From Lachnospiraceae bacterium (lineage in GTDB: Bacteria > Bacillota > Clostridia > Lachnospirales > Lachnospiraceae): DNA of 51,702 nucleotides. Below the pieces are notes generated by a model. That model searched no databases. It had not been told where the DNA came from and saw only the letters and a list, made by a program, of their open reading frames with translations. Positions within the stretch are counted from its first letter, which is position 1; every line of letters starts with the position of its first letter. The translations under genes were made by a program, and so were the position numbers. Shown here in pieces: positions 1 through 51,702 of the stretch. The stretch spans positions 1-51,702 of the forward strand of contig JAAWNY010000018.1 in assembly GCA_022799175.1 (NCBI GenBank). The letters are read 5' to 3'.

Positions 1-114
1 CTTAATCTCGAAACCGGAAAAAGGAGCAGATAATTTCTTGTTGCTTTTCTTCCCTCTTCCTTGGCGTACTTTTTGCCATTGCTTATCTAAATGACATTGA
101 TCAGTCAATAGGAT

Positions 115-157
115 TAAAAAATAGATGCCTCTCCCATATGTTATGGAAGAGACATCT
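115..157 (-). terminator. Rho-independent terminator of the ferredoxin gene
   Basis: Read on the minus strand, a 13-bp stem (arms at 145-157 and 123-135, two G-U pairs) with a 9-nt loop is followed by six T residues (116-121). It lies just past the ferredoxin stop codon. Confidence 0.85.
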
Positions 158-179
158 ATGTAGTCATTGATGGTAAAGA

Positions 180-427
<248 letters not shown>

Positions 428-467
428 GTGGAAATCGCTGCACAATTGGATAAAAAATTGTACAAAA

Positions 468-1244
468 CTAGTTAGCTTCAAATAACTGAAAAGAATCTTT
501 TTGGTTTCGTTCTTCCCGGATACCTTGCAGGACAATTTGCCGGGCGGCTGCGGCCTTTTCTTTGCCCAAAGGAGATACTTTGTCCAGAGGATAAGGAATT
601 CCAAGATTCTGATATTTTATTTTCCCCATGTCGTGATAGGGTAGAATATCCAGAGCTTGTACATTGTGCAAGGTTCCAACAAAGCGGCCAAGTCGGTATA
701 AAAGATCTTGTTTGTAAGTGATGCCAGGTACTACTACATGACGAATCCACACGGGGATAGCATGTTCGTCCAGATAGCGTGCAAAGGCGAGAACGGGCTC
801 TAATTTTTGTCCTGTTAAGTTCTGGTGGCCTTGGGGATCGATATGTTTGATATCCAACATAACAAGATCGGTTACAGCAACCAGGCGATCAAAACGCCAG
901 ATAGTATCTGGCAGATTTGGATTAAAGATAATGCCGGAGGTATCCAGGCAGGTATGAATCTGGCGCTTGTGCGCTGCTTCAAAAAGTTCTGTCACAAAAT
1001 CTATCTGCATCAAAGGTTCACCGCCAGTGGCAGTAATCCCCCCTTTTTGATAAAAACTACGATTTTTTTCGTATAAAGCAAGGATTTCTTCCACAGACAT
1101 TTTTGTCTGGGTGGAAGTTTTCCAGGTGTCCGGATTGTGGCAATACTGACACCGCATAGGGCAGCCCTGGAAAAAGATGACCAGACGGACACCGGGACCA
1201 TCTACAGTGCCAAAACTTTCAATTGAGTGAATTCGTCCTAACAT
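468..1244 (-). CDS. pflA: Pyruvate formate-lyase-activating enzyme (radical SAM)
   Basis: A 258-residue radical SAM enzyme that abstracts a hydrogen atom from the conserved glycine of pyruvate formate-lyase, using S-adenosylmethionine and a [4Fe-4S] cluster. The N-terminus has the family signature (IHSIESFGTVDGPGVR) followed by the cluster motif CPMRCQYC (CxxxCxxC) and HNPDTW, then TGGEPL for SAM binding. An open frame extends 38 codons further upstream, but the start chosen here (MLGRIHS) has a GGAGG site 6 nt away and matches the family's usual beginning. It lies downstream of the split pyruvate formate-lyase genes on the same strand and is probably co-transcribed. Its substrate glycine here would sit on a separate 82-aa polypeptide rather than on the main enzyme. 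Confidence 0.95.
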   Translation of the reverse strand: MLGRIHSIESFGTVDGPGVRLVIFFQGCPMRCQYCHNPDTWKTSTQTKMSVEEILALYEKNRSFYQKGGITATGGEPLMQIDFVTELFEAAHKRQIHTCLDTSGIIFNPNLPDTIWRFDRLVAVTDLVMLDIKHIDPQGHQNLTGQKLEPVLAFARYLDEHAIPVWIRHVVVPGITYKQDLLYRLGRFVGTLHNVQALDILPYHDMGKIKYQNLGIPYPLDKVSPLGKEKAAAARQIVLQGIREERNQKDSFQLFEAN

Positions 1245-1266
1245 AAAATACCTCCAGGGGAGGATG

Positions 1267-1348
1267 TTGCAAAATGGCAGACCGGACAATATATGGTAAA
1301 AATATTCGGTAAAATTATCTATATATTGCAGAACTGCAAAATTTTGCA
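1267..1348 (-). promoter_or_regulatory. Palindrome and repeated TTGCAAAAT upstream of pflA
   Basis: The pflA leader holds a 14-nt perfect palindrome (TGCAAAATTTTGCA, 1335-1348) and another TTGCAAAAT at 1267-1275. It could bind a repressor or be chance in AT-rich DNA. No clear Rex or FNR site is seen. Confidence 0.25.
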
Positions 1349-1378
1349 ACAACCTCAAAGTTTAAAGTCGCCTTTTAT

Positions 1379-1627
1379 TTATCCAATGGCGCCATGGAAA
1401 GTGCGGGAAATGACCTCATCCTGCTGTTCTTTTGTCAGTTTACAAAAGTTTACTGCATAACCAGATACCCGGACGGTTAACTGCGGATATTTTTCCGGAT
1501 GTTTTTGGGCATCCAGTAAAGTTTCTTTGGAAAATACATTTACATTCAGATGATGACCACCCTTTTCTGTATAGCCATCTAAAAGAGTAACCAGGTTATC
1601 TACCTGAGATTCGTTTGCATGTGTCAT
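1379..1627 (-). CDS. Glycyl-radical subunit of split pyruvate formate-lyase (GrcA-like)
   Basis: An 82-residue protein equal to the C-terminal glycyl-radical domain of pyruvate formate-lyase. It carries [18 protein letters not shown], then [18 protein letters not shown]; the radical glycine is Gly56 in RVSGYAV. It ends RTFHGA-IG, as intact enzymes end RTF plus a few residues. It resembles the E. coli spare-part protein GrcA/YfiD (about 127 aa), but the neighbouring large gene lacks this domain, so here it would be an obligate subunit. It has its own AAAGGAGGATATCTTCA site and ATG, 46 nt after the large gene's stop. It is neither a remnant nor a frameshift: both pieces have complete translation signals. 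Confidence 0.9.
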
Positions 1628-1673
1628 TGAAGATATCCTCCTTTATTGTGTGAATAAGACTATTCATGTGACA

Positions 1674-3767
1674 TCAATCCCGATCCAGTCCGTGCATCAA
1701 ATTTGGAATGGAACAGGCTTTATCGGGACCGCATTCCAGTTCCAGATCCAGATCGCCAGTAAAAAGACGGTCTTCTTTTCCCAGTGCTCCCGGAATGATA
1801 GAGAAAGTATTGGAAATACCATCTTGTGCATCGGAGAAAGGGAGCTTGGCCACAGAAGCCAGGGAAGAAATAGCGCCATGGTTGTCCCGTGTATGCATAG
1901 GATTGGCGCCTGGCGCAAAGGCTTGACCTGCTTTTCTGCCATCGGGAGTGGAGCCGGTGGCCTTACCATACACTACATTTGAGGTTATAGTCAAGATGGA
2001 GGTTGTTGGAATTCCGCCACGATAACAATGATTGCGTCGGATATAATTCATGAAGCTGTGTACAACGTCAACAGCGATCTGATCGACCCGGTCGTCATCA
2101 TTTCCATATTTGGGAAAGCTTCCTTCCACTTTATAGTCCACAACAATACCATTTTCATCTCGAATTGTCCGGACTTTGGCATATTTGATGGCAGAAAGTG
2201 AGTCCGCGACAACAGAAAGCCCAGCGATGCCGGTAGCGAACCAGCGAGTTACATTCATATCATGGAGCGCCATTTGCAGCCGTTCATAACAATATTTATC
2301 ATGCATATAGTGAATGATATTGAGACTATTGACGTAAACGCCGGCTAGCCACTGCATCATGTCATGATAGCGGGCCATCACTTCATCATAATCCAAATAT
2401 TCGGAGGTAATGGGACGGTATTGAGGACCTACTTGCTTCTTGCTGATTTCGTCTATACCGCCGTTGATGGCATACAGAAGACATTTGGCAAGATTGGCAC
2501 GGGCACCAAAGAACTGCATTTCTTTGCCGATACGCATGGAAGAGACACAACAGGCAATAGCATAATCATCACCGAGATTTTCCCGCATCAAGTCATCATT
2601 TTCATATTGGATAGAAGAAGACTCAATGGAGGTTTTGGCACAGAAACGTTTGAAGTTTTCTGGTAAACGTACTGACCAAAGCACTGTCAGATTCGGTTCG
2701 GGAGCAGTGCCAAGAGTAGTCAAAGTGTGCAGGAAGCGGAAGGACATCTTGGTTACCAGATGTCGTCCGTCGATTCCCACGCCGCCGATAGATTCGGTCA
2801 CCCAGGTCGGATCTCCGGAGAAAAGAGCATTATATTCCGGAGTACGGGCGAATTTTACCAATCGAAGTTTCATAATAAAATGATCTACAAATTCCTGAAT
2901 TTGTTCTTCGGTAAAAATTCCTTCAGAGAGATCTCGTTCTGCATAGATATCCAAAAATGTGGAAGTACGCCCCAGAGACATCGCAGCGCCGTTCTGTTCT
3001 TTAACAGCAGCAAGATAGGCGAAGTAAGTCCATTGAATAGCCTCCTGCACATTGCCCGCAGGACGAGAAATGTCAAAACCGTAAATTTCACCCAGTTTCT
3101 TTAGTTCTTTTAAGGCCCGAATCTGTTCGGATAATTCTTCCCGGATACGAATGACATGGGAATACATGGTGCTTCGAGTAGTCATTTTTTGTTCTTCTTT
3201 ATCTGCTATAAGACGCTCTACACCATAAAGGGCTACTCGACGGTAATCTCCAATGATTCTTCCTCGTCCATAGGCATCTGGTAATCCGGTGATGATATGG
3301 CTAGAACGGCAGGCTCGCATCTCCGGAGTATAAGCGTCAAAAACGCCGGCATTATGGGTCTTGCGGTGTGTGGTAAAAAATTCGCTGATCTCCGGATCGA
3401 CCTGATAACCATTGTCAGCACAAGCCTTTTCAGCCATGCGTATTCCACCATAAGGCTGCAGAGAACGTTTAAAGGGTTTATCCGTCTGAAAACCGACAAT
3501 CGTTTCTTTGGTTTTATCTAGATAGCCAGGGCCATGGGAGGTAATGGTGGAAATAATTTTAGTATCCATATCCAGTACTCCGCCTGCCGCTTGTTCCTGC
3601 CGACTCAGGTCCATAACCTGATTCCAGAGAGCTGTGGTATTTGGGGTGGCATTTGCCAGAAAGAGGTCGTTACCGTCATAAGGAGTATAATTTTTTTGGA
3701 TAAAATTGCGTACATTGATTTCTCGTTGCCAGTCTCCTGGGCGAAAATTTCTCCATTCTTGTTTCAT
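1674..3767 (-). CDS. pflB: Pyruvate formate-lyase catalytic core lacking the glycyl-radical domain
   Basis: A 697-residue formate C-acetyltransferase core (pyruvate + CoA to acetyl-CoA + formate; cytoplasmic, strictly anaerobic). The N-terminus ([19 protein letters not shown]) and the active-site pair Cys406-Cys407 in [19 protein letters not shown] are typical. Homology to E. coli PflB (760 aa) continues through [22 protein letters not shown] and then stops: the chain ends with about 30 residues unlike the usual C-terminus (tail [11 protein letters not shown]). The RVSGYA glycine motif is missing and is encoded by the next gene. The start is fixed by GGAGGAAATT just before ATG; an upstream in-frame ATG at 3797 lacks a site. 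First gene of the operon with the radical subunit and pflA. Confidence 0.95.
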
Positions 3768-4171
3768 AATTTCCTCCGTTCCGAGTAGGATCCACAAAAT
3801 GAACTAGGTTGGGAAAGCAAAATTTCCCTTGTTACCTTTTGTGAAAAAAGTATGATCGGGTTACAATTTTAATATACTTCCAAAAATAAAATAAAATTTC
3901 TGGAAAATTCAAGTATTATCTGATAGATTACGAGGTAAATTATAAAGACGTGATAAAAAAACGTCAAGGAGCGTATGGAGAAGAATTTTCTGGTAAGGAA
4001 CAACTGAGAAAAATAGTCATTGTCCAGCTATTTTGTGCGGTATTTCAGGGGCTTGTCAATCTGCTAAAAATATATTATAGTAGATATCAACGTAACTGTT
4101 GAATGAAATGTTTTTGTGAAAGCATTGTACGTTGCGTAGAAATGAAATATGTACAAGAAGGAGGAATTTGT
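3768..4171. other. AT-rich divergent intergenic region
   Basis: About 400 bases between the divergent pyruvate formate-lyase operon and the DUF1858 gene. It holds a clear plus-strand promoter at 4053-4081 and a small inverted repeat GACGT/ACGTC (3947-3966, 8-nt spacer). Minus-strand promoter hexamers for the pfl operon are not clear; AT-rich TATATT/TTAAAAT stretches around 3870-3885 are candidates. No gene seen. Confidence 0.5.
4053..4081 (+). promoter_or_regulatory. Promoter of the DUF1858 gene
   Basis: TTGTCA, 17 nt, TATAGT, about 90 nt upstream of the start codon at 4172. Confidence 0.6.
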
Positions 4172-4375
4172 ATGCAGATCCATAAAGATATGTTGATTGG
4201 GGATTTGGTTCAGGCACATGAGCTGATTGCGCCGATGTTGATGCGTGCTGGTATGCATTGCCTGGGCTGTCCATCTGCACAGGGCGAAACATTGGAGGAA
4301 GCCTGCATGGTACATGGGATTGACTGTGATACGCTGGTATCCGGAATTAATGAAGTGCTGGCAGAGAGAGCCTAA
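4172..4375 (+). CDS. DUF1858 redox-disulfide protein
   Basis: A 67-residue protein of the DUF1858 family, also known as the hybrid-cluster-protein-associated redox disulfide domain. The family motif is seen: an N-terminal helix ([22 protein letters not shown]) then [18 protein letters not shown] with a CxxC pair, ending in a helix ([10 protein letters not shown]). The open frame begins earlier at 4103, but the start used here follows AAGGAGGAATTTGT. In other genomes the domain is found beside or fused to redox and iron-sulfur proteins; its chemistry is not established. Here it stands alone with its own promoter and terminator, divergent from the pyruvate formate-lyase operon. Confidence 0.85.
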
Positions 4376-4412
4376 GATTAAGAAGAAAAAATTGGGTGAA
4401 TGAAGTATTTGT

Positions 4413-4455
4413 AAAAACAGGGAGAAGATATTAATAGAACATTCTCCCTGTTTTT
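4413..4455 (+). terminator. Bidirectional terminator between DUF1858 gene and mecA
   Basis: Perfect 14-bp inverted repeat (AAAAACAGGGAGAA / TTCTCCCTGTTTTT) with a 15-nt loop. The A and T ends let it work on either strand, serving both convergent genes. Confidence 0.85.
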
Positions 4456-4492
4456 GCATGTCATTCAAAGAATTCTGTGGAATTTTGCGGGG

Positions 4493-5242
4493 TCATACCA
4501 ACATTAGTTTCTGTAGTGCTTGTTGTCGGATAATCACCTCATAATGCTCCCGATAATAAGCTTCTGTAGCAGTTTGCTGGCGGACTTTTTCACCATATTC
4601 TGCTAGAATGTTACAGGTTCGGCTGAATACCAAAGGCTCTACATCCGCGCTGGACAACACCAAAAAATATTGAGAAGATTCCGGTTTTTTGAAGAGAATA
4701 TTCGCGCCCTGGTAGACATGTCCGACTACTTTAGCGGCAGATGTTACCTGATCCAAATTTTCAAAGCGATAGATTCGCGTTTGAACAGAAGGAGTTTTGG
4801 CATTGTCTTCTGGCTGAGGGGTGGCAGGAGCAGACATACTTTCCTGACTAGGGAGTCCTGCCAAATTTTGTTTCAAAAGTTCCATCAGGCCATCAGCGCC
4901 TTCCAGAAATTCACTGGTGACGCCATTGAAAATACTGTCGGAATCCTCATCAGACATCTGGGAAAATTTGGAAAAACGGGTATCTAGCTCCTCTGGATCC
5001 TCTATCTTGGTGATAACCAACATAACGCTCTCATTGGAGAGCGGGATGGCTTCTACCATCAACGGAATATCTTCCGCATCAAATCCCACTTCATTGGAGG
5101 CCTTTTGAATCATCTCGCGAAACAGATTGCGGGCCTTCTCACTTCCGTATGCTAGTTCGCCCAGGTTCAGATTGCGAACGCTCAAGTCAAAGCTGCTTAA
5201 TGTGCATCGTATCTGGTTTTCATTAATCCGTTCTATCTTCAT
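4493..5242 (-). CDS. mecA: Adaptor protein MecA
   Basis: A 249-residue adaptor that, in Bacilli, brings substrates to the ClpC-ClpP protease. The N-terminal segment MKIERINENQIRCTLSSFDL and LFREMIQKASNEVGF match MecA substrate-binding domains; the C-terminal half (RIYRFENLDQVTSAAKVV through AEYGEKV) matches the ClpC-binding domain. Between them is an acidic, low-complexity linker (about residues 85-150), usual for the family. Start from AAGGGAGTGATCTT upstream of ATG. The gene ends at the shared terminator 4413-4455. Which substrates it serves here cannot be read from the sequence. Confidence 0.9.
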   Translation of the reverse strand: MKIERINENQIRCTLSSFDLSVRNLNLGELAYGSEKARNLFREMIQKASNEVGFDAEDIPLMVEAIPLSNESVMLVITKIEDPEELDTRFSKFSQMSDEDSDSIFNGVTSEFLEGADGLMELLKQNLAGLPSQESMSAPATPQPEDNAKTPSVQTRIYRFENLDQVTSAAKVVGHVYQGANILFKKPESSQYFLVLSSADVEPLVFSRTCNILAEYGEKVRQQTATEAYYREHYEVIIRQQALQKLMLV

Positions 5243-5307
5243 AAGATCACTCCCTTACCTATATTATCGTCGGTATAAATTCAAAAAGAACCCAATTACC
5301 TAATTTA

Positions 5308-5337
5308 ATTATAGTATATGATATAGGGAAAAGGCAA
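5308..5337 (-). promoter_or_regulatory. Promoter of mecA
   Basis: On the minus strand TTGCCT, 18 nt, consensus TATAAT, about 65 nt upstream of the mecA start. Confidence 0.65.
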
Positions 5338-5392
5338 TTCTTATGTGAAAAAATTTAGGAAAATTTAAGGTTTAGTAAAAGTGAAAAAAGTA

Positions 5393-5421
5393 TTGTAAAA
5401 TATTTCCATTTATATTAGAAT
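5393..5421 (+). promoter_or_regulatory. Promoter of the kinase gene cluster
   Basis: TTGTAA, 17 nt, TAGAAT, 32 nt upstream of the kinase start codon. Confidence 0.65.
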
Positions 5422-5453
5422 AAGAAAACAGAGGTGATTGGGGAAAGGAGGAG

Positions 5454-6887
5454 GTGGAAAGCGTCGAGAACACCATATTGTTTGGAAAATATCAGTTATG
5501 CCGGATTTTGGGCCGTGGGAGAAGCGGGACTGTCTATCTGGCGAAGCATAGAGACTTGGAGGAATATCGAGCGATCAAGCAGGTAGCCAAAGCCTGCGTG
5601 GATTATGATCAGTTCCGAAGAGAGGCACTGATACTGAAAGATATCCGCCACCCGGGAATACCAGTAGTGTATGATCTGGAGGAGGATGAAAATTTCTGTT
5701 ATCTGATTGAAGAATTTCTGGAAGGAGATTCGCTGTACGCCCTTATTTCTGAGATGGGGCATTTTTCAAAGGCAATGACGATTCGATATGGGATTCAGAT
5801 TTGCTATCTGGTGAATATCTTGCATTTATCAAAGATTACCCCTATTTTATATCTGGATTTACAGCCGGAAAATTTGCTGATATGTGATGACACCGTAAAA
5901 TTGGTGGATTTTGGCCACGCGATTTATCTGGACGAGGCGAAAAATCTCAAAAAGCGCTATGGGACGATTGGTTTTGCTGCGCCAGAACAATATACAGGAG
6001 CAGAGTTAAATGAACGGACAGATATTTATGCCATTGGTGCTGTCCTCTATTATATGCTGACGGGAAAGTTTCCAGGAAAGGAGCCTGTGTATCGAAGGGA
6101 GCAGATGGATCGACATTTGGCAAAAGTGATACAAACCTGTCTAAGAGAAAAGTCAAACGAGCGGTATGAATCAACACAACAGCTTTGTGGAGAACTGGAG
6201 AAAATTCAGAAGAGTTATGAGAAAGAAAAAAAGGGTGTTTTCCGACAAAACCCGGAATCATCTCTGACCATTGCTGTGGCAGGCGCCTTTGAGGGAGCCG
6301 GGACGACCCACATAGCAATTGGATTTGCTGTATATCTCCAACGGCAAGGGTTGTCTGTATTATATGAAGAAAGAAACGAGTCTGGTGCGGCGGCACAAAT
6401 GGCAGAGTATACAGGGCGGAATATGGATCGTTATGGAATTTATAGGATTTATGGATTGCCTGTGTTTCCTCTTTATGGAATTGCTGTCAAGCTGGAAGCC
6501 CATCCTTATCGGATTATAGTTCGTGATTATGGAGTGCTTCAGGATAAGTTTTTTCAGGAACCGGCAGATGGGTATCTGTTGGTTTGTGGCAGTAAACCCT
6601 GGCAGTGGAAGCTTACCAGGGATATCATTCGATTTCCGGGCAATCCGCCGGGAATAATAATTATCTACAATCAATTCTGCAGGCGGCTTGCAACCAAGTT
6701 GCCTGGTCCGGCAAGGGAGACCGATTGTTTTCTGATGCCAGATTATCCCAATCCATTTGTATTATCCGGAAAAGCAAAGAAGGTCTATGAGGAATTATAT
6801 CAGACACTTTTTAGAAAAAAAGCAGGAGGTATTTTACGAATTTTGCCAAACAAAATAAGAAGAGATTTTATGAAAAAAGATGTTTGA
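5454..6887 (+). CDS. Ser/Thr kinase-like protein fused to a degenerate ParA/MinD-type domain
   Basis: 477 residues. Residues 10-265 are a eukaryotic-like protein kinase: glycine loop (LGRGRSGTVYLAK), lysine in RAIKQV, DFG (LVDFGHA) and APE (FAAPEQY). The catalytic loop reads LYLDLQPEN, so the usual HRDxK is YLDxQ; Asp and Asn remain but the phosphate-contacting Lys is Gln. From about residue 270 a second domain starts with IAVAGAFEGAGTTHIAIGFA, like ParA/MinD/CpaE proteins, with Thr where the Walker A Lys should be. No transmembrane or PASTA segment is seen. Start is GTG with AGGAGG only 2 nt away, unusually close; it is the only standard start in the frame. The next gene overlaps its stop codon, so the two are coupled. 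Such pairs are known near Flp/Tad pilus loci in Clostridia, but no pilus genes are here. Confidence 0.8.
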   Translation: MESVENTILFGKYQLCRILGRGRSGTVYLAKHRDLEEYRAIKQVAKACVDYDQFRREALILKDIRHPGIPVVYDLEEDENFCYLIEEFLEGDSLYALISEMGHFSKAMTIRYGIQICYLVNILHLSKITPILYLDLQPENLLICDDTVKLVDFGHAIYLDEAKNLKKRYGTIGFAAPEQYTGAELNERTDIYAIGAVLYYMLTGKFPGKEPVYRREQMDRHLAKVIQTCLREKSNERYESTQQLCGELEKIQKSYEKEKKGVFRQNPESSLTIAVAGAFEGAGTTHIAIGFAVYLQRQGLSVLYEERNESGAAAQMAEYTGRNMDRYGIYRIYGLPVFPLYGIAVKLEAHPYRIIVRDYGVLQDKFFQEPADGYLLVCGSKPWQWKLTRDIIRFPGNPPGIIIIYNQFCRRLATKLPGPARETDCFLMPDYPNPFVLSGKAKKVYEELYQTLFRKKAGGILRILPNKIRRDFMKKDV

Positions 6888-7477
6888 GACAGAACGATAT
6901 TTCGGGATATGCCTGGAGAACATTGGGGCTTATGGGAGCAGGCCGGGGGACTGGCGTGACTCATCTTGCAGTCTGGGCTGCCAATTACCTAACAAGTGTG
7001 AAGAGGGAAAAAACGGCAGTATTGGAGTGGAATGATCATGGGGATTTTATGCGTATAGGGAGCTTCTGTGAAAAAAATTTGAATGCGGGTGTTCCCTATG
7101 AAATTTTGAACGTAGATTATTATCCGCAGGCAGGAGCCGGAGAACTGGCAGATTGTTTGAATGGAGACTATCAGTATATTATTATGGACTATGGAGAAAT
7201 CACTAAGCAGAGATTTTTAGATTGTTCTCGGTGTGATAAGAAAGTGATTGTCGGTTCATTGAGTGAGTGGCAAGCAGAAGCATTTTTGGAAATCATAAAG
7301 GAAGGACAACAGCGAGATAAGAGTTGGCAACATGTTCTTGTTTTTGGCAGTGAAGAAACCAGAAAAGAGTTGGAAAAACGCTTTCGAATTTCAGTCCGGC
7401 GGGTTCCGGCTTCTATGGATGCCTTTGTAGTCACTCATATTGGTATACGGTTTTTTACAGAACTTTTACAGGATTAA
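6884..7477 (+). CDS. P-loop-like protein without the Walker A lysine (CpaE/ParA-like)
   Basis: 197 residues, related to the C-terminal domain of the kinase before it. The start of the fold is clear (LGLMGAGRGTGVTHLAVWAANYL), as is a later strand YQYIIMDYGEI. At the Walker A Lys position there is Val, and TH follows as in the kinase partner (GTGVTH here, GAGTTH there). This suggests a shared non-canonical nucleotide site or none. The start is TTG, overlapping the kinase stop codon (TTGA) with no clear ribosome binding site, so translation is probably coupled. Function unknown; a role as kinase partner or regulatory subunit is inferred from overlap and kinship. Confidence 0.7.
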   Translation: MRQNDISGYAWRTLGLMGAGRGTGVTHLAVWAANYLTSVKREKTAVLEWNDHGDFMRIGSFCEKNLNAGVPYEILNVDYYPQAGAGELADCLNGDYQYIIMDYGEITKQRFLDCSRCDKKVIVGSLSEWQAEAFLEIIKEGQQRDKSWQHVLVFGSEETRKELEKRFRISVRRVPASMDAFVVTHIGIRFFTELLQD

Positions 7478-7597
7478 CCGAGTGGACAACGATATAACTA
7501 TGGGGAAATTGTGTCACGGCTTTTACCTCGTGAAGTTATAAAGGGTGGTGCTCGGATCAATCCGGAATGGGGAGGCACATGGAGAAGTATCAGTTAA
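7478..7597 (+). other. Short open, foldable stretch after the P-loop gene
   Basis: After the TAA of the P-loop gene the same frame stays open for 39 codons and ends at 7597, overlapping the next gene. A GTG at 7511 would give 28 residues (begins MSRLLPREVIKGGARINPEW) behind a GGGGA. The DNA also contains nested inverted repeats: CCGAG/CTCGG, ATAACT/AGTTAT, TCACG/CGTGA. It could be a tiny gene, a read-through extension, a structured leader for the next gene, or chance. Confidence 0.3.
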
Positions 7598-7971
7598 ATG
7601 AAAAAAATCGAAGAATATTTCTGGAAGGATTACAGCGCTATCAGGATCGAGGAGTGATTATTCGGATTGATGGCAAGAAAGCAGAAGCGTCAGATTGGAT
7701 CAAGATATTTGAGGAGCAACCAGATGGAAGCTTTTACATGGGTGATTATGTTATGGAGGAGGATCTAGGCATGGAGGAAGAAATTCCGGATAAAAGTATT
7801 GAGACAATAAAAATGGTTTGTGAGGATTCTCTGGTATATAAAACGACGCACATAGAAGCAGAAACTGGCAAAGGTGTCGACGGATGTTCCCCAAAAGAGA
7901 TATCTGGGCGGAAAAATGTAAGAACTAGGATATTAAAAGAAATTCGCTTTGATCGGGTTTATCATTGGTGA
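7579..7971 (+). CDS. Unknown small protein downstream of the kinase cluster
   Basis: 130 residues, not recognised. The first half is compact and hydrophilic (LNEKNRRIFLEGLQRYQDRG, then DGKKAEASDWIKIFEEQPDG and FYMGDYVMEEDLG); the second half is acidic, then basic, ending FDRVYHW. No signal peptide or membrane segment. The ATG used here follows GGGGAGG by 3 nt; an ATG at 7567 in the same frame has no better site. Same strand as the kinase and P-loop genes, 101 nt downstream, so possibly the last gene of that cluster. Confidence 0.6.
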   Translation: MEKYQLNEKNRRIFLEGLQRYQDRGVIIRIDGKKAEASDWIKIFEEQPDGSFYMGDYVMEEDLGMEEEIPDKSIETIKMVCEDSLVYKTTHIEAETGKGVDGCSPKEISGRKNVRTRILKEIRFDRVYHW

Positions 7972-8300
7972 AGGGAGGCAAGAACATTAAAAAATAACAG
8001 TCTGAGAAATCATATAATAGAAATATAGGACCGGATTTTAAGAGGGAGCGCAGTGAAAAAAGCGGCGAGGACGCCAGCTCAGAGAGAATCTCAATTCAGC
8101 CAAAGAGAAGGCGTGGGTGGGGAAAAGTATTTTTATCAGGTTACGGTTTTTGTATCAGCAAGAGATCGTAACCTGAGAATAGCCATATGGAAATTTTGAA
8201 AAATATTAAGACAAGAAGGACCAAAATTGTGGTATACTGTTTTCATAAAGCAACAGAGAAACCGATCCATGGAAAAATAAGGAAGCAGAGGATGTAAAAT
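7972..8300 (+). other. Intergenic region with possible small ORF and long inverted repeat
   Basis: A GTG-started frame at 8053-8199 (48 codons, begins MKKAARTPAQRESQFSQ) sits 6 nt after AGGGAG. Within it is a perfect 10-bp inverted repeat TCAGGTTACG/CGTAACCTGA (8136-8145, 8167-8176; 21-nt spacer). No T-run follows, so it is not a standard terminator. The promoter of the GH18 gene lies at the end. I cannot tell a real small protein from an RNA structure here. Confidence 0.35.
8230..8238 (+). promoter_or_regulatory. Extended -10 promoter of the GH18 gene
   Basis: TGGTATACT is an extended -10 element (TGn-TATACT); the -35 position holds only a weak match. It lies 62 nt before the GH18 start. 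Confidence 0.5.
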
Positions 8301-9965
8301 ATGAAGAAAATCCTGAAATCAGTATGTATATTTATTGCTATTTTTACAATTTTGGGTGGTACGGCGGCGGGATTTTTTATATATCATAAGTATATGCCAG
8401 TGAACGATCCGATAGATCCCGTAGAATGGTTTGGGGTGGCAGGTGATAGGGTGGCGATTGTGTTGAATAATGAATTGCTTACAGATGAGAAAGGGCGTTT
8501 GATTGATGGTGAGATATATTTGTCGCTGGAGTGGGTCAATCAGCAACTAAATGAGAGATTTTATTGGGATCAGGAGGAGAAAGAACTGATCTATACATTG
8601 CCAGAAGAAATTATCTATGCAGATGCATCCACCATGGGCAGCAATGGGAAACCATTGTTTGTAGAACAGGAGGATAAAGTTTGGTTGTTGGCAGGACTGG
8701 TGGTAAACTATACCGATGTCCGGATAGAGTCTTTTGTAGATGAAGCAGCAAAACGTATCTTCATAGACACCGAATGGGAATCGGTTCCCGAGGCCAGGCT
8801 GACGAAAGCTGGAAAACTCCGAGTGAGAGGCGGAATCAAAAGCGCTGTGTTGACTGAGATGACAGAAGAAGAAAATGTACTGATTTTGGAGACGATGGAG
8901 AACTGGAGTAAAGTTCGTACCAGAACTGGTTATATCGGATATATTCAGAACCGCTGCCTGGGAGTTCAGTCAGAACATCATTTTTTTAGCAATTTTCAAG
9001 AGCCGGTTTATACCAATATTTCTTTGGGAGAGCCAGTATGTCTGGTATGGCATCAGGTGTTTTCTCAGCAGGCTAATCAGGCAATGGAGCAGTTGATGTC
9101 CTCAGCAAAAGGAGTTAATGTGATTGCACCTACTTGGTTTATGTTGACGGACAACGAAGGAAATTATGAATGTTTGGCGGATAAAGATTATGTGAATAAA
9201 GCGCATGCTATGGGGATACAAGTGTGGGCAGTAGTGGATAATTTTAATAAAGGAGATAATGTACAGTCAGAGATTCTGTTTGCCCGAAGAACATCACGGG
9301 AGAAACTGATTAAATCTTTGATGGAAGATGCGAAAACTTATCAGCTGGATGGGATTAATTTGGATATTGAAAGTATTAAGGAGGAAGCAGGGGTTCATTA
9401 TGTTCAGTTTATTCGTGAGCTTTCAGTAAGTTGTCGGAAAGAGGGAATTATTCTCTCAATAGATAATACTGTACCAGCTCCATATTCGACATTTTATAAC
9501 CGGGAAGAACAGGGACGGGTGGCTGACTATGTGATTATAATGGCATACGATGAGCATCATGCGGGAGGAGAGCCAGGGTCTGTGGCTTCTTTGGGGTATG
9601 TAAAGAAAGGAATTGAGGATACCTTAAAAATAGTTCCCAAGGAAAAATTCATTAATGGGATACCCTTTTATACTAGATTGTGGAAGGAAGACGGGGGAGA
9701 CGTGTCAGCGACATCTATGGGAATTGCTGCTGCGAAGGAATGGGTAAAAAACAATGGAATGATTTTGGAATGGGATGAAGAACTTGGACAGTATTATGGT
9801 GAATTAGAGGATGGCAATTCTTTATACCGGCTGTGGATGGAAGAAGAGAAATCGCTCCGTAAAAAGATGGATTTGATCTGGGAACATAGATTGGCGGGAG
9901 TGGCCTGTTGGAAACTTGGTTTTGAAAATCCGGAGCTGTGGAATATAGTTCGGCCGAAGGAGTAA
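8301..9965 (+). CDS. Membrane-anchored or secreted GH18 glycosidase with SH3 domain
   Basis: 554 residues. Residues 7-29 form a signal/anchor helix. Residues 40-160 resemble a copper-amine-oxidase N-terminal-type domain (repeated beta segments such as EIYLSLEWVNQ). About 165-218 is a bacterial SH3 domain (KLRVRGG, WSKVRTRTGYIGYI). The rest is a glycoside hydrolase 18 barrel with catalytic motif DGINLDIE (350-357), the final Glu being the proton donor, and VIIMAYDEH. It resembles spore or cell-wall GH18 enzymes of the YaaH/YdhD type that cut N-acetylglucosamine linkages. Start has GAGGATG upstream. It leads directly into a lipoprotein phosphoesterase and an amidase, an envelope-related group. 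Confidence 0.85.
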   Translation: MKKILKSVCIFIAIFTILGGTAAGFFIYHKYMPVNDPIDPVEWFGVAGDRVAIVLNNELLTDEKGRLIDGEIYLSLEWVNQQLNERFYWDQEEKELIYTLPEEIIYADASTMGSNGKPLFVEQEDKVWLLAGLVVNYTDVRIESFVDEAAKRIFIDTEWESVPEARLTKAGKLRVRGGIKSAVLTEMTEEENVLILETMENWSKVRTRTGYIGYIQNRCLGVQSEHHFFSNFQEPVYTNISLGEPVCLVWHQVFSQQANQAMEQLMSSAKGVNVIAPTWFMLTDNEGNYECLADKDYVNKAHAMGIQVWAVVDNFNKGDNVQSEILFARRTSREKLIKSLMEDAKTYQLDGINLDIESIKEEAGVHYVQFIRELSVSCRKEGIILSIDNTVPAPYSTFYNREEQGRVADYVIIMAYDEHHAGGEPGSVASLGYVKKGIEDTLKIVPKEKFINGIPFYTRLWKEDGGDVSATSMGIAAAKEWVKNNGMILEWDEELGQYYGELEDGNSLYRLWMEEEKSLRKKMDLIWEHRLAGVACWKLGFENPELWNIVRPKE

Positions 9966-9979
9966 TGAGAGGAATAGGG

Positions 9980-11473
9980 ATGGAGATAGACAAAAGAAGG
10001 CGATTCATGAAACTTTTGGGAACAGCAGTTTTACTGATTTTGGTGCTGGGGTCCTGTTCTAGAGAGACAAAAGTACCAGTGGAACTGACAGAGTCAGAGT
10101 TGGAAATTCCACCCGAAAGCACAGAAGAGGAGTCAACCAAGGAGACACAGACAATATGGGAAGAGGATTCGTCAGAAGAAAGAGATCCAGGGTATATTGT
10201 GCCTTTTCCGGCAGACTCTATGGAACCAGAAGAGTCGATTTTTGCTGGACCGCCAATGTATGAATGGGAAAAGAAAGCGATTATTGGTACCGATATTCAT
10301 TATTTGTCAAGGAGCTTAACGGATGGGGGAAGTAGTTTTCAGTATATGGTAGAACACGGTGATGGCAAGGTAGTAACATACATAGAACAAATTACGGACG
10401 CATTTTTGGAGGAAGTGATTCGCCAACAACCGGATGTATTAATCCTAAGTGGAGATTTAACTTTGGATGGCGAGAAAAAAAGCCATGAGGAGTTAGCTGG
10501 AAAGTTGTATTCTGTGGAGGAGGCGGGAATTCCTGTATTGGTGATTCCTGGAAATCATGATATTAACAATCGTCATGCGGCACAATATCAGGGAGAAGAG
10601 CGGATTCCGGCGGAGTTTACCACACCAGAGGAGTTTCGAGAGATTTATCAAGATTTTGGTTATAATGAAGCGATTAGTGAGGATCGGCGCAGTCTTAGCT
10701 ATGTATATGAGATAGATGATTACAATCGACTTTTGATGCTGGATACTTGTCAATATCAGCAAAAGGCACTGGTGGGCGGCGCGATTTTGACAGATACTTA
10801 TGACTGGATTGAGGAACAACTAGAAGATGCTTGGGATAATGGCATGAATATGATTCCGGTTGCTCACCACAATTTGCTTGATGAGAGTGAGATTTATGTG
10901 GATGACTGTACGATTGAGCATGGGGAACAGTTAGTGAATATTCTGGAAAACTGGGATGTGGCGATTTTTCTGAGTGGGCATCTTCATGTGCAACACAGTA
11001 AAAGATCGGAGGATAACCGGGGGGTGTGGGAGATGGTAACTAGTTCGCTAGCGACGCCGGCATGTCAATATGGGAATCTGCTTTTTCGAGATGATGGGAG
11101 TTTTCGCTATTGGACACAGACGGTGGATGTGGAGAGATGGGCCAAACGAAATAACCGAACAGAGAAGGAACTACTAGAATTTGATGATTTTAAAGAACCA
11201 TTTTTGCGAAAGGTATTTTATAATCAGTCTTATGATGCTCTCAAACGGATTGAAGAGTTGAGCGAATCAAAGAGGGAACGGATGTCCGTATTATATTCGG
11301 AACTGAATTATCATTATTACCAAGGAACCGCATATCAAATTCGAGAACGGGTATTGAAAGATCCGAATTATCAGCTATGGTTGGAAGATGGAGCTTTTAC
11401 TGTGCTGGCAGATTATGTGCAATATATTGTTAGTGATGCCAAGAGAGATTATAATCGGGTCGAGGAGGATTAA
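9980..11473 (+). CDS. Calcineurin-like metallophosphoesterase lipoprotein
   Basis: 497 residues. The N-terminus has a basic stretch, a hydrophobic helix (LLGTAVLLILVLGSC) and a lipobox-like cysteine, then an acidic Ser/Thr/Glu-rich linker, as in surface lipoproteins. All metal-binding motifs of the calcineurin-like family are present in order: GTDIHYL (DxH), LSGDLTLDG (GDxx), PGNHDINN (GNHD), VAHHN and SGHLHVQ (GHxH). The substrate is unknown. Several ATGs are possible: one overlaps the GH18 stop (9965), while the start used here follows AGAGGA by 7 nt; a later ATG at 10007 would still keep the signal peptide. Probably co-transcribed with the GH18 gene. Confidence 0.85.
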   Translation: MEIDKRRRFMKLLGTAVLLILVLGSCSRETKVPVELTESELEIPPESTEEESTKETQTIWEEDSSEERDPGYIVPFPADSMEPEESIFAGPPMYEWEKKAIIGTDIHYLSRSLTDGGSSFQYMVEHGDGKVVTYIEQITDAFLEEVIRQQPDVLILSGDLTLDGEKKSHEELAGKLYSVEEAGIPVLVIPGNHDINNRHAAQYQGEERIPAEFTTPEEFREIYQDFGYNEAISEDRRSLSYVYEIDDYNRLLMLDTCQYQQKALVGGAILTDTYDWIEEQLEDAWDNGMNMIPVAHHNLLDESEIYVDDCTIEHGEQLVNILENWDVAIFLSGHLHVQHSKRSEDNRGVWEMVTSSLATPACQYGNLLFRDDGSFRYWTQTVDVERWAKRNNRTEKELLEFDDFKEPFLRKVFYNQSYDALKRIEELSESKRERMSVLYSELNYHYYQGTAYQIRERVLKDPNYQLWLEDGAFTVLADYVQYIVSDAKRDYNRVEED

Positions 11474-11546
11474 TGATTTGTGAGGTTCTTTTTTCAGAGA
11501 ATAACCGATATATTAATGTGAGGCCAGAATGATGGATGGATAAGAC

Positions 11547-12242
11547 ATGAATGATCGAAAGCCGGAGATGCTGATGGGGGCTTTGCTACTGGTATTTGTT
11601 TTTCTGGTTTCCCGACATGCGGGAATGATGGTATCCGGTCAGAACGTGGTGGCAGGAAAAGCAAAACCGGTAGTGGTGATCGATAGTGGACATGGAGGCA
11701 ATGATCCCGGTAAAGTTGGCGTGGACGGAAGTTTGGAAAAAGAGATCAATCTGGAGATTGCTCATAAATTAAAGTCTTATTTGGAAGCATCTGATGTGGA
11801 AGTGATTATGACCCGGGAAGCGGATAAGGGGCTCTATGGGGAAAAAGACAGCAAAAAAAAGATGGCTGATATGAGGAATCGCTGTGAACTGATCAATGAA
11901 ACGAAACCGGATTTGGTGGTCAGCATTCATCAGAATAGTTATCATGAGGAGAAAATTTCTGGTGGTCAGGTGTTTTACTATAAGGATTCAGAAAAGGGAA
12001 AACGTCTGGCAGAAATTCTCCAGAAAAGGTTTGATTTTGTGCTGGGAGAGAAAAATAAGCGTTTGGCAAAGCCGAATGGGAATTATTATCTGCTTTTGCA
12101 TGTAAAACAGCCAATTGTAATTGTAGAATGTGGTTTTTTATCAAATCGGAAAGAGGCAGCGGCTTTGAATACGAAAGAATATCAGGATCGATTGGCCTGG
12201 ACGATTCATATGGGAATAATGGAGTATTTGAACAGTCAGTAA
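11547..12242 (+). CDS. cwlD: N-acetylmuramoyl-L-alanine amidase, CwlD-like
   Basis: 231 residues, an Amidase_3 zinc enzyme. An N-terminal hydrophobic segment (MLMGALLLVFVFLVS) acts as signal or anchor. Zinc and catalytic motifs are seen: VIDSGHGGNDPG (His), LEKEINLEIA (Glu), VVSIHQN (His) and IVECGFLSN (Glu). Length and order fit CwlD of spore formers, which takes stem peptides off cortex peptidoglycan during muramic-lactam formation. Similar amidases also act in vegetative cells, so the cwlD name is tentative. The ribosome binding site is weak (GGATGGA). It follows the phosphoesterase by 73 nt. Confidence 0.8.
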   Translation: MNDRKPEMLMGALLLVFVFLVSRHAGMMVSGQNVVAGKAKPVVVIDSGHGGNDPGKVGVDGSLEKEINLEIAHKLKSYLEASDVEVIMTREADKGLYGEKDSKKKMADMRNRCELINETKPDLVVSIHQNSYHEEKISGGQVFYYKDSEKGKRLAEILQKRFDFVLGEKNKRLAKPNGNYYLLLHVKQPIVIVECGFLSNRKEAAALNTKEYQDRLAWTIHMGIMEYLNSQ

Positions 12243-12271
12243 TGGTATTTTGTAAATAATAATGGATAATT

Positions 12272-12301
12272 ACTCTTCTCGCAGCTTGCTGCGGGAGGAG
12301 T
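12272..12301 (+). repeat. Strong stem-loop after cwlD-like gene
   Basis: 14-bp inverted repeat, arms ACTCTTCTCGCAGC and GCTGCGGGAGGAGT with two G-U pairs and a 2-nt centre. No T-run follows on the plus strand, so it may be an RNA-stabilising structure or a dispersed REP-like hairpin rather than a plain terminator. Confidence 0.5.
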
Positions 12302-12511
12302 CAAAAGATGTAAACATTCTTTTTCATCATAATTTTTTATTCAAGAAAATTTCGTTAATATTTCCCACAATATTATATTTTTATCATTCATAAGTTTTTA
12401 GATGACGTTATAGAGGTAAGGCATCTTTTATTTAGTTTTTACATAATGCAGAAGAGACAAGAAAAAAGCAATAAAACAATTACAGAATAAGAAAAAGAGG
12501 AGTGATAGAAC

Positions 12512-15500
12512 ATGTGGAAAAACTTTCAAAAAAATTATAGACATCCGATCGCTGTTCTGATGATATTGTTGATGGTGATGACAAATACCGGAGGCAATCA
12601 AGGAGCAATTTTGGCAGCTGGAGAAAACGAAAGTGCATTATTTTTGCTAGACGGGAGAGAGCTTCAAGAAGCCATACAGGAAACAGAGCGACAGCAAGAA
12701 CTATTTGAGTATGATTCCCTGCAATTGGAAGCAGAGAAAAATAGCATTAAGAAACGATATGAAAAGCTTCTAGGAAAGAAAAGTCGCTCTGTATATGCAT
12801 TGAATTTGGAAATGGATGATAGCTATGCGCCAGAAGGAGCAGAGCTACAATCCTTTTATAATACGGCAACAAAAGATGTGATTTTTCTGTTTCTTAATAA
12901 AAGTGATATGACTATGAATTATAGGATAAATATTGATGGATATGAAACAGAAGCGGTTTCGTTATCTTCTATTGCGATTCCACTAAATGAGGAGAAACAG
13001 TTGGTTTTGCAGCTATCGCGTCATGGAGCGGCAAAGGTATTTGCCTCTTTGGGGACTTTGGATAAAGAAGCAAAAGAAACTGTTTCATCAGAAGAAAGTA
13101 GAGTGGAAATAGAAAGCGAAAACGAGATAGAAACAGACGAGTCAGATAACAATGATATTATTAGTATAGAAGGGAAACTCCTAGAAGATGATGATATCAA
13201 ACTTAGAGGTAAGTTGAAAGGGAAAGAATATGATACCGTGAGGATTCAAGATGATATATATGCAAAGGCAATTAAGGTTGCATGGAAAGACATCGAATCG
13301 ATGTTAGGCAGACAGGTAGTAGAATATGCGGTGAGCTATTCCGTGAATTTGCCGGAGGCGGCGAAGACAGAAGGGGCAGATTGTGTGGCAGAAGGAGAAA
13401 ATTTACATTTCGTAGTTGGATTAAAAGAGGGGTATGAGATTGAACATGTTTTGGTGAATGGGATAGGAATGGAAACAATAGTCGGAGATTCCAATTGGGC
13501 AAGCAATTCTAATTGGGCAAGTGCTTCCAATTGGGAAGGCGATTTCAATGGGGGCTCTTATCCATATAACTATGTTGTAAAAGATGTGTTTGAAGATTTG
13601 GAAATAGAAATAGAAGTTAAACACCAGAAGGAAATAGACAGGCAAGAATGGACGGCAGCAAATAATTTAAAAGAGCTACATAAAGCGTTTAATAATCATG
13701 AAAACAAAATCTATTTAACAGAAAATATTGAAACGGTTTTGGATTGGGACAATCTTGATGATGGGGATTATGGATGGGCAATCTCAGAGGGAACGGATAT
13801 TACGCTTGATTTGAACGGACATACTCTTACTTATGGGGGAGAAGGAAATGGATACTTTCGCCTGTTTTATATACGGGGAACCTTGACAATTATGGACAGT
13901 GCCGGAGGCGGGAGAATTACAAACAGCAGAGAAGAAATAGATTCAGCCATTTGTGTAGATGGAGGAAAGCTAATCCTTGAAAGTGGCTTGATAGGTACTT
14001 TTCACAAATCTAATGACATCAGAACACATGAAACAAGTCATGGTGTGGTGGTAAAAGGACAAGGTGTAGTTTGTATGAAAGGCGGATGTATCGCTGGTAA
14101 CGGCAATGGACTGGAAAATGGTGGTGGCATTTATGTTGAAAGTGGTGTATTAGAAATCAGTGGTGGCAGTATTGAGCATAATATTGCTAATAATGGTGGG
14201 GGAATTTATGGGACAGAGAGTAGCGTAATTCATATTACGGGTGGAACAATTAATAATAATGAATCCATAGGCGGAGGGGAACGTCTGTCTGGATATGATT
14301 TTGGTGGAGGTGGAATTTTTGCCAGAGGAGAACTGATTTTTACCGATGGGATAATTAAGGAGAATACGGCCGTATCAGGAGGCGGAGGGATCTATTATGA
14401 TACGATAGATTTTGATGAAAATAAAAGTTTTGCAATGACAGGCGGCATTATTGATAATAATGTTGCGGAAAAAGGGGAAGGCGGAGGCATTTATTTTGGA
14501 TGGCATGGGACCGTTACTGGTGGAAAAATTACAGAAAATCATACGAATACGAAAATTGATTGGGGTGGTGGTGGAATCTTTACACAGACTGGGGTAGAGG
14601 TAACAATTCTCAATGCCCAAATTACAGATAATACAGCAGATGGATTTGGAGGTGGTGTGGCAGGTTGTCCCAGTGGGAATATTTATGCTCTTACTATTGA
14701 TGGAGCAGGAATATTTGACAATCATGCAAAAGGTACAACACTTACAGAGCGAGAGGAAGAGGATGGTAGAATAGAAGATCAGAGTGCAAAGGCGGATATG
14801 GTGTTTATGACGTCGGGTTTTGCCGATTATTATTGTGAAAAAACCAGCACAGTTTTTGGAAATATGCTTGGTGGAGGTGACGCCAAATGGCATGGGAGCA
14901 GCGACGGCAATTCAGTTATAATCAGTAAGAACAACTTTGTGAGAGCAGATAAGAGGATGGGCCTGAATTCCTGCCCTTCACCAGAAGATAAAATTCGGGC
15001 CAGGACATATGCGAATGTGATAATTTCTGGGAATACTTCCCATACTCATGGCGGCGGTATTATGAGTAATGGTACATTGGTTTTAGGTTCAGATATAGAG
15101 ATGGTGGATATTTCAGGTTCAAAGATCTGGCGAGGGGATCAAAAGGAAAACAGACCGGCAAGTATTATCATAAACTTATTGGCAAACGGGGATTTATGTG
15201 CAAGTAAAAAGATAATGGGAGAAGAAGATAAATGGGAGTGGTCATTTGATGAAATACCAAAAACAAATGTGGATGGAAGCCTGATTTCCTATACGGTGGA
15301 AGAGGCTCCGGTATTTGGGTATGAGACAGAAATTAAAGGAAGTGATAATTGGTTTTCCATTATAAATACTTATATTCCAGAAAGAACCAGCCGTACTGTT
15401 CGAAAAATCTGGTGTGATTCTGACAATCAAAAGGGTAAGCGTCCGGAGTCTATTCAAGTGCAGTTAATGGCAGATGGCATAGCGGAAGGAGATATCGTTG

Positions 15501-15988
15501 TTTTAAGCGCAGAAAACCAATGGTCATATACGTGGCAAAATCTTCTTCAGAAAGAAGGGGATAAGGATATCCATTATACAGTAGTTGAAATAGGGACGGC
15601 GGATGGCTATGCAACTACTTATAGCGAAGATACTTTTACGATTACCAATACTCTCACCAATTCAGGAAAACCGGGGAGTGGAAGTAGACCAAGTGGTAGC
15701 GGAAAATTTGAAAATATTAAAACACCAGGAGGGCCAGGAGTTAAAAATACACCTGGGGATCCAGGCAGAATTACAGCGGTACCAATGGAAGGGGTGGAAA
15801 TACCACTGGAAGAACTTTTATCTGAGATGGCAGAAGAATGGATTGAAGATCCGAATAAACCATTAGCAGCATTGGCTAAAACGGGAGATAATCGTTCAAG
15901 AAAAATATTACTGTTAATATTCGGGATGGCTGGAGCTGGGATACTTTTTTTGATAATAGCTTTGAAAAGGGAAAAAGAAGTCCAATGA
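12512..15988 (+). CDS. Cell-wall-anchored surface protein: beta-helix plus two Cna-B repeats, LAKTG signal
   Basis: 1158 residues. A signal peptide (IAVLMILLMVMTNTGG, cleavage near ILAAGEN) is followed by a coiled, charged region (about 35-230). Residues about 385-830 are a right-handed parallel beta-helix with repeated GGGIY/GGGIF turns (NGGGIY, GGGGIF, GEGGGIYF), as in bacterial adhesins. Two Cna-B domains follow (from about 865 and about 965; KIWRGDQKENRP, KIWCDSDNQKGKRP). A Gly/Pro/Ser-rich linker leads to LAKTGD (1121-1126), a hydrophobic helix and a short basic tail. The sorting motif has Ala in place of Pro of LPxTG. AAGAGGAG precedes the ATG. Likely an adhesin; no sortase gene is in the window. 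Codon use is more A-rich than its neighbours. Confidence 0.85.
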   Translation: MWKNFQKNYRHPIAVLMILLMVMTNTGGNQGAILAAGENESALFLLDGRELQEAIQETERQQELFEYDSLQLEAEKNSIKKRYEKLLGKKSRSVYALNLEMDDSYAPEGAELQSFYNTATKDVIFLFLNKSDMTMNYRINIDGYETEAVSLSSIAIPLNEEKQLVLQLSRHGAAKVFASLGTLDKEAKETVSSEESRVEIESENEIETDESDNNDIISIEGKLLEDDDIKLRGKLKGKEYDTVRIQDDIYAKAIKVAWKDIESMLGRQVVEYAVSYSVNLPEAAKTEGADCVAEGENLHFVVGLKEGYEIEHVLVNGIGMETIVGDSNWASNSNWASASNWEGDFNGGSYPYNYVVKDVFEDLEIEIEVKHQKEIDRQEWTAANNLKELHKAFNNHENKIYLTENIETVLDWDNLDDGDYGWAISEGTDITLDLNGHTLTYGGEGNGYFRLFYIRGTLTIMDSAGGGRITNSREEIDSAICVDGGKLILESGLIGTFHKSNDIRTHETSHGVVVKGQGVVCMKGGCIAGNGNGLENGGGIYVESGVLEISGGSIEHNIANNGGGIYGTESSVIHITGGTINNNESIGGGERLSGYDFGGGGIFARGELIFTDGIIKENTAVSGGGGIYYDTIDFDENKSFAMTGGIIDNNVAEKGEGGGIYFGWHGTVTGGKITENHTNTKIDWGGGGIFTQTGVEVTILNAQITDNTADGFGGGVAGCPSGNIYALTIDGAGIFDNHAKGTTLTEREEEDGRIEDQSAKADMVFMTSGFADYYCEKTSTVFGNMLGGGDAKWHGSSDGNSVIISKNNFVRADKRMGLNSCPSPEDKIRARTYANVIISGNTSHTHGGGIMSNGTLVLGSDIEMVDISGSKIWRGDQKENRPASIIINLLANGDLCASKKIMGEEDKWEWSFDEIPKTNVDGSLISYTVEEAPVFGYETEIKGSDNWFSIINTYIPERTSRTVRKIWCDSDNQKGKRPESIQVQLMADGIAEGDIVVLSAENQWSYTWQNLLQKEGDKDIHYTVVEIGTADGYATTYSEDTFTITNTLTNSGKPGSGSRPSGSGKFENIKTPGGPGVKNTPGDPGRITAVPMEGVEIPLEELLSEMAEEWIEDPNKPLAALAKTGDNRSRKILLLIFGMAGAGILFLIIALKREKEVQ

Positions 15989-16118
15989 TAAGAGGTCTAC
16001 TTTAGATACTTTGGGAGATGATGAAATTTTGACTTTACAGTATCCATTATCAGAGATACAAAAATTTCCTGAAATTCAGGAGCATAGAAGTAAATCCTTC
16101 TTAATTCTGAAGATCCAT

Positions 16119-16147
16119 AATGCCGGCCGTTTTTAACGGTCAGCATT
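16119..16147 (-). terminator. Stem-loop overlapping the TSCPD gene stop
   Basis: 12-bp arms (AATGCCGGCCGT/ACGGTCAGCATT on the plus strand, two wobble pairs) with a 5-nt loop between convergent genes. T-runs are poor on both strands, so terminator activity is only probable. Confidence 0.5.
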
Positions 16148-16390
16148 ATTGGCCTTTTCGTATTCCTTCAATGCTAAAGCAAGCTGATCGGGGCAGGAAG
16201 TGGGCTTGAAACCACAACGAGTTCCCTCCAAACGCAGGATCACATCACCAATATCCATACCTTCCACCAAACGGGCGATACCCTGAGTGTTGCCAGAACA
16301 ACCGCCAATATACTGTACATTAGTAAGTTTGTGATCTTTGACATCAAAATGAATCTCTCTAGAACAGACGCCGCGTGTCTTATAAACCAT
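16133..16390 (-). CDS. TSCPD-domain protein (TIGR03905-type, four conserved cysteines)
   Basis: 85 residues of a small family with a TSCPD domain, related to the C-terminal part of vitamin-B12-dependent ribonucleotide reductases. Four cysteines fit the family pattern: C9 (GVCSREI), C31 (GGCSGN), C59 and C66 (TRCGFKPTSCPDQLALAL). A metal site is likely but unproven; the function is unknown. GGAGGATAAAAATT precedes the ATG. Monocistronic, convergent with the surface-protein gene. Confidence 0.85.
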   Translation of the reverse strand: MVYKTRGVCSREIHFDVKDHKLTNVQYIGGCSGNTQGIARLVEGMDIGDVILRLEGTRCGFKPTSCPDQLALALKEYEKANNADR

Positions 16391-16438
16391 AATTTTTATC
16401 CTCCGTTTTTAACAAATTATATCTGGATAAGAAAGGGA

Positions 16439-16466
16439 TTGTCAAGAACATTATTTGTGGTATACT
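16439..16466 (+). promoter_or_regulatory. Promoter of the MTA/SAH nucleosidase gene
   Basis: TTGTCA, 16 nt, TATACT, with TGG directly before the -10 (extended -10). Confidence 0.65.
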
Positions 16467-16478
16467 TATCCTAACTGT

Positions 16479-16506
16479 TCAGATGAACCTTTCGGCTAAC
16501 ATCTGA
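16479..16506 (+). promoter_or_regulatory. Hairpin in the 5' leader of the nucleosidase gene
   Basis: TCAGATG / CATCTGA, 7 bp with a 14-nt loop, between promoter and ribosome binding site. It is too small for the known SAM or SAH riboswitches. Confidence 0.4.
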
Positions 16507-16537
16507 GCGCGAATTTTATGATAAAATGGAGGCTTTT

Positions 16538-17230
16538 ATGCTAGGAATTATCGGAGCAATGGCAGAAGAAGTGGAACAACTTAAAAAAGAAATGGCCCAA
16601 CCGGAGATTATTTCTGTAGCAGGAATGGATTTTTATAAAGGAAAAATTGGGGGAAAAGACGTGGTAGTAGTCCGCTCGGGTGTCGGTAAGGTCAATGGAG
16701 CGGTATGTGTGCAAATTTTGGTGGACCGATTTGGGGTTGATGGAATTGTAAACACAGGTATTGCCGGTTCACTAAAGGCAGAAATTAATATCGGGGATTT
16801 AGTATTGGCTACTGATGCCGTACAACATGACGTAGATGCCACTCTGTTTTCCTATCCATTGGGACAAATCCCACAGCTTGGAGTATTGGCATTTGAGGCA
16901 GATCGAGAGCTGAGAGAGAAGGCCGTTACCTGCTGTCGACAGGTAAATCCGGACATTGAAGTTCATGAGGGCAGGATATTGACAGGAGATCAGTTTATTT
17001 CTTCCAAAGAAAAGAAAGAATGGTTGTTTGAGACTTTTGGTGGAGTGTGTACTGAGATGGAAGGAGCTGCGATTGCACAGGCGGCTTATCTGAATCAGGT
17101 GCCGTTTTTGATTGTGAGGGCAATTTCTGATAAGGCAGATGACAGTGCACAGATGGATTATGAAGAATTTGAACGGCTGGCAATTGTTCACAGTGTAAAT
17201 TTGACGAGAACATTGATTGAAAATATCTAA
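16538..17230 (+). CDS. mtnN: 5'-methylthioadenosine/S-adenosylhomocysteine nucleosidase
   Basis: 230 residues. Hydrolyses methylthioadenosine and S-adenosylhomocysteine to adenine and the thio-sugar, for methionine salvage and removal of radical-SAM by-products. The start MLGIIGAMAEEV is the family's typical N-terminus; VNTGIAGSL, TEMEGAAIAQAA (catalytic-site Glu) and VRAISDKAD (catalytic Asp) are all present, and the length is standard. An upstream in-frame ATG at 16526 is discarded because GGAGG lies just before the start used here. It stands alone behind its own promoter and a short leader hairpin. Confidence 0.95.
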   Translation: MLGIIGAMAEEVEQLKKEMAQPEIISVAGMDFYKGKIGGKDVVVVRSGVGKVNGAVCVQILVDRFGVDGIVNTGIAGSLKAEINIGDLVLATDAVQHDVDATLFSYPLGQIPQLGVLAFEADRELREKAVTCCRQVNPDIEVHEGRILTGDQFISSKEKKEWLFETFGGVCTEMEGAAIAQAAYLNQVPFLIVRAISDKADDSAQMDYEEFERLAIVHSVNLTRTLIENI

Positions 17231-17301
17231 GTTAAGAATTCATGTGAACTTCATAATCGAATTTAAGCGAACTTTGACGAACGATTCTAGGCTCCCTGAA
17301 C

Positions 17302-17330
17302 TTTCCAAAACTAGTTTGGACGGCTATAAT
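17302..17330 (+). promoter_or_regulatory. Promoter with internal palindrome
   Basis: TTTCCA, 17 nt, TATAAT. The spacer holds an imperfect palindrome (TCCAAAACTAGTTTGGA, 17303-17319), which could be an operator. Confidence 0.55.
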
Positions 17331-17373
17331 GATAGCTGTTGAAAAACTCAGGAAAGAAAGGGGAGCTGTTTTT

Positions 17374-18375
17374 ATGTTGCAATTGTTAGAAACAGGACAA
17401 GCACTGTATGTGCTAGCAGGCATTTGCCTTCTGGGGATATTTACCCGGGTGATGACCAAAAACCTTTACAAAAGATTGATCAAAGAAAGTGGAAATATGG
17501 CCTCCACAAAGAATAAGAGTCTGAAGGAACTAAAACAAAGAACAGAAAATACATATCGGTTGAATCAGGGGCTGCGAGACAGTGGCGCCTGGTTGGATCA
17601 TCAATTGTGTGAATTGCGTTTTCGGGGAATGACTCTAGCCGGATGGATGAATGTATCCATGCAGCTGACTTGGTTGTGTCTGTTGGCCGGAGGTACGACA
17701 GCATTTTTCTCTTATTGGTATCGCCTGGATACTTTTTATGTCGTAATGTATGGAGGCGGTTCTGTATTGATGGCTATGTTGACAATGCTTTTTGACAATG
17801 GTGCAGCAGGAGGAAGGAGAGAACTGCTGGCAGCATCTCTCCAGGATTATCTGGAGAATGTACTTTGTCCAAGGCTGGAAAGAAGTCTTCCAGAAGATAG
17901 CGGAACAGAATCATCCAGAGCAAAGGTAAGGAGTTTCTCTCGACTGAAGGAGAGAGGAAATCAGCCAGAACGTAAGATGAGTGTGGTAGTTGGCGGACAA
18001 CCGACGTTTTCGGAGAATCCTGGGCAAAATGAAGGAATACCAGTGCAAGAGGAGCAGATGAGACAGGAGGAGCGTATTGGGAAGGCAGAAAGGGACGGGC
18101 AGGAGGAGCAGGGAGAATATCGTGGCGGCAGAGCAGGTATGGGAGGTGCTGGGAGAAGAAATGGTCGGAACGGGCGGAAAGAATCGGCGGCAACTTCTGA
18201 AATGGAAACGGAACAACGAGGTAAGATTCGGGATGTCGATTATCTAAAACGAAGCTTGGAACAGATTGCTGCTAGTCGGGAAAAAGGGAAGGATGGTGAT
18301 GAGAGCTGGCTGAAAGAATTAGGACCGGAGGAGGTACAGTTGATTGGAGATATCTTGAAAGAATATTTGGTTTGA
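17374..18375 (+). CDS. Unknown membrane protein with variable hydrophilic tail
   Basis: 333 residues, not recognised. An N-terminal helix (ALYVLAGICLLGIFTRVM) is followed by a charged segment, then two close hydrophobic segments (WLCLLAGGTTAFFSYWY and FYVVMYGGGSVLMAMLTML, about residues 108-150). The rest, about residues 175-310, is low-complexity Glu/Gly/Arg-rich sequence (REERIGKAERDGQEEQGEYR and similar), probably disordered. The last 40 residues look structured (SWLKELGPEEVQLIGDILKEYL). The chosen ATG has GGGGAG 8 nt upstream. It is alone behind its promoter; partner and function unknown. Confidence 0.65.
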   Translation: MLQLLETGQALYVLAGICLLGIFTRVMTKNLYKRLIKESGNMASTKNKSLKELKQRTENTYRLNQGLRDSGAWLDHQLCELRFRGMTLAGWMNVSMQLTWLCLLAGGTTAFFSYWYRLDTFYVVMYGGGSVLMAMLTMLFDNGAAGGRRELLAASLQDYLENVLCPRLERSLPEDSGTESSRAKVRSFSRLKERGNQPERKMSVVVGGQPTFSENPGQNEGIPVQEEQMRQEERIGKAERDGQEEQGEYRGGRAGMGGAGRRNGRNGRKESAATSEMETEQRGKIRDVDYLKRSLEQIAASREKGKDGDESWLKELGPEEVQLIGDILKEYLV

Positions 18376-18410
18376 TGAAGTCAGAATGAATATAGATAAT
18401 ATAAACAGTG

Positions 18411-18441
18411 GGCAGATATCGCCGGAATGGAGATATCTGCC
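18411..18441 (+). terminator. Hairpin between convergent genes
   Basis: Perfect 10-bp inverted repeat GGCAGATATC/GATATCTGCC with an 11-nt loop between the stops of the two convergent genes. T-runs are short on both sides; probably a bidirectional terminator. Confidence 0.6.
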
Positions 18442-18448
18442 TATTTGT

Positions 18449-18715
18449 CTATTCCTCGATGATCTGAATTTCCAAAAAGTCAAAAGAAATTTGTTCAATA
18501 AAGCTATCTTTGGTAAAACGAGTTTTGGCTATCCGTTGGAATTCGGAAATATTAGCATCCAGCCAGATGGGTTTGCTTAAGTCAAGTTCATAACAGATAT
18601 TATCTAAAGCCTGAAAGACCATAGCAGTACGGGACAAGTTGTAGTCGGTAATGCTGATTACAGTATCCTGAAGCATATGATTGTTTTTCCAGATTTTTCC
18701 CCACATACGAAACAT
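18449..18715 (-). CDS. Conserved small hypothetical protein
   Basis: 88 residues, no known domain seen. Starts MFRMWGKIWKNNHMLQDTVI and contains DYNLSRTAMVFQALDNICYEL and DLSKPIWLDANISEFQR; soluble, mixed alpha/beta character. An excellent AAGGAGGAATCTTT site fixes the start (the frame is open further upstream to 18790). A clear promoter lies 22 nt upstream. A dedicated promoter, strong ribosome site and terminator indicate a real gene; function unknown. Confidence 0.75.
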   Translation of the reverse strand: MFRMWGKIWKNNHMLQDTVISITDYNLSRTAMVFQALDNICYELDLSKPIWLDANISEFQRIAKTRFTKDSFIEQISFDFLEIQIIEE

Positions 18716-18736
18716 AAAGATTCCTCCTTCTAAAAA

Positions 18737-18765
18737 AGTATAAGTGATTTTTGTAATGTTGTAAA
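18737..18765 (-). promoter_or_regulatory. Promoter of the 88-aa hypothetical gene
   Basis: On the minus strand TTTACA, 17 nt, TATACT. Confidence 0.7.
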
Positions 18766-18793
18766 GAGGGAGGGATTCTTTTAACCTCAAGGC

Positions 18794-18822
18794 TTGTCGG
18801 CGATGGTATTCTGTAGTACACT
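18794..18822 (+). promoter_or_regulatory. Promoter of the coiled-coil membrane protein gene
   Basis: TTGTCG, 17 nt, TACACT, 58 nt upstream of the start codon. Confidence 0.55.
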
Positions 18823-18879
18823 TAAGGCAAGAATATTCATAAGAAGATTTTGAGAAGATTGCAAAGGAGGACCGGATAT

Positions 18880-19974
18880 ATGGCGCAGACCATGGAGGAA
18901 TGCCTGGTGTTTCTCAATGAAGCGAGGGATACTTTGGATGAATTGGCACTGCTTGAGGAACAGGAAAAGCAGCTTGGTCAGGAAGAAGCATATCTAGAGG
19001 AAAGCTTAGAAGCAGAAAACAGACTGATGACAGATACCATTCAGAAAACCGTGAAAAAGCGGCGAGAGGAGATCCGATCGACTTATGAGAAAGAAATGGG
19101 AAAAGTTCAGGACCAGCTAAAGAAGGCACGAAGTAAGCGGGAAAAAGCTAAAAATGAAGGGGTGAAGGACCGAATTCGGGATGAAACAGCACCACTTTGG
19201 GAGGAAATCCGGGATTTGAAGGTACAGCTTAAGACATTGATGAGACAGAACCATGTGCCAGGATATTGCCAGAGTGCTTTTTATTATAGTTTGTATTTTC
19301 CACGCCATGTGAAAGAATATTTTCAATTATTTTTATTGGTATTGTTCTTTTTTCTGGCAACGCCATATGGGATATATTTGTTGATACCTGATAGGAAGCC
19401 TTTGTACCTGGTAATGATTTATGTGGTAGATATTTTTTTGATTGGTGGCGGTTATATTGTGTTGGGAAATCGGACAAAGATGCTGTACATGGAGACTTTA
19501 CGGGAAGGAAGGAAATTTCAGGATCAGATTTGGGCGAACCGGAAAAAAATCAAAAAAATCACAGTCAGTATTCGTAAGGATCGGAATGAATCTTTGTATA
19601 ATCTGGAAAAATTTGATGATGAGATTTCCCGATTGCAACAAGAAATGAGCGATGTGGCAATCAAACAGAAAGATGCATTAAATGCTTTTGAAACAGTGAC
19701 AAAAAATATTCTTACCGATGAAATAGAGCACAATTATAAAACAAAGCTGGAACAGATACAAGAGAAGCATCGACAGATATCAGAAGAACTGCGGCAGGTT
19801 ATACAGAGGGTAAAAGAGAAACGGCTGTATGCAACAGATCATTATGGTACGTATCTGGGAAAAGAATTTATGGATTCACAAAAAATTGTAGAATTGTGTA
19901 ATATTGTCCGGGAAGGAAAGGCAACTAATGTAAGTGAGGCAATTGCAATATATCGGGAACGGATAACAAGCTAA
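18880..19974 (+). CDS. Coiled-coil protein with two central membrane helices, unknown
   Basis: 364 residues, not recognised. Residues 10-125 are strongly charged and heptad-like (LEEQEKQLGQEEAYLEESLE, EKEMGKVQDQLKKARSKR). Two membrane helices follow at about 147-169 and 174-196. Residues 200-345 are again coiled coil (FDDEISRLQQEMSDVAIKQK, QEKHRQISEELRQVIQRVKE). Both coils would face the same side if the helices form a hairpin. The chosen ATG follows AAAGGAGG by 9 nt; the frame opens at 18850 without a site. Topology suggests a membrane scaffold; no function is claimed. Confidence 0.7.
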   Translation: MAQTMEECLVFLNEARDTLDELALLEEQEKQLGQEEAYLEESLEAENRLMTDTIQKTVKKRREEIRSTYEKEMGKVQDQLKKARSKREKAKNEGVKDRIRDETAPLWEEIRDLKVQLKTLMRQNHVPGYCQSAFYYSLYFPRHVKEYFQLFLLVLFFFLATPYGIYLLIPDRKPLYLVMIYVVDIFLIGGGYIVLGNRTKMLYMETLREGRKFQDQIWANRKKIKKITVSIRKDRNESLYNLEKFDDEISRLQQEMSDVAIKQKDALNAFETVTKNILTDEIEHNYKTKLEQIQEKHRQISEELRQVIQRVKEKRLYATDHYGTYLGKEFMDSQKIVELCNIVREGKATNVSEAIAIYRERITS

Positions 19975-19994
19975 AACTCTGCTCAACTTGCAAC

Positions 19995-20023
19995 GTATAA
20001 AACTCATGCGAGGTGCTTATAAT
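19995..20023 (+). promoter_or_regulatory. Candidate promoter of yyaC
   Basis: GTATA at 19995-19999 and TATAAT at 20018-20023. The GTATA-like -35 recalls forespore promoters, but the -10 fits sigma-A better; the sigma factor is undecided. Confidence 0.35.
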
Positions 20024-20055
20024 AGAAATAACAAAAAGAGTACAGGCAGGAAAGC

Positions 20056-20655
20056 ATGAAAACAGGTTGGTGTAAAAAATGGAAGACAGGCAGAAAAATC
20101 TATTATTTTGATTCTGAAAATGGTTTTGAGACGGAGGAATTTGCCTGGACACTTCATGAATTAATTGGCGAGGTTATGGCAGAAGATGGAAAGGAGGGAG
20201 TGCTGGTACTATGTATCGGTACAGATCGTTCTACGGGAGACAGCCTGGGGCCACTGATTGGATATAAGCTGAAGGGGCAGCAGGTGCGGCGGATTCAGAT
20301 CATGGGAACATTGGAACGTCCGGTTCATGCCATGAATTTGGAACAGTCCATGGCCCGGATTCGTGTTCGATATCCAAACCATGTGATCGTAGCAGTGGAC
20401 GCCTCGGTAGGAAGTCAGGATCACGTGGGATGTATTACTCTGGGAAAAGGCGCCTTACGACCAGGATTGGGAGTATGCAAAGATCTTCAGGCGGTAGGTG
20501 ATATCTTTATCACGGGAATTGTCGGTGGTTATGGGAATTACGATCCTTTGATGTTGCAGAGCGTGAGATTGTCTACGGTAATGAAAATGGCGGATTATAT
20601 CTGTGAAAGCGTGTTTCTTGTCGAACAATTTTTAGAAAAAGCAGCCCTGATTTGA
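20056..20655 (+). CDS. yyaC: Spore protease-like protein YyaC (DUF1256)
   Basis: 199 residues of the YyaC family, found in endospore formers and structurally related to the germination protease GPR. Seen: VLVLCIGTDRSTGDSLGPLIG, a typical Asp/Gly-rich core motif, then GTLERPVHAMN, VIVAVDASVG and ITGIVGGYGN. Length fits. The ribosome site is modest (AGGAAAGC). It confirms that the organism belongs to a sporulating lineage. Catalytic activity of YyaC proteins is not well established. The gene stands between two unknown membrane genes. Confidence 0.9.
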   Translation: MKTGWCKKWKTGRKIYYFDSENGFETEEFAWTLHELIGEVMAEDGKEGVLVLCIGTDRSTGDSLGPLIGYKLKGQQVRRIQIMGTLERPVHAMNLEQSMARIRVRYPNHVIVAVDASVGSQDHVGCITLGKGALRPGLGVCKDLQAVGDIFITGIVGGYGNYDPLMLQSVRLSTVMKMADYICESVFLVEQFLEKAALI

Positions 20656-20739
20656 CAAAATCAGCATCCCGAACCTGTTATGATTCATCTGTGTATAATA
20701 ATGAGCAATGGCAAAGAATGATAACAGCGGGGTGAAAAT

Positions 20740-21990
20740 ATGGGAGAATTTTATAATCCGTACCCAAAGTTGCCGAAAAATATCCGGCAAATGGGAGAAC
20801 GGGATTTGAACGTAAAATTATATGTGGAGGATTATGTCAATACATATCTGAAACGATTATATCCGGCCGGCGGACAAGAACTGCGGGTCGGCCTTTTGAT
20901 GGGAGAGATTCGGACACAAGAGGGAACGCCATATCTGTTTGCGGATGGTGCGCTGGAGATGGAAGATGTGGTTCGGGATGGAGGAAAAGTGGATTTCACG
21001 GAGGAGGCATGGGATAGAGCCTATCGGGTTATTGACCAGATGTTTCCCAAAAGAACCGTATTGGGGTGGTTTCTATGCAGCGCCCCGGATCGAACGCTAA
21101 GTCCTTTAAATTATTGGAAACAGCACAGTCGTTATTTTCCGGAAAAAAATCAGCTGATGTATTTAAGCTGTGGTCTGGAGGGAGAAGAGTCGGTATATGT
21201 GGCATCGGAAGACGGTTTTTATAAGCTGCGAGGATATTGCATTTATTATGAAAGAAATCAAATGATGCAGGATTATATGGTATCTAGGAAGGATGTCTGC
21301 AGAGTAGAAGTTGGCGCAAAGGATGCTGTGATTCGTGATTTTCGTCAAAAGATGGAGGATAATCGAGAAGAAGCCCGTCGTCGCCAGTCAACTTTAGGAG
21401 GCTTGCAGGCAGCTTGTGGGGTACTGAGTGTGATGGTTTTAGCTTGTGGAGTAGCAATGTTTAATAATTATCAGAGGATGAGAGAGATGGAAGCAGTACT
21501 TACATCGGCAATGCCAGAGGCAATGGAGCAGAAATGGTCTGATTTTTTGGGAAAGGCAGAAGCAAGCGAATCGAATCCGGCTCCAGTGTTTGAAGAGATT
21601 CCGGGAGAAGTCTATCCGACCAGTGCAGACATTCTTATTGAGCCAGAAACGATGCCATCCAATAATACAATATCGGAACAGCCATCTACAGAATTTACCG
21701 GACAAACCGAAACACTAGTGGAAGAAGATGGCAGCCAGGAGCAAATATCAAAGCAGCCAGAAACCGTCTTTGAGCAGCCAGAAACCGAAATAGAATCTTC
21801 GGCGGCAGAACCGGTGCAAGTGCCTGCAGATGCGATTCTTCATATTGTGGAAGATGGAGAGACGCTTTATGGTATTTGTCTGAAATACTATCACAATGTT
21901 AATAACCTGTCTCAGATTCTTGAGTGGAACAAACTATCCGACGAAAATCACTTGTCTGTTGGACAAGAATTATTCCTGCCACCAACCTGA
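20740..21990 (+). CDS. Membrane protein with MPN/JAB-like N-domain and C-terminal LysM
   Basis: 416 residues. Residues 48-145 look like a JAB/MPN fold (LRVGLLMGEIRTQEG, then RTVLGWFLCSAPDRTL-SPLNYWKQHSRYF), but the metalloprotease signature HxHPx7SxxD is absent: LCSAP stands where HSHP is expected. A membrane helix is at about 220-242. Residues 260-360 are a Glu/Pro/Ser/Thr-rich linker. A LysM domain closes the protein (366-415; HIVEDGETLYGICLKYY, LSVGQELFLPP). Predicted layout: N-domain in the cytoplasm, LysM binding peptidoglycan outside. GGGGTGA precedes the ATG. The MPN assignment is by eye and moderate; LysM is clear. Confidence 0.75.
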   Translation: MGEFYNPYPKLPKNIRQMGERDLNVKLYVEDYVNTYLKRLYPAGGQELRVGLLMGEIRTQEGTPYLFADGALEMEDVVRDGGKVDFTEEAWDRAYRVIDQMFPKRTVLGWFLCSAPDRTLSPLNYWKQHSRYFPEKNQLMYLSCGLEGEESVYVASEDGFYKLRGYCIYYERNQMMQDYMVSRKDVCRVEVGAKDAVIRDFRQKMEDNREEARRRQSTLGGLQAACGVLSVMVLACGVAMFNNYQRMREMEAVLTSAMPEAMEQKWSDFLGKAEASESNPAPVFEEIPGEVYPTSADILIEPETMPSNNTISEQPSTEFTGQTETLVEEDGSQEQISKQPETVFEQPETEIESSAAEPVQVPADAILHIVEDGETLYGICLKYYHNVNNLSQILEWNKLSDENHLSVGQELFLPPT

Positions 21991-22004
21991 AATCCTAAAA
22001 TGTT

Positions 22005-22033
22005 TTGACCCTATGGAGAAAATGATGTATACT
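22005..22033 (+). promoter_or_regulatory. Promoter of the DUF5711 gene
   Basis: TTGACC, 17 nt, TATACT. Confidence 0.75.
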
Positions 22034-22066
22034 AAGACTCAAGATTTACAAGCAGGAGATAAAATC

Positions 22067-23335
22067 ATGAGTGATATGAGCTCCATGAATAGGGAAAGCA
22101 AGAAACAACAGCTTCGCAGCCAGATGATCACTTCGGGACAGGAATATCCTCCTTCTAGAAGACGCATGGAAGAAGAGGAGATGCATGTAGGCCATCAAAA
22201 GAAGCGTCGCCGATATCTGGGGTTAGGGACGGCGATACTGTTATTAATTTTAATTGGCGCGGGGGGATGGTTTTACTATCAGCAGATCCATCGTTATACT
22301 GGTTATGAAACTTTGCGTGTGATTCCCCTCAATGAGGGAAGTCTCATGGGTTACAAAAGTTTTGGAAATAATGTGTTAAAATATACTAGAGATGGAGCCT
22401 CCTATATTGATAACCGTGGCGAGAATGTCTGGACGGAAAGTTATGAGATGAAAACGCCAGTGGTGGCTGTCAATGGCGATTATGCAGCGATTGCGGATCG
22501 ACAAGGTAATAATATTATTATCTGTAGTACGAATGGCAAGGTAGGACAAGCAACTACGATTCTTCCTATCACTAGGATAACAGTATCGAACCTGGGACTG
22601 GTGGCGGCGGTGGTGGAGGATTCCACATCCAGTTATATCTATTTTTTTCGTAGGGACGGCAGTGAACTGAAGATAAATGTCAGAACGAATATGTCCGGAG
22701 ACGGATATCCATTGGATATTTGCCTTTCCCGAGATGGAACTCAGTTAATGTGTTCTTATGTTTATCTGGAGGCCGGAGAAGTAAAGAATCGTGTAGTGTT
22801 TTATGACTTTTCGGAAATAGGTAAGAATGTACCGACTCGTCTAGTAGGCGGATTTGATGAGCCTTTTGAAGATACGGTAGTACCAAGGGTGGCATATTTA
22901 AAGGAACCTTTTTCCTGCGCGTTTAGCAGTAGTGGACCAGTGTTTTTTTCCTCCAGAAATCTTGCGAATCCGGAGCTTTTGTCCCAAGCAGTCATAGAGG
23001 AGGAGAACATATCCGGAATATTTTATTCTGAAGAATATGTGGGAGTAATTGTATGGAACAATGGCGGGGAAAATGAGAAGCGGATGGAGGTGTTCCGTGC
23101 AGATGGAAGCCATATATTGAGCAAAGAATTTACTTATGATTATACAGGCGTGGATATTGACGGAGAACTAATATTTTTGTATAATGATAATTCATGTAAG
23201 ATATTTAATATGGCAGGAGTGGAGAAATTGAATGCCACTTTTGATTTTACTGTCACCAAGATTCGCAAAGGGCGTATGCCTAACACTCTTTTAGTTATGG
23301 GACCGCGGGAGATGCGGGAGATTAAATTAAAATGA
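22067..23335 (+). CDS. DUF5711-type membrane protein, extracytoplasmic beta-propeller-like
   Basis: 422 residues. A basic cytoplasmic N-terminus (about 50 residues, ending HQKKRRRY) precedes one membrane helix (LGLGTAILLLILIGAGGWFYY). The outer part is made of repeated beta-strand units with Asp-Gly turns (YTRDGASYIDNRGENVW, FFRRDGSELK, LSRDGTQLMCSYVY, VFRADGSHI), propeller-like. It fits the DUF5711 family; function unknown. The frame starts at 21896 inside the LysM gene, but the ATG used here has AGGAG 8 nt upstream and a strong promoter in front. Confidence 0.75.
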   Translation: MSDMSSMNRESKKQQLRSQMITSGQEYPPSRRRMEEEEMHVGHQKKRRRYLGLGTAILLLILIGAGGWFYYQQIHRYTGYETLRVIPLNEGSLMGYKSFGNNVLKYTRDGASYIDNRGENVWTESYEMKTPVVAVNGDYAAIADRQGNNIIICSTNGKVGQATTILPITRITVSNLGLVAAVVEDSTSSYIYFFRRDGSELKINVRTNMSGDGYPLDICLSRDGTQLMCSYVYLEAGEVKNRVVFYDFSEIGKNVPTRLVGGFDEPFEDTVVPRVAYLKEPFSCAFSSSGPVFFSSRNLANPELLSQAVIEEENISGIFYSEEYVGVIVWNNGGENEKRMEVFRADGSHILSKEFTYDYTGVDIDGELIFLYNDNSCKIFNMAGVEKLNATFDFTVTKIRKGRMPNTLLVMGPREMREIKLK

Positions 23336-23369
23336 CCAATTTACAGGAAAGAATATGAGGAGGATACCA

Positions 23370-25361
23370 ATGAGCCAGTTAGATATGTTGTCAGTTAACT
23401 CTATTCGCATTTTATCTGCAGATGCCATTCAAAAAGCCAATTCCGGACATCCGGGTCTGCCTTTGGGGTGTGCCTCGATCGCTTATGAACTTTGGATGAA
23501 TCATCTGAACCATAATCCGGCAGATCCATACTGGCCGAACCGAGATCGTTTTATTTTGTCTGGTGGTCATGGTTCGATGCTATTGTATTCGCTTCTTCAT
23601 TTATTTGGCTATGGTAATCTTTCGAAAGAAGACCTTATGCAGTTCCGTCAGATGGATTCCTTGACACCGGGACATCCAGAGTATGGTCACACGATAGGGG
23701 TGGAAGCCACTACTGGACCGTTGGGCGCCGGAATGGGTATGGCTGTAGGTATGGCGCTTGCAGAGACGCATCTGGCCGCTGTGTTTAACCGGGAAGATTA
23801 TCCAGTAATCGATCACTACACCTATGTGCTGGGAGGAGATGGCTGCATGATGGAGGGGATTTCCTCGGAAGCTTTTTCTCTGGCAGGTACTTTGGGATTA
23901 GGGAAGTTGATTGTCTTATATGATTCGAATAAGATTTCAATTGAGGGGAGTACGGATATTGCTTTCCGAGAAGACGTGGCAAAAAGAATGGAAGCCTTTG
24001 GATTCCAAACGCTTCTGGTGGAGGATGGCAATGATTTGGCAGCCATTGGCCAGGCCATTGAGACGGCGAAGGCGGATACCGAACATCCTTCATTTATTAC
24101 AATTCGTACACAGATTGGTTATGGATGTCCGGCAAAACAAGGCAAAGCCAGTGCCCATGGAGAGCCTCTAGGGACGGACAATATAGCAGCATTACGTGAG
24201 AATCTGGGGTGGGAGAGTGAGGAACCGTTCTATGTACCGGAAGAAGTGTATGAACATTTTCGGAAGGCAGCAGAAGAAAAGGCAGAGACAGAAGCCGCTT
24301 GGAAAGTGATGTTTGCTGCTTATTGTGAGGAGTATCCGGAGCTTGAGACCTTGTGGAAGCAATATTATGAGGATGGAGCTAAAAAGGCGGCAGCAAAAAT
24401 GCTGGAAGAGGATGCGTTCTGGAAAAAAGGGGAGAAAGCAGATTCCACCAGAAATATCTCTGGCAAAATTCTCAATCAGATAAAAGATATACTTCCGAAT
24501 CTGATAGGTGGTTCTGCAGATTTGGCGCCTTCCAATAAAACAAATATGAAAGATGCGGGGGATTATTCTTCGGAAAATCGTCAGGGGAGGAACTTGCATT
24601 TCGGGGTTAGAGAACTGGCGATGACGGCAATTGGCAATGGGTTGGCATTACACGGAGGCATAAGAGCTTTTGTGGCAACTTTCTTCGTCTTTAGTGATTA
24701 CACAAAACCGATGGCGCGTTTGTCAGCATTGATGAAGCTGCCTCTTACGTTTGTGTTTACCCATGACAGTATCGGTGTAGGAGAAGATGGTCCCACACAT
24801 GAACCGGTTGAGCAGCTGGCGATGATGCGTGCGCTCCCGAATTTTCATGTGTTCCGTCCTTGTGATGCAGCAGAGACAGCAGCAGCCTGGTACTATGCTG
24901 TGGCTTCGGAGAAGACACCGACAGCTCTAGTCCTGAGCCGTCAGAACCTTCCTCCTATGGCTGGTTCTGGCAAGGGTGCTTTGCAGGGTGCTTATGTATT
25001 GGACGATTGTGAGGGGACTCCGGATTTGATTTTGATTGCATCGGGTTCAGAAGTGAGCTTGGCAGTGCAGGCGAAAGCAGCGTTGGTGAAGGACGGACAA
25101 AAAGTTCGTGTGGTTTCGATGCCATCTATGGAAGTGTTTGAAGAACAGAGCGAGGAATATAAAGAATCGGTACTGCCAAAGGCTGTGCGCCGGCGTGTGG
25201 CGGTAGAAGCTCTGAGTGGTTTCGGTTGGGACCGATATACAGGATTGGATGGCGCTTTGGTAACGATGGATGGATTTGGAGCTAGCGGTCCAGCAGAAAA
25301 GTTGTTGGAACATTTTGGCTTTACTGTAGAACATGTAGTGGAAGTAGCGAGATCTCTGTAA
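23370..25361 (+). CDS. tkt: Transketolase
   Basis: 663 residues, full length. Thiamine-diphosphate enzyme of the pentose phosphate pathway, moving two-carbon units between sugar phosphates. Seen: N-terminal signature AIQKANSGHPGLPLGCASIA, the ThDP motif from GGDGCMMEGISSEAFSLAG to LYDSNKISIEG, HFGVRELAM, and THDSIGVGEDGPTHEPVEQL in the middle domain; C-terminal domain to VEHVVEVARSL. GAGGAGGATACCA precedes the second in-frame ATG, chosen as start. It lies 34 nt after the DUF5711 gene and ends at a strong terminator. Confidence 0.97.
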   Translation: MSQLDMLSVNSIRILSADAIQKANSGHPGLPLGCASIAYELWMNHLNHNPADPYWPNRDRFILSGGHGSMLLYSLLHLFGYGNLSKEDLMQFRQMDSLTPGHPEYGHTIGVEATTGPLGAGMGMAVGMALAETHLAAVFNREDYPVIDHYTYVLGGDGCMMEGISSEAFSLAGTLGLGKLIVLYDSNKISIEGSTDIAFREDVAKRMEAFGFQTLLVEDGNDLAAIGQAIETAKADTEHPSFITIRTQIGYGCPAKQGKASAHGEPLGTDNIAALRENLGWESEEPFYVPEEVYEHFRKAAEEKAETEAAWKVMFAAYCEEYPELETLWKQYYEDGAKKAAAKMLEEDAFWKKGEKADSTRNISGKILNQIKDILPNLIGGSADLAPSNKTNMKDAGDYSSENRQGRNLHFGVRELAMTAIGNGLALHGGIRAFVATFFVFSDYTKPMARLSALMKLPLTFVFTHDSIGVGEDGPTHEPVEQLAMMRALPNFHVFRPCDAAETAAAWYYAVASEKTPTALVLSRQNLPPMAGSGKGALQGAYVLDDCEGTPDLILIASGSEVSLAVQAKAALVKDGQKVRVVSMPSMEVFEEQSEEYKESVLPKAVRRRVAVEALSGFGWDRYTGLDGALVTMDGFGASGPAEKLLEHFGFTVEHVVEVARSL

Positions 25362-25374
25362 AAGGAGAAGAAAG

Positions 25375-25421
25375 AGACTTGAGTTTCTGCAACCGTTTGC
25401 GGAAATTTGAGTCTTTTTTTA
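25375..25421 (+). terminator. Terminator of tkt
   Basis: 18-bp stem with several G-U pairs (outer AGACT/AGTCT, inner GCAA/TTGC) followed by seven T residues. Confidence 0.9.
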
Positions 25422-25429
25422 TGATCTGC

Positions 25430-25458
25430 TTGCAATCAAATATAGTTTCTTTTATACT
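25430..25458 (+). promoter_or_regulatory. Promoter of glcK
   Basis: TTGCAA, 17 nt, TATACT, about 80 nt upstream of the GTG start. Confidence 0.7.
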
Positions 25459-25538
25459 ACTGACAAAGGATTGTCAAAGAACAAGCCCAATATGTTCAGA
25501 AATCATGGAGCATAGATAAAAGCGAGGAGGAAAAGAAA

Positions 25539-26483
25539 GTGGGAAAGAAATGTATTGGCATCGACATTGGGGGAACAACAGTGAAATTGGGACTGTTTAC
25601 CGTGGATGGTGAGCTGTTGGATAAGTGGGAGGTAGTGACGAGGAAGGAAGAAGACGGCAAGTATATTTTGGAGGATGTAGCCGCTTCGATTAAAGCTGTA
25701 TTAGGAGAAAAGGAAATTGAAATTCAGGATGTGGTAGGTGTCGGTATGGGAGTGCCAGGACCGGTATTGCCGAATGGTTATGTAGAGGTTTGTGTAAATT
25801 TGGGCTGGAGGAATAAAAACCCACAAACGGAGTTGAGCAATTTACTGAATGGAATCCTGGTGAAAAGTGGCAATGATGCCAATGTAGCGGCATTAGGTGA
25901 AATGTGGCAGGGCGGTGGTAAAGGATATACAGATATTGTAATGGTAACATTAGGAACGGGTGTAGGCGGCGGTGTGATTATCGACGAGAAGATCATTGCT
26001 GGGAAGCATGGACTGGGTGGAGAGATTGGCCATATCCATGTTCGAGATGAGGAATGGGAGCATTGTAATTGTGGCGGTGTGGGTTGTTTGGAGCAAATTG
26101 CAAGTGCTACCGGAATTGCCCGTGAAGCAAGGAGAAAAATGGAGACATCTGACGCACCGTCTTCTATGAGAAAATATGGAGAAGCGATTACCGCTAAAAA
26201 TGTGCTAGATGAGGCGAAAGATGGTGATGCCATGGCACTGGAGGTAGTGGAGATTGTAAGTCGTTATTTGGGATTGATGCTAGCACAAGTGGCGATGACA
26301 GTGGATCCGGAGATGTTTGTCATTGGAGGAGGCGTGTCCCGAGCAGGTCAGTTTTTGATCGAGAAAATTGAAAAATATTATGACTACTATTCTCCAATCT
26401 CTCAGAATAAGGGAAAAATAGGTTTGGCATTACTGGGTAATGACGCAGGAATATATGGAGCAGCAAGATTGGTGCTGGGGTAA
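25539..26483 (+). CDS. glcK: ROK-family glucokinase
   Basis: 314 residues. Phosphorylates glucose with ATP. ATP-binding IGIDIGGTTVKLGLF at the N-terminus, sugar-site NDANVAALGE, GTGVGGGVI, GLGGEIGHIHV, and the zinc motif HCNCGGVGCLEQ (CxCGxxGCxE) of ROK kinases are all intact. Start is GTG, with GAGGAGG about 9 nt upstream. Own promoter; a GC-rich hairpin follows the stop. Sugar preference (glucose versus mannose or N-acetyl sugars) cannot be settled by eye, but the length and motifs are those of Firmicutes glucokinase. Confidence 0.93.
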   Translation: MGKKCIGIDIGGTTVKLGLFTVDGELLDKWEVVTRKEEDGKYILEDVAASIKAVLGEKEIEIQDVVGVGMGVPGPVLPNGYVEVCVNLGWRNKNPQTELSNLLNGILVKSGNDANVAALGEMWQGGGKGYTDIVMVTLGTGVGGGVIIDEKIIAGKHGLGGEIGHIHVRDEEWEHCNCGGVGCLEQIASATGIAREARRKMETSDAPSSMRKYGEAITAKNVLDEAKDGDAMALEVVEIVSRYLGLMLAQVAMTVDPEMFVIGGGVSRAGQFLIEKIEKYYDYYSPISQNKGKIGLALLGNDAGIYGAARLVLG

Positions 26484-26520
26484 AAAGATATTTACAACAA
26501 ATAAAAATGAAATGAGGAGA

Positions 26521-26547
26521 CCCCGGAGGACTTTCGTCCTACCGGGG
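26521..26547 (+). terminator. GC-rich hairpin after glcK
   Basis: CCCCGG-AGGAC / GTCCT-A-CCGGGG with a 4-nt loop. Very stable, but no T-run follows, so termination would be incomplete or the structure may protect the mRNA 3' end. Confidence 0.55.
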
Positions 26548-26700
26548 CAATTATGAAAAATCTATGTGCAATTTAACTATTAGACTTGATTATCTTTCTG
26601 AATTTCTATACAAATAGTATAAAAATAATATGTGAACAGAATATGAACGCTATGTAAATAGATTGTAACGCTTCGTATGTAAAAATATCTTTTTGAAGTA

Positions 26701-26743
26701 TTCCATTCTTAATTCAAATACATTATAATAAGCTTGAATGGAA
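26701..26743 (+). promoter_or_regulatory. Promoter region with 8-bp inverted repeat before ppaC
   Basis: A consensus TATAAT (26724-26729) is flanked by perfect arms TTCCATTC (26701-26708) and GAATGGAA (26736-26743). No proper -35 at 17 nt. The arms could be an operator or form a leader hairpin. Confidence 0.45.
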
Positions 26744-26765
26744 AATGAGGAAGCAGGAGGATACT

Positions 26766-28436
26766 ATGCCGGAGGAACGAACAAGAAAAACAGTGGTAAT
26801 CGGACACAAGAATCCGGATACGGATTCGATCTGTTCTGCTATCTGCTATGCAAAGCTGAAGAATGAATTAACAGGCAGGGCGTATGAGCCGGGGCGGGCC
26901 GGACATATTAATGAGGAAACGCAATTTGTATTGAATTATTTTGGCGTGGAACCACCGCGGTTGGTGGAAAATGTTAAGACTCAGGTCAAGGACATTGATA
27001 TCCGGGAAACAAAAGGGGTGGAACGGAGTATTTCCTTGAAGAAGGCATGGAATTTGATGCAGGATGCGAATGCCGTGACGCTGGCCGCGGTCAGTAGTAA
27101 TGGGATGTTGGAAGGGTTAATTACGGTAGGAGATATTACAAAGTCATATATGAATGTCTATGATAGCAGCATTTTGTCAAAGGCGCGGACACAATATAGC
27201 AATATTTTGGAGACTCTGGAAGGCGCTCTGGTAGTGGGGGATGAAAATGAATATTTTCATGAAGGGAAGGTACTGGTAGCTGCTGCCAATCCGGACATGA
27301 TGGAGTACTACATTTCTCCTCATGATCTGGTGATTTTAGGCAATCGTTATGAGTCTCAACTTTGTGCCATTGAGATGGAAGCAGATTGTATTATCGTCTG
27401 TGAAGGGGCGGCAGTATCTATGACGATCCGTAAACTGGCTCAGGAACGGGGATGTACTGTGATGACGACTCCTTATGATACGTATACGGCAGCACGACTG
27501 ATCAACCAGAGTATGCCGATCAGTTATTTTATGCGCACGGAGAATCTGATCACTTTTGATGATACAGACTATATTGATGAGATCAAAGAGGTCATGACTA
27601 GCAAACGACATCGAGATTTTCCGATTTTGGATAAAGATGGGAAATACAAAGGAATGATTTCCCGCCGGAATCTCTTGGGGGCTCGAGGTAAGCAAATTAT
27701 TTTGGTGGACCATAACGAGCGAAATCAGGCAGTGAATGGAGTAGAAAATGCGGAAATTTTGGAAATTATCGATCATCATAAACTGGGGACCGTAGAAACC
27801 ATTTCACCAGTATTTTTCCGCAATCAGCCCGTGGGATGTACAGCAACCATTATTTATCAGATGTATAATGAAAATAATGTAGAGATTGATAAAAAAACAG
27901 CCGGACTTCTGTGCAGCGCGATTATTTCAGATACTCTTTTGTTCCGATCGCCGACTTGTACGCGGATTGATCGTCTGGCAGCGCTGGCACTGGCAGGAAC
28001 AGCGGGAATCAATATTGACCGGTATGCGGCAGATATGTTTGCGGCAGGTAGTAATTTACGAGGGAAAAGTGACGAGGAGATTTTCTACCAGGATTTTAAA
28101 CGCTTTAGTGCTGGAAAAGTGTCTTTTGGCGTGGCACAGATTAGTTCTTTAAATGTGGATGAGCTGACAAATTTGAAAGAGCGGATGATACCCTATTTAA
28201 AACATGCACATGCAGAACATAAAATTGATATGTTATTTTTCATGCTCACAAATATTTTGACAGAATCTACAGAACTGCTTTGTGAAGGAAATGGCTCAGA
28301 AAGTCTGATACGGAGCGCGTTCCATTTGGATACGGAAGATGAGGTGACTCTGGCAGAAAACGAGATTTTACTGCCGGGAGTAGTGTCCAGAAAGAAACAA
28401 CTGATTCCAGCAATTATGATCGCCTGTGAGGAATGA
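26766..28436 (+). CDS. ppaC: Manganese-dependent inorganic pyrophosphatase with CBS-DRTGG insert
   Basis: 556 residues, longer than the basic 310-aa family II enzyme because two CBS segments and a DRTGG domain are inserted between the DHH halves. Seen: metal ligands GHKNPDTDS (N-terminus), EIIDHHKLG (DHH motif), CBS-like ISLKKAWNLMQDANAVTLAA and HRDFPILDKDGKYKGMIS, then the DHHA2 part (SRKKQLIPAIM near the end). In such CBS pyrophosphatases adenine nucleotides regulate activity. AGGAGGATACT precedes the ATG used here; an ATG at 26745 lies before that site. Its stop overlaps the frame of the next gene. Confidence 0.92.
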   Translation: MPEERTRKTVVIGHKNPDTDSICSAICYAKLKNELTGRAYEPGRAGHINEETQFVLNYFGVEPPRLVENVKTQVKDIDIRETKGVERSISLKKAWNLMQDANAVTLAAVSSNGMLEGLITVGDITKSYMNVYDSSILSKARTQYSNILETLEGALVVGDENEYFHEGKVLVAAANPDMMEYYISPHDLVILGNRYESQLCAIEMEADCIIVCEGAAVSMTIRKLAQERGCTVMTTPYDTYTAARLINQSMPISYFMRTENLITFDDTDYIDEIKEVMTSKRHRDFPILDKDGKYKGMISRRNLLGARGKQIILVDHNERNQAVNGVENAEILEIIDHHKLGTVETISPVFFRNQPVGCTATIIYQMYNENNVEIDKKTAGLLCSAIISDTLLFRSPTCTRIDRLAALALAGTAGINIDRYAADMFAAGSNLRGKSDEEIFYQDFKRFSAGKVSFGVAQISSLNVDELTNLKERMIPYLKHAHAEHKIDMLFFMLTNILTESTELLCEGNGSESLIRSAFHLDTEDEVTLAENEILLPGVVSRKKQLIPAIMIACEE

Positions 28437-28456
28437 GCAAAAGAAAGGTAGGGTTA

Positions 28457-29089
28457 ATGAGAGAAAATAAAAAGAGCCGGTCAGAGAGAACAGCTGTATC
28501 AAGAGAGGAATGGAAGCCCGGAAACATGTTGTATCCGGTTCCGGCAGTGATGGTGAGCTGTAACCGGCCGGAAGAAGTTCCCAATATTATTACAATAGCA
28601 TGGACGGGAACCATTTGCTCGGATCCCCCAATGTTGTCGATTTCTTTGCGGAAAGAGCGATATTCTTATGATATTATCCGGGACACGGGAGAATTTGTAG
28701 TAAATTTGGTGAACCGGAAACTGGTTCGGGCTGCGGATTATTGCGGAGTAAAATCGGGAAGAGAGGTGGACAAGTTTCGGGAAATGAAACTGACGCCTCT
28801 GCAATCCCATCATATTATAGCGCAGGGGATCGCAGAGAGTCCCGTGTGTCTGGAATGTCGGGTGACAGAGAGAATTCCCCTTGGCAGTCATGACTTGTTT
28901 TTGGCAGAAATTCTAGGGGTATCTGTGGATAAGAGATATTTGGATGAAAAGGGAAAGTTTCATCTGAATCGCTGCGGATTGGCAGCATATTCTCATGGTG
29001 AGTATTTTGCTTTGGGAGAAAAGCTAGGAAGTTTTGGCTATTCGGTAAAGAAAAATATGATGAAAAGGACAGAAAAGACAAAAAAATGA
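28457..29089 (+). CDS. Flavin reductase family protein (FMN-binding)
   Basis: 210 residues of the flavin reductase/FMN-binding split-barrel family. Typical pieces: WKPGNMLYPVPAVMVSC, NIITIAWTGTICSDPPMLSISL (FMN-contacting region), YSYDIIRDTGEFVVNLV and the later SHDLFLAEILGV. Substrate not determinable; the family includes NADH:flavin oxidoreductases. Two starts are possible: ATG 28433, overlapping the ppaC stop with its site too close, or ATG 28457 behind AAAGG (used). Its own stop overlaps the next start (ATGA), so it is co-transcribed with ppaC and the kinase-like gene. Confidence 0.85.
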   Translation: MRENKKSRSERTAVSREEWKPGNMLYPVPAVMVSCNRPEEVPNIITIAWTGTICSDPPMLSISLRKERYSYDIIRDTGEFVVNLVNRKLVRAADYCGVKSGREVDKFREMKLTPLQSHHIIAQGIAESPVCLECRVTERIPLGSHDLFLAEILGVSVDKRYLDEKGKFHLNRCGLAAYSHGEYFALGEKLGSFGYSVKKNMMKRTEKTKK

Positions 29090-29619
29090 AGTCAAATATT
29101 ACACTGATTGGGATGCCTGCTTCTGGCAAGAGTACGATTGGCGTATTGCTGGCAAAACGTTTGGGCTATTCTTTTGTGGATGTGGATATTGTGATTCAAG
29201 AGAAAACGGGAAAACTATTAAGAGAGATCATTGCACAGGAAGGGATAGAAGGTTTTTTGCGAGTGGAGGAACAGGTGAATGCGGAACTGAAGGTCAGACA
29301 TTCGGTGATTGCTCCGGGGGGAAGTATTGTTTATGGTAACAGAGCCATGGCACATTTGAAAGAGATTAGCCAAGTAGTATATTTAAAGCTGACTTATGAA
29401 GAACTGAAACGACGTTTGGGGGATCTGACGGATAGGGGGGTGATTTTGAAGCCAGGAATGACCCTAGAAGATTTATATCGGGAACGATGTCCCCTATATG
29501 AGAGGTATGCAGATATTACAGTCAGTGAAGGAACTGGTGGTCCGGGTGCAGTAGTGGATGAGCTGCGGGCTATTTGGGAAAGAGCGATGAAAAGCAACAA
29601 ATTTTCGAGCGATAATTAA
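29086..29619 (+). CDS. Divergent shikimate kinase-like enzyme
   Basis: 177 residues with a shikimate-kinase fold. Walker A GMPASGKST (9-17), FVDVDIVIQ with D32/D34, and a lid-type arginine segment near LTDRGVILKPGMTL are present. But the shikimate contacts differ: the FRxxE arginine is Leu58 (FLRVEE), and the GGG loop reads APGGSIVY. This argues for a subfamily with another or uncertain substrate; the usual automatic name would be shikimate kinase. No other aromatic-pathway gene is near. It overlaps the flavin reductase gene by 4 nt and precedes apgM by 10 nt, so it belongs to that operon. Confidence 0.75.
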   Translation: MKSNITLIGMPASGKSTIGVLLAKRLGYSFVDVDIVIQEKTGKLLREIIAQEGIEGFLRVEEQVNAELKVRHSVIAPGGSIVYGNRAMAHLKEISQVVYLKLTYEELKRRLGDLTDRGVILKPGMTLEDLYRERCPLYERYADITVSEGTGGPGAVVDELRAIWERAMKSNKFSSDN

Positions 29620-29629
29620 GGAGGATATT

Positions 29630-30835
29630 ATGAAATACATCGTGATGTTGGGAGATGGAATGGCGGATTATCCGGTGGAAGCATTAGGCGGGAAAACACC
29701 GCTGGAGGTGGCTAAAAAGCCGAATATTGACAGACTGGCAAAACAAGGGGAGCTGGGAATGGTGAAGACGGTTCCTGATGGCATGAAACCGGGAAGTGAT
29801 GTGGCAAATCTTGCCGCTATGGGATATAACCCAGCCAGTTGCTATACAGGCCGTTCCCCGCTGGAGGCGGTTAGTATTGGAATTCAGATGTCAGATACAG
29901 ACGTGGCGTTTCGCTGCAATTTGGTTACTCTGTCGGAGGAAGCAGATTATGCAGATAAGACGATGATGGATTATAGTTCCGGAGAGATTACCACAGCAGA
30001 AGCCGCAGAATTGATCCGGGCGATAGATGAAGAGTTTCGCACAGATGAGATTGTATTTTATCCAGGTATCAGCTATCGTCATTGTATGATTTGGCATGAG
30101 GGACCAGTGGGCCTGGACTTGACACCGCCTCATGATATTTCTGATCGGAAAATTACCGAATATTTGCCGAAGAATCCGGTTATTTTAGATCACATGCGCC
30201 GCAGTTATGAGATATTAAAGGATCATCCAGTAAATCAGGCGCGCCAACAGCGGGGACTCAATCCGGCCAATTCGATTTGGCTTTGGGGAGAGGGGACCCG
30301 GCCGGCGATATCGGGGTTTGAAGATACTTATGGGATGAAAGGCTCTGTGATTTCAGCAGTGGATCTGATCAAAGGTATTGGTATTTGTGCTGGAATGAAG
30401 GTGATCGAGGTTGAGGGTGCTACTGGTAACATCGATACAAACTTCAAAGGCAAAGGCGAAGCGGCATTACGGACTTTGTTGGAAGGGCAGGATCTGGTCT
30501 ATATTCATGTAGAAGCTCCAGATGAATGTGGACATCATGGAGACTTGGAGGGAAAGATTCAGGCTATTGAGCAGATTGACGAGCAGATTGTGGGACCATT
30601 ATTGGAAGGTTTGGAAAAAGCCGGGGAAGATTATGCCATTTTGGTGATGCCGGATCATCCGACGCCGATTGCAATTAAGACACATGTATCGGATCCCATC
30701 CCCTATCTTTTGTACCGAAATACGAAGGCGGCTGGTCTTGGTGCGGATACTTATACGGAGAAGACAGCAAAGGCTTCTGGAATTTATGTGGAGCACGGAT
30801 ATGAGCTAATGAAACGATTATTGGAAAAAGTATGA
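29630..30835 (+). CDS. apgM: ApgM-type cofactor-independent phosphoglycerate mutase / proposed homoserine kinase
   Basis: 401 residues, alkaline-phosphatase superfamily, archaeal-type iPGM branch. MLGDGMADYPVEALGGKTPLE at the N-terminus carries the first metal Asp; GSDVANLAAMGYNP has the nucleophile Ser; later VHVEAPDECGHHGD-type ligands and VMPDHPTPI complete the metal site. Members in bacteria are annotated either as 2,3-bisphosphoglycerate-independent mutase or as a proposed alternative homoserine kinase; the sequence does not decide. AAGGAGGATATT precedes the ATG. Followed at 24 nt by yitT. Confidence 0.9.
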   Translation: MKYIVMLGDGMADYPVEALGGKTPLEVAKKPNIDRLAKQGELGMVKTVPDGMKPGSDVANLAAMGYNPASCYTGRSPLEAVSIGIQMSDTDVAFRCNLVTLSEEADYADKTMMDYSSGEITTAEAAELIRAIDEEFRTDEIVFYPGISYRHCMIWHEGPVGLDLTPPHDISDRKITEYLPKNPVILDHMRRSYEILKDHPVNQARQQRGLNPANSIWLWGEGTRPAISGFEDTYGMKGSVISAVDLIKGIGICAGMKVIEVEGATGNIDTNFKGKGEAALRTLLEGQDLVYIHVEAPDECGHHGDLEGKIQAIEQIDEQIVGPLLEGLEKAGEDYAILVMPDHPTPIAIKTHVSDPIPYLLYRNTKAAGLGADTYTEKTAKASGIYVEHGYELMKRLLEKV

Positions 30836-30859
30836 ATCCGGCGGAACTAGGAGATTTTT

Positions 30860-31732
30860 ATGATTGAGAAGTATAAACACAACCTCATGGTGCGCAGGTT
30901 GGTCACAATCGTGGCTGTGGTGGCATCGGCTCTTTTGCAGACTTTTATAATTCAATCTTTTATTCGTCCAGCTCAGCTTTTGTCCGGTGGTTTTACTGGA
31001 ATAGCGATTTTGATTGATGACATTGCCTCTTTGTATGGAAAAAGCTTTTCCACATCTTTAGGCATTCTTGTGCTGAATATTCCGGTGGCTGTGCTGTGTA
31101 GCAGAAGTATCAGTATGCGATTTACCTTTTATTCTATGATCCAGGTGTTTTTGGCGAGTTTGTTTTTGAAAATATTTCATTTTCAGCCGCTATTTGATGA
31201 TTTGATGTTAAATGTACTGTTCGGAGGGTTTTTGTATGGGATTGCCATTGCCCTGGCATTGCGGGGAAATGCCTCCACAGGTGGTACGGATTTCATTGCT
31301 TTGTATGTTTCCAATAAGACAGGGCGCTCCATCTGGGAATATGTGTTCGCCGGGAATGTGGTGATTTTATGTATTTTTGGCTATATGTTCGGCTGGCTTT
31401 ATGCTGGATATTCGATCTTATTTCAGTTTGTGTCAACCAAAACGGTTTCTGCATTTCATCATCGCTATGAACGGGTGACTTTGCAGATTACCACAAATCA
31501 AGCGGAGAAAGTGATGAAGGCATATATTGCCAATTGTAAACATGGGATTTCTTGCGTGGAAGCGATTGGCGGATATAGCCATAAAAAAATGCATTTGCTA
31601 CACACGGTGGTATCTTCCTATGAAGTATCAGAGATTGTGCAACTGTTACGTGCCCAGGATCCCCATATTATTATTAATATGATTAAAACGGAGAACTTTT
31701 ATGGCGGTTTTTATCAGGCGCCGATAGAGTAA
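30860..31732 (+). CDS. YitT family membrane protein
   Basis: 290 residues. An N-terminal membrane domain of about five helices (VTIVAVVASALLQTFIIQSF, LLSGGFTGIAILIDDI, GGFLYGIAIALALRGNASTG, VVILCIFGYMFGWLYAGYS) is followed by a soluble DUF2179 domain (YERVTLQITTNQAEKVMKAY, HTVVSSYEVSEIVQLLRAQD, FYGGFYQAP). GNASTGGTDF is the family hallmark. Transport substrate unknown. TAGGAG lies before the ATG. Last gene of the ppaC operon. Confidence 0.92.
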   Translation: MIEKYKHNLMVRRLVTIVAVVASALLQTFIIQSFIRPAQLLSGGFTGIAILIDDIASLYGKSFSTSLGILVLNIPVAVLCSRSISMRFTFYSMIQVFLASLFLKIFHFQPLFDDLMLNVLFGGFLYGIAIALALRGNASTGGTDFIALYVSNKTGRSIWEYVFAGNVVILCIFGYMFGWLYAGYSILFQFVSTKTVSAFHHRYERVTLQITTNQAEKVMKAYIANCKHGISCVEAIGGYSHKKMHLLHTVVSSYEVSEIVQLLRAQDPHIIINMIKTENFYGGFYQAPIE

Positions 31733-31758
31733 AGAATATAAGAAAGTGGTAGAAATAT

Positions 31759-31803
31759 AGTCCGGAGCGTATTGGAATGTGATTTTCAGATGCGTTCCGG
31801 ACT
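31759..31803 (+). terminator. Bidirectional terminator between yitT and the 128-aa gene
   Basis: AGTCCGGA / TTCCGGACT outer arms plus a CG step, about 26-nt loop, AT-rich flanks, located between convergent stops. Confidence 0.7.
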
Positions 31804-31821
31804 TAAATTATGTATGAAAAG

Positions 31822-32208
31822 CTATAACATTTCCATATAAGCCAAAAGCTGTTCAAGAAGATTCAATCCGATATGAATCAAAAGAATCCATATGATGATT
31901 CCTAAAATCAAAAAAACAAGTTTATAAAAAAGGTAAGCTCTTGCAAAATTCCGACGGTCTGGATGCTTTTTGTTAAAAGCCAGATACCAAAGATAGAACC
32001 AGCCTATGACGGGAATATTCATGCACATAAAAGTAAAGAACCAATGATGAATCTGAGCGGTGTTTTTTTGAATAGCAGCGGATTCTTCTATAGTTTTTTT
32101 CAAATGATTTTGTTCGTTGTCGACAACTTCATGGTCAGCAATTTGTTCGATTGCTTTTTGAATTGTGCTGGTATCCTTGGATGGTGAGATATTCTCAGTA
32201 TGCTCCAT
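31822..32208 (-). CDS. Small two-helix membrane protein downstream of the PBP gene
   Basis: 128 residues, no named family recognised. The first 55 residues are hydrophilic and Glu/Gln-rich; then come two membrane helices (HWFFTFMCMNIPVIGWFYLW and LVFLILGIIIWILLIHIGL) joined by a basic loop with KKHPDRRNFARAYLFYK, a loop type common in small Firmicutes membrane proteins. The ATG lies 5 nt after the PBP stop, and its GAGGAGG site overlaps the PBP 3' end, so both are in one operon. A role with the PBP is possible but only inferred. Confidence 0.75.
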   Translation of the reverse strand: MEHTENISPSKDTSTIQKAIEQIADHEVVDNEQNHLKKTIEESAAIQKNTAQIHHWFFTFMCMNIPVIGWFYLWYLAFNKKHPDRRNFARAYLFYKLVFLILGIIIWILLIHIGLNLLEQLLAYMEML

Positions 32209-32213
32209 AGTGA

Positions 32214-35042
32214 TTAATCCTCCTCTCCCACCTGGATGATTGGGCTGGGGCCAGGGGTGGGGCTAGTAGACGTTTGAGCGTTTGCATTCCATTTCCACTG
32301 TTCCCGGTTCAGAGTGGCAGAAAGCTTTTGCTGTTCCAGAGCAATTTGCTGGTTTAAGGATGCTTGTTTTTGCGTTTCTGTAACCTGTCGTTCGGCCTGC
32401 ATTTTTTCCCAGATCTCTGCAGTGGGCAGAGAAGAAATTCGGGTGATAGCATCGTTCAGACGTTGGCTGTAAGATGCGGCTTCCGAATAATCGGCGATCA
32501 AAGGCAGTCTATCGATGGCAGCTTGTACCAATTCTTGAGCATTGGGCGCCTGATATTCCAGTGCTTCTACATTTTGCAGGGCGGACAAAAACTCGTTCTT
32601 ACGAGTTTCGACTTCCAAAAGTTCCCGCTGTCTGGCGGCTTCTTTTTCTGCCAGTTTTTGTGCTTCTGCCTGTTCCCTGGCTTTTTGCGCTTCATAAAGA
32701 GCAATGGTTTGTGACATTTCCCTGATGGTAACTGAGAAAGTCTCATAACGAGCAGTCACCCGTTCCAGAAACTCTCCGCGCAGCTTCCCTTCATCCATTA
32801 GATTCAGCTGGCTGATCATTTTATGATATTGTTCGTTTACCCAGTAAGTATCTTCGACGGTTTCGATGGTTTTTTGTTCAAATTCGGATACGCTGGCGGT
32901 CAACTCCTCTTCTAGCCGACGTTGTTCCTTATCATGGAGACTTTGCTGGGCTCGCAGCTCAGCCGTGGTACTAACCAGATCGGTGATTCCAGTTTTGGGA
33001 TCTGCTCGCATTTCCACGGTGGAAGGTTGTTCCCAATCCCAGGGTTCTTTTCCGGCATGAAGCTCATCCATAGTACGTTTCCAGATTCGTCCGGCATAAG
33101 TGCTGCCAAAAATGCCTGGCATAGCCCGGGGGATATCAAAACCAACCCAGATAGCTGTCGTATAATAGCGGGTATAACCACAAAACCAGGTGTCTTTGCT
33201 GTTGTTGGTGGTACCCGTTTTACCGGCAGCGGGCATATTGCCAGCGAGGGATAGACCGCGTCCGGTGCCAAAAGGCTCTGAAAGAGTGCCCTTCAGAATA
33301 TCTGTAATCATATAAGCAGTATCTTCCTGATAAATTTGTTGTGCCTGAGGTATGCTGTTACGAGTCAAATTTCCTTGTTGTTCATGTTCAATACGTACAA
33401 TACAGGTACGATCGTTGTAAATACCGCTATTGGCAAGTGTGCTGTAACCTTTGGCCATATCAACAACTCGCAGACCATTAGTAAACCCACCAATGCTTAA
33501 AGAGGGAATATTATTGTCAATATAAGTAATTTTGTGAAAATTCATCCGCCCTAAATACTCCAGACCGAAGTTAACACCGATATCAGAAAGAATCTGCCAG
33601 GCGACTGTGTTGAGGCTGCGGTTCAAGGCTTCTCGCACAGTGATCTCTCCGTGATAAGAGCCGCTACTATTGGAAGGACCATCTTCCCATTTGTGGTCAT
33701 CTACCAACCGGGCCGGATAATATTCTCCCGTGTCAAAGGCAGGAGCATAATCAATCAAAGGTTTGATGGTACTGCCAGGTTGTCGGGCGCTTAAATAGGC
33801 ACGATTGAAAGGATCTTCTTCACCACGACCACCCACAATAGCAACGATATAGTTGCTTTGATTATCGACAATGACGCCAGCGCCTTGGAGGGCGTATTTT
33901 CCGTTGTCCTGCAGTTCTGTGTAAGAAGAAAGCCCATTGTCGATTTGCGTCTGAAGAAGGCTTTGAAGTTCGGGATCAAGAGAGGTATAAATGCGGTAAC
34001 CACCAGCTCGAATTTTATCATTCTTTTCATTATAAAGAGTCTGATAGCGTTCCAAGTAGGAAGTGTAATCCTCTTTATCATCAAAAATATATTGGAAATC
34101 AAAATTTTCTAGCTTCATCAGCTCCAAAGCAGCGCAATGGATGGCATAGCTGCTCATATAATTTTCGTCTGTGCCTTCGATCTCTTCCTGCAGAACATGG
34201 AGGGGTTGGGAGAGACAGGAATAATATTCGGCTTCTGTAAGATAGCCGACTTCGTACATACTTTCCAGAATGCTGTCACGTTTTTCTTTGGCGGCAGCCG
34301 GATTTTTGACTGGATCGTAGGCAGAGGGACTGTTGCTGATGCCCGCTAGGACGGCAGCATCACAGACGGTCAGTTCAGCAGCGTCTTTGCCGAAATAGTA
34401 TCGGCTAGCGGCCTGAACGCCGTAACAATGATTGCCATAAAAATTCGTATTACAGTAAAATTCCATAATATCGGTTTTGGAGAATTTTTTCTCAACTTCC
34501 GGAGCAAGAAGAATCTCGACAATTTTGCGGGTAAAGCTTTTTTCCTGGGTCAGGTAAGTATTTTTGATAACCTGTTGCGTGATGGTGCTGCCACCTTGTG
34601 TGATGACGCCACGGTTTTTAACCAAGGCCAGAGCGGCACGGGTAGTGGCAATCCAGTCCACCCCCGTGTGGCTTTTAAAACGGCGATCTTCCTGTGCTAT
34701 GTAGGCATTTTGGATGTTAAGACTGATTTGGCTGATAGGAACATATTCATAGTGACCAGCATTGACCAGACCGATCAGTTGTCCGTCTTTGCCGTATATC
34801 TCGGTGTCTGACAACATACGAAAATCTTGACGTTCCATCTGAGCCAGCTTATCATAGGCAATTTGGCGGCAATAATCGAGATCTGGTTTTACTTTTACAT
34901 AAATTAGGATGGCAACCAGTACGGTGACGATCAAACCAATGGCAAGGAGCTGAAGGATGCCCTGGAACAGCCAGCCTAGTATACCAAAGAGGCTTACAAA
35001 GAAGCTTGCAAGGTATTTTAGTATTTTGATAATAATTTTCAT
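32214..35042 (-). CDS. Class A penicillin-binding protein with long C-terminal coiled-coil extension
   Basis: 942 residues. Membrane helix at about 30-50; glycosyltransferase-51 domain with EDRRF (118-122) and QGGSTITQQVIKN; transpeptidase domain with the SxxK serine (S424 in PGSTIKP), SLN (476-478) and KTG (608-610). It makes and crosslinks peptidoglycan outside the membrane. After about residue 690 there are 250 extra residues, Gln/Glu/Ala-rich and largely coiled coil (EAQKAREQAEAQKLAEKEAA), ending in a Pro/Ser/Thr tail (TSTSPTPGPSPIIQV). This extension is not part of the catalytic family. AAGGAG precedes the ATG. Confidence 0.93.
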   Translation of the reverse strand: MKIIIKILKYLASFFVSLFGILGWLFQGILQLLAIGLIVTVLVAILIYVKVKPDLDYCRQIAYDKLAQMERQDFRMLSDTEIYGKDGQLIGLVNAGHYEYVPISQISLNIQNAYIAQEDRRFKSHTGVDWIATTRAALALVKNRGVITQGGSTITQQVIKNTYLTQEKSFTRKIVEILLAPEVEKKFSKTDIMEFYCNTNFYGNHCYGVQAASRYYFGKDAAELTVCDAAVLAGISNSPSAYDPVKNPAAAKEKRDSILESMYEVGYLTEAEYYSCLSQPLHVLQEEIEGTDENYMSSYAIHCAALELMKLENFDFQYIFDDKEDYTSYLERYQTLYNEKNDKIRAGGYRIYTSLDPELQSLLQTQIDNGLSSYTELQDNGKYALQGAGVIVDNQSNYIVAIVGGRGEEDPFNRAYLSARQPGSTIKPLIDYAPAFDTGEYYPARLVDDHKWEDGPSNSSGSYHGEITVREALNRSLNTVAWQILSDIGVNFGLEYLGRMNFHKITYIDNNIPSLSIGGFTNGLRVVDMAKGYSTLANSGIYNDRTCIVRIEHEQQGNLTRNSIPQAQQIYQEDTAYMITDILKGTLSEPFGTGRGLSLAGNMPAAGKTGTTNNSKDTWFCGYTRYYTTAIWVGFDIPRAMPGIFGSTYAGRIWKRTMDELHAGKEPWDWEQPSTVEMRADPKTGITDLVSTTAELRAQQSLHDKEQRRLEEELTASVSEFEQKTIETVEDTYWVNEQYHKMISQLNLMDEGKLRGEFLERVTARYETFSVTIREMSQTIALYEAQKAREQAEAQKLAEKEAARQRELLEVETRKNEFLSALQNVEALEYQAPNAQELVQAAIDRLPLIADYSEAASYSQRLNDAITRISSLPTAEIWEKMQAERQVTETQKQASLNQQIALEQQKLSATLNREQWKWNANAQTSTSPTPGPSPIIQVGEED

Positions 35043-35156
35043 GGTTCTCCTTGAATCCTTTTCTCACAATTCATTGTTTACCTGGATAGTATAATACAAA
35101 ACAGGAAAAAGAGATAGTAAAAAACAGCAGAAAAACAGGAAAACCAGAAGAAAATG

Positions 35157-35185
35157 TTGACTTTCCTGGTAAAAAGAAGTAAAAG
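35157..35185 (+). promoter_or_regulatory. Candidate promoter of murC
   Basis: TTGACT, 17 nt, TAAAAG: good -35, weak -10, 31 nt upstream of the murC start. Confidence 0.4.
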
Positions 35186-35215
35186 TAAAAGTACAAACGG
35201 ATAGAAAAGGATGGA

Positions 35216-36601
35216 ATGTTTATGTATCAGATTGATTTTAAAAAGCCTCAAAAGGTTCATTTTATTGGAATTGGTGGAATCAGTATGAGTGGACTAGCTG
35301 AGATATTGTTGCGGGAGGGATTTACCGTGAGCGGTTCGGATGCTCATGAGAGTCCATTGACAGAGCGTCTGATAAATCAGGGAGCAAAGATTTTCTACGG
35401 TCAGCGTGCGGAGAATATACAAGATGGCGTGGAGCTTGTCGTATATACGGCGGCGATACATCCAGATAACCCGGAATACCAAGAAGTACAGCGTAGAGAG
35501 ATTCCGATGATGAGCCGGGCTGAGTTGCTGGGACAGATGATGAAAAATTACCATTATGCAATAGCGATTGCTGGTACTCATGGAAAGACTACCACTACGT
35601 CCATGGTGACAGAGATTTTACTGGCGGCAAAAATGGATCCGACGATTTCGGTAGGAGGAATTCTCCCTTCTATTGGAGGAAATATTCGGGTTGGCTCTCA
35701 AGAGCTGTTTGTGACAGAAGCCTGTGAGTATACAAACAGTTTTTTGTCGTTTTTTCCAACAATAGAGGTAATTCTGAATATAGAAGCAGATCATCTTGAC
35801 TTTTTCAAGGATTTGGAAGATATCCGTTGCTCTTTTGGAAAATTTGCAGCACGGTTGCCAGAGGACGGTTTGTTGATTATGGATGGAACAATTGATCGGC
35901 CGGAGGAACTGACGAAAGGACTTTCCTGTCGGGTTGTGACAGTGGGACATGGTGCAGACGGAGATTATGGAGCGACAGATCTCACATATGATGAGCTGGG
36001 GCGGCCTTCTTTTTTGCTGATGAAAAAGGGAATTCCAGCGGAAAAGATTCGGCTGGGGGTTCCTGGGGAACATAATGTATATAATGCTCTGGCAGCAATT
36101 GCAGTGGCAGAGGCGCTGGGCGTATCCATGGGGGCGATTGGTGCTGGTCTGGCTGGTTTTAAAGGAACAGAAAGACGGTTTGAGAAGAAGGGAGAAGTAG
36201 GCGGAATAACAATCATTGATGATTATGCCCACCACCCTCAGGAGATTGCCGCCACTTTAAAAACGGCCAGACATTATCCTCATAAGAAATTATGGTGTGT
36301 GTTCCAGCCGCATACCTATTCAAGAACGAAAGCATTATTGGAAGATTTTGCAAAAGAACTGGCAGCGGCGGATGAGGTGGTGCTAGCTGGTATTTATGCA
36401 GCCAGAGAGACGGATACATTGGGCATAAGTTCTGAGGATATTGCAGAAAGAATTGTTAGACAGGGAACACCGGTGCATTGTTTTTCCACGTTTGATGAAA
36501 TTGAAATATTTATTTTAAAAAATTGTTCCCCAGGTGATTTGTTGATAACTATGGGAGCCGGAGATATTGTAAAGATTGGGGAACGGCTTCTAGGACAATA
36601 G
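35216..36601 (+). CDS. murC: UDP-N-acetylmuramate--L-alanine ligase
   Basis: 461 residues, full length. Adds L-alanine to UDP-MurNAc with ATP, the first step of peptidoglycan stem-peptide synthesis, in the cytoplasm. Nucleotide-sugar motif HFIGIGGISMSGLAE, ATP loop GTHGKTTTTSM, TEACEYTNSF, NIEADHLDFF, DDYAHHPQEI and VFQPHTYSRT are all in place. ATG 35216 (site AAAAGG, 5 nt) is used; ATG 35222 is an alternative. Divergent from the PBP gene, so both flank one regulatory region. A strong terminator follows. Confidence 0.97.
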   Translation: MFMYQIDFKKPQKVHFIGIGGISMSGLAEILLREGFTVSGSDAHESPLTERLINQGAKIFYGQRAENIQDGVELVVYTAAIHPDNPEYQEVQRREIPMMSRAELLGQMMKNYHYAIAIAGTHGKTTTTSMVTEILLAAKMDPTISVGGILPSIGGNIRVGSQELFVTEACEYTNSFLSFFPTIEVILNIEADHLDFFKDLEDIRCSFGKFAARLPEDGLLIMDGTIDRPEELTKGLSCRVVTVGHGADGDYGATDLTYDELGRPSFLLMKKGIPAEKIRLGVPGEHNVYNALAAIAVAEALGVSMGAIGAGLAGFKGTERRFEKKGEVGGITIIDDYAHHPQEIAATLKTARHYPHKKLWCVFQPHTYSRTKALLEDFAKELAAADEVVLAGIYAARETDTLGISSEDIAERIVRQGTPVHCFSTFDEIEIFILKNCSPGDLLITMGAGDIVKIGERLLGQ

Positions 36602-36619
36602 TTATCCACAATATCCACA
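36602..36619 (+). promoter_or_regulatory. Tandem DnaA boxes directly after murC
   Basis: TTATCCACA (36602-36610, perfect consensus) followed without gap by ATATCCACA (one mismatch). The same 20-nt sequence recurs at 36767-36786. Confidence 0.7.
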
Positions 36620-36663
36620 TAGTTTTCCACTTTTTGCAGACAGAAACTATGTGGATTTTTTTA
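36613..36663 (+). terminator. Terminator of murC
   Basis: 13-bp stem ATCCACATAGTTT/GAAACTATGTGGAT region with a loop of about 20 nt and then seven T residues. Its 5' arm overlaps the second DnaA box. Confidence 0.85.
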
Positions 36664-36758
36664 TTCTTTCTAACAGTGATGTTTAAACAAATAAAAAGCA
36701 AGGTTTTTCGCATAAAACGCCGGATTTCGACAAGGTTTTCAAAAATGGAAAAAAGCGA

Positions 36759-36802
36759 TTATCCACGTTATCCACAATATCCACATTCTGTTTGGTGGAT
36801 AA
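36759..36802 (+). promoter_or_regulatory. DnaA-box cluster upstream of dnaD
   Basis: Three 9-mers in tandem: TTATCCACG (36759-36767), TTATCCACA (36768-36776), ATATCCACA (36777-36785), plus TTATCCACC on the minus strand (36794-36802). It lies 30-70 nt before the dnaD -10 element. Confidence 0.7.
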
Positions 36803-36831
36803 ATGCCCCTATTTTCTTTTGAAAAAGGATG

Positions 36832-36840
36832 TGTTAGAAT
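36832..36840 (+). promoter_or_regulatory. Extended -10 promoter of dnaD
   Basis: TGTTAGAAT (TGn-TAGAAT), 28 nt upstream of the dnaD start; weak -35. Confidence 0.45.
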
Positions 36841-36867
36841 AGAAAACAATGGAGAGGATGGAAAGCG

Positions 36868-37881
36868 ATGGATATAATTTGTAGTTTTCGGATGGAAGCA
36901 ACCTTGGTGGCAAATACGTTTATTGACGAATATATGGCGAATGCCAGCGGGGAATATGTGAAGGTTTATCTGTACTTACTGCGCCACCAGCAGGATGCGG
37001 TGAGCATTGAACAGATTGCAGATGCTTTGAATCACACAGAGTCGGATGTAAAACGGGCTCTGGCCTATTGGGAGAAATTGGGGGCATTGCAGAAAAAAAC
37101 GGTCTCTCAGGATGGTCTGGAGCAAAAAGGCGATAAAGTCCGGGAAGTTGTTGCAGAAGAACGTCAGGAGTCGACGGCGTCCCCATCAGGTTCGACGGCT
37201 TTGGCAAAAAGGAATCTTTACAGCCAGGAGCAGGTGAACCAGCTGGCAGAAGACGAAGATTTTACGCAGCTGCTCTATATTGCTCAAAAGTATATGAATA
37301 AAGTGTTTACTCCTCGGGAGTGCGAGGTATTCGCTTATCTTTATGATGGTTTGCATATGCCGGCAGAACTTTTGGAGTACTTGGTGGAATATTGTGTGCA
37401 AGGCGGGCATACCAGTATTCGTTATATTGAAACGGTGGGTTTAAATTGGCATGAACGGGGACTGTGTACTGTGGAGATGGCAAGAGCCTATGCCAGTGGA
37501 TTTACGAAAGATTCTTTTGCGGTTATGCGTTGCTTTGGACTGACAGATCGCAAACCAGGAGATGCGGAAAAGCAGATGATTGAGAAATGGTTTTCTGCGT
37601 ATGGTTTTAGCCGGGAGGTGGTGCTGGAGGCATGTAACCGAACATTAGAGGCAATTCATTCTCCCAGTTTCCGGTATGCAGACAAGATTTTGAGCGAATG
37701 GAAAAAGGCCGGAGTCCGCACCGTTCGAGATATAACTTTGCTGGATGAAAAAAGACAGGAAAAGAAAAGTAATCGTGCAGTCAAAAAGGCCGTCAACCAG
37801 TTCCATAATTTTGAACAGCGAAGTACCGATTATGACGCTATGATGTTGGATCAGGTAAAATCATGGATTGGGCAGGGATAA
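36868..37881 (+). CDS. dnaD: DnaD-domain replication protein
   Basis: 337 residues. N-terminal winged helix (IDEYMANASGEYVKVYLYLL, AVSIEQIADALNHTESDVKRALAYWEKLG) and DnaD-type C-terminal domain (DRKPGDAEKQMIEKWFSAYGF, VLEACNRTLEAIHSPSFRYADKILSEWKKAGV) with the YxxxxLxxW-like end. In Firmicutes such proteins help load the replicative helicase at origins and restart sites. The start has GGAGAGGA about 10 nt upstream; ATG 36892 is a less likely option. Followed at 45 nt by the DnaI-like loader. Confidence 0.9.
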   Translation: MDIICSFRMEATLVANTFIDEYMANASGEYVKVYLYLLRHQQDAVSIEQIADALNHTESDVKRALAYWEKLGALQKKTVSQDGLEQKGDKVREVVAEERQESTASPSGSTALAKRNLYSQEQVNQLAEDEDFTQLLYIAQKYMNKVFTPRECEVFAYLYDGLHMPAELLEYLVEYCVQGGHTSIRYIETVGLNWHERGLCTVEMARAYASGFTKDSFAVMRCFGLTDRKPGDAEKQMIEKWFSAYGFSREVVLEACNRTLEAIHSPSFRYADKILSEWKKAGVRTVRDITLLDEKRQEKKSNRAVKKAVNQFHNFEQRSTDYDAMMLDQVKSWIGQG

Positions 37882-37926
37882 TAAGAACAGCTTCGCTTAG
37901 TGAGCAAAAAGGGACAGGAGGAAAGG

Positions 37927-38922
37927 ATGGCACTGAATAATTCCCAATATAATGAAGTGATGAGGGAGTATGAACAACAGCAGTTGAAAAATCGCCATGA
38001 GCAACAAAAGCGAGTGAAGGAGGTTTATAAATATGTGCCCCAAATCCAGGCGCTGGATGAAGAGATCCGCAGTCGGGGAGCAGCGAGCGCCCGACAGGTT
38101 CTAAATGGTGATGCAGAAGCAGGCAGCCGATTTCGAAAGATACTGGAGGATTTGCGGGAACAAAAGAGAGTATTGTTGGCTGCGGCTGGTTATCCAGCGG
38201 ACTATATGCAATTGCGTTATCGTTGTTCCAAATGTCAGGATACTGGTTACACCGACGGACATCGCTGCCAGTGCTTTGAACAGGCCAGGACAAGATTGCT
38301 GTATGCACAATCCAATATTCGTCAGATCTTACAGCAGGAAAACTTTGATACGCTTTCTTATGAATGGTATGACGGGGAAAAAAGATTGCCACAACTGGGA
38401 ACCACGCAATTAGATTATATGCGTACAGTAGTGCGTCGATGTCAGGAATTTGCGACATCGTTTCCGTTGCTTGGACAAAATCTTCTATTTACGGGCAGTA
38501 CTGGTGTGGGGAAAACCTTTCTTACTAATTGTATTGCCAGAGCATTGATCGATCGGTATTTATCGGTGATTTATCTTACATCCCAGGATTTGTTTGAGCT
38601 GATGTCTCGTTATAAATTTAGTCGAGATTCTCAGGAAGAAGCAGAAGAAGGCTTTCGTCATATTCTGGAATGTGATATGCTGATCCTTGATGATCTAGGC
38701 ACAGAGGTAAATAATACATTTGTATCTTCCCAATTATTTTATTGTATCAATGAGCGTATTAACCGTCAGAAAGGAACCATTATATCAACCAATTTATCTA
38801 TGGGGATGTTACGGGATACTTATTCCGACCGGGTGACTTCCCGGATTATGAGCTATTATGCGACGATTCCTCTGTATGGAGAGGATATCCGTATTAAGAA
38901 AAACTTCCGGGGATTAGCTTGA
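37927..38922 (+). CDS. dnaI: Primosomal helicase loader, DnaI/DnaC-type AAA+ ATPase
   Basis: 331 residues. The N-terminal region ends in a zinc-binding motif (YRCSKCQDTGYTDGHRCQCF) as in DnaI. The AAA+ domain has Walker A FTGSTGVGKTFL, Walker B MLILDDLGTE, sensor I ISTNLS and arginine-finger region SDRVTSRIM. It loads DnaB-type helicase onto DNA. An earlier GTG (37900) opens the frame, but ATG 37927 follows AGGAGGAAAGG. Paired with dnaD, forming the primosome module. Confidence 0.92.
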   Translation: MALNNSQYNEVMREYEQQQLKNRHEQQKRVKEVYKYVPQIQALDEEIRSRGAASARQVLNGDAEAGSRFRKILEDLREQKRVLLAAAGYPADYMQLRYRCSKCQDTGYTDGHRCQCFEQARTRLLYAQSNIRQILQQENFDTLSYEWYDGEKRLPQLGTTQLDYMRTVVRRCQEFATSFPLLGQNLLFTGSTGVGKTFLTNCIARALIDRYLSVIYLTSQDLFELMSRYKFSRDSQEEAEEGFRHILECDMLILDDLGTEVNNTFVSSQLFYCINERINRQKGTIISTNLSMGMLRDTYSDRVTSRIMSYYATIPLYGEDIRIKKNFRGLA

Positions 38923-38992
38923 CTTACGCGTAGCATAATGATATAAAAGAAAAGTCACCGGATTCATCACGACCAGATTATGGAGGAAAAAG

Positions 38993-40180
38993 ATGATATA
39001 CGAAGAGAAGACGATCGAGACCATTCCGGTAGGGCCGTTGGGACTCATTCCTTTAAAAAGCTGTGCTGACTTAGGAACCAAAGTGAATGAGTGGTTGGTA
39101 GCTTGGAGGAAAGAGCGAGAGAGTGAACATAAATCTACTATCGCGTTTGCTGGATATCAGAGAGATTCTTATATTGTAGAGGCAAGGACTCCGCGTTTTG
39201 GTTCTGGAGAGGGCAAGGGCACGATCGAAGAGTCCGTGCGAGGAGACGATCTCTACATTATGGTAGATGTATGTAATTATAATTTGACTTATTCGCTGTG
39301 CGGTATGACAAACCGGATGTCACCAGATGATCATTTTCAGGATTTAAAGCGGGTGATTGCGGCGGCAGCAGGTAAGGCTCGTCGGATTAATGTGATCATG
39401 CCTTTCTTATATGAGAGCCGTCAACACCGTCGATCGAACCGGGAATCTCTAGACTGCGCGTTGGCTCTGCAGGAACTGACTAATATGGGGGTGGAGAATA
39501 TCATTACTTTTGATGCTCATGATCCCCGAGTGCAGAATGCAATACCTTTGAAAGGTTTTGAGACCGTACAGCCGATCTATCAGTTTATTAAATATCTTTT
39601 GAAGGAAGAGAAGGATCTAAATATTGATAGTGATCATATGATGGTGATTAGTCCAGATGAAGGGGGTATGAGCCGTGCGGTCTATTTTGCTAACGTATTG
39701 GGGCTGGATATGGGGATGTTCTACAAGCGCCGGGATTATACTCGTATTGTGAACGGCAGGAATCCTATTGTTGCCCATGAATTCCTGGGCTCCAGTGTGG
39801 AAGGCAAAGATGTACTGATTATTGATGATATGATCTCCTCAGGAGAAAGTATGCTGGATGTAGCGAAAGAGTTGAAACGCCGGAAAGCAAGGAAGGTGTT
39901 TATTTGTGTAACCTTTGGCCTGTTTACTAATGGGTTGGCAAAATTTGACGAGTATTATGCCAATGGTCAGATAGACAGAATACTGACAACAAATCTGGTT
40001 TATCAGACCCCAGAATTGTTGTCCCGTCCTTACTATATTAATGTGGACATGAGTAAATATATTGCATTGATTATTGATAATCTGAATCATGATGATTCTC
40101 TGAGTGATTTACTGAATCCAACGAGAAGAATTAATAAAGTGTTGGAACAATATCGTAATGGTCAGAGTGAGCAACAGTAA
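38993..40180 (+). CDS. prs: Ribose-phosphate pyrophosphokinase (long form)
   Basis: 395 residues versus about 315 in classical enzymes. Makes PRPP from ribose-5-phosphate and ATP. Recognisable: FLYESRQHRRSNRESLDCAL (substrate and ATP region), FDAHDPRVQNA, VISPDEGGMSRAVYFAN and the PRPP loop VLIIDDMISSGES. Extra length lies in the N-terminal third and at the C-terminus. This long version is familiar from Clostridia. TGGAGGAAAAAG precedes the ATG. It stands 70 nt after dnaI. Confidence 0.92.
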   Translation: MIYEEKTIETIPVGPLGLIPLKSCADLGTKVNEWLVAWRKERESEHKSTIAFAGYQRDSYIVEARTPRFGSGEGKGTIEESVRGDDLYIMVDVCNYNLTYSLCGMTNRMSPDDHFQDLKRVIAAAAGKARRINVIMPFLYESRQHRRSNRESLDCALALQELTNMGVENIITFDAHDPRVQNAIPLKGFETVQPIYQFIKYLLKEEKDLNIDSDHMMVISPDEGGMSRAVYFANVLGLDMGMFYKRRDYTRIVNGRNPIVAHEFLGSSVEGKDVLIIDDMISSGESMLDVAKELKRRKARKVFICVTFGLFTNGLAKFDEYYANGQIDRILTTNLVYQTPELLSRPYYINVDMSKYIALIIDNLNHDDSLSDLLNPTRRINKVLEQYRNGQSEQQ

Positions 40181-40260
40181 GGTTACTGTTTGCAATGTTA
40201 TCGGTGAAAGGAAAGCGAATACCGACAACTGCGTATATAAAAGAAGTTGAGGATAGCAAG

Positions 40261-40875
40261 ATGAATGAAGAAAGAGATTATCGAGGGCCGGAGGATATAA
40301 ACGAGTCAGAGGTGATAGAACAAGAAACATGGAAGGTTCCCCAAAAAGAAAAGTTTGACTGGAAGAAAGAACTCTGGGAATGGGTGAAGATTATTGTGTC
40401 AGCAGCGGCGATTGCGCTGATCCTGAATACATTTATCATTGCTAACAGCCAGGTTCCTAGCGGTTCCATGGAAAATACGATTATGACGAATGATCGTGTT
40501 ATCGGTTCTCGTCTTTCCTATTTGTTTGAGGATCCAGAAAGAGGAGATGTTGTGATATTTCATTTCCCAGATAATGAAAAGATTTATTATGTGAAACGCG
40601 TGGTTGGTTTGCCGGGAGAGACTGTGGATATCTATGATGGTCATGTTTATCTCAATGGTTCGGAGGAACCTTTTGAAGAACCTTACCTTCGGGAGCCAAT
40701 GATTCCGGAGGAGCCAATGCATTTTGAAGTGCCAGAGGGCTGCTATTTGATGCTGGGAGATAATCGGAATTATTCCGCTGATGCCCGTGTATGGCAGAAT
40801 ACGTACGTAAAAAAAGAAAAAATTGTAGCAAAGGTTCTGTTCCGGTATTTTCCGAAAATCAGCAGAATCAAATGA
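40261..40875 (+). CDS. lepB: Signal peptidase I
   Basis: 204 residues. Removes signal peptides from secreted proteins at the outer membrane face. A hydrophilic N-terminus is followed by one helix (IIVSAAAIALILNTFIIA), catalytic serine in QVPSGSMENTI, catalytic lysine in YYVKRVVGLPGE, and the conserved LMLGDNRNYSADAR. The frame opens at 40195 but ATG 40261 follows GAGGATAGCAAG and gives the normal size. A long hairpin follows. Confidence 0.93.
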   Translation: MNEERDYRGPEDINESEVIEQETWKVPQKEKFDWKKELWEWVKIIVSAAAIALILNTFIIANSQVPSGSMENTIMTNDRVIGSRLSYLFEDPERGDVVIFHFPDNEKIYYVKRVVGLPGETVDIYDGHVYLNGSEEPFEEPYLREPMIPEEPMHFEVPEGCYLMLGDNRNYSADARVWQNTYVKKEKIVAKVLFRYFPKISRIK

Positions 40876-40899
40876 TGATGGGAGAGGAAGTCAAAAAAT

Positions 40900-40975
40900 A
40901 GGCCATCCATTATTTCCATATCTTGTGCGCGAACAACCGGGTACAGAATATGGAAATGGCGGATGGCTTATTTTG
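40900..40975 (+). terminator. Long inverted repeat after lepB
   Basis: Nested arms GCCATCC/GGATGGC and ATTTCCATAT/ATATGGAAAT with a 25-nt loop, then TTATTTTG. Probably a terminator; larger than usual. Confidence 0.65.
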
Positions 40976-41015
40976 CGACATTTTCTTTTTCTATTTAGGA
41001 AAGATCTATTTAAAA

Positions 41016-41044
41016 TTTACAATCATGAAATATTATGTTATAGT
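41016..41044 (+). promoter_or_regulatory. Promoter of the nucleotidyltransferase gene
   Basis: TTTACA, 17 nt, TATAGT, 47 nt upstream of the start. Confidence 0.7.
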
Positions 41045-41091
41045 AAAAAATAGCAGAAATACTAAAAAATTGGATAGAAAGGAAAAGTGTA

Positions 41092-42009
41092 ATGAAAAAT
41101 ACGGCACTGGTAATTATGGCAGCAGGTATTGGCAGCCGATTTGGTGGCGGGATTAAGCAGCTGGAGCCAGTGGGGCCGAATGGCGAGATTATCATGGATT
41201 ATTCGATTCATGATGCACTGGAAGCAGGATTTAATAAGGTGGTATTTATCATTCGCAGAGATCTGGAACAGGATTTCAAAAGGATTATTGGCAGTCGGAT
41301 TGAAAAGATCACGGATGTATCATATGCTTATCAGGAAATAGATATGCTGCCAGAGGGATATACTGTGCCGGAAGGCCGGAAAAAGCCTTGGGGGACCGGA
41401 CAGGCAGTATTGTCAGTGAAGGGGATTGTGAATGAGCCGTTTGTAGTCATCAACGCCGATGATTATTATGGAAAAGAGGCATTTTTCCATATTCATGATT
41501 ATATGGTACAGCAGATGAATACAGAGGAAGCGGTGTATGATATGTGTATGGCTGGTTTTATTTTATCCAATACTCTCAGCGAGAACGGAGCTGTGACCCG
41601 GGGAGTTTGCCAGTTAGGAAAAAATGATATTTTACAGAGCGTCACAGAAACTTTCGATATTGAGAAAAAAGGAAATGGAATTTTTGCCAATGATGAAAAC
41701 GGGAATCCTGTTTTGGTTAGTCTGGATCAGCATGTTTCTATGAATATGTGGGGATTACCGCCGGCATTTCTGGAGGAGTTGGAAAACGGGTTTCCCCGGT
41801 TTTTAGATAATGCAAAAGGAGACTTAAAGGCAGAATATTTGCTTCCGAGAGTAATCGATTCTTTGATTCAGGAAGGCAAGGCACAGGTAAAAGTACTGAA
41901 AACACAAGATAAATGGTTCGGGGTGACTTATCAGGAGGATAAAGCTGCTGTTGTGGCAGCAATTCGCAGACTCATCGATCAAGGGGTATATCGGGAGAAG
42001 CTGTTTTAG
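41092..42009 (+). CDS. Sugar-phosphate nucleotidyltransferase family protein
   Basis: 305 residues of the NTP_transferase (RmlA/GalU-like) fold. The nucleotide-binding start VIMAAGIGSRFGGGIKQLEPVG is a variant of GxGTRxxPxTxxxxK; VINADDYYGKEAF carries the metal-binding Asp. The C-terminal part is not of the GlgC beta-helix type. Sugar and nucleotide are not determinable. AAAGGAAAAGTGTA precedes the ATG. The next gene, 57 nt downstream, is a GH13-like protein, suggesting a shared carbohydrate or envelope context. Confidence 0.85.
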   Translation: MKNTALVIMAAGIGSRFGGGIKQLEPVGPNGEIIMDYSIHDALEAGFNKVVFIIRRDLEQDFKRIIGSRIEKITDVSYAYQEIDMLPEGYTVPEGRKKPWGTGQAVLSVKGIVNEPFVVINADDYYGKEAFFHIHDYMVQQMNTEEAVYDMCMAGFILSNTLSENGAVTRGVCQLGKNDILQSVTETFDIEKKGNGIFANDENGNPVLVSLDQHVSMNMWGLPPAFLEELENGFPRFLDNAKGDLKAEYLLPRVIDSLIQEGKAQVKVLKTQDKWFGVTYQEDKAAVVAAIRRLIDQGVYREKLF

Positions 42010-42066
42010 CAGATAAACTTTTGTGGCCATCTATGATGTCTGAATGGCCGCAGAAAAGAAGACAGG

Positions 42067-43995
42067 ATGAAGAAAGGTGGCTGGAGAGTGCGACAGTATA
42101 AGATCGACAACAATGACAGGAAAGCATATCCATTTGGGCTCACGATAACAGAAGGAGGAATTCATGTTTCAGTAGCGGTTCCGGCAACAGAATGCCGATT
42201 GCTTTTATTTGCACCATCATCAAAACGGGAACCTATCGCCATCCCTTTTCCGGAGAATGGAAGAGTGGGAAATGTATGGGAAATGACTGTGTTGGGTAAG
42301 GATCTGGAGCATTATGAATATGCCTTTGAGGCAGATGGGGAAATATTTTCAGATCCTTATGGATATATTTTTACCGGACAAGAGGAGTGGGGAAAAGCAG
42401 AGCAAATTGATACCCTTTTGCATAGTCCAATCCATCAGGAAGAATTTGACTGGGAAGGGGATAGACCATTGCATATCCCGTATGAAGAATGTGTGATTTA
42501 CCGGGCCCATGTGCGGGGATTTACTCGGCACGCTTCATCCAAGGTAAAAGAAAGAGGGACGTTCCGGGGAATTGCAGAAAAGATTCCTTATATGAAGGAG
42601 TTAGGAATCACCACACTGGAATTGATGCCAGTAGCAGAGTTTTCTGAGGTTATGGTGACCCGGTATCAAGGCGGTCCCATCGAACGAAGAGAGGCATCAG
42701 GAAAATTGAATTACTGGGGCTATGGTCCAGCGTATAACGGAGCTCCCAAAGCATCTTATGCAGGAAAGAAGCGGCGGCCGGATCGAGAATTGAAGCAATT
42801 GGTTAAAGAGCTGCATCAGGCGGGTATTGAATTGGTGATAGAGCTTTTTTTTACTGGGGAGGAAACGCCGGCTTTTGTGCTGGATATGGTACGCCGTTGG
42901 GTGCGGGAGTATCATTTAGATGGCATTCATCTAGTGGGAAAGGCAAGAAGCGAGCTGCTGGCTAAAGATCCTTATCTGACAGGAACAAAATTGTGGGCAA
43001 ATTTTTGGGAAGAGAATGCAGGTATTTCGGGAGTAAAGTACTTAGGGGAGTATAATGACGGTTTTTTGACGGATATGCGCCGGGTGCTTAAGGGAGATGA
43101 GGATCAGATGAATCGTCTGGCATTCCGTACTAGGAACAATCCGTCTGACCGGGCAGTAATTCACTACATGGCAAATACCAATGGTTTTACTTTAATGGAT
43201 ATGGTCTGCTATGAACAAAAGCATAATGAGGACAATGGCGAACAGAATCGGGATGGCGCCAATTATAATTATAGCTGGAACTGTGGGACAGAAGGGCCGA
43301 TCCGTAAAAAAAAGATTTTAATGTTGCGAAAACAACAGTTGCGCAATGCGCTGCTGCTTTTATTTCTGAGTCAGGGAACGCCGCTTTTAATGGCTGGAGA
43401 TGAATTTGGCAATTCTCAAAATGGCAACAACAATGCCTATTGTCAGGACAATGAAATTTCTTGGTTGAACTGGAACCAGCAAAAGACAAATCGGGATCTT
43501 TGGGAGTTTGTAAGACATGTGATAAAGTTTCGCAAAGAACATCCAGTGTTTCATGGCAGTAAGGAGCCGCGGATGATGGATTATCAGGTGTGTGGAATGC
43601 CGGATGTATCTTATCATGGTGTGAAGGCATGGGTTCCAGAATTTGATCATTTTCGCCGTCAATTAGGAATTCTTTATTGTGGAGAATATGGGAGAAAACC
43701 AGATGGCACCGCCGATGACAGCTTTTTTGTAGCTTACAATATGCACTGGGAGCCCCATGAATTTGCTTTGCCACATTTGCCTAAAGGGTTGGGATGGTAT
43801 GTGGCCTTTGATACTGGGGACAGTATGCATAACGGTTATTTCGAATCTGGACAAGAGCCAGAAACATCAAATCAGAAACGTATTATGGCACCGCCACGGA
43901 CAATACTGGTGTTGATTGGCAAAAAAGTACAAGAAGTGGAAATTCCGGAAAAAAGAGACGAAGCCAATGGAGGAACAAAGAATGCACACATTTGA
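42067..43995 (+). CDS. GH13 pseudoenzyme related to GlgX/isoamylase debranching enzymes
   Basis: 642 residues. N-terminal CBM48-like domain (about 20-110; GIHVSVAVPATECRLLLF, DPYGYIFTG), then a GH13 barrel whose late part is near-perfect GlgX-like (KHNEDNGEQNRDG, SWNCGTEG, GTPLLMAGDEFGNSQNG). Every catalytic region is changed: region I DVVYNH reads ELFFTG (259-264); the nucleophile Asp of DGFRFD is Val290 (DGIHLV); the acid Glu of IAEPWD is Asn312 (WANFWE); the HD of region IV is Thr371-Asn372 (ANTNGFTL). It should not hydrolyse glucan but may bind it. Start ATG 42067 has a poor site (AGACAGG); GTG 42088 is an alternative. Overlaps mazG. Confidence 0.88.
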   Translation: MKKGGWRVRQYKIDNNDRKAYPFGLTITEGGIHVSVAVPATECRLLLFAPSSKREPIAIPFPENGRVGNVWEMTVLGKDLEHYEYAFEADGEIFSDPYGYIFTGQEEWGKAEQIDTLLHSPIHQEEFDWEGDRPLHIPYEECVIYRAHVRGFTRHASSKVKERGTFRGIAEKIPYMKELGITTLELMPVAEFSEVMVTRYQGGPIERREASGKLNYWGYGPAYNGAPKASYAGKKRRPDRELKQLVKELHQAGIELVIELFFTGEETPAFVLDMVRRWVREYHLDGIHLVGKARSELLAKDPYLTGTKLWANFWEENAGISGVKYLGEYNDGFLTDMRRVLKGDEDQMNRLAFRTRNNPSDRAVIHYMANTNGFTLMDMVCYEQKHNEDNGEQNRDGANYNYSWNCGTEGPIRKKKILMLRKQQLRNALLLLFLSQGTPLLMAGDEFGNSQNGNNNAYCQDNEISWLNWNQQKTNRDLWEFVRHVIKFRKEHPVFHGSKEPRMMDYQVCGMPDVSYHGVKAWVPEFDHFRRQLGILYCGEYGRKPDGTADDSFFVAYNMHWEPHEFALPHLPKGLGWYVAFDTGDSMHNGYFESGQEPETSNQKRIMAPPRTILVLIGKKVQEVEIPEKRDEANGGTKNAHI

Positions 43996-44362
43996 GGAGT
44001 TGGTGGCTGTGGTAGAGACTCTGCGATCCGAGAATGGATGTCCTTGGGACAGAAAGCAAACACTGGAAAGTTTAAAACCATGTTTGCAGGAGGAGACAGA
44101 GGAAGTTATTGCGGCAATAGACAAAAAAGATATGGAAAATTTGTGCGAGGAGCTGGGCGATTTACTCTTTCATGTTTTGATTTACAGTCAAATTGCAAAG
44201 GAACAGAAATGCTTTTGTCTGGAAGATGTGATCGATGGAGTGTGTGAGAAAATGATTCGTCGACATCCTCATGTATTTGGTGATTTAGGCCATTTAACAC
44301 CAGAGGAAAGTTTGAATTTATGGAATGAGATTAAAAAACAGGAAAAAGCCAAAAAACCTTGA
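43982..44362 (+). CDS. mazG: MazG nucleotide pyrophosphohydrolase (single domain)
   Basis: 126 residues. Hydrolyses nucleoside triphosphates to monophosphates plus PPi. MazG motifs: FEELVAVVETLRSENGCPWD at the N-terminus, LQEETEEVIAAI (ExxE) and LCEELGDLLFHV (ExxD) for metal, and MIRRHPHVFGD. Only one of the two domains of E. coli MazG is present, typical for clostridial forms. The start follows GGAGGAACAAAGA and overlaps the GH13 gene by 14 nt. In many Firmicutes this domain precedes rqcP and yabP, as here. Confidence 0.92.
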   Translation: MHTFEELVAVVETLRSENGCPWDRKQTLESLKPCLQEETEEVIAAIDKKDMENLCEELGDLLFHVLIYSQIAKEQKCFCLEDVIDGVCEKMIRRHPHVFGDLGHLTPEESLNLWNEIKKQEKAKKP

Positions 44363-44387
44363 CAAACAGTGGCAAAACATATATAAA
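44359..44387 (+). promoter_or_regulatory. Promoter of hup
   Basis: Consensus TTGACA (overlapping the mazG stop), 17 nt, TATAAA. A strong promoter, as expected for HU. Confidence 0.85.
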
Positions 44388-44411
44388 TTGTAGAGTACAC
44401 TATATTCAAGG

Positions 44412-44430
44412 GGTATCGAGAAGTGATACC
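44412..44430 (+). promoter_or_regulatory. Leader hairpin of hup
   Basis: GGTATC/GATACC with a 7-nt loop, then AGACGATTTTT just before the AGGAGG of hup. It may stabilise the mRNA or act as a weak attenuator. Confidence 0.4.
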
Positions 44431-44455
44431 AGACGATTTTTAGGAGGAAATAATC

Positions 44456-44731
44456 ATGAATAAAACAGAATTAGTTGCAGCAATTGCAGAACAGGCAGAG
44501 ATCTCCAAGAAGGACGCGGAGGCGGCTCTGAAAGCATTTGCTGATGTTGTTTCTGCTGCATTGAAGAACGGTGATAAGGTACAGTTGGTTGGCTTTGGAA
44601 CTTTTGAGGTCTCAGAGAGAGCCGCGAGAGAGGGAAGAAATCCCCGGACCGGAGAGACCATGCCAATCAAGGCATGTAAGAGTCCTAAATTTAAGCCAGG
44701 AAAAGCATTAAAGGATATGGTAAACGAATAA
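44456..44731 (+). CDS. hup: DNA-binding protein HU
   Basis: 91 residues. Histone-like dimer that bends and compacts DNA. The whole family pattern is visible: [49 protein letters not shown] and [23 protein letters not shown] precedes the ATG, behind a near-consensus promoter. rqcP starts 4 nt after its stop. Confidence 0.98.
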
Positions 44732-44734
44732 TTT

Positions 44735-44974
44735 ATGAGATTGGATAAATATTTGAAAGTTTCTCGTCTGATAAAGCGCCGTACAGTGGCAAATGAAGCT
44801 TGCGATGCCGGACGAGTTCTAGTGAATGATAAACCTGCTAAGGCGTCGGTGAATGTCAAGGTGGGAGATATTATAGAGATACAGTTCGGTACCAGCTCAG
44901 TGAAAGTGGAAGTGCTGGATGTTCAGGAAACGGTCCGTAAAGATGATGCAAAGGAGCTGTATCGATACCTATGA
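44735..44974 (+). CDS. rqcP: S4-domain RNA-binding protein RqcP (YabO)
   Basis: 79 residues. RqcP works with RqcH on stalled 50S subunits to add C-terminal alanine tails. S4 motif MRLDKYLKVSRLIKRRTVAN and AGRVLVNDKPAKASVNVKVGD are typical. No good ribosome site; translation is probably coupled to hup. The gene sits in the conserved order mazG-rqcP-yabP, with hup inserted. Confidence 0.94.
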   Translation: MRLDKYLKVSRLIKRRTVANEACDAGRVLVNDKPAKASVNVKVGDIIEIQFGTSSVKVEVLDVQETVRKDDAKELYRYL

Positions 44975-45024
44975 AGACAGGCAGCAGTTTCTGCATTTGA
45001 ATCGTTATAAAAGCATCATAAAAG

Positions 45025-45077
45025 AAAAGACCTCCTCATATACTAAAACAGGTGTTTTGTATGGCAGGAGGTCTTTT
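45025..45077 (+). promoter_or_regulatory. Hairpin sequestering the yabP ribosome binding site
   Basis: Perfect 12-bp arms AAAAGACCTCCT (45025-45036) and AGGAGGTCTTTT (45066-45077). The 3' arm is the ribosome site of yabP, ending 1 nt before its ATG. The 29-nt loop has further pairing (AAAAC/GTTTT). It may also end transcripts from hup-rqcP. Confidence 0.7.
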
Positions 45078-45078
45078 C

Positions 45079-45363
45079 ATGGAGGAAAAATCAGGAAGCC
45101 GTCCCCACGCCTGTTTTCTGCAGAATCGCGCAGCAGCCAATCTGACAGGAGTGCGGGAGGTAGTGTCGTTTGACGAGAGTCAGGTGGTTATGGATACAGA
45201 TTTGGGACTTTTGACATTAAAGGGAAAAGAGTTGCATGTGAGTCGGCTTTCCGTGGAAAAAGGAGAGGTGGATGTCACTGGAACAGTAGATAGCATGGTC
45301 TATTCCTCTAATGAAGCCTATCGGAAAGCGGGACAGTCGTTTTTGGTAAGGCTGTTTAAATGA
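45079..45363 (+). CDS. yabP: Sporulation protein YabP
   Basis: 94 residues of the YabP/YqfC sporulation family. Conserved core: REVVSFDESQVVMDTDLGLLTLKGKELHVSRLSVEKGEVDVTGTVDSMVY in outline, ending FLVRLFK. Needed for spore cortex or coat steps in Bacillus (sigma-E regulon). The ATG used follows GGAGG by 7 nt; ATG 45061 is an in-frame alternative with a weaker AGGTG site. Its ribosome site is locked in a strong hairpin. Directly followed by yabQ. Confidence 0.92.
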   Translation: MEEKSGSRPHACFLQNRAAANLTGVREVVSFDESQVVMDTDLGLLTLKGKELHVSRLSVEKGEVDVTGTVDSMVYSSNEAYRKAGQSFLVRLFK

Positions 45364-45379
45364 TGAAAGGGGCAGAAGA

Positions 45380-45724
45380 ATGAGTCCCAATATTCATTTT
45401 GAAGTAAGACTTTTGGTGATGGGAATAATGGCTGGAGCAGGTCTGATGGCGCTTTATGATCTGTTGCGTTTGTTTCGGGCGTTGGTGCCTCATGGATGGT
45501 TTTGGATGGGATTGGAGGATCTGGGTTATTGGATATTCGCCGGACTTGCTGTTTTTTATCTGCTTTATAGAGAAAATGACGGATCTTTGCGGTTGTATGT
45601 CATCAGTACAGTATTTTTTACCATGATTGTGTATGATCGCTTGTGTAGCACGTTTTTGCAAAAAGTATTGAAAAAGCTTAAAAGATGCTTTAAAATAGGA
45701 ATAATAAAAGCAAAGCGCAGATGA
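45380..45724 (+). CDS. yabQ: Spore cortex biosynthesis protein YabQ
   Basis: 114 residues. Membrane protein made in the mother cell and needed for cortex formation in Bacillus. Three hydrophobic segments (LLVMGIMAGAGLMALYDLL, LGYWIFAGLAVFYLLY, LYVISTVFFTMIVY) and the family motif MALYDLLRLFRAL are visible; basic C-terminus. AAAGGGGCAGAAGA precedes the ATG, 16 nt after yabP. Confidence 0.92.
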   Translation: MSPNIHFEVRLLVMGIMAGAGLMALYDLLRLFRALVPHGWFWMGLEDLGYWIFAGLAVFYLLYRENDGSLRLYVISTVFFTMIVYDRLCSTFLQKVLKKLKRCFKIGIIKAKRR

Positions 45725-45748
45725 ACAGAGACAGAAACAGGTGAGACG

Positions 45749-46087
45749 ATGAGGATATATGGCAGCGCCAGAGGTGGTATGAAAAAAAGGAAAAACAAAG
45801 ATCGCTGGGGCAACCGAATGGCAATTGTTGGAATTACATTAGTAGTTTTTAGCTTGGGCATAGTAGTGAATGTTAAAAGTGCATCCATGAAGAAACGAGA
45901 TCAGGAATATCAAGAGAGAGAGATGTTGCTGCAGCGGTTATACGATCAGGAAGTCAGTCGGGCCGAAGAATTGAAGGAATATGAGGTCTATGTGCAGACA
46001 AAGCAGTACATTGAAGAAGTAGCAAAGCAAAAATTGGGATTGGTGAAACCAGATGAAATTCTTCTGAAGCCAGTGCCAAAGAATTAA
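45749..46087 (+). CDS. divIC: Septum formation initiator, DivIC/FtsB family
   Basis: 112 residues. One membrane helix (MAIVGITLVVFSLGIVVNV) after a basic N-terminus, then an outer coiled coil (QEYQEREMLLQRLYDQEVSR) and the family's C-terminal KQYIEEVAKQKLGLVKPDEILL. Part of the divisome with FtsL and DivIB. AGGTGAGACG precedes the ATG; ATG 45779 is possible. Position after yabQ is the same as in Bacillus. Confidence 0.92.
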   Translation: MRIYGSARGGMKKRKNKDRWGNRMAIVGITLVVFSLGIVVNVKSASMKKRDQEYQEREMLLQRLYDQEVSRAEELKEYEVYVQTKQYIEEVAKQKLGLVKPDEILLKPVPKN

Positions 46088-46096
46088 AGGGAATAC

Positions 46097-46140
46097 AATC
46101 CTCTCCTGACGCATATAATGTGCCTTAGGAGGGGATTTTT
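46097..46140 (+). terminator. Hairpin with T-run whose 3' arm is the spoIIE ribosome site
   Basis: Arms AATCCTCTCCT (46097-46107) and AGGAGGGGATT (46127-46137), one G-U pair, followed by T to 46140 and the GTG start at 46141. It can end the yabP-yabQ-divIC transcript and hide the spoIIE ribosome site. A TATAAT lies in the loop (46114-46119). Confidence 0.7.
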
Positions 46141-47547
46141 GTGTGGAGACGATCGAAACGCCGGGATATGGCGAATGTGAATGTATATACGGCCAGCCGC
46201 TTGGGAGAAATGGCACATTCCTTAGAGATTTTAGCCAGATCCTGCCAAGAGGAAGGGAATAATGAACGAGGACTAAGCCGCGAAGATGCTTTGGCGGCTA
46301 TGCAGATGTCTGCTGCCATGGTATGTGAGGGCTGTAACCGCTGTAATCTTTATAGTGATAGTGAAAAAGAGGATAGCTATTATCTGTATTATCTTTTGCG
46401 GGCATTTGAACAGAAGGGGCAGGTGGAATTTGAGGATATGCCTCGGTTTTTTATGGAAATTTGCCGGCGGAGGGAGGATTATGTAACACAATTGAATCGG
46501 CATCTGGGACGAGCTACCATGAATTTAGAGTGGAAGAACCGTTTTCTAGAAAGCCGGGATACCGTGATGGTACAGTTTCGTGAGCTGGCAATGATCCTGG
46601 AGGAATTTGCGCATCAGATGGAACAGGCGTCAGACATTACCGAAAATCGGGAAGAAGTGGTAAAACGGATGTTTCGACAACATCATATGTTGGTGGAAAA
46701 TCTTCTGATTCTGGAACATGAGGAGCGAAAGCGAGAGGCATATCTGACAATGCGGACAACGAATGGACGATGTGTAACGGCTAAGGAAGCGGCAACGATT
46801 TTGGGACAAGCCATGGGGAATAAGAGCTGGTATGCGCCAAAGGATACGCGGGCGCTGGTGACGAGACAGACAGCAACCATCCATTTTGCGGAGACAGGAA
46901 GATACCGGATGATGTATGGATTGGCCCGGGTTCCACGAGAGGGAGAACGGTTTTCTGGAGATAATTTTATGTATTCGGAAGAGGCGCCAGGACAGGTGAT
47001 TATGAGTGTTTCTGACGGAATGGGAAGTGGAGAGCAGGCATCTTTAGAGAGCCGGCGAGTGGTAGAACTAGCACAACAGTTGTTGGAAACAGGATTTTCT
47101 GCCCGATCCGCATTGAAAATGGTCAATACCGTTTTAATGTTGACGGGAGGAGAGCAACATCCCACCACTATAGATTTATGTTGTATTGATCTGCATACAG
47201 GAGTATTGGAGGCAATGAAGTTGGGGGCAGCGGCAACTTTTATATTGAATGGAAATGGAGTAGAAATATTGGAGGCAGGGGAGGTACCAGCAGGGATATT
47301 AGGAACGGTGGAACCGGTGTTGCTGTCGAGAAAGCTATGGGATGGTGACCGAGTGATTTTGGTGACGGATGGGGTGTTGGAGGCGTGTCCGGGAGAGGAT
47401 AAAGAAGAAAGTCTGCAGGAGTACATAGAAGGAATGGAGGTACGCAGTGTACAGGAAATGGCGGAAGAGATTCTGGATTTTGCATGTCAGGAGGAAGAAC
47501 CTAGAGATGATATGCTGGTGATGGTAGGAGGGATATGGAGAAGATGA
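46141..47547 (+). CDS. spoIIE: SpoIIE-family PP2C phosphatase lacking the membrane domain
   Basis: 468 residues versus about 820 in Bacillus SpoIIE. The PP2C domain is complete: SVSDGMGSGEQASLESRRV (metal Asp292), TIDLCCIDLHTG, LVTDGVLEA and EPRDDMLVMVGGIW. Residues 1-240 match the central region, with a Cys cluster CEGCNRC (62-68) and helical segments. The ten-helix N-terminal membrane domain is absent; no hydrophobic segment is found and divIC ends only 53 nt upstream. In Bacillus the enzyme dephosphorylates SpoIIAA to activate sigma-F and acts at the polar septum. GTG start behind AGGAGGGG. Position between divIC and tilS is canonical. Confidence 0.9.
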   Translation: MWRRSKRRDMANVNVYTASRLGEMAHSLEILARSCQEEGNNERGLSREDALAAMQMSAAMVCEGCNRCNLYSDSEKEDSYYLYYLLRAFEQKGQVEFEDMPRFFMEICRRREDYVTQLNRHLGRATMNLEWKNRFLESRDTVMVQFRELAMILEEFAHQMEQASDITENREEVVKRMFRQHHMLVENLLILEHEERKREAYLTMRTTNGRCVTAKEAATILGQAMGNKSWYAPKDTRALVTRQTATIHFAETGRYRMMYGLARVPREGERFSGDNFMYSEEAPGQVIMSVSDGMGSGEQASLESRRVVELAQQLLETGFSARSALKMVNTVLMLTGGEQHPTTIDLCCIDLHTGVLEAMKLGAAATFILNGNGVEILEAGEVPAGILGTVEPVLLSRKLWDGDRVILVTDGVLEACPGEDKEESLQEYIEGMEVRSVQEMAEEILDFACQEEEPRDDMLVMVGGIWRR

Positions 47548-47569
47548 GGGCGCAATAGGCGTCCTTTTT
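47548..47569 (+). terminator. Terminator of spoIIE
   Basis: GGGCGC/GCGTCC stem with a 5-nt loop and five T residues, starting at the stop codon. Confidence 0.7.
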
Positions 47570-47602
47570 CTTTGATGAGAATGAGAAAAGAATAGAGGGG
47601 GC

Positions 47603-47631
47603 TTGCACAGAGAAAAAGATAAAGGTATAGT
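47603..47631 (+). promoter_or_regulatory. Promoter of the tilS-hpt-ftsH operon
   Basis: TTGCAC, 17 nt, TATAGT, 46 nt upstream of the tilS start. Confidence 0.7.
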
Positions 47632-47676
47632 GTAGTGGTAAATATTATGACATTTTTTGAAAGAGGGGAAGGCAGC

Positions 47677-49152
47677 ATGTGGGAAAAAGTATGGGATTTT
47701 ATAAAGGAGAAAAAGATGCTGCAGCCAGGAGATCGGGTGATGGTGGCTGTCTCAGGAGGTGCAGATTCGATCTGTTTGCTGAAGGTTTTGTCAGAAAATC
47801 AAATGGGATTAATATTGCGGGCGATGCATGTGCATCATGGACTACGAGGTGCAGAAGCAGATCGTGATGTGGAGTTTGTGCAAAAAATTTGTGAAAAACT
47901 GGAAATACCTTTGGAGATCGTATATCGAAAGGTAAAGGAATATGCGAAAGAACAGAAAATCTCGGAGGAAGAAGCAGGACGAATTTTGCGGTATAAAGCA
48001 TTGGAGGAGGGGGCTGTGCGTTGGGAGAGAGAAATCAGGGAACAGACACAGAGAACCAAAAACGAAGAAGCAAAGAGGGGGGAGGATTGGCAACAAAGGT
48101 CAGTGCAGATTGCGGTGGCGCACCATCAGGACGATAATGCAGAAACGATTTTACATCATTTGCTGCGGGGAAGCGGTTTGCGCGGATTGGCGGGGATGCG
48201 TCCGATTCAGGGAAACCGGATCCGGCCGCTTTTAGGAGTCCGCCGAAGCGAAATTTTAGGATATCTTCGAGAGTCGGGCTGGGAATGGTGTGAGGATTCT
48301 AGCAACGAATCGAGCGTTTACACCCGAAATCGGATACGTCAGGAACTGATCCCTTACATGACAGAAAAGGTGAATGCGCGAGCCGTGGAAAATCTTTTAC
48401 ATGCGGGAGAGCTTTTTGGACAGGCAGATCAGTACCTGGAGCGGCAGACAGCACATTTGTGGAATCAGCTGGGATACATAGAAAAAAGTGATGGGATCGG
48501 AGCGGTTAAACGAGCTGGAATCAATCGGGAAGGCTTTTTGAAACAGGAAGAAATCATTCGCGCTTATCTGATTCGCCATATGCTGACATTAACAGCACCT
48601 GAACAGAAGGATATAACAGCAAAACATATTCAATTGATTGCGCACCTGGCAGATTGTGCTGTGGGCAGTAGCTGTGATCTGCCAGGCGGATTACGGGCAG
48701 TGAGAAGCTATCAAGAATTTTATGTAGAATATCGCCAGAATGCACAGAAGCCAGAGCCAGTGAAAGTGAGTATGCCAGTGCCAGAAGGAGAGCCGGTTTG
48801 GGCCGGAGATTTAGAACTTCGCGCGTTTTTTCGGGAGAACGGAACAGAAATTCCGAAAAAGGAGTATACGAAATGGTTTGATTATGATAAAATAAAAGCT
48901 ACGCTGTCGGTTCGAAGCCGGCAACAAGGGGATTTTTTTACTCTGCCAGGAGGCAGGCGTAAAATGCTGAGCCGTTTTTTGATTGATGAAAAGATTCCTA
49001 GAGACCAAAGGGATCGTATTCTAGTATTGGCAGAAGAAAATCAAATCCTTTGGGTGGTCGGATATCGAATCAGTGAATATTATAAAATTACGGAAGCAAC
49101 ACATACGATATTGCAGGCAGATTTTTACGGAGGAAAAGCATATGGCAGATAA
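47677..49152 (+). CDS. tilS: tRNA(Ile)-lysidine synthase
   Basis: 491 residues. Converts the wobble cytidine of tRNA-Ile(CAU) to lysidine, essential for AUA decoding. PP-loop VAVSGGADSICLLKVL, MHVHHGLRGAEADRD, AHHQDDNAETILHHLLRGSGLRGLAGM in part, and a C-terminal TilS domain (VRSRQQGDFFTLPGGRRKML in outline). A basic, Gln/Glu-rich insert near residues 115-145 is extra. ATG behind GAGGGGAAGGCAGC; earlier ATGs in the frame lack a site. Overlaps hpt by 11 nt. Confidence 0.95.
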   Translation: MWEKVWDFIKEKKMLQPGDRVMVAVSGGADSICLLKVLSENQMGLILRAMHVHHGLRGAEADRDVEFVQKICEKLEIPLEIVYRKVKEYAKEQKISEEEAGRILRYKALEEGAVRWEREIREQTQRTKNEEAKRGEDWQQRSVQIAVAHHQDDNAETILHHLLRGSGLRGLAGMRPIQGNRIRPLLGVRRSEILGYLRESGWEWCEDSSNESSVYTRNRIRQELIPYMTEKVNARAVENLLHAGELFGQADQYLERQTAHLWNQLGYIEKSDGIGAVKRAGINREGFLKQEEIIRAYLIRHMLTLTAPEQKDITAKHIQLIAHLADCAVGSSCDLPGGLRAVRSYQEFYVEYRQNAQKPEPVKVSMPVPEGEPVWAGDLELRAFFRENGTEIPKKEYTKWFDYDKIKATLSVRSRQQGDFFTLPGGRRKMLSRFLIDEKIPRDQRDRILVLAEENQILWVVGYRISEYYKITEATHTILQADFYGGKAYGR

Positions 49153-49666
49153 GATTCGGGTATTATTGTCAGAAGAAGAGGTAAACCACAGGATTGGTGA
49201 GATTGCGGCACAGATCAGCAGGGATTATGATGGGAAAGCGATTCATATGATCTGTATTTTGAAGGGTGGCGTATTTTTTACTTGCGAGCTGGCGAAGAGA
49301 TTAACTGTACCAGTTAGCTTGGATTTTATGTCGGTGTCCAGTTATGGAGACGATACCAAATCCAGCGGCGTCGTTCGTATTGTCAAAGATTTGGATGAAT
49401 CCTTGAAAAATAAGGATGTACTGATCGTGGAAGATATCATCGATTCTGGACGGACGCTTTCTTATTTGATTGAGGTGCTAAAGCAGCGGGAGCCGGCGAG
49501 CATCCGCCTTTGTACTCTGTTGGATAAGCCAGAACGTCGGATAAAGAAGCAGGTGAAGGTGGATTATACTTGTTTTTCGATTCCAGATGAGTTTGTGGTG
49601 GGATATGGTTTGGATTATGCACAAAAATATCGGAATCTGCCATATATCGGAGTGGTAGAGCTGTAA
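49142..49666 (+). CDS. hpt: Hypoxanthine phosphoribosyltransferase
   Basis: 174 residues. Salvages hypoxanthine and guanine with PRPP. ICILKGGVFFTCELAKRL, DFMSVSSYGD, the PRPP loop VLIVEDIIDSGRTLSYL and IPDEFVVGYGLDYAQKYRNLPYIG are all standard. ACGGAGGAAAAGCAT precedes the ATG inside the tilS end. The order tilS-hpt-ftsH is conserved across Firmicutes. Confidence 0.97.
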   Translation: MADKIRVLLSEEEVNHRIGEIAAQISRDYDGKAIHMICILKGGVFFTCELAKRLTVPVSLDFMSVSSYGDDTKSSGVVRIVKDLDESLKNKDVLIVEDIIDSGRTLSYLIEVLKQREPASIRLCTLLDKPERRIKKQVKVDYTCFSIPDEFVVGYGLDYAQKYRNLPYIGVVEL

Positions 49667-49684
49667 GTAAGGAGGCAACTTTAA

Positions 49685-51511
49685 GTGAGACAACAGTCGT
49701 TTAGAGGGACAGGGTTCCTTCTGGTAGCACTGCTGCTGGTGGCGATGCTCTGGTTTACCCAGGCGTTGCAGGGCGGTAGTCAACAGCGCCTGACCAATCA
49801 GGCTTTTATGGAGGTTTTGGATGAGGCGGTGATCAGCAAAGTGATGATCAATCAGAATGAACAAACACCGACAGGCGAGGTGGTATTTCAGATTGGAGAT
49901 CAGGAGTTCACAGCATATGTATCCGATGTTAACGAGGCAAGAAAGTTGTTAGACGAGAAAAACATCGATTATTTGATGAACAATGTGCCACAAAGCAATT
50001 ATTGGCTAAGTGTGATTTTGCCAGTAGGAGTATCGGTGGTGATGGCTGTGGTATTGATCATTATGATGAACATGCGTGCCAGTGCAGGAGGTGGTGCAAA
50101 TTCACGGATGATGAACTTTGGAAAAAGCCGTGCCCGAATGACACATACCAGCCGAGTGAATTTTAAAAACGTGGCTGGACTGCGAGAAGAAAAAGAAGAT
50201 CTGGAGGAGATGGTGGATTTTCTTCGTAATCCTCAAAAATATACCAGCGTCGGTGCTCGGATTCCCAAAGGTGTGATTTTGGTGGGGCCTCCGGGAACGG
50301 GTAAAACGTTATTAGCAAAGGCAGTAGCAGGGGAGGCAGGAGTTCCTTTTTTTAGTATTTCGGGTTCAGACTTTGTGGAAATGTTTGTTGGCGTGGGTGC
50401 GTCAAGGGTGAGAGATCTGTTTGAGGATGCCAAAAAAAATGCACCTTGTATTGTATTTATTGATGAGATTGATGCAGTCGCACGTCGCCGGGGAACGGGT
50501 ATGGGTGGCGGACATGATGAGCGGGAACAAACGTTAAATCAGTTGCTAGTAGAGATGGACGGCTTCGGCGTGAACGAAGGTATCATTGTTATGGCGGCCA
50601 CGAACCGAGTGGATATTTTGGATCCGGCGATCTTGAGGCCAGGACGTTTTGATCGTAAGGTAGCTGTAGGACGTCCGGATGTAAAGGGAAGAGAAGAGAT
50701 TTTAAAGGTTCATTCACAACAAAAACCATTGGCTGAAGATGTGGATCTGGCACGGGTGGCCAGGACGACATCCGGCTTTACCGGTGCGGATTTGGAAAAT
50801 CTGATGAATGAAGCGGCGATTTATGCGGCAAAGAATAACCGGGGGTTTATCGTACAGGCAGATATTGAGAAATCTTTTGTAAAGGTAGGAATTGGAGCAG
50901 AGAAAAAGAGTCGGGTGATATCGGATAAGGAAAAGCGGATTACCGCATATCATGAAGCTGGTCATGCAATTTTGTTTCATATATTACCGGATGTAGGGCC
51001 AGTGCATACGGTTTCGATCATCCCAACGGGGATCGGGGCGGCTGGCTATACCATGCCATTGCCCAGCGAGGATGAGATGTTCAACACGAAAGGTAAGATG
51101 CTACAGAATATTATGGTTTCCTTGGGTGGTAGAATTGCAGAGGAAATTATTTTTGAGGACGTAACCACCGGAGCATCTCAGGACATCAAACAGGCGAGCA
51201 AAATTGCCCGGGCCATGGTTACTAAATATGGGATGTCAGAGATCGTGGGAATGATTGATTATGACAGTGATGGCGATGAAGTGTTCATTGGACGGGATCT
51301 GGCACATGCAAGAAGCTATGGCGAGGGAGTAGCCGGAATGATAGACACAGAAGTTAAGCGAATTATTGATGAATGTTATCAAAAAGCCAAAGAAATTATT
51401 TTGCAACATCATATGGTACTGGATAAATGTTGTGAGCTGTTGGTGGAGAAAGAGAAAATCGGGCAGTCGGAATTTGAGTCGCTTTTTGAAATGGAGGCAC
51501 AAGGACTGTGA
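49685..51511 (+). CDS. ftsH: ATP-dependent zinc metalloprotease FtsH
   Basis: 608 residues. Two membrane helices (about 10-27 and 108-130) flank a small outer domain. AAA+ domain: Walker A GPPGTGKT (201-208), Walker [12 protein letters not shown], pore loop [14 protein letters not shown], second region RPGRFDRKV. Protease zinc site HEAGH (423-427) plus the later Asp in [10 protein letters not shown]. It degrades membrane proteins and some regulators; in Bacillus it is also needed for sporulation. Start is GTG behind AAGGAGG. C-terminus complete ([11 protein letters not shown]). Confidence 0.97.
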
Positions 51512-51702
51512 AAAAATCCAGGACAATTGAAAGAAAGAATCAAAAAGCAGTGTGAATCTGCACAAAAAAAGAAACGAAATATATGGAAGTTTGTGCACAC
51601 TTATTTTGGCAGTTATGTTATTATATAAACGTAACCCCCCAATACATTATATAGTTTTTGCTACACCCCATAAGAAACGAAATACCTTCTCCTGAAAGAG
51701 CC

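Follow-up and report, generated by a model that had tools for sequence, protein, structure and literature searches.

In many anaerobes, pyruvate formate-lyase (PFL) is central to fermentation; oxygen destroys the enzyme at its radical glycine. In Escherichia coli, a free-standing radical domain activated by PflA, GrcA (YfiD), serves a core that is unable to hold its own radical (PMC8683613, PMC12338860; the E. coli results cited here come from the portions of these two papers that were available). In cells, PflB G734A yields formate at an intermediate level with the help of GrcA (PMC12338860). An E. coli core cut at residue 695 and combined with YfiD displayed, once activated, activity like that of the wild type; YfiD binding by the cut core was not measurable, and 32-fold less radical was obtained than with a mimic of the oxygen-cleaved core (0.5 versus 15.9 µM; PMC8683613). 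Residues 696-733 of PflB and the N-terminus of YfiD are both important for binding (PMC8683613).

The window, a stretch of 51,702 nucleotides from a Lachnospiraceae bacterium analysed here as a whole, contains a PFL locus in which genes for the PFL core, the radical subunit, PflA, and a small ferredoxin follow one another on the minus strand (Table 1). The preliminary description of this DNA had claimed a 697-residue core with the Cys406-Cys407 pair but no glycyl-radical domain, and that domain, with Gly56, as a separate 82-residue gene with its own ribosome site 46 nt downstream. Both claims were confirmed. The core covers model positions 2-664 of 744 of TIGR01255 with 1085.5 bits, exceeding the cut-off of 994.2 by itself, while the subunit covers positions 662-742. 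When compared with E. coli PflB (L147; numbering includes the initial Met), the core aligns with residues 12-681 at 63% identity and the subunit with residues 679-756 at 64% identity. Thus, the two chains jointly span the enzyme, with a seam near residue 680. Two features linked to TIGR01255, the Cys-Cys pair and an activase PflA encoded at the locus, are present; the radical domain is not in the same chain, since the core alignment ends at PflB residue 681 and the domain is a separate gene. The subunit matches NCBIfam NF038360 (autonomous glycyl radical cofactor GrcA3) with 166.2 bits, above the cut-off of 158, and scores 92.2 with TIGR04365 (GrcA/YfiD), below the cut-off of 170 and over model positions 66-123 of 126 only. 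The Cys pair is invariant in 47/47 split cores of the structure alignment (30 cores without a valid start codon were excluded, and 47 non-redundant sequences were kept from the remaining 75), and Gly56, within RVSGYAV, in 21/21 aligned subunits. The 46-nt gap between the two genes includes AAGGAGG; its length is not divisible by three, and fusion of the chains by simple readthrough is thus impossible.

The cut precedes the tenth barrel strand (GGHHLNVNV), and the subunit bears this strand together with the radical loop. The earlier placement of the cut at the boundary between barrel and radical domain is thereby refined, the tenth barrel strand also lying on the subunit side. The tail of about 30 residues described as new at the end of the core indeed has no alignment to one-piece PFLs; what had been missed is that it holds a conserved Cys element, for which many relatives have a gene of its own. 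The ferredoxin gene is possibly co-transcribed with the PFL genes, and its product may be the electron donor of PflA. The hairpin downstream of it is, judging by a consensus match only, likely the operon end. Upstream of the PFL operon lies a divergent gene for a DUF1858 protein (window 4163-4375(+)).

Table 1. Features of the split PFL locus in the window (positions are those of the window)
Feature	Position	Strand	Basis
PFL core, a formate C-acetyltransferase lacking the radical domain; 697 aa, start read as ATG	1674..3767	-	TIGR01255
Codons of catalytic pair Cys406-Cys407 in core	2547..2552	-	
Core tail, residues 669-697 and stop; no equivalent in one-piece PFL	1674..1763	-	
Cys motif C679-x5-C685-x2-P688...GLD in core tail	1677..1733	-	profile match to third-protein C-terminus
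AAGGAGG ribosome-binding site of subunit gene, within gap 1628-1673	1637..1643	-	
GrcA3-type glycyl-radical subunit, 82 aa	1379..1627	-	NF038360
Codon of radical residue Gly56	1460..1462	-	
PFL activase PflA (radical SAM), 257 aa	468..1241	-	TIGR02493, 285.3 bits, cut-off 231.75
Small ferredoxin gene	180..350	-	
Terminator-like hairpin, 18 pairs, 3' of ferredoxin gene	121..159	-	consensus match only
Promoter-like site TTGACG-17-TATAAT, 172 nt upstream of core start	3939..3967	-	consensus match only

The assembly of the source genome (G000) comprises 2.97 Mb in 122 contigs and is 91% complete. A TIGR01255 search of this assembly matched the core and the subunit only and returned no further PFL. 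Two further frames, 755 aa each, were found with PF01228, one of them adjoining an activase-like frame; from their sequences, and not from a family match, we read them as putative class III ribonucleotide reductases. A free-standing GrcA3-type frame is present in at least 57 of the 245 genomes sampled within this order (a 94-aa frame at 129 bits in G120 was left out of this number). All 57 were found with TIGR01255 to have a truncated core, which is in pieces at contig ends in two of them (G122 and G066), and the same search, in which three fused cases were included, revealed a second full-length PFL in 0/57. The preliminary description had held the two-part form to be obligatory; with no intact PFL in the source assembly nor in the other 56 split genomes, this is well supported. 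In a later, differently drawn sample, one genome (G739) combines a split PFL with a full-length one.

In a phylum-wide sample of 398 genomes, the GrcA3 cut-off was passed in only four, all with a free-standing domain: the source genome, G023, and two members of another family (f149). The best 80 of 577 loci from a scan with the subunit include those of the named relatives Enterocloster bolteae, [Clostridium] citroniae, Hungatella hathewayi, Diplocloster modestus, and Eubacterium xylanophilum. In 79 of these 80, a core C-terminus without a radical domain lies directly upstream of the subunit, and in the remaining one (L069) a contig ends there. We conclude that sequencing error does not account for the split. 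On a contig labelled Spirochaetales bacterium Spiro_02 (L086), a split PFL was also observed; its grouping with Clostridia would reflect mis-binning or transfer.

In many operons, a scan of the loci for the Cys-Pro part of the core tail outside cores revealed a short open reading frame situated between the core and GrcA3 genes. The encoded third protein has about 75 aa (64-89 aa in the alignment), with the consensus IDDLVxMIDxFMxxxGGHMNIxV ... SxDCxxGxxACxVPTLFEGxD; two Cys and one Pro are invariant in 27/27 aligned sequences (27 of 28 references, L031, whose start is doubtful, being omitted). In single profile comparisons, columns 6-42 of the alignment matched the start of GrcA3 (E 2.5e-9), and columns 53-78 matched the core tails that carry the motif (E 3.7e-8). 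The GrcA3-like part corresponds to the first ca. 35 residues of the protein and stops before the radical loop. The 27 members had no fitting Pfam family and no matching chain in the PDB; in NCBIfam, the N-terminal part of GrcA3 was matched by 20/27 and nothing else was recurrent. The dN/dS ratio was 0.07-0.31 in 11 of the 19 closest pairs, several with high dS values, and dS was saturated in the other eight; the third gene is thus under purifying selection. AlphaFold models were poor (mean pLDDT 66.1 for the core, from a 47-sequence alignment, and 59.6 for the third protein, from 27 sequences), so no docking mode is to be read from them.

The motif is degenerate in some lineages. The third frame ends after CTDC in L021, L094, and L135; the first Cys is missing in L051 and L083, and a single Cys is present in L191 and L193; the Pro is missing in L043, L047, and L067, while L095 ends at the second Cys. 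In 15 of the 16 third proteins of L231-L246 (all but L231, by eye), an extra Cys precedes the pair, in the form GCTDCSRTPLACSVPTL or near (GC-x2-C-x5-AC), and the strand reads GVGHVNV or near instead of GGHMN. A third-protein-like frame with a different Cys arrangement (MNDKEIDDLIKMIDGKMEEGVGRLKVNF..., L228:1815-2205(+)) was observed in G220 on a contig other than that of the PFL operon. The idea that the strand-to-Cys spacing of the third protein equals the strand-to-Gly spacing of GrcA3 was considered and rejected, as, by eye, it holds in L048 and fails in L032.

The Cys motif element is movable between the core tail (cis) and a separate protein (trans). Among 140 loci, 69 lack a third gene and have at least two tail Cys, with core-subunit gaps from -17 to 120 nt (median 36); in another 69, the third gene is present, the tail is without a Cys pair, and the gap spans 219-518 nt (median 279). 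A single-Cys tail was found in 2/140, and no locus had both forms or neither. These numbers include organisms present more than once and seven assignments made by eye (five loci scored by script as having neither form proved to contain the third gene, and two a single Cys); L185, whose core is cut by a contig end, was excluded, and L069 has no core within reach. Counted by genome, 43 of the 57 split genomes have the third gene, 13 have the Cys tail, one (G154) has neither, and none has both. The core tails of all 43 third-gene genomes were inspected and found to have no Cys pair, with no Cys of any kind in 16 of them. In a profile search of the 245 genomes, near-full-length matches to the third protein were confined to these 43, with 0/188 in the genomes outside the split set; weaker matches covered the first half only and, where placed, fell on GrcA3 or PFL, except one in G220. 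The third gene lies between core and GrcA3 in 42/43 genomes. In the other, G244, it is located ca. 370 kb from the core (L227:2416-2625(+)), and in the operon PflA stands between core and GrcA3, with the core first. The split PFL of G154 (L220:155-2470(+)) has no tail Cys pair, and no third gene was found in that genome; the Cys element is therefore not universal.

In a tree of 139 cores (105 split and 34 fused), all split cores are gathered in a single clade of 108 rows with SH-aLRT support of 99, which includes three fused rows (L117-L119). On the set of 101 distinct split core sequences, 59 cis and 42 trans, the state changes eight times, and for the cis label six changes are required by branches with strong support. 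The tail motif and the third gene were opposite in 6/6 independent pairs (sign test p 0.031), where the informative point is the rarity of loci with both or neither, since the loci had been sorted by these very traits, some by eye. Parsimony was not decisive as to the ancestral state, a trans root requiring eight changes and a cis root nine.

The fused rows L117-L119 are the one-piece PFLs of G190, G238, and G110, and their radical domains score near or above the GrcA3 cut-off. A split-only clade without them was not rejected by the AU test (p 0.255). These proteins may have been re-fused or may never have been split. Their linkers have no trace of a Cys tail, and the three genomes contain neither a Cys tail nor the third gene. 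The presence of three fused PFLs inside the split clade indicates that the one-piece form also works in that lineage. A separate clade consists of ten one-piece PFLs of the same order (L163, L166, L168-L170, L172-L174, L176, L177), with CCCVSA rather than ACCVSS around the catalytic pair in the four for which it was printed (L173, L174, L176, L177). Co-evolution of the activase with the split was also considered; a comparison of 82 split and 22 fused-type PflA sequences, with three fused genomes counted twice among the 22 and L069 unsorted, revealed no split-specific feature. The PflA of the fused trio has the split-type changes too, so these follow ancestry.

As a whole, the locus is best explained, and we hold this to be likely, as a working two-chain PFL with a third, Cys element that would serve docking, activation, or redox sensing. 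Most of the barrel would come from the core, together with the substrate site and Cys406-Cys407, and GrcA3 would add the tenth strand along with the radical loop. This subunit would dock on the core, PflA would install the radical on Gly56, the radical would pass to the Cys pair, and the two-chain enzyme would convert pyruvate and CoA to acetyl-CoA and formate. With the radical subunit on a chain of its own, GrcA3 cleaved by oxygen could be replaced by a fresh copy and the core retained.

Such swapping of damaged subunits is plausible. A second GrcA3 was found, among the matches listed, in 7/57 genomes (G228, G160, G218, G184, G175, G148, and G169), in each case on a contig other than that of the sole core found; in G098, a second GrcA3 is within a second operon. 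The extra gene of G184 has a rubrerythrin gene ca. 1 kb away, and that of G175 directly precedes thioredoxin and rubrerythrin genes. These arrangements fit a supply of spare subunits after oxygen stress. Among these extra copies, L181:6881-7126(-) and L182:7234-7491(+) are near rubrerythrin and, in L182, thioredoxin genes, with the neighbours confirmed by Pfam. Those in L178, L179, L180, L183, and L184 (five genomes, two genera) adjoin an apparent stage III sporulation locus, a reading checked with Pfam for one neighbour, in L178.

The natural split enzyme is without both binding aids of the E. coli system: its core ends before residue 696, and GrcA3 is without a long N-terminus. The Cys element, which sits right at the cut, is the obvious candidate to replace them. 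As part of the core, it would allow stable docking or activation of GrcA3, or sensing of the redox state. In trans lineages, the small protein would offer the same motif, probably held on the core by the GrcA3-like strand; that the strand is present in the separate form and absent from the fused-on form suggests this role. In E. coli, the core cut at 695 yielded 2.7 µM radical with YfiD shortened to residues 61-127 versus 0.5 µM with whole YfiD (PMC8683613, from the available part). The double truncation is thus activated better than the cut core with whole YfiD, and a tail is not strictly required in vitro. A redox or metal role of the Cys residues, alone or with docking, is equally conceivable. 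We are inclined, with modest conviction, to view the split PFL as a three-element enzyme, in which a Cys element kept exactly once by nearly every split lineage, as core tail or as strand-plus-motif protein, and exchanged between cis and trans about eight times, would hold, load, or guard the exchangeable radical subunit.

Several alternatives were weighed against this view. The Cys element might be a redox or metal switch and not a docking device, with a metal or a disulfide blocking or releasing GrcA3 upon oxygen entry. The invariant Cys, Cys, and Pro of 27/27 third proteins, the further Cys (GC-x2-C-x5-AC) in 15/16 of those from L231-L246, and the occurrence of the third protein only with split PFLs (0/188 other genomes) all agree with a switch, and small iron-sulfur subunits do occur in other glycyl-radical enzymes, namely 4-hydroxyphenylacetate decarboxylase and benzylsuccinate synthase. 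However, the third protein fits no Pfam family, and a single Cys or an atypical pattern is found in some lineages. With Pfam and NCBIfam, libraries that may lack models of iron-sulfur subunits of the HpdC or BssB/BssC type, no match to such subunits was obtained. We consider the switch a tentative alternative, somewhat less than probable. It is unlikely that the third protein is instead a dummy radical subunit, whose GGHMN strand would take the place of the tenth strand in a core that is empty or damaged, or in the dimer's second protomer, until GrcA3 comes, averting collapse. Its first ca. 35 residues match the start of GrcA3 and end before the radical loop, in agreement with such a function, and PflB has been reported to show half-site radical content in vitro, with in-cell data against it (PMC12338860, in the part available). 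Yet the strand mimic is missing wherever the motif is on the core tail, i.e., in 59/101 distinct split cores, and is therefore not needed in general.

The remaining alternatives concern the enzyme itself. If the locus were decaying or accessory, GrcA3 would be a repair part only and pyruvate would be cleaved by another enzyme. GrcA does occur beside intact PflB in E. coli (PMC8683613, available in part), a PFL may be missed in an assembly that is 91% complete, and G739 has both forms. Nevertheless, the absence of a full-length PFL from 57/57 split genomes and the strong conservation of the core, with the catalytic pair invariant in 47/47, make this explanation very improbable. A sequencing or assembly artefact, or readthrough to one chain, can be given practically no credence, as nothing was found in its favour: the 46-nt gap is out of frame and has its own ribosome site, the same order is found in 79/80 named relatives (best 80 of 577), and in many relatives a third gene intervenes.

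The preliminary description left open whether this arrangement was already described, and it is not unknown. The best PDB matches of the core are 38la and 38lb ("Formate acetyltransferase"), and neither chain was matched when the radical subunit was used as the query. Identity to 38lb is 68-75% for split cores, 70-72% for the fused PFLs that fall within the split clade, together with their kin, and 64-69% for other one-piece PFLs; 38lb therefore goes with the split clade. No Cys motif is alignable in 38lb, where the alignment reaches residue 696 only and the tail beyond it is out of view, and 38la ends at LGKED. Since the subunit is named GrcA3 in NCBIfam and radical-domain-less cores are in the PDB, the split itself is already a known kind. 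The NF038360 entry, as it appears in the search output, names the subunit only, with nothing on a truncated partner or a Cys element. A search of the open-licence PMC literature, which is weak evidence of absence, returned no paper on a naturally split PFL, GrcA3, or 38la/38lb, and the available parts of PMC11528403 and PMC13252398 contain nothing on split PFL. We regard as new the Cys element and the third protein, which is unnamed in Pfam and NCBIfam and has no PDB match.

Compared with one-piece PFL (E. coli PflB, TIGR01255), the enzyme described here has the same catalytic residues and 63-64% identity over both chains, but it consists of two chains, has a new core tail, and carries its Cys motif in cis or in trans. 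GrcA/YfiD of E. coli is a spare part for intact PflB, with which it coexists, and has a disordered N-terminus of ca. 60 residues; GrcA3 is without such an extension and is the only radical domain found here, no intact PFL having been found in the 91%-complete source assembly. A lineage that keeps the breakable piece permanently apart from the costly core would be a natural version of the E. coli spare-part repair, and the Cys element is a candidate for the natural answer to the poor binding and activation of the artificially cut E. coli enzyme, as these are described in the available part of PMC8683613.
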